Positions 1-41,283 of a DNA stretch of 41,283 nt are shown here, piece after piece (the first letter of the stretch is position 1; the number at the start of each line of letters is the position of its first letter). Location: positions 1-41,283 of the forward strand of contig LNZM01000035.1 in the NCBI GenBank assembly GCA_002007295.1. Direction: 5' to 3'. The notes below the pieces were generated by a model that worked only from the letters and a program-made list of their open reading frames with translations, searched no databases and was not told where the DNA came from. This DNA comes from Candidatus Epulonipiscioides saccharophilum (GTDB taxonomy: Bacteria; Bacillota; Clostridia; Lachnospirales; Cellulosilyticaceae). A program made the position numbers and the translations under genes.

Positions 1-84
1 GAGATGGCTGAAATTAATTTATCTTTATCTAAATTATATTTCGAAATAGAAAGAGAGGCCCAATCGTATTATGACGATATGTAG
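1..84 (+). CDS. MazE/EndoAI-type antitoxin, C-terminal fragment
   Basis: Partial gene whose 5' part lies outside the window. The visible 27 codons start [20 protein letters not shown] and end at a TAG at 82-84. This matches the C-terminal toxin-wrapping tail of the Firmicutes EndoAI/MazE antitoxin, which in Bacillus reads GYMEMAKINLNIS. The ribbon-helix-helix DNA-binding part would lie upstream. The stop is 14 nt before the mazF start, the normal antitoxin-then-toxin order, so the two are presumably co-transcribed. In this family the antitoxin binds the toxin dimer and represses its own operon. The identification rests on a short stretch plus the neighbour. Confidence 0.8.
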
Positions 85-98
85 CGGAGTGTGGTAAA

Positions 99-446
99 AT
101 GATAGTTAAACGTGGTGATATATTTTATGCGGATTTAAGCCCAGTTATAGGATCCGAACAAGGAGGCATTAGACCTGTACTGGTTGTTCAAAATGAAATG
201 GGTAATCGATTTAGTCCTACCGTTATTTGTGCAGCAATAACTTCAAAAATTAATAAAGCAAAACTTCCTACTCATGTGGAAATTGACGACAAATACTATG
301 GTATTGTTAAAAAGTCTGTGATTTTGCTAGAGCAAATTAGGACTATAGACAAAAAAAGGTTAAAGGAAAAAATATGCCATTTAGATCAGGACTTGATGAA
401 ACAAGTAGATAAAGCTATACTTGTGAGCTTTAGCATAGGTACATAG
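99..446 (+). CDS. mazF: MazF/EndoA mRNA interferase toxin
   Basis: A 115-aa toxin of the MazF/EndoA/PemK family, which cuts single-stranded mRNA at short sites (UACAU for Bacillus EndoA; the site here is unknown). It is nearly co-linear with Bacillus EndoA (116 aa): MIVKRGDI at the N-terminus, [14 protein letters not shown] in the middle and [10 protein letters not shown] near the C-terminus. The residues known to be catalytic in EndoA, Arg25 and Thr48, are both present, so the toxin looks intact. A weak GGAG lies about 10 nt before the ATG. A hairpin terminator follows. It forms a toxin-antitoxin pair with the partial gene just upstream. Confidence 0.95.
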
Positions 447-472
447 ACTACTTGTTTTGACGGCAAAAAAAT

Positions 473-499
473 AAAGGACTAGATTTACTAGTCTTTTTT
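473..499 (+). terminator. Rho-independent terminator after mazF
   Basis: The stem GACTAG (477-482) pairs with CTAGTC (488-493) around a 5-nt loop and is followed by six T. The stem can extend into the flanking A and T runs. It separates the toxin-antitoxin operon from clpC. Confidence 0.85.
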
Positions 500-500
500 A

Positions 501-529
501 TTGACAAATTTCAAAAATAATTTCATAAT
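501..529 (+). promoter_or_regulatory. Sigma-A promoter for clpC
   Basis: TTGACA at 501-506, a 17-nt spacer and CATAAT at 524-529. It begins directly after the T-run of the mazF terminator and lies about 45 nt before the clpC start. No CtsR heptad repeat (GGTCAAA type) is visible around it, so ClpC here may not be under CtsR control. Confidence 0.75.
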
Positions 530-574
530 ATATATAGCATGCAGAAGAACTATATATTAGAAAGAGGGAAATGT

Positions 575-3016
575 ATGGAGCAATCAAAATTAACACAGCA
601 AGCGCAAGCAGCAATAGACTACGCAGAATATATAATGATTTCCTTTAATCATAAATACCTTGGTACTGAACATATGTTAGTTGGTTTATCTCATGTAGAA
701 GGATCTATTTCTAAAACAGCTCTTAACAATCAGCAAGTTAAAGAAGATGACATAATTAAAAAAATTCGTGAAATTATCGGCAAAGGTAGCATAGCTGATA
801 AAACTCAGGCTGGATTTACACCAAGAATGAAACTACTGATTGAAAAAAGCGAAAAGCTAGCTAAACAATTCGGAACCACTTCGGTCGGAACAGAACATTT
901 ATTGATGGTTTTATTAAAAGAAACTCAGTCTGTCGCTATACGGATATTAGAACTTTTAAAAGTTGATATAACAAAACTCTATATTAGCTTGAATAATATT
1001 GTAGTTGGTGATAAAATTAAAGACATCAACTTTAATATCAATAGCATGAAAGAAAATAAAGCTAGTTTGACTCCAACTTTAGATAAATTTAGTCGTGATT
1101 TTACTCAGTTAGCCGTAGATGGGAAATTCGATCCAGTTATAGGTAGAGAAGTAGAGATAGAAAGAATAATCCAAATTCTCTCTCGTAGAACAAAAAATAA
1201 TCCATGTCTTATCGGAGAGCCGGGTGTAGGAAAAACAGCTGTAGTTGAAGGTTTGGCACAAAAAATTATATACGGTTCTGTGCCCAGTACTTTAAAAAAT
1301 AGACGAGTTGTTTCTTTAGATTTAGCTAGTCTAGTTGCTGGTACTAGATATAGAGGTGAATTCGAAGAAAGAATCAATAAAGTAATCAAGGAAATTGTTG
1401 ATGCTGGCGACTTAATCCTTTTTATAGATGAACTTCATACTATAATCGGTGCCGGATCGGCCGAAGGAACTATGGACGCTTCAAATATTCTTAAGCCTTC
1501 TCTAGCTCGTGGAGAACTTCAATTGATAGGAGCAACAACTTTAGCTGAATATCGTAAGTATATCGAAAAAGATGCTGCTTTAGAAAGACGCTTCCAACCT
1601 GTTATGGTTGAAGAGCCGACTACAGCAGAAACTTTAGAAATCCTTAATGGCATAAAATCTCATTATGAAGACCATCATCAGGTTACCATATCCGAGGAGG
1701 CCCTAAAGGCTTCTGTTAAACTTTCTAAACGTTATATTAATGATAGATTTTTGCCAGATAAAGCTATTGACCTTATTGATGAAGCTGCCTCCCGTGTTCG
1801 ATTAAAAGCTTATACTTCTCCTGTAAAAATTAAAGATACTGAAAAACTGTTATTGGATACTGCCTTAGCAAAAGAAGAAGCTATAATCGACGAAGAGTAT
1901 GAAAAAGCAGCTGAGATTAAAAAACGAGAAAACGAACTTCGTGAAAAGCTTATAAAACTTACCAAGGATTGGGAAGATAAACACGAAAAAAATAATCAGA
2001 TCGTTACCGATGAGGATGTCGCAGACGTTGTTAGTAGTTGGGTAAACATTCCGGTTAATAGGCTAAAAAGCGAAGACACTGCTAAATTAAAGAATCTCGA
2101 AAAAGAACTTCATGAAAGAATTATCGGCCAAGATGAAGCTATCATAAGCGTAGCTAAAGCTGTTCGTAGAGGAAGAGTTGGATTGAAAGATCCCAATAGA
2201 CCTATAGGTTCATTCTTATTTTTAGGTCCAACCGGTGTCGGCAAAACAGAATTGACTAAAGCTCTAGCCTTTACTTTATTCGGTGACGAAAACAGCATGA
2301 TTAGGGTAGACATGAGTGAATATATGGAAAAACATTCTGTATCCAAACTAATCGGTTCTCCGCCTGGTTATGTAGGCTTTGAAGAAGGTGGCCAGTTAAC
2401 TGAAAAAATCCGAAAAAAACCTTATAGCGTAATCTTATTAGACGAAATCGAAAAGGCCCATCCAGATGTCTTTAATATGCTTCTACAAATTTTAGATGAT
2501 GGCCATGTAACTGATTCTAAAGGCCGTAGAGTGGACTTTAAGAATACTATCATTATTATGACTTCTAATATCGGTGCCACTCAAATTACTTCTCCTAAAA
2601 AAGTCGGTTTTGTTGATACTAGCAACGCTGCCCAAGAATATACAGACATGAAGAAAATGGTTATGGAAGAAGTTAAAAAATTATTTAGACCAGAATTTTT
2701 AAATAGATTGGATGAAACTATTGTTTTCCATCCTTTGACTACTGAGAATATAGAAGAAATTGCACAAGTTATGACTAAATCTCTTATTAATAGAATCTCT
2801 AAAAACGTCGGAGTAAACTTGAAACTTTCAGAGACGGCTATTAAACTGTTAGCTAAAAAAGGCTATGACCAAGCTTATGGCGCAAGACCTTTAAAACGTG
2901 TAATCCAGTCTGAAATAGAAGATCAATTAGCAGATAAAATGCTAGAGGGCAAAATTTCAGAAGGCGATAATGTGAAAATTAAAGTTAAGGAAGAAAAGTT
3001 GATTTTTACCAAATAA
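575..3016 (+). CDS. clpC: ClpC, AAA+ unfoldase of the Clp protease
   Basis: An HSP100 ATPase that unfolds substrates and feeds them to ClpP in the cytoplasm. The ATG at 575 is preferred over an in-frame ATG at 539 because AAAGAGGG lies 6 nt upstream of it. The product is 813 aa, as expected for ClpC (Bacillus 810). Domains in order: two Clp-N repeats (about 1-140), AAA+ module 1 with Walker A GEPGVGKT (about 214-221) and Walker B LILFIDE (about 280-286), a short UVR/M domain (about 430-465), and AAA+ module 2 with Walker A GPTGVGKT (about 551-558) and a GYVGFEEGG pore loop. The linker marks it as ClpC rather than ClpB. The usual ctsR-mcsA-mcsB partners are not next to it: mazEF is upstream and an unrelated small gene downstream. 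Confidence 0.96.
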   Translation: MEQSKLTQQAQAAIDYAEYIMISFNHKYLGTEHMLVGLSHVEGSISKTALNNQQVKEDDIIKKIREIIGKGSIADKTQAGFTPRMKLLIEKSEKLAKQFGTTSVGTEHLLMVLLKETQSVAIRILELLKVDITKLYISLNNIVVGDKIKDINFNINSMKENKASLTPTLDKFSRDFTQLAVDGKFDPVIGREVEIERIIQILSRRTKNNPCLIGEPGVGKTAVVEGLAQKIIYGSVPSTLKNRRVVSLDLASLVAGTRYRGEFEERINKVIKEIVDAGDLILFIDELHTIIGAGSAEGTMDASNILKPSLARGELQLIGATTLAEYRKYIEKDAALERRFQPVMVEEPTTAETLEILNGIKSHYEDHHQVTISEEALKASVKLSKRYINDRFLPDKAIDLIDEAASRVRLKAYTSPVKIKDTEKLLLDTALAKEEAIIDEEYEKAAEIKKRENELREKLIKLTKDWEDKHEKNNQIVTDEDVADVVSSWVNIPVNRLKSEDTAKLKNLEKELHERIIGQDEAIISVAKAVRRGRVGLKDPNRPIGSFLFLGPTGVGKTELTKALAFTLFGDENSMIRVDMSEYMEKHSVSKLIGSPPGYVGFEEGGQLTEKIRKKPYSVILLDEIEKAHPDVFNMLLQILDDGHVTDSKGRRVDFKNTIIIMTSNIGATQITSPKKVGFVDTSNAAQEYTDMKKMVMEEVKKLFRPEFLNRLDETIVFHPLTTENIEEIAQVMTKSLINRISKNVGVNLKLSETAIKLLAKKGYDQAYGARPLKRVIQSEIEDQLADKMLEGKISEGDNVKIKVKEEKLIFTK

Positions 3017-3034
3017 TATGAGGAGGATTTTAAA

Positions 3035-3445
3035 ATGGCAATAGTAGAAGAGTTAATCCGAGTAAATGATGACGGTTCATTAAGTTTTGGGAACTATTTA
3101 TTACCAGCAAAGGATAAAATCGAAGACTTTATAATTGACGGGGTAAGTTTTAAAGCAAAGACTTTTAATGAAGTAACAAAATTAAAAAGAGAAGGCCAAT
3201 TAGTCTATGAATCCATACCTGGAACAGCAGTGCACAATTTTTCAATATCGGATGATAAAATTTACTTTGATATAGAGGGATATGCGCCGACTGGAATAAC
3301 TCTAGAACTCACACCTAGTACGACTTATCAGTTTAAGGTAGATGACGAGGAAGTAGCCCTAGTAAAGACAAGTACAACAGGAAAAGTAACTCTTCATATT
3401 GATGCTGTCGAGAATCCACAGGTTGTAGAACTGATTAAAAAATAA
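3035..3445 (+). CDS. Conserved clostridial small protein (sometimes labelled endosialidase-like)
   Basis: A 136-aa protein with no signal peptide or membrane segment. AGGAGG lies 8 nt before the ATG. The opening MAIVEELIRVNDDGSLSFGN and the middle ESIPGTAVHNFSISDDK look like a small protein common in Clostridia. Some databases call it endosialidase, but no catalytic motif supports that. The C-terminal half reads as beta-strands with a T-rich turn region, possibly an immunoglobulin-like fold (inference). It follows clpC by 18 nt and may be read through from it. Its last 16 or so codons and terminator are duplicated immediately downstream. Confidence 0.7.
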   Translation: MAIVEELIRVNDDGSLSFGNYLLPAKDKIEDFIIDGVSFKAKTFNEVTKLKREGQLVYESIPGTAVHNFSISDDKIYFDIEGYAPTGITLELTPSTTYQFKVDDEEVALVKTSTTGKVTLHIDAVENPQVVELIKK

Positions 3446-3605
3446 ATTTCAAAAATTAAAAGGGAGCCTTCAAAGCTCCCTCTTTTTTGCTATATCTATT
3501 ATATTTATATAGATGTTATCGAGAATCCACAGATCGTAGAATTGATTAAAAAATAAACAGGGAGCCTTCAAAACACCCTCTTTTTTTTACTATATCCATT
3601 ATCTT
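3396..3605 (+). repeat. Tandem duplication of a gene 3' end plus its terminator (2 copies, ~110 bp)
   Basis: The first copy (about 3396-3500) is the real end of the 136-aa gene with its terminator. The second copy (about 3505-3605) repeats the last codons (GATGTTATCGAGAATCCACA against GATGCTGTCGAGAATCCACA), the TAA and a decayed terminator hairpin. In the second copy GGGAG-CCTTCAAAA-CACCC keeps only a mismatched stem before eight T. The offset is 111 nt at the left edge and about 100 nt at the right. The second copy has no start codon and is not a gene. It lies just before the end of the convergent ung gene. Confidence 0.9.
3460..3488 (+). terminator. Rho-independent terminator
   Basis: GGGAGC (3462-3467) pairs with GCTCCC (3475-3480) around a 7-nt loop and is followed by TCTTTTTT. 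It ends the clpC/small-protein unit. Confidence 0.9.
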
Positions 3606-3614
3606 CAATAACGA

Positions 3615-4247
3615 TTACTGATGACTATTAGTCCAATTTATCGGTGTTTGACCAGTACTAATTAAAATTTCATTTGCTTTTCTAAAATGACCAGATCCTA
3701 AAAATCCTCTATGCGCTGATAATGGACTCGGATGAGATGTTTTTAAAATAGGATGTTTCGTAATCAATGATGATTTCTGTTGCGCAAAACTGCCCCAAAG
3801 CATGAATACTACTGGCCGATCTTGCTCGTTAATAAGTTCGATTACTCTATTCGTAAAAATTTCCCAACCTTTATCTTTGTGCGAATTAGCCTGGTTCTCT
3901 CTTACTGTTAAGACTGTATTTAGCAATAGAACTCCTTGTTTTGCTAAATATTCAAGATTTCCACTCTTCGGCATGTAGCCGATTTCTTTAAATATATTAA
4001 TTAGTGATGGTGGCATCCTTTGTCCGTCATTTACCGAAAATGCAAAACCATGTGCCTGATTCCTACCATGATAAGGATCTTGCCCTAATATTACTACCTT
4101 TATATCCGGTGTGTGTTTTAAAGCATTAAAAATATCACGACGAGGTGGAAAAATTGTATGGTTAGCATACTCATAATCTAAAAATTTCATCAGTTCTTGA
4201 AAATATGGCTTTTCTTTTTCAGGAGTTAGAAGTGGCAATATGTTCAT
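3615..4247 (-). CDS. ung: Uracil-DNA glycosylase, family 1
   Basis: A 210-aa cytoplasmic repair enzyme that removes uracil from DNA. The water-activating loop GQDPYHG is present with catalytic Asp57. The leucine-loop motif [10 protein letters not shown] carries His172, and the signature [12 protein letters not shown] lies between. Length is slightly under the usual 220-230 aa, with a shorter stretch before [10 protein letters not shown]. The start ATG overlaps the stop of the upstream gene (TAATG), so translation is probably coupled. It ends facing the duplicated 3' end of the 136-aa gene. Confidence 0.97.
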
Positions 4248-4546
4248 TAATCTTCATCGTCCTCGTCATAATCATAGGCTTCGTCATTGTCATCAAAATA
4301 ATCAGCACATTCATTACATAACATTTCGCCTACCGGTACATGAGTCCCACAGTGTTCACAAAGCCCCACTGAACGACCTACATCTTCTAATATTTCATAC
4401 TCATTACAATCGCAACGAGTACCAATATTCATTATTCTTTTAGCAAAGGATCTTCTAGTTTCTAGCGGTAATAGCGCAAAAAAAGTTTGATTGGATAATT
4501 CGCATAAAACATTGTTTAGCATATAACTTCCAGTATGATTACTCAT
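4247..4546 (-). CDS. Conserved small Cys-rich protein, probable zinc ribbon
   Basis: A 99-aa protein of unknown role. The start at 4546 ([14 protein letters not shown]) is chosen because GGAG lies 9 nt upstream. An in-frame ATG at 4561 has no convincing ribosome binding site. Features are an N-terminal helical part, a Cys pattern (RCDC, then LCEHCG, then MLCNEC) that could bind zinc, and a very acidic tail (DYDEDDED). Similar proteins opening with MSNHTGSY occur in Clostridia, from memory. It overlaps ung by one base, so it is the first gene of a two-gene unit. The repeat element at 4586-4980 sits about 40 bp upstream, where the promoter would be expected. Confidence 0.7.
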
Positions 4547-4585
4547 AATAAAAAACTCCATTTCAATTTTATTCTCTTAATGATT

Positions 4586-4980
4586 TTGACACCCCCCACG
4601 CCTAAAGGTGGGGGATTCTAAAGTGATTAAAGGACAAATTACAAATTCATTTCTGAGCGTCCAACCTTGAAGTTAAGGGGATGTCATGACCCTTCATACA
4701 ACAGGACATATAGTCTTGTATGCTGATACACTTTTACCATGTATCCGAGATACTGAGTCTTTAATAAATTGTTTTGACGACTTTTTCGTGTCGTGTTTCA
4801 CTTTAGAAACATTTTCGGTGCATTGAATATTTTACGCTAGAAATGACTATTTCTAGCAACCGTCTATATTAAGTTGTATCTAGAGTATAACCAAAAAACA
4901 AAAGATATAAACATTTTTTGAAAAAATTTAATAGTCTTATATCCCCATAGTTAAAGCTAGGGGCTTTACGGCTTGTCTGG
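4586..4980 (-). mobile_element. IS200/IS605-like non-autonomous element, copy 1 (no transposase)
   Basis: A 395-bp repeat also found at 24892-25284 and, cut by the window edge, from 41146. One end has the hairpin CCCCCAC-loop-GTGGGGG (4592-4614). The other has a CCCC…GGGG stem around TTAAAG (4943-4963). Read on the minus strand the element starts near AGACAAGCCGTAAAGCCCC and ends GGGGGGTGTCAA, the typical right-end hairpin and TCAA of TnpB-type IS605 elements, where the guide RNA scaffold stops. Inside are more hairpins, including a perfect 9-bp stem at 4836-4857 and CATACAA…TTGTATG. No ORF of useful size is present. The structure and copy number are seen directly; the family assignment comes from the ends. 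Confidence 0.7.
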
Positions 4981-5039
4981 TAAATAAATTATTGCCATGA
5001 AGTTAATCTATTATACTTTTGAAGCTAATTTTTGCAAAA

Positions 5040-5150
5040 AAAGAGAGGTTGTCGCTCGGTAGACTCCAGTGAAGTAGGAACAAGATCTAAGTTGTTGGCC
5101 AAGGCTCTCCACCCAGCTAACTGAGAGCTGAGGGGACGATGAACTGAGGG
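5040..5150. other. Structured GC-richer island, possible RNA or element remnant
   Basis: About 110 bp that is clearly richer in G and C than the AT-rich flanks and has no ORF. GAGAG (5044-5048) can pair with CTCTC (about 5104-5108). AACAA pairs with TTGTT around GATCTAAG, and CAGCT pairs with AGCTG. The string CCAGTGAAGTAGGAA resembles the sequence just before the right-end hairpin of TnpB-type IS elements, so this may be the end of another decayed element on the plus strand. On the minus strand it ends CAACCTCTCTTTTTTT, which could equally be the 3' end of a small RNA. Neither reading is proven. Confidence 0.4.
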
Positions 5151-5189
5151 GTACAATACTATGAAATAGACTGAATGGAAATCATGAAA

Positions 5190-5230
5190 CAAAAAAACGA
5201 GCTACCCTTTTTGGAGCACTCGTTTTCTGA
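5190..5230 (-). terminator. Terminator downstream of the purine permease
   Basis: AAAACGAG (5194-5201) pairs with CTCGTTTT (5219-5226), with an inner GCT…AGC pairing. On the minus strand the stem is followed by a run of T, fitting termination of the permease gene that ends at 5268. Confidence 0.8.
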
Positions 5231-5267
5231 TGTTTGGAGTTGTTAATGCAACAGTTCCCTAGGCCTT

Positions 5268-6800
5268 TTATTTAGAAAGTTTATCGTTAGCATTCTTTTT
5301 ATCTGTATGCAGTTGATCCATATTATTAAATTTGACTTGACGTTTTTTCATATATAAATGTATACCTACAGCTAAAGCTATCGTGATTATAGCAACATAA
5401 GAAAAAAGATCGCCTGTAATATATTTTTCAACAAATAAAAGAGCAATAATTCTAAGTAAATAGCTTAGTTTTTGACGATTACCCACCAAGTCGTTGATTA
5501 TGACGTAAGATACTACCCCAAAAACAATACCTTCAGAAATGCTATAAGTAAACGTCATAGCTGCAATAGCTAAGAAAGCAGGTATTCCCTCAGCCGGATC
5601 GATCAAATCAATTTTAGTAATAGATCCCATCATGTAAAATCCTACTAATATTAACGCCGGAGCCGTAGCAAAAGAAGGTATGGCTAAGAAAATCGGCGAT
5701 AAAAACAATGCTAACCCAAATAATATGGCTACGAATATAGATGTTAGTCCGGTTCGTCCGCCTTCAGCTACTCCCGAAGCACTTTCTACATAGGTTGTTG
5801 TTGTGCTTGTTCCTAAACATGCTCCCACTGTTGTCGCTACAGCGTCGGCCATTAGCGCTCCTTTTATTCTCGGTAAATTCCCTTCTTCATCCAACATGTT
5901 CGCTTTAGATGAAACGCCGATTAATGTCCCGATAGTATCAAATAAATCTACGAATAAAAATGCAAACACAATTGCAAAAAATTCGCCGCTTAGCAACATG
6001 CTAAAGTCTAATTTAAATAAAATTGGCTCTATACTTGGTATTCCAAATCCATTCGAAAAGTCTGGTATTAAACTATAAAACGCTGGATTCCCTGCTGTAT
6101 TCGGTATATATGGTTTATACAATCCGATTAGTTGGCAAAGTATTCCGATTATGTAAGTAGCTAAAATTCCAAGTAGCATAGCACCTTTAATTTTTTTTGT
6201 CATTAATACTGAAATAAAAATAATCCCAACAATTGTTAGCAAGATAGTAATTCCTACATTATTAAACCCATATGCTTCTCCCGGAAATAAGGCACGATAC
6301 TTATCAAAACTAAAAATGCTAACTTTTGTTGCTCCGTCTGCTATGACTAAATTAGAATTTTGAAAACCTATGAAAGCAATGAAAAATCCGATTCCTGCTC
6401 CAACAGCATGTTTTAGATTGGTCGGAATAGCTCTAAATATCGATTCTCTTATATTAAATAAGGACATTACCATAAACAATATTCCTTCTACAAACACAGC
6501 CGCCAGTGCAACTTCAAAACTAACTCCCATCCCAATTACAACTGTAAATGCAAAGAAAGCATTCAATCCCATGCCAGGCGCTAATGCAAATGGATAATTG
6601 GCCATAAACGCCATGCATAAACATCCTATTATCGACGCTAGCGCCGTCGCTGTGAATAACGCTCCAGCGTCCATCCCTGTAGCTGATAAAAGATTCGGAT
6701 TCACTGCTAATATGTAGGCCATGGTCATGAAAGTCGTAATCCCTGCTATCAATTCGGTCTTTAGATTAGTATTGTTCTCTTTTAAATCAAAGATTTTCAT
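5268..6800 (-). CDS. AzgA-type purine (guanine/hypoxanthine/adenine) permease, NCS2 superfamily
   Basis: A 510-aa inner-membrane transporter of the AzgA/PbuG branch, which takes up purine bases with protons. The N-terminus AGITTFMTMAYILAVNP and the motif LAPGMGLNAFFAF are diagnostic of this branch; many hydrophobic segments follow. The segment FLFVDLFDTIGTLIGVSSKA carries the acidic residue region used in substrate binding in this fold. The last 30 or so residues are charged and cytoplasmic. GTAGGG precedes the ATG. It has its own promoter and terminator and stands alone. Which purine it prefers cannot be read from sequence. Confidence 0.92.
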   Translation of the reverse strand: MKIFDLKENNTNLKTELIAGITTFMTMAYILAVNPNLLSATGMDAGALFTATALASIIGCLCMAFMANYPFALAPGMGLNAFFAFTVVIGMGVSFEVALAAVFVEGILFMVMSLFNIRESIFRAIPTNLKHAVGAGIGFFIAFIGFQNSNLVIADGATKVSIFSFDKYRALFPGEAYGFNNVGITILLTIVGIIFISVLMTKKIKGAMLLGILATYIIGILCQLIGLYKPYIPNTAGNPAFYSLIPDFSNGFGIPSIEPILFKLDFSMLLSGEFFAIVFAFLFVDLFDTIGTLIGVSSKANMLDEEGNLPRIKGALMADAVATTVGACLGTSTTTTYVESASGVAEGGRTGLTSIFVAILFGLALFLSPIFLAIPSFATAPALILVGFYMMGSITKIDLIDPAEGIPAFLAIAAMTFTYSISEGIVFGVVSYVIINDLVGNRQKLSYLLRIIALLFVEKYITGDLFSYVAIITIALAVGIHLYMKKRQVKFNNMDQLHTDKKNANDKLSK

Positions 6801-6836
6801 TTTTTACCCTACTTTCTATTCTTTATATAACTCAAC

Positions 6837-6865
6837 ATTATATATTATTATTTTAAAAATATCAA
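6837..6865 (-). promoter_or_regulatory. Sigma-A promoter of the purine permease
   Basis: On the minus strand TTGATA (6860-6865), a 17-nt spacer and a perfect TATAAT (6837-6842). No purine riboswitch fold lies between it and the ATG at 6800; the leader is only about 30 nt. Confidence 0.8.
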
Positions 6866-6879
6866 TACTTTCAAAAAAT

Positions 6880-6925
6880 AAATAAAAAACTACTTCTAAG
6901 ATTAATAATCTCAAAGAAGTAGTTT
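6880..6925 (-). terminator. Terminator of the amylopullulanase gene
   Basis: On the minus strand AAACTACTTCT pairs with AGAAGTAGTTT. The loop contains a second pairing, GAGATT with AATCTT. A T-rich tail follows. Confidence 0.9.
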
Positions 6926-6943
6926 CATACAATCAATATTTAA

Positions 6944-9900
6944 TTAAAATAGAAAATTGATAAATCGTGTGATGATTGCTGCCAACTCACCCCTGGTCAC
7001 AAGACCCGCACCGACACCTTCGATTAACTTGTTAGTTGTAGCCCATGTCATAGCTTCCTTAGAATTTACATTAAATGACGTAAACCAATTCGGCTTATCA
7101 ACATTTAAATAATCCGGATGTTGCGTTATTAAATTGTAATTATACAAAACTATTGCTAAATTCTCTCTTGTTACTTCTAGTTCAGGTCCAAAGGATGGAT
7201 CATTATAACCATGAGTCATCCCTAACGTAGCAACCCAATTTGCAACTCTAGAATACCAATCTCCGCCATAAGCAAGCTGAAAAACTTTGATAAAGTCCAA
7301 GTTATATATAATGTCGATATTTCTAATCACTTCTGCTAACGTCTTTCTATCGGATGCAATATTTGGCTCAAACATTGTAGCCGAAATGCCGCTCATATAA
7401 CCCTTGTTTACTGCTGTCAAAATCTCCGAAAAATACATGCTATTGTTTGTTAGATCTAAAAATGGATTGCCTAACTTTATATCCATTCCTAAAATATAAT
7501 CATTAGATGTACTTCCGGTGAAATGTATTTGTTGATTAACTGCGTCGTACGTAGAATTCATTTTAACTACTTGATTAGTATCAAATACCTGATACATGGA
7601 TAAAATCTTGGTGTTTTCAGTCGCTGTTGCTTTATACGGTATAATCATTTCGACAGGTACATTACTAAGTTCCTTCGTCCCTGATTTAATTACCATACTA
7701 AAGTTTAATTTATTAATATTAACGGCTATTGTTGAATTAATTAAGGCTGTTGTTCCATTTAGTAAATTGTCGGTGTGAAGAAATATATTATTGCTGTCCT
7801 GAGCCTTAAATTCAAACTTAAGATCTTCAGAATTAGTCATCGGAAGCATTTTACTTAGGCTAGCATAATTAATTGAGCAACCCCCGACATCTGTAACAAT
7901 TTCCAAGGATAAATCTGTATTAGCTAAAGCGTTCTTTAATGTATCCGATTTAATACTTAAATAAGCCGTGTCAATATTTTGTTTGGTATCAACATGAATA
8001 GTTACGTTAGTTTTTTCTTTTACTGCTAGATCAATCGCTTGGTTTAAACTCGAAGCATTCAGAGCTACATCAATATATGTTTGCCCTTGTGCTGTCGTTT
8101 GAACCTTCGGATCAATGTTTATTTCTACTTTGCTATTGGGTTTCACGACAATTGTTTCTGTCTGACTAACAGTAATTATCTTGTCTGAACTGCTTGATGA
8201 ACTGTTTGATGAATTGCTTGATGAACTACTGGAGGATCCTCCCCACCAAGACCCTGAATAGCCATGGTCATCGTCCTCGTCTTCGTCGTCGTTAGATGTT
8301 GGTGGCTTATCATCGTCGTCATCGTCGCCGCCCCCTGTTGGTGGCTTATCATCGTCGTCATCGTCGCCGCCCCCTGTTGGTGGCTTATCGTCGTCATCAT
8401 CGTCGTCGTCGCCTCCTGTTGGTGGCTTATTATCGTCGTCGTCATCGTCGTCGCTGTCGTCATTTACTAAAATTAACGTTCCTCCATTTTCTATCGCTGG
8501 AAGCGTTATTGCTATTTTTCCATTATCTACTTTATATTTTGTGCCACTATATAAGTCGATAGCTCCATCTTTAAAGTCAGTCGTAATCACAGTTTTTTGT
8601 GCTTCTCCAAGATTTATGGCCACAATAACTGCTTCATCATCATATTCTCTTTCGAAAATACTATAACCTAAAGCATCGTTTCCGCCTATAATGTTGTGAG
8701 TACCTTTAGCAAAAACTTTACTATATTTTTCACGTGCTCCAAATACCTTTTGATAATGTTCTATTAATTCCTTTTGTTCTGTTTCTTTATTCCAATCTAT
8801 TGTCGGACGATTAGTGTGCACCGGATAATCATTGTCTCCACTATAGGCCATTTCTTCTCCATAGTAAATTACTGGTTGGCCCTTTACTGTAGCCTGCAAT
8901 GATACGGCGGCTTTTAGCTTATTCACGTCTCCTCCAAGATGATTCTTTAAAAATCCACCTTCATCATGACTGCTTAAGAAATTTCCAACTGTGTTCGTAT
9001 TATCTAATTGATCATTTTTGGCTACCAAACTATTTTGGGCCGACTCAATTTCTCCATTCGCAAATTTTCCTGCTATATTTTTAAACTCAAAATCTAGTAT
9101 CGAATCCATCATGCCCGAATCTAAATAGCCAGAATCGTTTGCTAAATGCGCCCCATATACTTCTCCTATAACTTTAAATTCTGGATCCACTTTTGTTAAT
9201 TCATTCTTTAAATGTATCCATGTAGCATCCTCAACGTGCTTTACCGTATCAATTCTAAAGTAATCTATAGAGTTTCCTTTGGCTGTCTTTCCTAAAGTCT
9301 CAACCCATGCAACTTGCCATTTTACTAACTGATCTCGAACCTCTGGGTCTTCTGTTCTAAAATCAGGTAATCCGGCTAACTGGCCCAATACTTCATCAGA
9401 ACTAAGTTCCTTACGTAGCATTCCTTCAAACCTCGCTCGGTCTTCATCTGTTGGATAATTTGCTGGCGGATTTGGACTTGGATTATCTAGGCCATACCCC
9501 GAATGATTTAACACAACATCAACCATAATCTTAATGCCTTTCTCATGGGCCGAATCAATCAATTCATGAAGTTGTTCTATTGTTCCGAAATGTGGATTTA
9601 ATTCTTCAAAGTTCTCAGCCCAATATCCATGGTAAGCATAATAGCCATTTTGGTAAGGTGTAGTGTCATGTCTCACGTCATAAGCTACATTTTCCACTAT
9701 CGGACTAATCCATATCGTATTCACTCCCAAAGACTCAAGATAATTCAACTTTTCGGTTATACCAACAAAATCTCCACCATGATATGTTCCCGGGTCTTTA
9801 GGATCATAACCTATATTATAAGGATCATCGTTACTTTTATCACCATTATAAAATCTATCTGTTAACATAAAGTAAATTACTGCTTCATCAAATCCAATAT

Positions 9901-12900
9901 CAGTACCTTTATAATCTACTATTTCAATTTCTACTTCAGATGTGTAAGCATTATTAACGTTGTCATAAATTACGATAGGCAAAGTTTTTCTTCCCGGCTC
10001 TACATAATCCTTCACGGATATAGACGCTGACAATAAATCTAGAGGTACATTGATTTGGTCGCCGCCTAATTCAGTCGTATCAATTATGACCTTACTTAGT
10101 TTTGAAATATCTTCAGGTGTTGCGTCTATCTCTATAGTTACTACGCTATTTTCATTGTAATTGATAGATGATGGATAAGCTAAAGCACTAGATGAAATAT
10201 CTAATTTTTCATAAACGAATAAAGACTTTCCATCTTTGGATACATAGTTATAAGGATCCAAATATTCTATGGTCTGACCATCTACGGTTATATGGAAACT
10301 ATATAAATATTCGCCCTCCGCTAAATCGGACATAGTATATTCGAGCCATTCTTGTTCTGGATCATAAGTCATAGGGAATTTTTCGCCGTTGATTTCAATT
10401 TCAGCTAATTCGATAGAGTCCATTAATCCTTCCTTAAACAATGCATCATTTCTATAGCGATAGGTTACACTCGGATATTGAGTAGATGTGTCAACGAATA
10501 ATTCGGATTTTTTTAGAGTATTGAACTCAACTTCACCTTGCTCTATTTGAACTTTTGTAATAGTTTGGTCCTTTGGTATAAAGATAGATCTATCGCCGTC
10601 CGTATCTTTTTCTTCCCAGTCACCCTTTCTTATAATAAATCCGATACTTTCAGTTGTTGGACCTATTTCTATGAAGGCTAATTTTTTGCCGTCTAAATCC
10701 GCAGTAAAGTCTATCTGATCATTTTTTACGCCTGTGTTCCAAACCCATAAATTCCAGCCATCATAATCTCCTGCTGGTCGATAATATTCAAATACAATAA
10801 ATCGCTTTTCATACTTTTTCACTTCTAAGTCTAACGTTGCTGAAATATTTCCTACATCGGCTGTTATTGTGAAGCTTCCTTCTGCTAGGCCAGTTATGGT
10901 GCCGTCAATTCCAATTGTTGCTACGTCTGTATTATTACTGGACCAAGTTATTTGTTGAGCGGTCATTACTTGGTCGAACTGATCTTTTATTTCTGCAGAT
11001 ACAGGTAAAGTAAATCCGGCGTAAACAAATGGTTCTTCAGATTTAATAGTAATGCTTTTTGGATTCAATTTGTCTACAACTTCAATTTCAACTTGAGCCG
11101 AAATGCCTTGCAATCCTTTGGCTGTTGGAACTTTAGCTGTAAATGTTAATGTAGTCTTGCCAACCTGGTTAGCAGTAATTTTTTGCCCTGAAATGCTTAC
11201 TAGATCTGGATCAGAAGATTCTATATTGGCCGCCATAGGTATTTGTACACCATGCTGATCTTTTATTATTACGTCGAAAACATGACTATCTCCAATACCT
11301 AGGCCTACAAAATCTTCTGAGATTTCTAAAATAGATGGAACTTTGTCGTAAATCCTTTCGTCTTCATATAGAACCATCATGGACAAAGGTGCCACAGTAA
11401 CAGAGCTAGAATTTGTTAAGCTTTTTATCACTTCTGTTCCGGCCGTTGTTTCGTTGACTACAATATTCCAATTAGCTGCATGCGGAAGCTCCACAGTCAT
11501 TTCAGAATCGTTGCCGTTGTAAATTACAGAAATATTTTTATAACTATCTCCGTTTGCATATTCGCCAAGATTAAATCCTACAACATTTTCGTCAGATTTA
11601 AATACTGTGAAATGTTTATTGACTTCTTCAGCCGTCTCCATGCTAAAAGCAGGATGAGTATTTCTTAGTTCAATTAGGCCAGCATAATAATCCGTTACTT
11701 CGCTAAACTGATCTTTTAAATCCCAACGAATCATATTGATAGCATCCGGACTTTTGTAACTATTATGATCGCCGTATTTACTTCTTAAAAACTCTTCACC
11801 GGCATGAATAAATGGTATTCCTTGAGATGTTAAAGCAATTCCGTTGGCCAAAATACTTCTCTTTACTGTTTCATTGGCGAATACGTCGTTTTCATCTACA
11901 AATTTATGCGGATCCGCTGCGTTAACCATGTCCTCGACACTGCCACCGTCTACTAAAGATCCATCCTTCATTTCTCCGAATCCTAATTCAGATTCTAACT
12001 CCTGTGTCGCAATAACTTTATCCCACAAATTTAAATTATCATGTGCTGTCACGTAGGAAATAATTTCTGTCGGCTTAGATGCGATCGTATTTATTGCACC
12101 TTTTGCTCCTTCAATTATATCTCCTTCTTTTCCTAATTCTCCAGTTGCAAATCCTTTTCCAACAGAATCGCTATCACCTTTGATAGCTCCTCTAATATTA
12201 TCGTTGAAAACTTTAAAGTCTTCGCCTCTTTGCATCCCTTTTAAAGTTTGCTGATCTCCTGGTAATATGCTGCCACCCGCTTGCCATGGCTCACCATAAA
12301 TTAGCATATCTGGATCTACTTCTGATCGTAATTTATCGGTTAACTCGCTCATTGTTTGTATATCGATTAAGCCCATTAAGTCGAATCTAAAACCATCTAA
12401 GTGATACTCTTCGGCCCAGTACATTACAGAATCAGTAATGTATTTTCGCACCATTGGTCTCTCAGACGCTACTTCATTTCCACATCCAGCGCCGTTTGAA
12501 TAAGTTCCGTCATCAAATGTACGATAATAATAATTTGGTACGACTTTGTCGAATGGACCATCTACTACACTAAATGTGTGATTGTAAACTACGTCCATGA
12601 CGACTCTTATTCCGGCTTCATGTAGCGCATTAACCATGTTCTTATATTCTTCAACTCTAGCATAGGGATTTGTTGGGTCGCTAGAATAACTTCCTTCTGG
12701 TACATTGTAATTTTGTGGATCATATCCCCAGTTAAATTGAGCTTCGGTAGACATTTCATTTACACTTCCGTAATCATAACTAGGTAGCAAATGAACATGC
12801 GTAACACCTAACTCTTTTAAGTGATCTATTCCAATACTATTTCCATTGGCTGTAGTTAACCCAACTTCGGTAAAAGCGTTGAAATCACCCGGATTGGCGA

Positions 12901-15682
12901 AATTAGCTGAAGGATCTATAGAAAAGTCTCTTATATGAAGTTCGTATATCACAGCGTCGGACGCATCTACAATCGGCGGTTTCTCATCAGATAAAAATGC
13001 GTCGTTAGTCAAACTTAAGTCTATTATAGCTGTGCGTTGTCCATTGGCTGATACGGAGCGAGCATACGGATCGACAGCATAGTTTGTTTTGCCGTTCGCA
13101 AAAGTTAATTTATACATATAATATTTATTGTTTAAATCTCCACTCTCAGTTTTGGCCCATGTTCCAGTGCTAGAATCATAATCCATGGCTAGCTCTGTTC
13201 CAGTGCTATGATCTAATACAAGGCCATTTTCGTTATATTCGCCAGCATCGTCGTATAACATTAAACTAACCGACTGAGCTGTAGGTGCCCAAACTTTAAA
13301 CGTACTAGCGCTGTCAGAATAAGTTAGGCCTAAATCATCCCCTGAATAATAAATATAATCTAGCATTTTACGCATTTCTATTTCAGTCGGTTCTAATTCA
13401 TCTGATCCGACTTTATATAATTTATTAGATTCGAATATTTCTCCGTCTGGTAATGTGAAAATATATTTCTTATCATCTATTTTTGTAGCCGTAACTTCTA
13501 TCTTTTTATTATCGGCTGCTACATCTATTATATACGGATTTGTAATTTCGCCGGCTTCAGATAAAGTAACCGTAACTTCGGTGTTAGAATCTACGTAGCC
13601 CTTTTTTACTTTCGCTTCGAAATTTATTACTGACGGATCCGTGTAAATTATATCTGTATGACCTTCCACCAACCACACTTCTTTAGCATTTAAGTCGGCC
13701 GGCATTTCAATGAATCTGTCTGCTCCATCTTGTTTGATCCATTCTCCTAGCCTTGGTATAATTCCAATCTTATCGGCTGTGGATTCATGTGTAACTTGTT
13801 TAAATGTATATTCTAATCCGTCTGACAAGGTGAATTTCTTTTCTGTTGTAAATTCTACACCTTTCCCAGCACCACCAACATCCCATAGCCAAAGATTCCA
13901 ATCTGTATAATCTTCATGTCGATAATAATTAATTGTGTATTCATTCATGCTTGTTACGGTTTTAAAAGTTAAATCCTGTACATAATCATTAGCTTTAGCT
14001 TGAATATTTACGTTACCTACATGTGCTGGTAATACATGGATATACGTTCCATCCGCTTTCTTGGTTAATTTAACTGTTGATACTGATTCGGCCATTTCAT
14101 ACTCCACGGTTACATCTAAGCCCGTGGTATTTTCAGCTGTATATAATTTAGCCTTGCTAGATAATTTTGTTTCTTTATCAATCGCTAAATTTTCAGGATT
14201 TCCTTCTATGGCTAAACCAAAAATTGAAAATACACTGTTTCCATCCACTTGCTCTGCTGTATTATTAGGGTCAACTTTCCAGTCAGAACCATTTTCTACA
14301 AATTTATATTGGTGCACTCCAGCACCGCATTCTAATGTTATAGACCAAACCCCAGTTTCATCTTTAGCCATTGGATTAGCTTCAGCATTCCAGCCGTTTA
14401 TTGTTCCAGCTACAGAAACTGTCTCGGCATTTGGAGCAAAATGTCTGAACGTTACTTTATTATCTACTATTTCCGGACTTACTACTTTGACTTCGGATAA
14501 AACATTTAAAATACTATTTCCATCCGCCGAAGTTTCTTTATTCGAAGGATCTGCTATCCACTCCGATTCGTCCACAACAAATTTATATTCATACTGGCCA
14601 GGTGTGATATCTAGTGTAGCTTCCCATATATTGTCTTCATTTTCGTCTGCTAAATAATTTTTATTTCCTACCCATCCATTAAAACTTCCTGAGACTGTTA
14701 CCGAAGTTGCGGTCTCAGAATAATATCTAAAGGTAACTTTTTCTCCATTCACTTCGGGACTGATTACTATCGGATCACCAATCAAAAATATATTGTTGTC
14801 TCCAGATTTATTTATATTGAAAGGATCGTTAATATAATTCTCATCTACTACAAACTTATATTGATATTCTCCGTCCTCTAATGTTTTGGTAAGTTGCCAT
14901 AAACCATTTGCTGACTTAGTCATTGGTGTGTCGGTAGCATTCCAATCATTAAAGCTACCGGCTACGCAAACGGTGGTCGCATTGAGGCCATAATAGTTAA
15001 ATGTAACTTCGTTTCCATTTACTTCTGGACTTGTAAATTCTATTGGCGCATTTATTATTACTACACTATTGTCGCCTAATGTTTTGCTATTTGATGGATC
15101 TTGTATCCAGTTTCCATTAATTACAAATTTATATTCACAAATCCCTGGCGTATCTATGTTAACAGTAGCCTCCCAAAGTTTAGTCGAATCGTTCTTTATA
15201 AATGGTGTTGCATCAGATGACCAGTCGTTAAAACTTCCTGCTACAAATCCGGCTTCGGTGGATCTGAATGTTACGGCCGTTTCATTAACTTCCGGACTAA
15301 TTATTACGTTAATTTTATCCGTATCTTTTAAACTTAATTCTGGTATTATCACTGGAGTAGATTCAAGATTCGTAGATAAAAATTTTGAATCTATTTCTTC
15401 TTCTAGCAAATTTTCAAAATCAAGTTCTTCGAAAAAGGTTTCATCGAATTGTTCTGACATAATATCATCATCATAAATTTCGTTCATATAAGAATCTTCT
15501 GGCTGATCCTCTACAAATTCTTCGTTTACGTCTGGAATTTTTATATCTTCTAAAATAAAAACTTCATCTTCTAAGAGAGGTGACCAAACGATTTTAGCTT
15601 GAGTTAATGTACTTGGCATGAAAAGATTAGATAACATACAAAGAGAAAGTAAAACAGAAAATTTTTGATTTCTACGTTTCAT
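6944..15682 (-). CDS. Giant secreted amylopullulanase, S-layer anchored
   Basis: About 2,912 aa with two GH13 catalytic modules that cut alpha-1,6 and alpha-1,4 links of starch, glycogen or pullulan at the cell surface. The ATG at 15682 is preferred to one two codons upstream because AAAGGGG is then 8 nt away. Order: signal peptide (KRRNQKFSVLLSLCMLSNLF), acidic stretch (about 39-100), four ~90-aa starch-binding modules of CBM48/AMPK type (about 130-495), a CBM41-like module, type I pullulanase (NWGYDPQNYN about 985, GFRFD about 1098, GEPW about 1130), Big2-like domains, a second CBM41-like module, an alpha-amylase module (DVVLNH about 2055, FRID about 2145, GEVYG about 2175, SSHDEGG about 2240), an Asp-rich linker (about 2409-2486), a beta-rich domain and three SLH repeats (about 2750-2914). 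Both catalytic triads look intact. Confidence 0.95.
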   Translation of the reverse strand: MKRRNQKFSVLLSLCMLSNLFMPSTLTQAKIVWSPLLEDEVFILEDIKIPDVNEEFVEDQPEDSYMNEIYDDDIMSEQFDETFFEELDFENLLEEEIDSKFLSTNLESTPVIIPELSLKDTDKINVIISPEVNETAVTFRSTEAGFVAGSFNDWSSDATPFIKNDSTKLWEATVNIDTPGICEYKFVINGNWIQDPSNSKTLGDNSVVIINAPIEFTSPEVNGNEVTFNYYGLNATTVCVAGSFNDWNATDTPMTKSANGLWQLTKTLEDGEYQYKFVVDENYINDPFNINKSGDNNIFLIGDPIVISPEVNGEKVTFRYYSETATSVTVSGSFNGWVGNKNYLADENEDNIWEATLDITPGQYEYKFVVDESEWIADPSNKETSADGNSILNVLSEVKVVSPEIVDNKVTFRHFAPNAETVSVAGTINGWNAEANPMAKDETGVWSITLECGAGVHQYKFVENGSDWKVDPNNTAEQVDGNSVFSIFGLAIEGNPENLAIDKETKLSSKAKLYTAENTTGLDVTVEYEMAESVSTVKLTKKADGTYIHVLPAHVGNVNIQAKANDYVQDLTFKTVTSMNEYTINYYRHEDYTDWNLWLWDVGGAGKGVEFTTEKKFTLSDGLEYTFKQVTHESTADKIGIIPRLGEWIKQDGADRFIEMPADLNAKEVWLVEGHTDIIYTDPSVINFEAKVKKGYVDSNTEVTVTLSEAGEITNPYIIDVAADNKKIEVTATKIDDKKYIFTLPDGEIFESNKLYKVGSDELEPTEIEMRKMLDYIYYSGDDLGLTYSDSASTFKVWAPTAQSVSLMLYDDAGEYNENGLVLDHSTGTELAMDYDSSTGTWAKTESGDLNNKYYMYKLTFANGKTNYAVDPYARSVSANGQRTAIIDLSLTNDAFLSDEKPPIVDASDAVIYELHIRDFSIDPSANFANPGDFNAFTEVGLTTANGNSIGIDHLKELGVTHVHLLPSYDYGSVNEMSTEAQFNWGYDPQNYNVPEGSYSSDPTNPYARVEEYKNMVNALHEAGIRVVMDVVYNHTFSVVDGPFDKVVPNYYYRTFDDGTYSNGAGCGNEVASERPMVRKYITDSVMYWAEEYHLDGFRFDLMGLIDIQTMSELTDKLRSEVDPDMLIYGEPWQAGGSILPGDQQTLKGMQRGEDFKVFNDNIRGAIKGDSDSVGKGFATGELGKEGDIIEGAKGAINTIASKPTEIISYVTAHDNLNLWDKVIATQELESELGFGEMKDGSLVDGGSVEDMVNAADPHKFVDENDVFANETVKRSILANGIALTSQGIPFIHAGEEFLRSKYGDHNSYKSPDAINMIRWDLKDQFSEVTDYYAGLIELRNTHPAFSMETAEEVNKHFTVFKSDENVVGFNLGEYANGDSYKNISVIYNGNDSEMTVELPHAANWNIVVNETTAGTEVIKSLTNSSSVTVAPLSMMVLYEDERIYDKVPSILEISEDFVGLGIGDSHVFDVIIKDQHGVQIPMAANIESSDPDLVSISGQKITANQVGKTTLTFTAKVPTAKGLQGISAQVEIEVVDKLNPKSITIKSEEPFVYAGFTLPVSAEIKDQFDQVMTAQQITWSSNNTDVATIGIDGTITGLAEGSFTITADVGNISATLDLEVKKYEKRFIVFEYYRPAGDYDGWNLWVWNTGVKNDQIDFTADLDGKKLAFIEIGPTTESIGFIIRKGDWEEKDTDGDRSIFIPKDQTITKVQIEQGEVEFNTLKKSELFVDTSTQYPSVTYRYRNDALFKEGLMDSIELAEIEINGEKFPMTYDPEQEWLEYTMSDLAEGEYLYSFHITVDGQTIEYLDPYNYVSKDGKSLFVYEKLDISSSALAYPSSINYNENSVVTIEIDATPEDISKLSKVIIDTTELGGDQINVPLDLLSASISVKDYVEPGRKTLPIVIYDNVNNAYTSEVEIEIVDYKGTDIGFDEAVIYFMLTDRFYNGDKSNDDPYNIGYDPKDPGTYHGGDFVGITEKLNYLESLGVNTIWISPIVENVAYDVRHDTTPYQNGYYAYHGYWAENFEELNPHFGTIEQLHELIDSAHEKGIKIMVDVVLNHSGYGLDNPSPNPPANYPTDEDRARFEGMLRKELSSDEVLGQLAGLPDFRTEDPEVRDQLVKWQVAWVETLGKTAKGNSIDYFRIDTVKHVEDATWIHLKNELTKVDPEFKVIGEVYGAHLANDSGYLDSGMMDSILDFEFKNIAGKFANGEIESAQNSLVAKNDQLDNTNTVGNFLSSHDEGGFLKNHLGGDVNKLKAAVSLQATVKGQPVIYYGEEMAYSGDNDYPVHTNRPTIDWNKETEQKELIEHYQKVFGAREKYSKVFAKGTHNIIGGNDALGYSIFEREYDDEAVIVAINLGEAQKTVITTDFKDGAIDLYSGTKYKVDNGKIAITLPAIENGGTLILVNDDSDDDDDDDNKPPTGGDDDDDDDDKPPTGGGDDDDDDKPPTGGGDDDDDDKPPTSNDDEDEDDDHGYSGSWWGGSSSSSSSNSSNSSSSSSDKIITVSQTETIVVKPNSKVEINIDPKVQTTAQGQTYIDVALNASSLNQAIDLAVKEKTNVTIHVDTKQNIDTAYLSIKSDTLKNALANTDLSLEIVTDVGGCSINYASLSKMLPMTNSEDLKFEFKAQDSNNIFLHTDNLLNGTTALINSTIAVNINKLNFSMVIKSGTKELSNVPVEMIIPYKATATENTKILSMYQVFDTNQVVKMNSTYDAVNQQIHFTGSTSNDYILGMDIKLGNPFLDLTNNSMYFSEILTAVNKGYMSGISATMFEPNIASDRKTLAEVIRNIDIIYNLDFIKVFQLAYGGDWYSRVANWVATLGMTHGYNDPSFGPELEVTRENLAIVLYNYNLITQHPDYLNVDKPNWFTSFNVNSKEAMTWATTNKLIEGVGAGLVTRGELAAIITRFINFLF
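8298..8460 (-). repeat. In-gene tandem repeat encoding the Asp-rich linker
   Basis: Units start at 8298, 8337, 8376 and 8418, with periods of 39, 39 and 42 bp. On the coding strand each encodes a run of Asp followed by KPPTGG. A poly-Ser run follows (8170-8240). The unit is a multiple of three, so the number of units can change without breaking the frame. The linker separates the catalytic half from the SLH anchor. Confidence 0.95.
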
Positions 15683-15725
15683 TTTCATTACCCCTTTATG
15701 TTAAAATAGTTTAATTAATTAAAAC

Positions 15726-15754
15726 ACTATATCATATGCGTAATAAAAATGCAA
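15726..15754 (-). promoter_or_regulatory. Promoter of the amylopullulanase gene
   Basis: On the minus strand TTGCAT (15749-15754), a 17-nt spacer and TATAGT (15726-15731), about 44 nt before the start. No catabolite-repression (cre) palindrome was recognised nearby. Confidence 0.6.
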
Positions 15755-15859
15755 TATGTTTCAAATGTTAAGAAAGGCAATTTTAGTAAAAAATTTAACT
15801 TTATAGTTTGGAAAAAATTATAAATATATTATCGCTTACTTATACATTGCATTTTTATA

Positions 15860-15888
15860 TTGAAGTATTGTAAATTTTGCTCTATAAT
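15860..15888 (+). promoter_or_regulatory. Promoter of the ANTAR-pyrG unit
   Basis: TTGAAG (15860-15865), a 17-nt spacer and a perfect TATAAT (15883-15888). It gives a leader of about 125 nt before the ANTAR gene start. Confidence 0.7.
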
Positions 15889-16019
15889 AGTTAACGTAGC
15901 AAATAGCAAGAATGATTCTTAAATTTTTCAATATTGTATTAAAAATAATTCTTTATATTTATGCAATTCTTTCTCCATAATAATACCTTTTACAAAAAAA
16001 TATGAAGAGGTGTGGTCTT

Positions 16020-16580
16020 ATGCATAATTTACTGATCGTTTCCAATGTTACTCCTAGTCAAAATTTTTTATTAGACATCAATAAAATATCAAACATTGCT
16101 AACGTCTATACTACGGATTATTCGCAAAAAATCAAATCCTTAATATTAGAGCAAAGCATTGATTTAGTAATTGTAAATACGTCCTTAGAAAATCAAATAG
16201 ATCAAAAATTACTAAAGGATTTATCAGCTTTTACACAGGTGATAGTATTAGTCAGTGAGCCTTATTACGATGATTTGTCCTTTAGAGTAGAAAAATTTGG
16301 AGTAATTACTATCAAAAAACCCATTAACAAAAAATTGTTAGAAACAACGGTTAAAGTAGCCATGTTAACAAATAACCGAATAAAATGTTTGGAAGAGTTT
16401 TGGTTGAAGAAACTAAATGATGCTAAAATTATTAATCACGCCAAATGTATATTAATAGAACTTAGGGGCTTTGGAGAAAATGAAGCACATAAATATATAG
16501 AAAAAGAAGCCATGAATCTACGCAAGACAAGAAAAGAGATAGCACAAAACATTATAGCAACATATAATCAAAGCAACTAG
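16020..16580 (+). CDS. ANTAR-domain regulator with degenerate receiver
   Basis: A 186-aa predicted RNA-binding antiterminator. The start at 16020 (MHNLLIVSN) is preferred over one at 16002 because AGAGGTG lies about 8 nt upstream. The N-terminal ~115 residues follow a response-regulator receiver fold but read DLVIVNTS where a phosphorylated Asp would sit. They also lack the acidic pair near the N-terminus, so phosphorylation is unlikely; the KKP motif is kept. The C-terminal ~55 residues (AKCILIELRGFGENEAHKYI and onward) are a clear ANTAR domain, which binds paired RNA hairpins. Similar Firmicutes proteins often sit near glutamine-metabolism genes. Here it lies 27 nt before pyrG, a glutamine-using enzyme, so a regulatory link is possible but not shown. 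Confidence 0.85.
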   Translation: MHNLLIVSNVTPSQNFLLDINKISNIANVYTTDYSQKIKSLILEQSIDLVIVNTSLENQIDQKLLKDLSAFTQVIVLVSEPYYDDLSFRVEKFGVITIKKPINKKLLETTVKVAMLTNNRIKCLEEFWLKKLNDAKIINHAKCILIELRGFGENEAHKYIEKEAMNLRKTRKEIAQNIIATYNQSN

Positions 16581-16607
16581 TAATAGGCGAAAGGAGATTT
16601 TTATTTT

Positions 16608-18218
16608 ATGAGTAAATTTATTTTTGTTACAGGCGGAGTTGTCTCGGGGCTTGGTAAAGGAATTACAGCTGCTAGTCTTGGTAGACTTTTAAAATCAAGA
16701 GGTTTAAAAGTTAGTGCACAAAAGTTAGATCCATATATGAATGTCGATCCGGGTACAATGAGTCCGTATCAACATGGTGAGGTTTTCGTCACGGAGGATG
16801 GTGCGGAGACGGACCTGGATCTTGGCCATTATGAGCGCTTTATAGATGAGAATCTAAACAAGTTTTCTAATTTAACATCTGGGCAAATATATTATAGTGT
16901 TTTAACTAAAGAAAGAAATGGTGGATATTTGGGCCAAACAGTGCAAGTGATCCCTCATATTACAAATGTAATAAAAGAATTTATTTATAGTAGCGCTGAG
17001 CAAACTGATGTCTTGATAACAGAAATAGGTGGAACGACAGGAGATATAGAAATACAACCTTTTTTAGAAACAATAAGGCAGATATCTTTAGAAGTCGGAA
17101 GTGACAATTGTGTATTTATACATTTAACTTTGGTCCCTTATATAAAGTCAAGCGGAGAGCATAAGAGTAAACCAACTCAACATTCTGTCAAAGAACTAAG
17201 GGCTATGGGCATATCACCGGATATAATTGTAGCTAGAGCAGATGAGGAAATACCGAAGGATATAATGGAAAAAATCTCTCTTTTTTGTAATGTTCAAAAA
17301 GATTGCGTAATAGAGAACAGGACCTTACCTTCGTTATACGAAGCACCATTAATGTTGCATGAAAATGGCCTAGATAAAGTGGTGTGCAGAAAATTAAGAT
17401 TGGATACGCCCGAGCCAAATCTGTTAGAATGGGCTAGCATGGTTAGAAGAATATATAATTCAGAACTTAAAGTTAATATAGCGATAGTAGGAAAATACGT
17501 AAAGCTTCATGATGCCTACCTTTCGGTTGCAGAAAGTATCAGGCATGCCGGATATACTTTAGGAGCTGATGCTACAATAAGTTGGATAAACAGTGAGGAA
17601 ATAAATTCTGATAACGTAGCACAAATGTTGAACAATGTAGACGGTATTATCGTACCCGGCGGATTTGGAGACAGAGGGATAGAAGGAAAGATTTTAACCT
17701 GCCAATATGCTAGAGAAAAGAATATACCTTTTTTAGGGATATGTTTAGGAATGCAGGTAGCCGTTATAGAATATGCTAGAAATGCATTGGGATTAGCCGA
17801 AGCAAATTCTGCCGAATTCGATGAATGTACTCTAGATCCGGTTATTCATATTATGGAAGACCAAAAGACAATAACAGATAAAGGTGGAACGATGCGCCTA
17901 GGTAGCTATATTTGCAAGATAAGAGAAAATACTTTACTAGAAAGTTTATATCAAAAAGACCAAATTGCAGAAAGACATAGACATCGATATGAATTTAATA
18001 ATGATTATAGGTTAGTCATGGAAAAAAGTGGATTAATCATAAGTGGTGTCTCACCAGATAATAGCTTAGTAGAGGTGGTAGAAATCCCTGCTTTGGACTA
18101 CTATATTGCTGCACAGTTTCATCCGGAATTCAAAAGTAGGCCGAATAAACCACATCCTCTATTTTTAGGGCTGTTAAAAGCTAGTTTGGACCAAACAGTA
18201 TTAGTCGAAATATTATAA
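16608..18218 (+). CDS. pyrG: CTP synthase
   Basis: A 536-aa cytoplasmic enzyme that makes CTP from UTP, ATP and glutamine. The synthase domain (about 1-265) opens with [20 protein letters not shown], its ATP-binding loop. The glutamine amidotransferase domain (about 290-530) has the nucleophile Cys near residue 379 in GICLGMQ and the C-terminal His-Glu pair in [19 protein letters not shown] lies 9-10 nt before the ATG. It follows the ANTAR gene by 27 nt and is likely in the same transcript. The reading frame is complete, ending at 18218. Its last 114 bp are the template of a six-unit decayed tandem array that fills the gap to dapF. Confidence 0.98.
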
Positions 18219-18835
18219 GAAATGAATTGCTACACAGTTTTATCTGAAATTCAAAAGTAGGCCGAATAAATCACATAGTCTATTTTTAAGGTTGTGAAAG
18301 GCTAGTTTGGACCAAACAGTATTAGTCGAAGTATGATAAGAAATTAATTGCTACAAAGTTTCATCGGAGATCCAAAAGTAGGCCGAATAAATCACATCCT
18401 CTATTTTTAGGATTTTTAAAAGCCAGTTTGGGCCAAACATTATTATGTAGCAATATTATAAGAAATTAATTGCTACAAAGTTTCATCGGAGATCCAAAAG
18501 TAGGCCGAATAAATCACATCCTCTATTTTTAGGACTGTTAAAGGCCAGTTGGGGCAAACATTATTATGTAGCAATATTATAAGAAATTAATTGCTACAAA
18601 GTTTCCATCTGAAATTCAAAAGTAGGCTGAATAAATCACATCGTCTATTTTTAGGGTTGTGAAAAGGGCCAGTTTGGACCAAACAGTATTAGTCGAAGTA
18701 TGATAAGAAATTAATTGCTACACAGTTTCATCTGAAATTCAAAAGTAGGCCGAATAAATCACATCGTCTATTTTTAGGGTTGTGAAAGGCTAATTTGGAC
18801 CAAATATTATTATGTAGAAGTATTATAAGAAATTA
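18105..18835 (+). repeat. Six-unit tandem array of the pyrG 3' end (~121 bp units)
   Basis: Units start with ATTGCT at 18105 (inside the real gene), 18226, 18347, 18469, 18590 and 18714, so the spacing is 121, 121, 122, 121 and 124 bp. Each contains the pyrG C-terminal coding sequence (AAAAGTAGGCCGAATAAA and so on), the stop and a short tail TATTATAAGAAAT. Copies 2-6 carry frameshifts and stops and have no start codon. They share changes among themselves (CAGTATTAGTCGAAG against CATTATTATGTAG types), which suggests repeated unequal exchange or slippage after the first duplication. No hairpin terminator is obvious inside, so pyrG and dapF may be one transcript. Confidence 0.95.
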
Positions 18836-18855
18836 GAATAGGAGTTTTTAATAGT

Positions 18856-19689
18856 ATGGAATTTTGGAAAATGAATGGAATAGGTAATGACTATATATAT
18901 TTTAATTGTTTAGACACAGAATTGACCGATCCAGAAAGTTTAGCTATTAGGTTATCGAATAGACATTTTGGGATAGGTGGAGATGGAATAGTTTTAATTT
19001 GTAAATCCGATATAGCTGATGCAAAAATGAGAATGTTTAATGCGGACGGTAGTGAAGGAAAGATGTGTGGCAATGCAATAAGATGTGTTGGAAAATATTT
19101 ATACGACACGGGTATTGTACAAAAAACTAATTTACTAATAGAAACTTTAAGTGGAATAAAAGGCTTAGAATTGTATGTGGAGAATGGCTTAGTACAAGCG
19201 GCTGAAGTTGACATGAATGCTCCGATTTTAGAACCGGATAAAATACCTGTACTATTAAAAGGAGAGAGTATTGTAAATCGAGAAATAAAAATAGGCCAAG
19301 AACAATATAATATAACATGCGTATCTATGGGTAATCCACATTGCGTAGTTTTTGTAAATGATGTAGCCGGATTAGATCTAGACAAAATAGGCCCACTCTT
19401 TGAGCATAACGATTTATTTCCGGATAGAATTAATACAGAGTTTGTCCAAATTTTAGATGAGAGTACTTACAAAATGAGAGTCTGGGAACGTGGTAGTGGC
19501 GAAACTTTAGCCTGCGGTACAGGGGCCTGTGCTGTCGCTGTAGCATGTGTTTTAAACGGATTTGCTAACTTAAACGAAAAAATTACTATTAAACTTCGTG
19601 GCGGAGATTTAGTTATTCGATATACTAATGAGACTGTATTTATGACAGGAGGAGCAACAAAATCTTTTATCGGTTATATTGAAGTTTAG
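18856..19689 (+). CDS. dapF: Diaminopimelate epimerase
   Basis: A 277-aa cytoplasmic enzyme that converts LL- to meso-diaminopimelate for lysine and peptidoglycan. Both catalytic cysteines are seen: Cys71 in GKMCGNAIRC and Cys220 in ETLACGTGACA. The N-terminal signature KMNGIGNDYIYF and the middle MGNPHCV are typical. GGAG lies 11 nt before the ATG. With dapL at 23609-24778 it completes the aminotransferase route of diaminopimelate synthesis. The gene begins just after the pyrG-derived repeat array and is followed 11 nt later by a small gene. Confidence 0.98.
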   Translation: MEFWKMNGIGNDYIYFNCLDTELTDPESLAIRLSNRHFGIGGDGIVLICKSDIADAKMRMFNADGSEGKMCGNAIRCVGKYLYDTGIVQKTNLLIETLSGIKGLELYVENGLVQAAEVDMNAPILEPDKIPVLLKGESIVNREIKIGQEQYNITCVSMGNPHCVVFVNDVAGLDLDKIGPLFEHNDLFPDRINTEFVQILDESTYKMRVWERGSGETLACGTGACAVAVACVLNGFANLNEKITIKLRGGDLVIRYTNETVFMTGGATKSFIGYIEV

Positions 19690-19700
19690 GGGGAATTTTT

Positions 19701-19970
19701 ATGTATCAAAACTTACGAAATCGTCAAATGGATTGTCAAAAACCTGAAAATTTAATCATAACAACTAATAATATACTGGCTTTAAAAGAGTTTTTAACTT
19801 TAGAGCAAGCTAGTGAGAATTTAAAATTACCACCAGATTTAGTAAGACAAATTTGGGAAACTGAAGATAGTACGTGGCTTCTTCGCTATGTAGAAGAAAA
19901 TACATTGGGGAATCAACTGGATTTAGCCGAAAATACATTAGATGATCAATTAGATTTAGACGAAATTTAA
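19701..19970 (+). CDS. Small hypothetical protein with duplicated C-terminus
   Basis: An 89-aa protein I do not recognise, with no signal peptide, Cys motif or membrane segment. The region EFLTLEQASENLKLPPDLVRQIWE may be a helix-turn-helix-like helical part (inference). The C-terminus is acidic and contains two copies of an 11-residue unit, ENTLGNQLDLA then ENTLDDQLDLD, from an exact 33-bp offset (19896-19928 and 19929-19961). GGGGG lies 7 nt before the ATG. It follows dapF closely and is probably co-transcribed. A strong terminator follows. Confidence 0.65.
   Translation: MYQNLRNRQMDCQKPENLIITTNNILALKEFLTLEQASENLKLPPDLVRQIWETEDSTWLLRYVEENTLGNQLDLAENTLDDQLDLDEI
19896..19961 (+). repeat. 33-bp in-frame tandem repeat at a gene 3' end
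   Basis: Two adjacent 33-bp units at the end of the 89-aa gene. Both open GAAAATACATT and both end GATTTAG plus two bases. They differ at about seven positions. Confidence 0.85.
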
Positions 19971-20004
19971 AATTAGATATGTTTTGATACCAATTTATTA
20001 TTAT

Positions 20005-20044
20005 AGAGAAGTTATAGATGTCAAATTTATAACTTCTTTTTTTA
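20005..20044 (+). terminator. Terminator after the dapF unit
   Basis: AGAAGTTATA (20007-20016) pairs with TATAACTTCT (20028-20037) and is followed by seven T. It closes the ANTAR-pyrG-dapF-small gene run. Confidence 0.92.
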
Positions 20045-20070
20045 TTTCTGAAATTTGAATCAAAAAAATA

Positions 20071-20100
20071 TTGACAAAATATGGAATAAAGAAGTAAAAT
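20071..20100 (+). promoter_or_regulatory. Promoter of the UvrD-Sel1 gene
   Basis: TTGACA (20071-20076), an 18-nt spacer and TAAAAT (20095-20100), about 55 nt before the start. A strong AGGAGG (20143-20148) lies 9 nt before the ATG. Confidence 0.75.
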
Positions 20101-20157
20101 CTAAATATAAATGTAAAACTATAAGCTAGTATATATATTATTAGGAGGAAGTAAGCT

Positions 20158-23100
20158 ATGATTATAGAACAAAATTTTTTGAAAAATATACCTATAGGTT
20201 ATGATGTTATATCTAAATTATTAAATTTTGAAAAGCAGTTATTAGAAATGGAATATAAATTAAAAGAAATGCCACGAGGGTATGGTATTTGTAAGGTAAG
20301 CAATACTAATATATTTAAGTTTAGGCTAAATAGTAGAGATAGGATTTTATTTACTTTTGTAAAAAATCGGACTACCATGAAGGATGATATAATATTTTTA
20401 AAATTTGTTAGCCATGATAATCAAATTAGAGAAAGTCACGGTTATTATGATCGGAAAAGTAAAATGAATCAACTACAATATATGCAAGTGGATATGGATC
20501 AAATTGCTGCGAACAAGTACCCGGAGGATGAAATAGATGAGTATATAAATAAAACTTATACAAATTATTTTGATATGTCTATAATAAAGGGAGTGGTTAT
20601 TAAGGACGAAGATTTGGTTAGAATTGCAAATCAAGATGAATTAAAATTTATTCAATATTTATCCGATGAACAGTATAAAGTAGTAACTTCGAAAAATAAT
20701 CAAATTTTGTTAACGGGTGCAGGGGGCACGGGAAAAACTATTGTATTATTACATATCTTATCTTTGGCTGATATAAATACTAATTCATTATATTTAACTT
20801 ATACGGATTTACTATTAGAAAAAGCTAACAAAGACTATGAAGTGTTTATAACACAAAATAATAATTTAGAGTTTTTAACTATTCGCAAGCTTTTGTCCAA
20901 ATTAGCCAATATACCAGATAATAAGATAATAACTACACCGGAGATAAGAAGATGGTTACAGCAAGAAAGCTACAAATATTCTATAATTAAAAATAAAGAA
21001 TTGCATGAATTAGTAACAGAATTAAGAGGAGTGTTAACCGGATACTTAGGATTAGAATATAAATTTGTAAGCTCTAAAGTTAATGATAATCAGAGGCTAT
21101 TAGCATTGGATGCTTATTTAAGCATGCCAGCTCAATACTCTGTATTTAATGCAGAAGAAAAAAGAGAGATGTACACAGTAGCTCTGGCGTATCAAAAATG
21201 GCTCGAACGTATTGATAAATATAGTGAAAATGAGGTGGCCAGAAAAATATTATCCGAACAAACATTAGATAAATACGATTATATAGTAATAGATGAGATC
21301 CAAGACTTAAGCGAGCTACATATTTATTTAATTAGCCAATTAGTTAAACCTAGCGGTAAAATTGTATGGGCCGGTGATATGAATCAGGCTATATATCCGA
21401 CCTTTTTTAATTTCGGACGTTTAAAAAATTTGTATTATACCTATGATAAACAACTTGAGAATAAAGTATTAACTAAAAATTTTAGAACTACTAAACAAAT
21501 TACGAATTTCATGAATCTATTAGTGAAAAATCGTCAAAAATATATCGGTTCATCCTCTTATGATTATCATGAAGTAGCATTACAAGAGGGCGTAACCCCT
21601 AAAGTTCTTAATTTTTTGCCACATCAATTTAAAAAGTTATTTCTGGAATTAATGGACAAACATTATTGCGCCGTAATTGTTGATACAGAACGGAGTAAAA
21701 ATAATTTAATAAACTTATATCCGGGTATAGCTAGACGTGTATTTTTAATACATGAAATAAAAGGATTAGAATATGATAATATTTACTGCTATGATATAAT
21801 GTCTGATTATACAAATAAATGGATTCAAATTTTAAATGGGGATTATAAGAAAAATGAGCAGATGAAATATTATTTTAACTTACTTTATGTAGGTGTTAGC
21901 CGGGCTAAGTCTAATCTATTTATTTATGAATCGGATTATGATAAACTGGATTTTGAGCCATTACGCAATTGTGAGATAATAACTGAATATAATATAGAGT
22001 TGGCGGCTTTAACGCAACAATCTACAGCCAAAGATTGGACGGAAGAAGCACGTAGACTGGAGCAAAGTGGCCATATTGAGCATTCTAAATTAGCACAAGA
22101 AAAAGCGGATCACTTAGAACAAAAGGATCCGAATGAACCTGTTAATGTTACGAAAGAATATCCGGCAGAAATTGTTCAACCTAATAAAACCAGTACAAAT
22201 AAGGCTGAAGAAATTACCAAATTGAAATTAATGGCCGAAAATGACGATATCCAAGCGCAGTATCAATTAGGCTTATGCTATAAAAAAGGTCTTGGTGTAA
22301 TTAAAAATGCTGAAACGGCTTTTGTTTGGTTAGAGAAAGCAGCCCAAAAAGATCATGCAGAAGCTCAATGTGAATTGGCGGCTGCTTATGCAAAAGGAGA
22401 TTTCACTCAAAAAAATTTAAAGTGGTATTATGGTGACGGGGCTAAACAGGATTTGGAAAATTCAATTTTTTGGTATAAAAAATCAGCTTACCAAGGTGTT
22501 TCAGAAGCGCAATATCAACTGGCTCGATGCTATAAAAAAGGTCTTGGCGTAGAAAAAAACATTTTAGAAGCAATATTTTGGTATGAAAAAGCAGCCGATC
22601 AAGAGCATACCAAAGCATTATGTAGTCTTGGAAATTGTTATGCTATTGGAGATGGGGTTCGTAAAAATTTATTAACAGCGGTGGAATTTTGGGAAAAAGC
22701 AGCTAATCACAATAATGTAAATGCCCAGTATGTATTAGGAGAATGTTATGATCAAGGATGGTATGGTGTAGAAAAAGATTTCGAAAAAGCTGTAGGATTT
22801 TGGGAAAAAGCAGCCGAACAGAGATTTGCTCCAGCTTTATTTAGAATGGCTCAATGCTATGATCAAGGTAGAGGCGTAGAACAAAACTTGAAAAAAGCTT
22901 TGAAATTATACGAAAAATCAGCTACCGATGGCTATGTTACAGCACAATATACGCTGAGCTTAATATACCAAAAACAAAAAAATTATAAAAAAGCGTTTAA
23001 ATGGTTGGAAAAAGCCGCCACTTCAAATCATATAGAATCTATATATCAATTGGCTATCTTATATGATGAGGGTAAAGGCGTTAAAAAGGATACTAAAAAA

Positions 23101-23175
23101 GCTTTCGATTTATATAAAAAAGCTGCCGATAACAATCATACAGCAGCTCAATTTATTATAGAATTTCGAAAATAA
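20158..23175 (+). CDS. UvrD/Rep-type SF1 ATPase with C-terminal Sel1 repeats
   Basis: A 1005-aa cytoplasmic protein with three parts. Residues 1-100 are small and beta-rich; GYGICKVSNTNIFKFR and RDRILFTF recall the RelE/ParE-like fold found in front of some UvrD-type ATPases (inference). Residues about 165-630 form an SF1 helicase core with Walker A TGAGGTGKT (about 186-194), Walker B IDEIQD (about 379-383), GDMNQAIYP (motif III), NFRTT (motif IV), HEIKGLEYDNIY (motif V) and LLYVGVSRAKS (motif VI). All motifs look intact. After a charged Q/E/K-rich linker (about 640-680) come about eight Sel1/TPR-like repeats (684-1005), normally a protein-binding solenoid. It is alone in its transcript and its target is unknown; a stress or phage-defence role is only a guess. 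Confidence 0.85.
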   Translation: MIIEQNFLKNIPIGYDVISKLLNFEKQLLEMEYKLKEMPRGYGICKVSNTNIFKFRLNSRDRILFTFVKNRTTMKDDIIFLKFVSHDNQIRESHGYYDRKSKMNQLQYMQVDMDQIAANKYPEDEIDEYINKTYTNYFDMSIIKGVVIKDEDLVRIANQDELKFIQYLSDEQYKVVTSKNNQILLTGAGGTGKTIVLLHILSLADINTNSLYLTYTDLLLEKANKDYEVFITQNNNLEFLTIRKLLSKLANIPDNKIITTPEIRRWLQQESYKYSIIKNKELHELVTELRGVLTGYLGLEYKFVSSKVNDNQRLLALDAYLSMPAQYSVFNAEEKREMYTVALAYQKWLERIDKYSENEVARKILSEQTLDKYDYIVIDEIQDLSELHIYLISQLVKPSGKIVWAGDMNQAIYPTFFNFGRLKNLYYTYDKQLENKVLTKNFRTTKQITNFMNLLVKNRQKYIGSSSYDYHEVALQEGVTPKVLNFLPHQFKKLFLELMDKHYCAVIVDTERSKNNLINLYPGIARRVFLIHEIKGLEYDNIYCYDIMSDYTNKWIQILNGDYKKNEQMKYYFNLLYVGVSRAKSNLFIYESDYDKLDFEPLRNCEIITEYNIELAALTQQSTAKDWTEEARRLEQSGHIEHSKLAQEKADHLEQKDPNEPVNVTKEYPAEIVQPNKTSTNKAEEITKLKLMAENDDIQAQYQLGLCYKKGLGVIKNAETAFVWLEKAAQKDHAEAQCELAAAYAKGDFTQKNLKWYYGDGAKQDLENSIFWYKKSAYQGVSEAQYQLARCYKKGLGVEKNILEAIFWYEKAADQEHTKALCSLGNCYAIGDGVRKNLLTAVEFWEKAANHNNVNAQYVLGECYDQGWYGVEKDFEKAVGFWEKAAEQRFAPALFRMAQCYDQGRGVEQNLKKALKLYEKSATDGYVTAQYTLSLIYQKQKNYKKAFKWLEKAATSNHIESIYQLAILYDEGKGVKKDTKKAFDLYKKAADNNHTAAQFIIEFRK

Positions 23176-23735
23176 GATATGTTTAGAATATTGCTTTGAT
23201 CCTAGAAATCGCTCCTAGAACGTTTTATCGATTGGCAAATGCAGAAATTCTAAAGTATCCTTCTTCATTTGTTCTGAAACCAACACTAGGTGTACCAACA
23301 ACATAAGCAAAAAGCTTTCGATTTATATAAAAAAGCTGCCGATAACAATTATTCAGCAGCTCAATTTATTATAGAATTTCGAAAATAAGATATGTTTAGA
23401 ATATTGCTTTGATCCTAGAAATTGCTTCTAGAACGTTTTATCGATTGGCAAATGCAGAAATTCTAAAGTATCCTTCTTCATTTGTTCTGAAACCAACACT
23501 AGGTGTACCAACAACATAAGCAAAAAGCTTTCGATTTATATAAAAAAGCTACCGATAACAATTACTCAGCAGCTCAATTTATTATAGAATTTCGAAAATA
23601 AGATATGTTTAGAATATTGCTTTGATCCTAGAAATTGCTTCTAGAACGTTTGCTCGATTGGCAAATGCAGAAATTCTAAAATATCCTTCTCCATTTGTTC
23701 CGAAACCAACACCCGGTGTTCCAACAACATAAGCC
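23096..23735. repeat. Three-unit 213-bp tandem array across a convergent gene junction
   Basis: GCTTTCGATT recurs at 23101, 23314 and 23527, exactly 213 bp apart. Each unit holds the last ~75 bp of the Sel1 gene, a ~33-bp spacer and, in antisense, the last ~125 bp of dapL. The first unit contains the true end of the ATPase gene; the third contains the true end of dapL. The middle unit is a relic of both. Spare dapL ends differ from the working one at several positions, for example ACACTAGGTGTACC against ACACCCGGTGTTCC. No clear terminator hairpin is seen between the convergent genes. Confidence 0.95.
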
Positions 23736-24778
23736 TCATTTAATAGTTTGTCAAAAAATGCCCAGGAATCCATTCCACACTTAAGCCATATATATGGTGA
23801 ATTGTCTCCTCCTACTAACCAAAATCCAAGTTCACTGAACCCTTTTCGGATAATCTGAGCATTTTCTAAATAATAGTCTATGTTTGCTTTAACTTCTTCT
23901 TGGCCCTCTTTACTAAAGATAGCTGTTGCGGCTTTTTGGACAATATATGGTACGCCGTTAAATTTGGTCGTCTGTCTTCTTAACCAAAATTTATTTAGTC
24001 CAATATTATTTACTAGAAGTTCATGTGGCACTACCGTATATCCGCATCTAGTACCTGTGAATCCAGCTGTTTTTGAGAAAGAACAAAATTCTATAGCGCA
24101 ACTTTTGGCTCCTTCGATCTCATAAATACTAGTTGGTAGATTAGCATCTCTAACAAAGCATTCATATGCACTGTCAAACAATATTATAGAATTATTTTTG
24201 GTAGCATAATCCACCCATACCTTTAACTGATCTCTGTTGTATGTTGCGCCTGTAGGATTGTTTGGAGAACATAAATAAATTAGGTCGCCTCCATCACCAT
24301 CTTCTGGCATCGGCAAAAAGTTATTGCTCTCGTTTCCATCTAAAAAATTTATTTTTCTTCCCGCCATAATATTTGTATCTAAATATGCGGGGTAAACAGG
24401 ATTTGGAATAAGACTAGTTCCAGGACCAAAGAGATCTAAAATATTTCCAAGGTCGCTTTTTGCACCATCGTTTACAAAAATTTCGTCCGCTACCAAATTT
24501 ACACTTTTGTTGCTGTAATAATCTTTTATAGCAATTTTTAAAAATTCGTATCCTTGTTCAGGACCGTAGCCACGAAATGTGTTTTCGTTACCCATTTCTA
24601 AGACAGCTTCTGTCATAGCATTGATTACACTTTTGGTTAGGGGTAATGTAACGTCGCCTATACCAAGTTTAATGATCTTTGCATCTTGATGGTTGGCACT
24701 AAATTCATTTACTTTTTTGGCAATGGTAGAAAAAAGATAGCTTTGTTCTAAATTTAAAAAATTTTCGTTAATTTGCAT
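23609..24778 (-). CDS. dapL: LL-diaminopimelate aminotransferase
   Basis: A 389-aa PLP-dependent class I/II aminotransferase that makes LL-diaminopimelate from tetrahydrodipicolinate and glutamate in one step. The start at 24778 (MQINENFLNLEQSYLF) has AGAGG 8 nt upstream and gives the usual DapL length; an in-frame ATG at 24814 has none. Landmarks are IKLGIGDVTLPL near the N-terminus, FRGYGPEQGY, SPNNPTGA for the cofactor, the PLP lysine (about residue 236) in SFSKTAGFTGTRCGY and the C-terminal PGVGFGTNGEGYFRISAF. It supplies the substrate for DapF encoded 4 kb away. Its 3' end is the source of a tandem array. Confidence 0.96.
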   Translation of the reverse strand: MQINENFLNLEQSYLFSTIAKKVNEFSANHQDAKIIKLGIGDVTLPLTKSVINAMTEAVLEMGNENTFRGYGPEQGYEFLKIAIKDYYSNKSVNLVADEIFVNDGAKSDLGNILDLFGPGTSLIPNPVYPAYLDTNIMAGRKINFLDGNESNNFLPMPEDGDGGDLIYLCSPNNPTGATYNRDQLKVWVDYATKNNSIILFDSAYECFVRDANLPTSIYEIEGAKSCAIEFCSFSKTAGFTGTRCGYTVVPHELLVNNIGLNKFWLRRQTTKFNGVPYIVQKAATAIFSKEGQEEVKANIDYYLENAQIIRKGFSELGFWLVGGDNSPYIWLKCGMDSWAFFDKLLNEAYVVGTPGVGFGTNGEGYFRISAFANRANVLEAISRIKAIF

Positions 24779-24891
24779 TATAGAAACCTCTATTCCATGA
24801 AATTTATCAACCATTAATATATACTAAGATACAAGATTCGTCAAGCTATATTAATAATAAAAAAGAGGTTTAAAATTGTGCTAAACAGTAT

Positions 24892-25284
24892 TTGACACTC
24901 CCCACACCTAAAGGCGGGGGATTCTAAAGTGATTAAGGGACAAATTCATTTCTGCTAGTCCGGTCTGACTTTTAGTTAAAGGGATGTCATTGCCCTTCAT
25001 ACAACAGAACATAAAGTCTTGTATGCTGATACACTTTGACTATGTATCCGAGACGCTGAGTCTTTAAGAAATCGTTTTAACGACTTTTTCTTGTCGTGTT
25101 TCATTTTAGAAACATTTTCGGTGTATTGAATATTTTACGCTAGAAATGACTACTTCTAGCAATCGTCTATATTCAGTTGTATCTAGAGTACAAACAAAAA
25201 ACAAAAAATATAAACATTTTTTGAAAAAAATTTAATAGCCTTATATCCTCATAGCTAAAGCTAGGGGCTTTACGGCTTATCTGG
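24892..25284 (-). mobile_element. IS200/IS605-like non-autonomous element, copy 2
   Basis: A 393-bp copy of the element at 4586-4980, with the same end hairpins, internal stems and GTGTCAA end on the minus strand. Several stems differ in sequence; the GGG…CCC hairpin near one third of the element stays pairable in all three copies. The 12 bp GCTAAACAGTAT flank it on both sides (24880-24891 and 25284-25295). The insertion sits at the 3' end of a small membrane-protein gene and now supplies that gene's stop codon. Confidence 0.7.
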
Positions 25285-25534
25285 CTAAACAGTATGTAAC
25301 GGCTATGCACAAAGATGAGAATATAAAAGAAAAGATTAAACATACATCACGTTTTATGAAAAAATATAAACATAAAGCACCTATAGCCAAAAAGAATAAA
25401 GTTACAGAAATAGCATTGCTAAAAATTAGAAAGAAATCTATAAATACGGTAATAAAGTATATGATACAAACGGTCATTAGGCCGAAAAATATATTTTGAT
25501 AATTTATAAGCTTACTATTTTTTTTATTTGTCAT
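25277..25534 (-). CDS. Small membrane protein, 3' end altered by an element
   Basis: An 85-aa protein. The start at 25534 (MTNKKNSKLINYQNIFFG) has AAAGGAG 8 nt upstream; an ATG at 25576 does not. After a short basic head there are two or three membrane segments (IFFGLMTVCIIYFITVFIDF, then AISVTLFFLAIGALCLYFFI, then LIFSFIFSSLCIAVTY). No family is recognised. The last codons and the TAA lie in the edge of element copy 2. Joining the flanks across the element would give an ending AVTYCLAQF and then TAA, so the original protein was probably two residues longer. It may still be functional. Confidence 0.55.
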   Translation of the reverse strand: MTNKKNSKLINYQNIFFGLMTVCIIYFITVFIDFFLIFSNAISVTLFFLAIGALCLYFFIKRDVCLIFSFIFSSLCIAVTYCLAR

Positions 25535-25616
25535 ATGCAACACTCCTTTAATGTATATAATATGAGGCTTGTACAAATTTTATGACAAAAAAAATGAAAA
25601 AAAATTAAAAAAGGGC

Positions 25617-25645
25617 TTTACAAATGAAAATGGTTATGTTAATAT
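25617..25645 (+). promoter_or_regulatory. Promoter of the tRNA pair
   Basis: TTTACA (25617-25622), a 17-nt spacer and TAATAT (25640-25645), starting transcription about 10 nt before tRNA-Pro. Confidence 0.65.
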
Positions 25646-25662
25646 ACGGACATAATCAATTA

Positions 25663-25737
25663 CGGGGTGTGGCTCAGTTTGGCTAGAGCGCCTGGTTTGG
25701 GTCCAGGAGGCCGCAGGTTCGAGTCCTGTCACCCCGA
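25663..25737 (+). tRNA. tRNA-Pro (TGG)
   Basis: Acceptor stem CGGGGTG/CACCCCG, D-arm GGCTC…GAGC, anticodon stem CCTGG/CCAGG with loop TTTGGGT (anticodon TGG), and a T-arm with GGTTCGAGTCC. The CCA end is not encoded. All stems pair. Confidence 0.97.
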
Positions 25738-25761
25738 TGATTTTAATGTAAAAAAAAGTAT

Positions 25762-25833
25762 GCGCGAGTGGCTCAGTGGTAGAGCATCTCCTTGCCAAGG
25801 AGAGGGTCGCGGGTTCGACTCCCGTCTCGCGCT
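25762..25833 (+). tRNA. tRNA-Gly (GCC)
   Basis: Acceptor stem GCGCGAG/CTCGCGC, anticodon stem TCTCC/GGAGA with loop TTGCCAA (anticodon GCC), and a T-arm with GGGTTCGACTCCC. CCA is not encoded. It follows tRNA-Pro by 24 nt and is surely co-transcribed. Confidence 0.97.
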
Positions 25834-25840
25834 TTTCAGC

Positions 25841-25900
25841 TGTCACAAAGTGACTGAAGAGGTTGAGCATTGTTACGAAGTGACTGAGAAGTTGAGAGGT
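25841..25900. repeat. Two 30-bp direct repeats, each with a small hairpin
   Basis: Units start at 25841 (TGTCACAAAGTGACTGAAGA) and 25871 (TGTTACGAAGTGACTGAGAA). Each folds into a 5-bp hairpin, GTCAC-AAA-GTGAC or GTTAC-GAA-GTGAC. They lie between tRNA-Gly and the 3' end of the GH3 gene and have no T-run. They may be an RNA-processing or weak termination site, or another example of local tandem duplication. Confidence 0.6.
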
Positions 25901-25906
25901 TAAGCC

Positions 25907-28636
25907 TTATAACTTTATAAATTCAATTTTGGTAATTTTTAAAGCTCCAGGTATATAGTCTAATTTTAAATTATAATTTCCTTGATCCATTTTTACGTTT
26001 GCTAATTTTTTGCTAAAAGTTTTTCCGTTTGTATTGCCAACATGAATTGTGGTTACTAGAAAATCATTTAAGAGTACGTTACATGCTGTTTGGCCTAAGC
26101 CTTTTGCAGTGGAAGAATATGTTACATTAATTTGGAATTTACCACTAGACTCAAAATAAAATAAATTATCCGTATTTTCTATTTCTAGAATGTTATTGAC
26201 TATTAATTTTGGAATTGGTCCAGTTTGCGCTGGAAAATGAGTATTTTCGAACAACATGTGTCCTCTTTTAAAAGCATTTGTTTTTAGTGCAAATCTACAT
26301 ATATTTATAGCTGCTCTTTGTAGTTCGGATAATTTTAAATTTCCATTATTTAAAGATTCATGAATATTATCATGATTTTCATTTAGTTCTGCGCCGTAGT
26401 TTCCGACAGTCATGTACACATCATTTTGAGCTTTAATCATGTTAGCCAAATTATTTTGTGATCCTTCACCTTTGTTTACGATGTCGTTAATACAAGTCCA
26501 CCAGTCTGTCATAACAAATCCATCATAGTTCCATTCTTTCCTTAATATAGTAGTATTTAAATCATAATTTGAAGCACAATAATAACCATTAATTTTATTA
26601 GAAGCTGTCATAACACTGTTTACTTTACCTTCTTTTATAACCATTTCAAAACCTTTTAAATATATTTCTCGTAATGCCCTTTCGGATACAACATTATTCA
26701 ATCTACGTTTATTAGTTTCTTGGCCACTGCAAGCAAAATGTTTTACTGTAGCATCAACACCACTTTTTCTGATTCCTTTAACTACGGCAGAAGCAATTTT
26801 ACCGCATAACAGAGGATCTTCAGAATAATATTCAAAGTTTCGGCCGTTTAATAAATTATGGTGAATGTTAATACCAGGCGCTAATAATAAGTCTATATTA
26901 TTTTTTATTAACTCTTTACCTTCCATAGAATAAAGCATTTCTATTAAGTTATAATCCCAAGTAGATGAAAGCTGAGTACCAATGGGAATTAATGTTGCAG
27001 CTAAACCACCTTCCATTCGGATGCCCGAGGGACCATCTGCACAACAAATAAGCGGTATACCAAATTCTCTAAGTTTTTTGGATACGCCCCCAAAAGCAGA
27101 AGCAGTACCAGGAGTAACGTTTGGATGACTAGCGCCTTCGCCACGGACTAAAATTTCTAATTCAGCTGGCGAAAACTGGGCTATAAATTTTTCCATGGAT
27201 ATTTGATTATGACCTACTTGCTTTAGCTTATAACCTTGATCACCTGTATAAGGAATTTCATTTGGAATTCTTTCTTCTATACGTTGGGCTAAATCGATTG
27301 TTTGCGTAGGAACAGTTTCATGGTCGATATGGAATCTTCCAGCAGAATCTATAACTGGCTTTATACGCTTAAAACTCATACTTGGAGCCATAGCTTCTTC
27401 TACTTGCTTTAATACGATAGTGTTATTGATTTTAAAAGAATTGACCGGACATTGATCATCTCGCACATTATTGCCGACGTGTATAAAATATTCGCCGGCT
27501 TCTAATACATAAGCGGATTTAAATCCGGATATACCGCTATCATCAAAAGAAGCAGATCTAAAAAATGGACTAAATAAAGTTAATATTTCGGATTCGCCCT
27601 GGTTTAATAAATGTGTTTTTGCAAAAGTAATCAGTTTGCGGGCCGGTTGGCCCAATTGTCCTTGAGGCGCTTCTACATAAACTTGAACTACTTCTTTACC
27701 ATTATATCTATTTCCGATATTTGTTACTAATACTTTTATTTCTATACCGTTAGATTTAGAATTAGTTATTGGGCCGATTAAATTAAAACTGAGAAGTTCT
27801 ATTTTAAATTTAGTATAAGATAATCCAAAGCCAAAAGGATATTTTACTTTATCTTTTGCAAAAGTTTCATAATATCTATATCCAACGTATATATCATCCT
27901 CATAAATAAATTCAGTACTATTTTTATCTATATGGTTAGATAGTGAACTTTCTAAAATGATAGGAATAGTATCTGGAAGTTTGCCACTTGGCGTTGCATT
28001 ACCTAATATAACATCGACTATAGCATTTCCGCCTTCCATACCGCCATGCCATGCATATACTATAGAAGAAATTTTTTTGTTTTCCCATGACATGTCCATT
28101 ATGTTAGATACGTTTAAAATTACTCCAACTTTATCAAAATGTTTGCAAACTTGTTCTATTAGATTTTTCTCTGTATCAGTTAAAAAGAAACTTCCTTTGG
28201 TATTTGTGTTGTCATTATCCTCGCCGGCTGTCCTTCCTATTACTATTATAGCTTTCTCGGATACTTGGGCCGCTTCTTTTACGCAAGAATCGGTTATTTC
28301 CATTTCTTCATAATGTGTAGATTTTACAATATTACTTGGTTGAACTGGATTTTTACTTACCCAATCTGTATATATATCGTACAAGGTTTCGTTTACTATA
28401 ACTTTGTTTCGAGATTTAAGAGAGTTTATAAAATCCGTGCTGTACATAACCGTAACCGATCCGCCAGAACCGGTACCACAATTATAATAATCTAATTGAC
28501 ATCTTCCAAATACAGCTACTGTTTCCTGCTTTTGTAAAGGCAAAAAATTGTTATCATTTTTTAATAATATAGTTCCTTGTGCGGCTACTGCTCGACTAAA
28601 TTCTGCAAATCCTTTTAATGGACCACCTGTTTTCAT
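25907..28636 (-). CDS. Domain-permuted GH3 beta-glycosidase
   Basis: A 909-aa enzyme without signal peptide, so cytoplasmic. GH3 enzymes hydrolyse beta-glucosides or related short glycans. The domain order is swapped: residues about 1-290 are the alpha/beta sandwich normally found second (AQGTILLKNDNNFLPL, IVVIGRTAGEDND), then a fibronectin III-like part (about 290-420). The (beta/alpha)8 barrel comes last (about 480-800), with GIPLICCADGPSGIR, KHFACSGQETNKRR and the nucleophile Asp (about 711) in GFVMTDWW. This order is known from Ruminococcus and Butyrivibrio beta-glucosidases. The C-terminal ~110 residues resemble a beta-sandwich carbohydrate module. GGGGGG precedes the ATG. It lies 70 nt after the phosphorylase gene and is probably co-transcribed with it. 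Confidence 0.92.
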   Translation of the reverse strand: MKTGGPLKGFAEFSRAVAAQGTILLKNDNNFLPLQKQETVAVFGRCQLDYYNCGTGSGGSVTVMYSTDFINSLKSRNKVIVNETLYDIYTDWVSKNPVQPSNIVKSTHYEEMEITDSCVKEAAQVSEKAIIVIGRTAGEDNDNTNTKGSFFLTDTEKNLIEQVCKHFDKVGVILNVSNIMDMSWENKKISSIVYAWHGGMEGGNAIVDVILGNATPSGKLPDTIPIILESSLSNHIDKNSTEFIYEDDIYVGYRYYETFAKDKVKYPFGFGLSYTKFKIELLSFNLIGPITNSKSNGIEIKVLVTNIGNRYNGKEVVQVYVEAPQGQLGQPARKLITFAKTHLLNQGESEILTLFSPFFRSASFDDSGISGFKSAYVLEAGEYFIHVGNNVRDDQCPVNSFKINNTIVLKQVEEAMAPSMSFKRIKPVIDSAGRFHIDHETVPTQTIDLAQRIEERIPNEIPYTGDQGYKLKQVGHNQISMEKFIAQFSPAELEILVRGEGASHPNVTPGTASAFGGVSKKLREFGIPLICCADGPSGIRMEGGLAATLIPIGTQLSSTWDYNLIEMLYSMEGKELIKNNIDLLLAPGINIHHNLLNGRNFEYYSEDPLLCGKIASAVVKGIRKSGVDATVKHFACSGQETNKRRLNNVVSERALREIYLKGFEMVIKEGKVNSVMTASNKINGYYCASNYDLNTTILRKEWNYDGFVMTDWWTCINDIVNKGEGSQNNLANMIKAQNDVYMTVGNYGAELNENHDNIHESLNNGNLKLSELQRAAINICRFALKTNAFKRGHMLFENTHFPAQTGPIPKLIVNNILEIENTDNLFYFESSGKFQINVTYSSTAKGLGQTACNVLLNDFLVTTIHVGNTNGKTFSKKLANVKMDQGNYNLKLDYIPGALKITKIEFIKL

Positions 28637-28706
28637 AATCGATTACCCCCCATTCTTGTTCTATATTTGAGTTAATTTTAGCTTAACTTAGTTCTGTTGT
28701 TAATTA

Positions 28707-31700
28707 TTAATTCAAAGAAATATTTACTTCGATTGTTGAGATATTGCCATTTCTAATATCTTGCGCCAACTTACCTTTTAATGCATTTTCATTAACTAAG
28801 ACTATTTCGGATGTTGTATATTTTAAGGAATAACTAGTTATTGCATATTCTTCTGGAATATAATCGGTTATATTATCGAAATGATAAATTACTTTAATAT
28901 TACCTAAGAGTGTAGTAACTATTTGTTTATTTTCATCCAATAAATATTTCGGAATAGAAGGAGATAACTTAAATATTAATTCATTATTTATTATTCTAAA
29001 AATTTTCTTGCCAAACATCATAATCTTCCACATATGGATAAATTCAATAGTTGATCCACTTAGTCTAGCTACAAAACCTCGGCCGTGAATATTTGGATTT
29101 GGGTTAGCACTACTAGCAATAAAAGAAGAGTTTTCGTAGATACTTCGGCCATATACATTAGGATCTAAAAATGGGATAGCTATATTCTGTAAGTCATTAA
29201 AAAAGTTTTTATACATACCACTTTTTAATACTTCTAACAAATATTTATATTCCATATGCATCCATATAGATTCATTTTCTAACCAACCTGGAGTAAAAGC
29301 TTTTGCTCGACCGATTTCATAAGAGGCATCCTTTAATGGAGCATTAACCTTGTACATATTAAGTTTTTTATCATATAAATCACTACTTTTAATTTTTTTA
29401 TACAGTTTATCAGAAGAGTCTCTATATTTGGATAATTTTAAATATCTAACGGGACCTTCTAAAAATAGTGGCATAGGTACAATTTGAAATTCTTGCGGTA
29501 TTATACCTTCAGCCGTCTTTTTAGAGCTCGATACTTTATAGCTAAAATAGGTAGAGCAAATTGTACTGTTATCAAATATTTTGGATTTTTCTATAGCTTT
29601 ATGAATTACTTGTAGCCAAACTTGTAAAATAGCAATTAAATCTATACTTCGTCTAAGCGCTTTATCTCCGGAAATATTATTGTAAACCTTATCCCTATAA
29701 GATTCTTTAGCAACATTTATTTCATCCCAAAATTTATAAACTTCTTTTGGTATAAATAAGGTTGTAATATTATTTTTTGTGATAGCAATTAATTGAGTAA
29801 TTAAGTCATTTAGTTCTGTGAATAATGTTATGTCTTTGTCTGGATTAACTTGTAGCCGTTTGATAGTATAGGATATATTTCTAGCTAATTCATATGTTTC
29901 GGCCATGCTAGAACCAAATATTCCAGGTAAACCATTTAAAGCGTCGTACCAGCCAGGCTTACCGCCTTCCATTTCTATACCCATGGCGAAAGGATCTAGA
30001 GTAGCATATTTTAATGTACATAAAAGTATTAGCTTTTCAATCAGCGTTGTACTAATAATTTCTCCCTTAGCGTCTTTGGCTAATTTGTCGGATGAAACCG
30101 GACAATGTTCTATAGCATTATATTGGCGTACTCCTTTAGATGTTTGTTCGTAACGTTTAATACGTGGATTTACTTTGGCCTGCACATTAGCATAGTGAAA
30201 CTTTTCTCCAAATAATAACTGTTCTTCTTGTTCGGGATAAATTTCTAAATATGTTTCCAATAAATCCAGATTATAAGTCCAGTGATCAGTCCAATATCCT
30301 TCGCCGAATTTAGTGTTCAAATTAGATGTAGCATTGTCTATGATATCGTTTAAGATTGTTTCCGCTTCAGAAATAGGTAGTCCTAAATCTTCTAGTTCCA
30401 TTAAAATTTTACCTGGCGAAAAAGGTTTTAAAAGCTTATAGGTAAACGCTCGATCCAAGTTATATTTTAAAGCAATATAATCTGATTTAGTCTTTTTTAG
30501 GCTATAAGTAACTTGTTCGATAGATAAAGGATTGTAGCCATCTAACTGTATAGCATCATAAAATAAATGAATATTCTCTGTACCTAAAAATGATGAGAAG
30601 AAGTTATCAAGCCGCCTATTTTGATTAACGTCCCTAAAATTACCATTCCCTTGGGAATAATACTCTGGTAATAGGCTGAAAAAATTATAATCACGCTCTA
30701 TATCTCCATGTTTTCTAGAATATGCATAAAAGACTTTTGAGTTACCGAGGAGAATAGGGGTACCACCACGCAGTATATTATCCATATAAGTATATTTTAT
30801 ATAATTGTCAAAATCTGAGTTTGCAGTTTGTGTAAGAACAGGATCCGTCATTTTACTAGTTAAGTTAGTAGCATCATGCTCTTTTGTTTTAAAATATTCT
30901 TTATCTAGTGTTTGGGCTAAAAATGAATTTAACCTATTTTTACTAAGCGCTTGGCCGATTACTTGATACATAGTTATAGATTGATCTGGAGCTAACTTAG
31001 TTGTAGTTCCATAAAAGCTACATGGTAACTGATTTTGGATGATTTGCTCGCTTTTTAATAACTTTTCTAAATCATGATTTTCAAATTCTATGGCGTGAGA
31101 TAAAGATGTGTCATAACCAAAAATAATATCCGGATCTACAATTGGCATAAGCTTGTTTCCATTCTCTAAACATCCAAAAGAAAAATTACCTTTAATAACT
31201 TCTGTCACTGTGGCCGAATCGTTCATGCTAGCTCTAACTTTAAAATACGGTACTTTTTTCTCAAGATCCTCAACTTGCATCCAAGCTTTCACTGTTTGAC
31301 CCATCATTTTCATACTTTCAATTCCTACGCCATATGGTATGCAGGATGGAAATCCATCTAATATTTGAAGTTCTGTCTCTTGTTGACTTTTATTAATAAT
31401 AGTAAGCTTTCTCACTAATGCTCCAATTTTTTCATTTGGAAGAGTAAAGTATGTTACAGCTATTTTTAAATCCGGCCCGTCTTCTTCTATCTGAAGCTTA
31501 TTCATGTCTATTATCATATTATGAGATATATTCGGATCCGTAAATGCTTCTGTTACGACATTGTCTTTTTTTATAAAAGTTCTAAATCCGGTACGACTAA
31601 CATTTTGATATGCTTGGTGCGCTGGGTAAAATTCCATTATAGCATGGTTTTTGTCTTGTACGCCGAAACTAACTACTCCTTGGCCTCTATTAACGTAATA

Positions 31701-31790
31701 GCACCAAAGAGGTATTCCGTGTAATCCACTAACCCCGGGTAAAAAACTAGAAAAGGTTGATTTTTTATTATAATTTTCAATAGTAAACAT
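28707..31790 (-). CDS. GH94/GH161-like glycoside phosphorylase
   Basis: A 1027-aa cytoplasmic enzyme of the clan GH-Q phosphorylases (GH94, GH149, GH161), which split beta-glucan-type oligosaccharides with phosphate. Landmarks are the N-terminal FLPGVSGLHGIPLWCYYVNR, SQGNGNFRDVNQNRR near residue 380, and EGGKPGWYDALNGLPG, whose Asp (about 616) aligns with the general acid of the GH94 barrel. It is longer than cellobiose phosphorylase (about 800 aa) and closer in size to the 1,2- or 1,3-beta-glucan phosphorylases; the linkage cannot be fixed here. AGGAGG lies 6 nt before the ATG. The -10 box (TATAAT, 31835-31840) has no good -35, which fits activation by the AraC protein encoded just upstream. 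Confidence 0.82.
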   Translation of the reverse strand: MFTIENYNKKSTFSSFLPGVSGLHGIPLWCYYVNRGQGVVSFGVQDKNHAIMEFYPAHQAYQNVSRTGFRTFIKKDNVVTEAFTDPNISHNMIIDMNKLQIEEDGPDLKIAVTYFTLPNEKIGALVRKLTIINKSQQETELQILDGFPSCIPYGVGIESMKMMGQTVKAWMQVEDLEKKVPYFKVRASMNDSATVTEVIKGNFSFGCLENGNKLMPIVDPDIIFGYDTSLSHAIEFENHDLEKLLKSEQIIQNQLPCSFYGTTTKLAPDQSITMYQVIGQALSKNRLNSFLAQTLDKEYFKTKEHDATNLTSKMTDPVLTQTANSDFDNYIKYTYMDNILRGGTPILLGNSKVFYAYSRKHGDIERDYNFFSLLPEYYSQGNGNFRDVNQNRRLDNFFSSFLGTENIHLFYDAIQLDGYNPLSIEQVTYSLKKTKSDYIALKYNLDRAFTYKLLKPFSPGKILMELEDLGLPISEAETILNDIIDNATSNLNTKFGEGYWTDHWTYNLDLLETYLEIYPEQEEQLLFGEKFHYANVQAKVNPRIKRYEQTSKGVRQYNAIEHCPVSSDKLAKDAKGEIISTTLIEKLILLCTLKYATLDPFAMGIEMEGGKPGWYDALNGLPGIFGSSMAETYELARNISYTIKRLQVNPDKDITLFTELNDLITQLIAITKNNITTLFIPKEVYKFWDEINVAKESYRDKVYNNISGDKALRRSIDLIAILQVWLQVIHKAIEKSKIFDNSTICSTYFSYKVSSSKKTAEGIIPQEFQIVPMPLFLEGPVRYLKLSKYRDSSDKLYKKIKSSDLYDKKLNMYKVNAPLKDASYEIGRAKAFTPGWLENESIWMHMEYKYLLEVLKSGMYKNFFNDLQNIAIPFLDPNVYGRSIYENSSFIASSANPNPNIHGRGFVARLSGSTIEFIHMWKIMMFGKKIFRIINNELIFKLSPSIPKYLLDENKQIVTTLLGNIKVIYHFDNITDYIPEEYAITSYSLKYTTSEIVLVNENALKGKLAQDIRNGNISTIEVNISLN

Positions 31791-31834
31791 CGTTACCTCC
31801 TATAAATTTAAAATTATTATCTAGATATAACTAT

Positions 31835-31840
31835 ATTATA
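31835..31840 (-). promoter_or_regulatory. Probable -10 box of the phosphorylase-GH3 operon
   Basis: A perfect TATAAT on the minus strand, 45 nt before the start. No TTGACA-like -35 lies 16-18 nt further upstream, a pattern of activator-dependent promoters. Inference. Confidence 0.45.
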
Positions 31841-31951
31841 AAACTATTATTAAAAATATGCTAGTTGAATTTTTTATAAAAAAGTATATATTTTTTACTA
31901 TATTTATTTTGGTGATAAAATATGTACGAGAATAAGTAAAATAATATTTAT

Positions 31952-31986
31952 CTACAGCAGAAATTTTTATGCAGTTTCTACTGTAG
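31952..31986 (-). terminator. Hairpin after the AraC gene
   Basis: CTACAG (31952-31957) pairs with CTGTAG (31981-31986), and GAAA pairs with TTTC inside. The tail on the minus strand is T/A-rich but not a clean T-run, so it may be a weak terminator or a regulator site upstream of the phosphorylase promoter. Confidence 0.5.
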
Positions 31987-31999
31987 AATTTATTTAATG

Positions 32000-32839
32000 T
32001 TAATAATTTGAAGATTTGAGTTCTATATCTCGTAATTTGGCAGGAGAAATGTGAAAATATTTTTTAAATTGGTTGGAAAAAATATATCTATCGCTGTAAC
32101 CCAATATTCCCGCTATTCTATCTATAGAATATTCATCCGTTAAAAGCAATTGTTTTGCTATTTGCATTTTTTTTTCGAAAAGATATGTTCGAAAAGTAAC
32201 ACCTGTAGCTTGTTTAAATCTAGTAGTAAATTCATAATTACTCATTTGAAGATGAGATAAAATCTCATCGACTGTTAAATATTTATACTGATATAAACTT
32301 TGCTCAATGTAATGTATGGCTTGATTTATTTTAATATCATTAGATAAGCCATGGGTCGATTGTAATACAGCTACAATATTCCAAAAAATAGATTTTAATA
32401 AATTAGAAACTATTTGATTATTAGAAGAATTATGAATATTGTGAGTTAAAGTAAAATTAACCATATTTTCGATTATAGAAGAAAAGGCAGATGTTTGTGG
32501 TAAATCTAATATATAAGGTTGGTCTCCGAATATTTTAGAATCTGGACTAGTAGTAAATCTTATAGCTACAAGAGATATAAAATTTTTAGGATTGTGGTAT
32601 GCCTTGTGAGGAATATTACCTGGGATTAAAATAATTCTTTGAGGCACAATTTCAAAATTTTGATCACCAATCTTAAAATAACCTATATAGCTCTTGCAAA
32701 ACATTAGCAAATTAGATTCTGTACACTGTGGACTGCTATTGGTAGTACAAACCTTTAGGTGATTATTTACAGCTAAGACTTTGAAATTTAAATTTGGATT
32801 ACCTGTGATAATTTTTTCAATATTATTTGCTCGAATCAT
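32000..32839 (-). CDS. AraC-family transcriptional regulator
   Basis: A 279-aa protein. The N-terminal ~150 residues form a cupin-like sensing domain (GYFKIGDQNFEIVPQRIILI, PGNIPHKAYH). The C-terminal ~100 residues are the double helix-turn-helix (YLTVDEILSHLQMSNYEFTT and SIDRIAGILGYSDRYIFSNQ). This layout is typical of activators that sense sugars. It lies upstream of the phosphorylase and GH3 genes on the same strand and divergent from the GH2 gene, so it probably controls both. The ligand is unknown. A hairpin at 31952-31986 separates it from the phosphorylase gene. Confidence 0.93.
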   Translation of the reverse strand: MIRANNIEKIITGNPNLNFKVLAVNNHLKVCTTNSSPQCTESNLLMFCKSYIGYFKIGDQNFEIVPQRIILIPGNIPHKAYHNPKNFISLVAIRFTTSPDSKIFGDQPYILDLPQTSAFSSIIENMVNFTLTHNIHNSSNNQIVSNLLKSIFWNIVAVLQSTHGLSNDIKINQAIHYIEQSLYQYKYLTVDEILSHLQMSNYEFTTRFKQATGVTFRTYLFEKKMQIAKQLLLTDEYSIDRIAGILGYSDRYIFSNQFKKYFHISPAKLRDIELKSSNY

Positions 32840-32899
32840 AATAAATTTTTCCTATCTCGATTTTAATATCATTTATACAGAACTATAGATCATTTAAAT

Positions 32900-32929
32900 T
32901 TGACTGCATGTATATTATAATATTAATAT
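32900..32929 (+). promoter_or_regulatory. Promoter of the GH2 gene
   Basis: TTGACT (32900-32905), an 18-nt spacer and TAATAT (32924-32929). It gives a leader of about 160 nt that contains two short copies of the GH2 gene start. Confidence 0.55.
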
Positions 32930-32986
32930 ATCAAATTCGGCAAGCCTCTAGCCCTATAAATTTAAAAATTATGAAAAAGATGAATA

Positions 32987-33097
32987 ATGGATAGAAATAA
33001 ATATATTCTAAAAAATAGGCGTAAATTATAATTAGGAAAAAGAAGAGTAATGAATAGAAATAAATGTGTACTAAAAAATAGGAGGATGTGATAAATA
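32987..33097 (+). repeat. 5' leader with two decayed copies of the GH2 gene start
   Basis: ATGGATAGAAATAAATATAT at 32987 and ATGAATAGAAATAAATGTGT at 33050 copy the true start ATGGATAGAAATGAATATAT at 33098. Offsets are 63 and 48 bp. The first copy encodes a 14-residue ORF (MDRNKYILKNRRKL, stop 33029-33031). The second encodes 13 residues (MNRNKCVLKNRRM, stop 33089-33091). The second copy's CTAAAAAATAGGAGG supplies the ribosome binding site of the real gene. The leader ORFs could be by-products or could affect initiation. Confidence 0.8.
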
Positions 33098-35467
33098 ATG
33101 GATAGAAATGAATATATTTTAGACAATCAAACATGGTATATGAAGCAAATGAATCCTGGACAAGGAATAGAACAGGAAATTTATGATATACCACCAGAAA
33201 GGGATATAGCATTTAGTGGATGGCATTATGCAACAATACCAGGAGATGTATATTCGGATTTACAAAGAGCGGGCGTAATAGAAGATCCATATATAGGAAG
33301 AAACATGGTAAAGCAATCTTGGGTACAGTATTACGAATGGTGGTATATTTGTAGATTTAACGTACCGAAAGATTTTAAAGAGAAGGATTTGCAATTAATT
33401 TTTGGAGGGATAGATTATAGTTGCGAAATATGGTTAAATGGGCATCATTTAGGAAAACATGAAGGTATGTATTCGCCGATAAAGTTTGATATTACTGGAC
33501 TAGTGAGAACATATTTAGATGTGGATAATGCTAGTGAGTGTTGCAATCATTTAGTTGTAAAATTAGATATACCGCCACAAACTTTGCATAACATAGCAGG
33601 GCTACACCATACATTTTCGGGCGATTATCTTCCAGGGTTTATCCCGGTTGGAATATGGCGTTCTGTAAAGATTTTAGCATATGAGAATGCGAGAATAGAC
33701 GATTTGTATGTACATCCGAGACTTACTGAAAACGGAGCCGAATTAGACATAACGGCCACGTTAGAGTTGAAAGCAGCAGCCAATGCGAATTATGATGTAG
33801 TGATAACAGTTTATGATGACGACACAAATATAGTTCATAAAAAAACAGCTAGATTTTATCCAGGGGATAATGAAATAGAAGAGATAATAAGCGTACCGGA
33901 TGCTAAGCTTTGGTGGCCATGGGATCTAGGTGATCAACCATTATATTTTGCAAAGATGGAAATATATGAAAACGGTAATTTATTAGATATTGCTTCGACC
34001 AGATTTGGAATTAGAGAAATAAAGATGGATTATAATCCAGGTTTTACGTTAGAAGAATGTGAGACTCCTTGGACTTTTGTTATAAATGGTAAACCTATAT
34101 TTTTACGATCTGGATGCTGGGGCGGACCACCATCGTTTTTATATGGTAGAAATTCTCGCAAAAAGTATGAAAATTTATTAAATTTAGCCAAGTACGGTAA
34201 TTTTAATAATCTTCGAATATTTGGATGGCATCCACCAGAAGTTGATGATTTTTATGATATATGTGACGAATTAGGGATAACAACATGGACTAATTTTCCA
34301 TTATCCTCACAAGTTTTGCGAGATGATCCAGCATATGTAAATGCGGTATTATATGAATGTGGCGAAATAGTGAAAGAGAGAAGAAATCATCCGTGCAATA
34401 TATTTTGGATGGGTGGAGAAGAAGTATTTTTTAGTGAAGCACAAGTTAGAAGTCACAATAAAAGGATGATGAAAGAAGTTGGAAGGTATATTAAGCGTTA
34501 TACAGATGTACCTTATGCGGATGCCAGTATGATGAGTTCAGCACCAGCTAGGAAATTAGGATATAAAGCGAAAGAATGTTTACATTATAATGGAGCTTAT
34601 TATGCAGCAGGCAGAACAGCTATGGAAGATTATTTTGCAAATCCGTTATTAGAGTGTGCTATAGTTCCTGAACTATGTGGAGCGGCCGTACCAAATTTAG
34701 AAAGTTTAAGAAAATTTATTCCTGAAAACGAAATATGGCCACCAGGTCCATCTTGGGGTTATTTAATGGCCAATTTAGAAATATTAAGAGCTATAAACAT
34801 GGATATTTTTGGCGATGAATGTTACGATAGCATTGAAAATTTTATTGATGCGACTCAAAAGTCTCAGGGTGAAGTATATAAATTTGCTATTGAATTTATA
34901 AGACGCAAAAAGCCACATATGAGTGGAGTAGCATTATGTCATTTTATAACTAATAGGCCATTAATGAAATGGGAGATTATAGATTATTATGGAGTGCCAA
35001 AGCAAGCTTTAGAATATGTAAAAAAGGCTTTTGCGCCGTTAACGCCGTCTATCGAATATAGTAAGCGTAGATTTATGCCAGGTGATGAATTTAAGGCTAA
35101 TGTTTGGGTATTAAATGATTTATATCAAAAGTATGAAAATATAGTTTGTAAGATCAAAATAAAATATTCAGATGGAAAAGAAGATAATTTTGAAGAAGTT
35201 ATAGATTGCATTGAAGAAAATATTAGTAAAAAATGCTTTGAGATTAGTTCTGTTGTATCTGGAGAGTTATTTGATAGATTTAACATTTTTGTGGAACTAT
35301 ATGATGGAGAAAATTTAATTGCCGCAAACGATTATTTTTTAATTGTAGACGATCAATTAGAAGCTCTAAATAGAAAGGTTGCTCTATATCAAGCTCATAG
35401 GACTAAAACATTAAAATATGGCAAAACATTGTATCGTGATTTTCCAGAAGTTTTAGAATTAGATTAA
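33098..35467 (+). CDS. GH2 beta-mannosidase-like glycosidase
   Basis: A 789-aa enzyme without signal peptide. The N-terminal sugar-binding jelly roll contains WWYICRFNVP and LNGHHLGKHEGMYSP. An immunoglobulin-like domain follows (about 200-310). The barrel carries INGKPIFLRSGCWGGPP, the acid/base Glu in IFWMGGEE (Glu441 or 442) and the probable nucleophile Glu525 in VPELCGAAVP. This layout fits beta-mannosidases and exo-beta-glucosaminidases of GH2 rather than beta-galactosidases. The acid/base motif is GGEE where most members have GNNE or GGNE, which is unusual. The GGAGG is 12 nt from the ATG, longer than normal, and overlaps a leader ORF. A terminator follows. Confidence 0.85.
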   Translation: MDRNEYILDNQTWYMKQMNPGQGIEQEIYDIPPERDIAFSGWHYATIPGDVYSDLQRAGVIEDPYIGRNMVKQSWVQYYEWWYICRFNVPKDFKEKDLQLIFGGIDYSCEIWLNGHHLGKHEGMYSPIKFDITGLVRTYLDVDNASECCNHLVVKLDIPPQTLHNIAGLHHTFSGDYLPGFIPVGIWRSVKILAYENARIDDLYVHPRLTENGAELDITATLELKAAANANYDVVITVYDDDTNIVHKKTARFYPGDNEIEEIISVPDAKLWWPWDLGDQPLYFAKMEIYENGNLLDIASTRFGIREIKMDYNPGFTLEECETPWTFVINGKPIFLRSGCWGGPPSFLYGRNSRKKYENLLNLAKYGNFNNLRIFGWHPPEVDDFYDICDELGITTWTNFPLSSQVLRDDPAYVNAVLYECGEIVKERRNHPCNIFWMGGEEVFFSEAQVRSHNKRMMKEVGRYIKRYTDVPYADASMMSSAPARKLGYKAKECLHYNGAYYAAGRTAMEDYFANPLLECAIVPELCGAAVPNLESLRKFIPENEIWPPGPSWGYLMANLEILRAINMDIFGDECYDSIENFIDATQKSQGEVYKFAIEFIRRKKPHMSGVALCHFITNRPLMKWEIIDYYGVPKQALEYVKKAFAPLTPSIEYSKRRFMPGDEFKANVWVLNDLYQKYENIVCKIKIKYSDGKEDNFEEVIDCIEENISKKCFEISSVVSGELFDRFNIFVELYDGENLIAANDYFLIVDDQLEALNRKVALYQAHRTKTLKYGKTLYRDFPEVLELD

Positions 35468-35475
35468 CCTAAACG

Positions 35476-35515
35476 GAAAAAGGCCCCTACTTATTTAAAA
35501 CAGTAGGGGTTTTTC
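35476..35515. terminator. Bidirectional terminator between GH2 and URO-D-like genes
   Basis: CCCCTAC (35484-35490) pairs with GTAGGGG (35503-35509), followed by a T-run on the plus strand and preceded by an A-run that serves the minus strand. Confidence 0.93.
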
Positions 35516-35537
35516 ATTATGGATGACCGACCGCCAA

Positions 35538-36770
35538 TTAATAGTTACTTTCTTCTCGTACAATTTCTACGGCTCGTTTTAATTTGTCTAAATTACCATG
35601 AAGTTTATAAATATCCCGAAAGATAAATTCTGCATGAACATTATTTTTTCTAATAATTTCCATCGAAGTTTTTATATGTTGTCTAAATGCTTCTTCATCA
35701 AAATATTTTTCGGATCCGATAAATTCTGGCGAAGGCTTTCTGGAATAAATAATTTCTCGTTCGGCTAATCTAGGAGCAATAAAATTTTCATCACAAGCAG
35801 GGGAAATGGAAACTTTACGTAAATTCGGAATATTTTCGATGCTATCGCCCCAAAAATTACTTATAGGTTCTCTAGAGCCATAATATACCAATCCAAATTC
35901 TTGAGCTATCCTTTTAGTTTCGGGGAGAATAAATTCTCTAAAGACTTTAGCAGAAACGCCACTGACCTCCTGTGCATCAACGTAGCCCCAGGTATCCATA
36001 GTTTTTATTTTATCAATTTGATTAGGTAAATCATTAGTGAAACAATAGCTACCGCCACCAATATAGTTATTTTGATTATGCGAATTAATGCAGTGCTCAT
36101 ATTCTTGGAATTTTAACATATGAATTGTATCATTTGCTAAAAAAGTCATTAAATCCTTAAATTCATTTGGCTCTTTAGCTAGAGCATAAAATAAGTTATC
36201 TTTTCCTAGTAAAAGAAGCGCTTGATAAACTATATTACAGTTCCATCTGTTTGTTACATTGATGGGGACAACATCTAATATATCTCCTAAAATATTTTGA
36301 ATTTGTTGTTTTTTGGTGTTAATACTTTTATAGTTAATCTTATATTTACTAAATGATAGTTTATAAAAATCATTTTTTAATGATATTAAATGTGGTTTTA
36401 TTTGTATATCTTGATAATTAAATGAACATATTCTATGAGGACTAAAGCCATAGCGTAAACTTTCTATTTCAAATTCTAAAGGATAATAATTAGGAACTAT
36501 TTTGTCATCATTAAATAATTGGTAAGGTATTATATTTTTTAATAATTGCTCTTCTATTTCACGTGCTAATATATTATGACAAATTAAATTTGGACAGATA
36601 TCTCGCCAAAAACTTGTTTCATCGATAACAATCATAGGAACATCTAGTTTTAAGTCATTATGTGCGTACCAACGTTTGACGGTTTCATCCATAGTAGATA
36701 AATTAGCAATCTCTAGTTGTTGTTTTGCCAACATGCGTAAATATTCACGTTCTTTTTTGTTAATCCTCAT
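35538..36770 (-). CDS. Uroporphyrinogen decarboxylase-like protein
   Basis: A 410-aa cytoplasmic protein of the URO-D superfamily. The region EFGLVYYGSREPISNF and then NLRKVSISPACDENF matches the C-terminal barrel part of URO-D-like proteins, many of which are corrinoid methyltransferases rather than heme enzymes. The substrate here is unknown, and no corrinoid protein gene lies beside it. No heme pathway genes are near, so heme synthesis is unlikely. AGGGGG precedes the ATG. It follows the flavodoxin-like gene by 35 nt with a small hairpin (36789-36807) between them, so the two are probably one transcript. Confidence 0.65.
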   Translation of the reverse strand: MRINKKEREYLRMLAKQQLEIANLSTMDETVKRWYAHNDLKLDVPMIVIDETSFWRDICPNLICHNILAREIEEQLLKNIIPYQLFNDDKIVPNYYPLEFEIESLRYGFSPHRICSFNYQDIQIKPHLISLKNDFYKLSFSKYKINYKSINTKKQQIQNILGDILDVVPINVTNRWNCNIVYQALLLLGKDNLFYALAKEPNEFKDLMTFLANDTIHMLKFQEYEHCINSHNQNNYIGGGSYCFTNDLPNQIDKIKTMDTWGYVDAQEVSGVSAKVFREFILPETKRIAQEFGLVYYGSREPISNFWGDSIENIPNLRKVSISPACDENFIAPRLAEREIIYSRKPSPEFIGSEKYFDEEAFRQHIKTSMEIIRKNNVHAEFIFRDIYKLHGNLDKLKRAVEIVREESNY

Positions 36771-36805
36771 AATATACCAATCCCCCTTGATTTAATTTGA
36801 TTAAA

Positions 36806-38158
36806 TCATGATTTCTTTAATAAATTTTCATATGGTTTTAGCATGTAATTAGTTAGTTTAGGTTGGATATTCTTTTGACCGAATTTAGAGTTAATAAGTT
36901 TCCCTAATAATTTAAATTTAAATATTTTTAACTTTTGTTTTTGAGGAAAATCATATAAACCGGTTTGTTTATAAAATTTATCATCCTCAGTCATAAGGCC
37001 TTGCATTAAATAGACCATATCTCTAAATATTTTCATACCACCTTGATAGTAAAAATTGCTAGAAACAGCCACTTTATAATTTAAAGCATATTCTAGAGAT
37101 AAGGCTAGATTTGTTATACTAGTTGGTGTTGACTGTACTAATTCATCTGTAACTATTCCACTAATATAAGTTCCTGAAATTTGGATTCTAGCATCAATGA
37201 CCATTTGCAAGTTAGGTTCTTGCCTATAGTTTCCACTTATTAAATATCCAACAGGTTTACCTTTGTTTAGTGGGCGATGGCCATTAAAAAATTGTCTGTC
37301 GTCATAACATTTTAAGGATGAATGAGCATAGTGATTTTTTATTGTGAATGCGTAAATGATAGCATCGGCCATTTCTATGCTATCTTGAAATAATTCTTCA
37401 AAGTTATCCTTATAGATGCAAGAAGCAGTGCTCATGCATTTTAAGCAACCTGAGCAACCGCCAGAGAATTTATAATTTCTAATATTGATTTCTCGGACGG
37501 AATATTTGGATGCATGTTTAAAATCTATAACCATGTTTGCAATACTAGTTTCGTCCGGACTATAATCAGAGAGAATTAAAATATCTCTATCAGTGAGTTT
37601 TATATTATTTTGATCTGTTTTTAGTTGCGAGGTATATACCGGATGATTATTTTTTTCATATGGAGGTATATATTTTGTATTACCGGTTACTACATCAAAA
37701 ATTAATTTATCAAAAAACAATTTTAAAGTTTCCTGGCCTGTTGGGTTAAGCAGATCTTCCATTCCAGCAGAAATACCATCTACATAACGCATGCCTAGAT
37801 CATATGAATTTTCTTCAATAAATTTATGTGCTGTAACATCATAAAATTTCATAGATGTAGTAAATTGAGTAGCAGTTTTCCCGGCCAAATTTACCTTATG
37901 TTCATGTAACAGCTCTATAAAGTTTAAAAGCTGACTAGGAACTAAAAAGGTATATACGGGGTAAGCAAATATTATTATGTCAGCATATTCTAAAATCTCG
38001 ATTTCTTCTGCGCAATTTTTTTCTAAAGCCTTAATTTTTTGACTTACATTTAATATAGAAAAATTATGTGTAGGATAGATTTTGGCTAAATATAATATGC
38101 TTTGTAGCGTTATACTGTTATTTCCTTTGGGGCTACCATTTATTACTGCAATATTCAT
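36806..38158 (-). CDS. Tandem flavodoxin-like NAD(P)H/FMN oxidoreductase
   Basis: A 450-aa protein made of two flavodoxin-like halves. The first opens MNIAVINGSPKGNNS, the FMN phosphate loop, and has FAYPVYTFLVPSQL. The second (from about residue 190) has ILSDYSPDETS and the Cys motif GGCSGCLKCMSTASC, as in iron-sulfur flavoproteins. The C-terminal ~60 residues are basic. Members usually reduce quinones, flavins or small substrates with NAD(P)H. It heads a two-gene unit with the URO-D-like gene and has its own promoter. The physiological substrate is unknown. Confidence 0.75.
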   Translation of the reverse strand: MNIAVINGSPKGNNSITLQSILYLAKIYPTHNFSILNVSQKIKALEKNCAEEIEILEYADIIIFAYPVYTFLVPSQLLNFIELLHEHKVNLAGKTATQFTTSMKFYDVTAHKFIEENSYDLGMRYVDGISAGMEDLLNPTGQETLKLFFDKLIFDVVTGNTKYIPPYEKNNHPVYTSQLKTDQNNIKLTDRDILILSDYSPDETSIANMVIDFKHASKYSVREINIRNYKFSGGCSGCLKCMSTASCIYKDNFEELFQDSIEMADAIIYAFTIKNHYAHSSLKCYDDRQFFNGHRPLNKGKPVGYLISGNYRQEPNLQMVIDARIQISGTYISGIVTDELVQSTPTSITNLALSLEYALNYKVAVSSNFYYQGGMKIFRDMVYLMQGLMTEDDKFYKQTGLYDFPQKQKLKIFKFKLLGKLINSKFGQKNIQPKLTNYMLKPYENLLKKS

Positions 38159-38193
38159 ACATATTATTCCTTTCCATAAAAAAGATATTTATC

Positions 38194-38222
38194 ATTATAA
38201 TATATATTTTGCTTTTTAACAA
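38194..38222 (-). promoter_or_regulatory. Promoter of the flavodoxin-like gene
   Basis: On the minus strand TTGTTA (38217-38222), a 17-nt spacer and TATAAT (38194-38199). The -35 overlaps the T-tail of the GntR-gene terminator. Confidence 0.7.
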
Positions 38223-38250
38223 TAAAAAATGACCTAGATATTAGGTCATT
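38222..38250 (-). terminator. Terminator of the GntR gene, overlapping its stop codon
   Basis: On the minus strand AATGACCTA (including the TAA stop region) pairs with TAGGTCATT around a 5-nt loop and is followed by TTTTTATT. Confidence 0.88.
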
Positions 38251-38996
38251 AAGTTTACACTAATATTAAAACTACTTCGATCACCTCTATACCTGGCTAT
38301 AGAATATTCTATAGGTACTCCATCAGCATTGGATCCGACGGTATAAAATAATTGAATGGCTTTGCCTTTCTTGATTTCTAGTAGTTTAACATCTTGGTCG
38401 TTTGCTTCGGTTACTTCAATTCTTTTTTTTAGTTTCACAACTTTATTATCCGAATCTAGACTGAGAAGATCATATAAACTTTCATTTTCTAAATTATGAT
38501 TAGTTAAAAAGGAACATCTTTCGAATGGTAAGTAGGTTATAATTGTTGCTAAAGGCTCATTATCCACTATACGTTTACGATGTAGATATAATATATCGGA
38601 TCCATTTTCTAAATTTAATATTTGTGCTATTTCAGATGTTGCTTTTATTCGTTTAAATCCTAATAGGTAGATTTGAGCATTAATATGATCTAATCCGAGT
38701 TGAAAATTTTCTGTTTGCTGAACAAAACTATTTGAAAGTTTCTGTTTTGCTACTAATGTCCCTTTTCCTTTTTGGCGAGTTAAATAGCCTTCTCTTACTA
38801 AATCTAAGACTGCTTGTCTTACGGTGGTACGACTTATGCTATACATTTTGCTCAGTTCTAGCTCTGTTGGAATCATAGTCCCTACAGGATAAAAATTAGA
38901 TTCTATATCATGTAACAAAATTTGTTTGAGCTGGTAAAACATAGGGATAGGTGCCAATTTGTCTATTTTTTTCATTTGATTAACGTTATGTTCCAC
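38241..38996 (-). CDS. GntR-family (HutC subfamily) transcriptional regulator
   Basis: A 251-aa repressor. Residues about 12-80 are the winged helix (PMFYQLKQILLHDI, PTELELSKMYSISRTTVRQA, REGYLTRQKGKGT). Residues about 95-245 are a UTRA ligand domain (LYLHRKRIVDNEPLATIITY, GVPIEYSIARYRGDRSSF), the class that often binds sugar phosphates. The start codon is GTG with GAAAGGGG 7 nt upstream; an in-frame ATG seven codons later has none. It is divergent from the glycerol dehydrogenase gene, the likely target together with itself. Confidence 0.92.
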   Translation of the reverse strand: MEHNVNQMKKIDKLAPIPMFYQLKQILLHDIESNFYPVGTMIPTELELSKMYSISRTTVRQAVLDLVREGYLTRQKGKGTLVAKQKLSNSFVQQTENFQLGLDHINAQIYLLGFKRIKATSEIAQILNLENGSDILYLHRKRIVDNEPLATIITYLPFERCSFLTNHNLENESLYDLLSLDSDNKVVKLKKRIEVTEANDQDVKLLEIKKGKAIQLFYTVGSNADGVPIEYSIARYRGDRSSFNISVNLMT

Positions 38997-39340
38997 AAAA
39001 ATACCCCTTTCATTTAATATATTAATTCAATACTAGCTTATATTTACACTAAAAGCAAGCTATAAAAAGGTTTTTGACATTGGTAGTAAATAAATGCAAC
39101 AAAATAAGTACTAAAAAAATTATTAGTTTTAGTAAATAAATATCAAAAAAATCCAATAATTTTTAAGGAGAATATAAATATAGCAACAAGATGTAATTGT
39201 TACAACATAGGTATATCATTATAAAAATTAACTACTAACAGCGAAATTGTGGATTATTTTTCTATTTAAGAAAGCGTTGACATAATTTCTTAAACATAGT
39301 ATTCTAAATCGGAAAAATAACTTAAATTAAGGAGAAACCT
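38997..39340. promoter_or_regulatory. Divergent GntR-gldA control region
   Basis: 344 bp with three signals. The gntR promoter on the minus strand is TTGCTT/TAGTAT (39030-39058, 17-nt spacer). The direct repeat TAGTAAATAAAT occurs at 39084-39095 and 39130-39141. The gldA promoter is TTGACA (39277-39282), 17 nt, TATTCT (39300-39305), and its -35 sits inside a 9-bp inverted repeat, TTTAAGAAA (39265-39273) and TTTCTTAAA (39286-39294). The inverted repeat is well placed to be an operator. Which sites the GntR protein uses is inference. Confidence 0.6.
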
Positions 39341-40417
39341 ATGGCAAACATTATTATTTCACCATCAAAATACGTTCAGGGTAAGGAAGAAATGACTAAT
39401 CTTGGAAGCTATACTACATGTTATGGCCAAAGATCTTTAATATTAATAAGTGAATCAGGCATGAAAAGATTTAAAGAGGTTATTGAAAAATCTTTGGAGA
39501 AAGATAAAGTTGTTCCGATTTTTGAAATTTTTCATGGTGAATCAAGTAAGAATGAAATTAATAGACTAGTAAAAATTGCGGATAACAATAATTGCGATAA
39601 TGTTATAGGAGTAGGTGGCGGAAAAATTTTAGATACAGCCAAGGCAGTAGCATATTATAAAAAATGTCCGGTAATCATAGTACCAACGATAGCGTCTACG
39701 GATGCGCCATGTAGTGCGTTGACAGTAATATATACAGATGAAGGGATTTTTGAAGAATATTTATTTTTGCCACAGAATCCGAATTTAGTATTATTAGATA
39801 CGCAAGCTATAGCGAAGGCCCCGGCCAGATTGTTAATATCAGGGATGGGGGATGCGCTGTCTACGTATTTTGAGGCTAGGGCCTGTAAATTATCTGGAGC
39901 GATATCATGTGCTGGTGGACAATCTACGGTTACAGCACAAGGTCTTGCTAAATTATGTTATGATACGTTGCTGGAGTTTGGATATAAAGCAAAGGTCGCA
40001 ATGGATCAAAAAGTTTCTAGCAAAGCCGTAGAAAATATTATAGAAGCGAATACCTTGCTATCGGGAATCGGATTTGAGAGTGGCGGATTAGCGGCAGCGC
40101 ATGCTATCCACAATGGATTTACAGTAATAAATGAATGTCATCATATGTATCATGGCGAAAAAGTTGCTTTTGGAACTATTGTGCAGCTAGTATTAGAAGA
40201 TGCACCGGAATTATTTGAGGTTATTAAGTTTTGTAAATCGGTAGGATTACCTACAACATTAAAAGAGTTAGGGATTGAAAAGATAGATCCGGAGCAAATA
40301 AAAAAAGTGGCAGAAGTCGCCACTGTGCCTAACGAAACTATTCATAATTTACCGTTTAAAGTTAGTTCTGATGATGTATACGCTGCTATTTTAATAGCGG
40401 ATTCATTAGGCCAATAA
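39341..40417 (+). CDS. gldA: Glycerol dehydrogenase
   Basis: A 358-aa zinc- and NAD-dependent enzyme that oxidises glycerol to dihydroxyacetone, or reduces dihydroxyacetone and related carbonyls in reverse. The NAD loop GVGGGKILDTAKA is at about 90-102. The three zinc ligands are all present: Asp171 in GMGDALSTYFEA, His254 in AAHAIHNGF and His271 in MYHGEKVAFG. AAGGAG lies 8 nt before the ATG. A single gene under a strong promoter, divergent from the gntR gene. No dihydroxyacetone kinase gene lies nearby in the window. Confidence 0.95.
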   Translation: MANIIISPSKYVQGKEEMTNLGSYTTCYGQRSLILISESGMKRFKEVIEKSLEKDKVVPIFEIFHGESSKNEINRLVKIADNNNCDNVIGVGGGKILDTAKAVAYYKKCPVIIVPTIASTDAPCSALTVIYTDEGIFEEYLFLPQNPNLVLLDTQAIAKAPARLLISGMGDALSTYFEARACKLSGAISCAGGQSTVTAQGLAKLCYDTLLEFGYKAKVAMDQKVSSKAVENIIEANTLLSGIGFESGGLAAAHAIHNGFTVINECHHMYHGEKVAFGTIVQLVLEDAPELFEVIKFCKSVGLPTTLKELGIEKIDPEQIKKVAEVATVPNETIHNLPFKVSSDDVYAAILIADSLGQ

Positions 40418-40434
40418 GATAAATTTAAAAATTC

Positions 40435-40488
40435 ATTAATCTGTTGTCTCTGAATTTTTATTTTGAAGGCTTCAGATTAATATTTTTA
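40435..40488 (+). terminator. Probable terminator after gldA
   Basis: ATTAATCTG (40435-40443) pairs with CAGATTAAT (40473-40481), followed by ATTTTTAT. The loop is large (29 nt), so it is weaker than the others. Confidence 0.55.
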
Positions 40489-40498
40489 TGATTTTTAT

Positions 40499-40680
40499 TT
40501 AGTCTAACATTTGTTCTTCGGATGGGTCATCCATAGTTTGGGTTTAATGTATTATTATTTAGTCTAATCTAACATTTGTCCTTTGACTGAATCATCCATA
40601 GTTTGAGTTTAATGCATTATTATTTAGTCTAATCTAACATTTGTCCTTCAGCTGGATCATCCATAGTTTCAGTTATTTCG
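40499..40680 (-). repeat. 65-bp tandem array of a small gene's 3' end (3 units)
   Basis: CCATAGTTT recurs at 40531, 40596 and 40661, exactly 65 bp apart. The unit at 40661 lies in the 62-aa gene. The other two are decayed copies of its last 14 or so codons (ETMDDPAEGQMLD) with stop and tail. The copies vary at the codons for PAEG. Confidence 0.92.
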
Positions 40681-40817
40681 GAAATTTCTGTAGATGGATC
40701 AACTTCGGAAGAATCATTTTTAAGATTTATAGCAATGCTATTACAAACGGGAAAGCCTAGTTCAGCTTTCAATTCTGGTTCTAATATACCGGCGTATTTC
40801 TTTCCTTTTCTAAACAT
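40629..40817 (-). CDS. Small hypothetical protein (62 aa)
   Basis: A 62-aa acidic protein I do not recognise. It has a basic head (MFRKGKKYAGILEPELKAEL), one Cys and an acidic, Thr/Ser-rich tail ending GQMLD. GGAGGTG lies 6 nt before the ATG and a perfect TATAAT lies about 25 nt upstream (minus strand), both good signs of a real gene. No signal peptide or membrane segment. Its 3' end is duplicated twice downstream. It stands alone, between gldA and a disrupted gene. Confidence 0.6.
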   Translation of the reverse strand: MFRKGKKYAGILEPELKAELGFPVCNSIAINLKNDSSEVDPSTEISEITETMDDPAEGQMLD

Positions 40818-41058
40818 CTCAACACCTCCATCATATTATAGTTTAACCAAATTTTAAGTACATAATTCAACTTTTTATTTACAATAGCCATTTTTTCATT
40901 TCTCGATTAAAATATGTTAAAAATAAAAGGGTTTTGACTGCGAAAATTGAAGTGCATTATGCATTAATAGATTATATGCAAAAAGTTTAGTATTTAACTA
41001 TTAATACTTAATTTCCAGTGTTTATATCCTTGAAAAGATTTTATAAACATAGTATAAG

Positions 41059-41085
41059 GAACATGATAGCTTTTTATCATTGTTC
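41059..41085. promoter_or_regulatory. Inverted repeat before the disrupted gene
   Basis: GAAC-A-TGATA pairs with TATCA-TT-GTTC around GCTTTT. It lies 20 nt before the start of the disrupted gene and overlaps no T-run, so it may be an operator or a leader hairpin. A further short palindrome, TGCATTATGCA, is at about 40953-40963. Confidence 0.45.
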
Positions 41086-41105
41086 ATTAGTTAGGAGCTG
41101 ATTTT

Positions 41106-41165
41106 ATGCAAAAAGTTATACTTGGAATAGATAGATTTCATGAATTTGACACTCCTCACGCCTAA
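41106..41165 (+). pseudogene. Gene interrupted by an element after 14 codons (possible NamZ/DUF1343 start)
   Basis: AGGAG 9 nt before an ATG opens MQKVILGIDRFHEF. After codon 14 the sequence enters element copy 3, adding DTPHA and a stop at 41163-41165. The opening fits the start of DUF1343/NamZ exo-muramidases (GID… then a helix), but 14 residues are too few to be sure. The rest of the gene, if present, lies beyond the window after the element. Confidence 0.5.
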
Positions 41166-41283
41166 AGGCGGGGGATTCTAAAGTGATTAAAGGACATACA
41201 AATTCATTTCTGAGCGTCCAACCTTTAGTTATGGGTATGCCATTACCCTTCATACAACAGGACATATAGTCTTATATGCTGAT
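41146..41283 (-). mobile_element. IS200/IS605-like non-autonomous element, copy 3 (cut by window edge)
   Basis: The first 138 bp match copies 1 and 2: TTGACACTCCTCACGCC, the CTAAAG-loop hairpin, then ATTCTAAAGTGATTAAAGGA and the CATACAACAGGACATATAG stem. It is inserted in the disrupted gene at 41106. The GGG…CCC hairpin here reads GGGTA-TGCCAT-TACCC; its sequence differs from the other copies but still pairs. Confidence 0.75.

Follow-up and report, generated by a model that had tools for sequence, protein, structure and literature searches.

Positions 4586–4979 of the window, by which we mean the whole 41,283-nucleotide contig analyzed here (contig C35 of genome G000, Candidatus Epulonipiscioides saccharophilum), hold a repeated, strongly folded sequence without a gene, which raises the question of how such a sequence moves and what its RNA could do. 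A first-pass annotation, made from the sequence letters, had described three gene-less, folded copies of about 394 bp, and placed the first at 4586–4980. BLAST searches, a scan for open reading frames, and folding against shuffled sequences confirmed this description. The start of the element at 4586 was borne out, whereas its real end is at 4979, and positions 4980–4983 belong to the flanking target. The copies in the window are:

4586–4979, minus strand: mini-transposon copy 1, with IS608-type ends and without a protein gene
24892–25284, minus strand: mini-transposon copy 2, 88% identical, with the TTAC site changed to TAGC
25121–25182, minus strand: 5' domain of copy 2
41146–41283, minus strand: mini-transposon copy 3, right-end (RE) half only; the contig end falls inside the element

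The mini-element contains no open reading frame of 100 amino acids. The minus-strand RNA of positions 4586–4879 folds with an energy of -75.2 kcal/mol, compared with -58.2 ± 4.5 kcal/mol for shuffled sequences (z = -3.75). Copy 3 is incomplete because the window is an entire contig that stops within the element, and many other contigs of the G000 assembly (3.19 Mb, 166 contigs, 92% complete) also break within a copy. The 54 BLAST matches in G000 correspond to about 40 separate places, many of them at contig ends, and include ten full-length copies, namely the window copy and nine others at 86–92% identity. The boundaries are sharp: homology ends with TCAA at one boundary and with TTAC at the opposite one, and the flanks are unrelated. 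The middle part of the window element had no BLAST match in phage and plasmid records. Matches to Campylobacter and Helicobacter plasmids were discarded as the shared left-end (LE) region, which was located beside tnpA where inspected.

The window contains further repeats. A unit of about 121 bp occurs in six tandem copies at 18105–18835, between the genes for CTP synthase and diaminopimelate epimerase. Three direct repeats of 213 bp, 93–98% identical, at 23096–23734 extend from the end of a Sel1-repeat reading frame, past its stop codon, into the 3' end of a converging aminotransferase gene. A different interspersed repeat, which includes a hairpin resembling a terminator (ACGAGCTACCCTTTTTGGAGCACTCGT), adjoins the mini-element at about 5180–5260 of the window and at about 2160–2270 of locus L031.

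Read on the minus strand, the copies start with TTAC followed by CAGACAAGCCGTAAAG and a hairpin, and finish with GAAT, a hairpin, and TGTCAA. At the LE, the boundary falls between TTAC and a C, after which come AAAG and its hairpin; at the RE, GAAT and a hairpin precede TCAA, directly behind which the element ends. In copy 1 these features are positioned as follows:

4980–4983, minus strand: flanking target or TAM, TTAC (GTAA on the plus strand); TTAC is present at 21 of 22 LE flanks in G000
4943–4967, minus strand: LE, with the guide sequence AAAG at 4964–4967 and a subterminal hairpin at 4943–4963
4586–4618, minus strand: RE, with GAAT at 4615–4618, a hairpin, and the TCAA cleavage site at 4586–4589

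The signals of IS608 are TTAC (CL), AAAG (GL), GAAT (GR), and TCAA (CR) (PMC5934647), and all four are found in the mini-element, arranged as an AAAG-hairpin LE and a GAAT-hairpin-TCAA RE. The flanks of the filled sites, with TTAC on the LE side and unrelated sequences on the RE side, agree with insertion 3' to TTAC without target duplication. These features support the assignment of the mini-element as a non-autonomous member of the IS608 group of the IS200/IS605 family. It has no Y1 transposase (TnpA) of its own, as it lacks a reading frame and G000 contains only a decayed TnpA fragment, and it is therefore a derivative rather than an autonomous insertion sequence.

A full-length relative that has both ends in common with the mini-element was found in contig C50 of genome G008 (locus L053). 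It is organized in the order LE, TnpA of 146 residues, TnpB of 347 residues, and RE. The TnpA matches the Pfam family Y1_Tnp with an E-value of 1.9e-46, and the TnpB matches Cas12f1-like_TNB (1.3e-25) and OrfB_IS605 (8.9e-9). Together with the ends and the TTAC flanks, this relative upholds the earlier description of the element as IS605-like and TnpB-less. The first-pass annotation would have been contradicted by a lack of TnpA or TnpB with matching ends in the genome combined with stems that do not covary. Intact TnpA or TnpB was indeed not found in the G000 assembly, which is not proof of their absence given its completeness of 92% and its breaks at repeats, but matching proteins are present in relatives, and the stems covary. 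Contig C75 of G000 holds a remnant of about 600 bp with scraps of TnpA and TnpB within matching ends, and contig C111 holds one frame-broken TnpB tail.

The RE-proximal part of the mini-element can be aligned with the DNA that follows tnpB in full-length elements. Its components in copy 1 are:

4586–4745, minus strand: omegaRNA scaffold, with hairpins at 4725–4745 and 4695–4722 and with homology to the sequence that follows tnpB in L053, L133, and L134
4769–4799, minus strand: segment of about 30 nt matching the tnpB coding region of the full-length relative (codons for TTRTSRKNNK), 90% identity, and 100% in the G008 mini-element
4795–4810, minus strand: near-invariant GTTTC..GAAAC segment, 0.024 differences per site across five species
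4566–4585, minus strand: would-be guide of copy 1, AATCATTAAGAGAATAAAAT, in the host flank

Nucleotides 127–296 of the window-copy RNA match the stretch from the last ~20 nt of tnpB through the RE in G008 at 75% identity, and the mini-element of G008 does so at 92%; the same region is matched in other tnpB loci. The 3' ~160 nt of the mini-element are the omegaRNA scaffold seen downstream of tnpB. The GTTTC..GAAAC segment is also complementary to the sequence directly preceding the GAAT of the RE. In an alignment of mini-element scaffolds with tnpB-borne scaffolds (A5), 88% of the pair cells are standard pairs, and 14 of 27 pairs show compensatory changes. Cells changed on both sides number 51, whereas shuffles have 16 and slid controls no more than 9, which indicates selection on the secondary structure. 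The two inner hairpins covary best and are paired in 92–96% of cells. The first-pass annotation had singled out a GGG…CCC hairpin that keeps pairing despite sequence change; this holds more weakly for the RE hairpin, paired in 71% of cells, and strongly for the inner stems. When all 21 aligned mini-elements were folded together, covariation scored poorly, owing to the modular structure and to stems rich in insertions and deletions; tests helix by helix were successful. The would-be guides, that is, the flanks of the RE, differ in all of the 27 copies compared in G000. The earlier proposal that an omegaRNA ends on the minus strand and continues into copy-specific guides holds because of the homology to tnpB loci, the covariation in A5, and the differing guides. 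The RNA of the mini-element, for which a promoter is predicted, may be transcribed, bound by TnpB, and used to guide TAM-dependent cleavage.

Upstream of the scaffold, the minus-strand unit contains two features that were absent from the first-pass annotation:

4818–4879, minus strand: conserved 5' RNA domain, with helices P1 and P2 and invariant GUU and UAAAA joints (covariance models R1 and R2)
4884–4911, minus strand: predicted promoter of the minus-strand RNA, with -10 TATACT at 4884–4889 and a weak -35 in the window copy

Across five species, the 62-nt domain has 0.12 differences per site and the adjoining 25 nt have 0.02, compared with 0.39 and 0.30 in the promoter stretch and a linker, respectively. 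In a plain MAFFT alignment of 36 diverse sequences of the domain (A4), P1 and P2 are paired in 97–98% of cells, and the outer helix P0 is less regular (59%). Compensatory changes occur in 14 of the 18 pairs of A4 and in 9 of 13 pairs of alignment A3, with far fewer changed cells in the slid and shuffled controls of both; for the 18-pair structure the counts are 113 cells changed on both sides, 34 in shuffles, and at most 42 in slid controls. The invariant positions are GTT in joint 1/2 and TAAAA in joint 2/1. The motif GCGAAAACCAAGC or close variants of it are present in many P2 loops (L184, L197, L204, L206, L174, L254, L266, L272) and after P2 in L038, L071, and L214, and pairing of its AACC with the conserved GGUU joint is conceivable. 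Copies from G014 and G009 (L036, L037, L050, L054, L065–L067) have two extra hairpins of 25 and 28 nt flanking the joint of P1 and P2, and were misaligned when the whole middle segment was aligned by MAFFT.

Sigma-70-like boxes are located upstream of the domain and end 4–38 nt before it. Promoter predictions exceeded dinucleotide shuffles at p < 0.05 in 15 of 32 families, with a combined Fisher value of 3.5e-13 for families that are related and not fully independent. Stronger promoters are predicted in relatives, for example TTGCCA-17-TATAAT and TTGACA-18-TAAAAT. In family f61 and in type 1 of G484, the RNA may start earlier, because inspection by eye found a better promoter about 110–160 nt upstream. 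The 5' domain matches no family in Rfam 15. At gathering scores, the window contains nothing from Rfam besides two tRNAs, and thus no RAGATH-18 (RF03064); weak matches to RsaD and a flavivirus element were dismissed as chance. An origin as an IStron was rejected for lack of an Rfam group I intron match.

The 5' domain is more widespread than the mini-element family of the window, with model matches in Clostridia and in other Bacillota. The 62-nt covariance model R1 found 31 copies in G000 and matched the known family, a second mini-element family, and, singly, sequences outside the family. The second family (contigs C16, C65, C139, C149, and C156 of G000; L178–L182) has other ends and the same 5' domain, and is matched in scaffold and LE by a TnpB locus of G003 (L241, 88%). 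The refined model R2 had matches in 16 of 392 genomes of the order, 9 of 391 of the class, and 10 of 398 of the phylum, of which those used in training are not independent. Independent of the training are the matches in G454, G481, G427, G484, G413, G521, G356, G365, G338, G199, G852, G984, G1056, G1074, G1053, and G931. A scan with an exact pattern detected eight stretches of the domain in viral contigs, and the domain also occurs in a plasmid record that bears the name Klebsiella grimontii; a Bacillaceae record has a diverged match. The genes around the element in the Klebsiella record (CP079755.1, 20322–25466; L274) resemble those of a Bacillus-type bacterium, possibly owing to contamination or mislabelling.

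The sequence after the domain provides an independent check because it is outside the model. In most of the independent hits, the domain is followed by 100–300 nt of other sequence and then by a TnpB-type right end, immediately past which copies from the same genome diverge. The right ends are:

GTAGTTCAC: G484 (two families), G454, G427, G521, G1074
GGTAGTTCA: G356, G365
GGGAGTACGTCAC: G413
GTGTCAA: G338
GCGTCAA: G852
ATGTCAA: G1053
GTCGTCAC: G931
GAGGTTCAC: G984
GGCTCAG: G1056

In G040 and G199, the partner of the domain is RAGATH-18, the published scaffold of the guide RNAs of IS607 TnpB (PMC11061315), with matches above the gathering score in L184, L194, and L197, all of which contain the domain. 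Outside the home family, the number of elements in which the domain is followed by a TnpB-type RE or by RAGATH-18 is well over 20. By BLAST, about ten subfamilies have, downstream of tnpB, DNA that matches the part behind the domain, often within the same genome (G484 with L221, G427 with L234 and L247, G199 with L240 and L250, G356 with L246). The domain itself had no BLAST match in tnpB loci, and R2 had no hits in 42 of them, so its derivation from a full-length element was rejected. Of 60 domain loci searched by tblastn with TnpB proteins, six contain pieces of tnpB. In four of them, the piece consists of the final ~20–40 codons, which the guide RNA overlaps; a fifth has a comparably short scrap, and at the sixth a mini-element has inserted into a tnpB gene of G484 (L220).

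We consider that the mini-element is probably a satellite transposon of the IS608 type that is moved by TnpA in trans and encodes a guide RNA for TnpB in trans. It has no protein gene, its LE and RE carry every cis-signal used by an IS608-like TnpA, and its minus-strand unit comprises a promoter-like site, the 5' domain, the omegaRNA scaffold, and the RE, next to host sequence that differs from copy to copy. Where tnpB is present, the right end of the element gives rise to the guide RNA, which overlaps tnpB or follows it. In the mini-element, the promoter and the dedicated 5' domain would take the place of tnpB and its transcript. Transcription of the unit would yield an RNA of about 290 nt plus the guide. 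The TnpA of autonomous relatives would excise and insert the mini-element, and their TnpB could take up its RNA. The loaded TnpB would cut the resealed site, TTAC plus flank, left by excision, and repair from the sister copy would restore the element, a "peel, paste and copy" cycle as proposed for ISDra2 (PMC8612924). The probable role of the 5' domain is to define or shield the 5' end of the RNA, or to bind a shared factor. Against this reading stand the weak promoter of the window copy, the lack of intact TnpA and TnpB in G000, the drift of the copies, and the RE hairpin, paired in 71% of cells. Copies within G000 have diverged by 0.091 in the 5' domain and by 0.097 and 0.081 at the ends, and individual copies therefore look unconstrained after insertion. 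Such similar drift is expected if copies decay once inserted and selection acts on the active lineage. The elements of G000 may now be stranded because no intact tnpA or tnpB was seen there.

The same observations could be explained by a plain PATE or MITE, in which only the DNA ends matter, the scaffold is kept as it overlaps the RE required by TnpA, and no RNA functions. Ends-only IS605 elements of this kind are known, for example one of 271 nt in Halanaerobium, and drifting G000 copies and the ends-only copies of 153–258 nt in G009 and G014 fit the explanation. However, short end hairpins suffice for TnpA, yet the inner helices of the scaffold and the distant 62-nt domain are paired through compensatory changes, the domain is found again beside unrelated ends, and promoter sites have been kept, so we regard this explanation as unlikely. 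Slightly less likely again is a decoy or regulator RNA that binds TnpB, or the mRNA of TnpA, and limits or steers TnpB in the manner of a TldR-like regulator, with no cutting for retention. The 5' extension missing from tnpB loci could change activity, and a 10-nt complement to the RE-proximal strand, within the near-invariant segment, could compete with folding of the scaffold. In contrast, guides taken from random host flanks, different in all 27 cases, fit self-retention and not fixed regulatory targets.

A further, improbable reading takes the 5' domain as an RNA in its own right, cis-regulatory (riboswitch-like) or of the host, that was captured by mini-elements and is unrelated in function to TnpB. 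Some hits without a transposon end would suit such an RNA: they precede WXG100 genes in G000 (C24) and G003 (C56), a motA-like gene in G010 (C12), and a gene for a secreted protein in G412. There are few such solo hits, and they may represent copies that decayed or were domesticated, whereas most hits outside the home family are in guide-RNA mini-elements, with several copies per genome. The domains just upstream of the WXG100/EsxA-like genes (L175, about 27921–27972 of G000 C24; L186, 5427–5488 of G003 C56) have no transposon end behind them, and each may be the remains of a copy, a leader that was domesticated, or the motif in use by the host.

Gene-less IS605 derivatives (PATEs), IStrons without reading frames, and RAGATH-18 copies without TnpB are already known. 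The mini-element shares with IS608 the TTAC target, the AAAG and GAAT guide tetranucleotides, the TCAA right cleavage site, and the subterminal hairpins (PMC5934647), but it lacks tnpA and tnpB and has gained a promoter and a 5' RNA domain. Like the PATEs of Halanaerobium (PMC7290912), it has IS605 ends, only a scrap of tnpB, and no gene; unlike them, it is an organized, multi-copy RNA unit with a promoter and a conserved 5' domain, kept across genera. The TnpB omegaRNA or reRNA of ISDra2 (PMC8612924) is likewise a right-end guide RNA with a scaffold, an RE hairpin, and a flank-derived guide, whereas the RNA of the mini-element is not made with tnpB and has the additional domain of about 62 nt. 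The reRNA RAGATH-18 of IS607 TnpB (RF03064, PMC11061315) is joined to the same domain in L184, L194, and L197; the scaffold of the window element is instead of the IS605/IS608 type, and the domain is positioned upstream of the described 5' flank of RAGATH-18. ORF-less copies of the IStron BcISt1 (PMC4227781) are also IS605-type elements that spread with an RNA, which in their case is a group I intron. The open-access literature searched yielded no account of omegaRNA mini-elements that lack TnpB and have a 5' domain of this kind. A 5' domain that is shared by IS605 and IS607 scaffolds and marks a phylum-wide class of mini-elements was found in neither Rfam 15 nor that literature.

On balance, we lean towards the existence of a Bacillota-wide class of gene-less satellites that would have their own promoter, supply guide RNAs to TnpB in trans, and be unified by an apparently undescribed folded 5' domain placed on several IS605-type scaffolds and on the IS607-type scaffold RAGATH-18. 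If this is true, guide RNAs of TnpB have spread apart from the nuclease gene across a phylum, and satellites of transposons form a second layer of parasitism. This could help to explain why 36% of RAGATH-18 copies are reported not to adjoin TnpB (PMC11061315). The 5' domain would be a new structured RNA, with definition of the 5' end, stability, and binding of TnpB or a host factor as candidate roles, and could help in building stable standalone omegaRNAs. The mini-elements would then provide natural guide RNAs that work in trans, in parallel to the separation of effector and guide in CRISPR systems.
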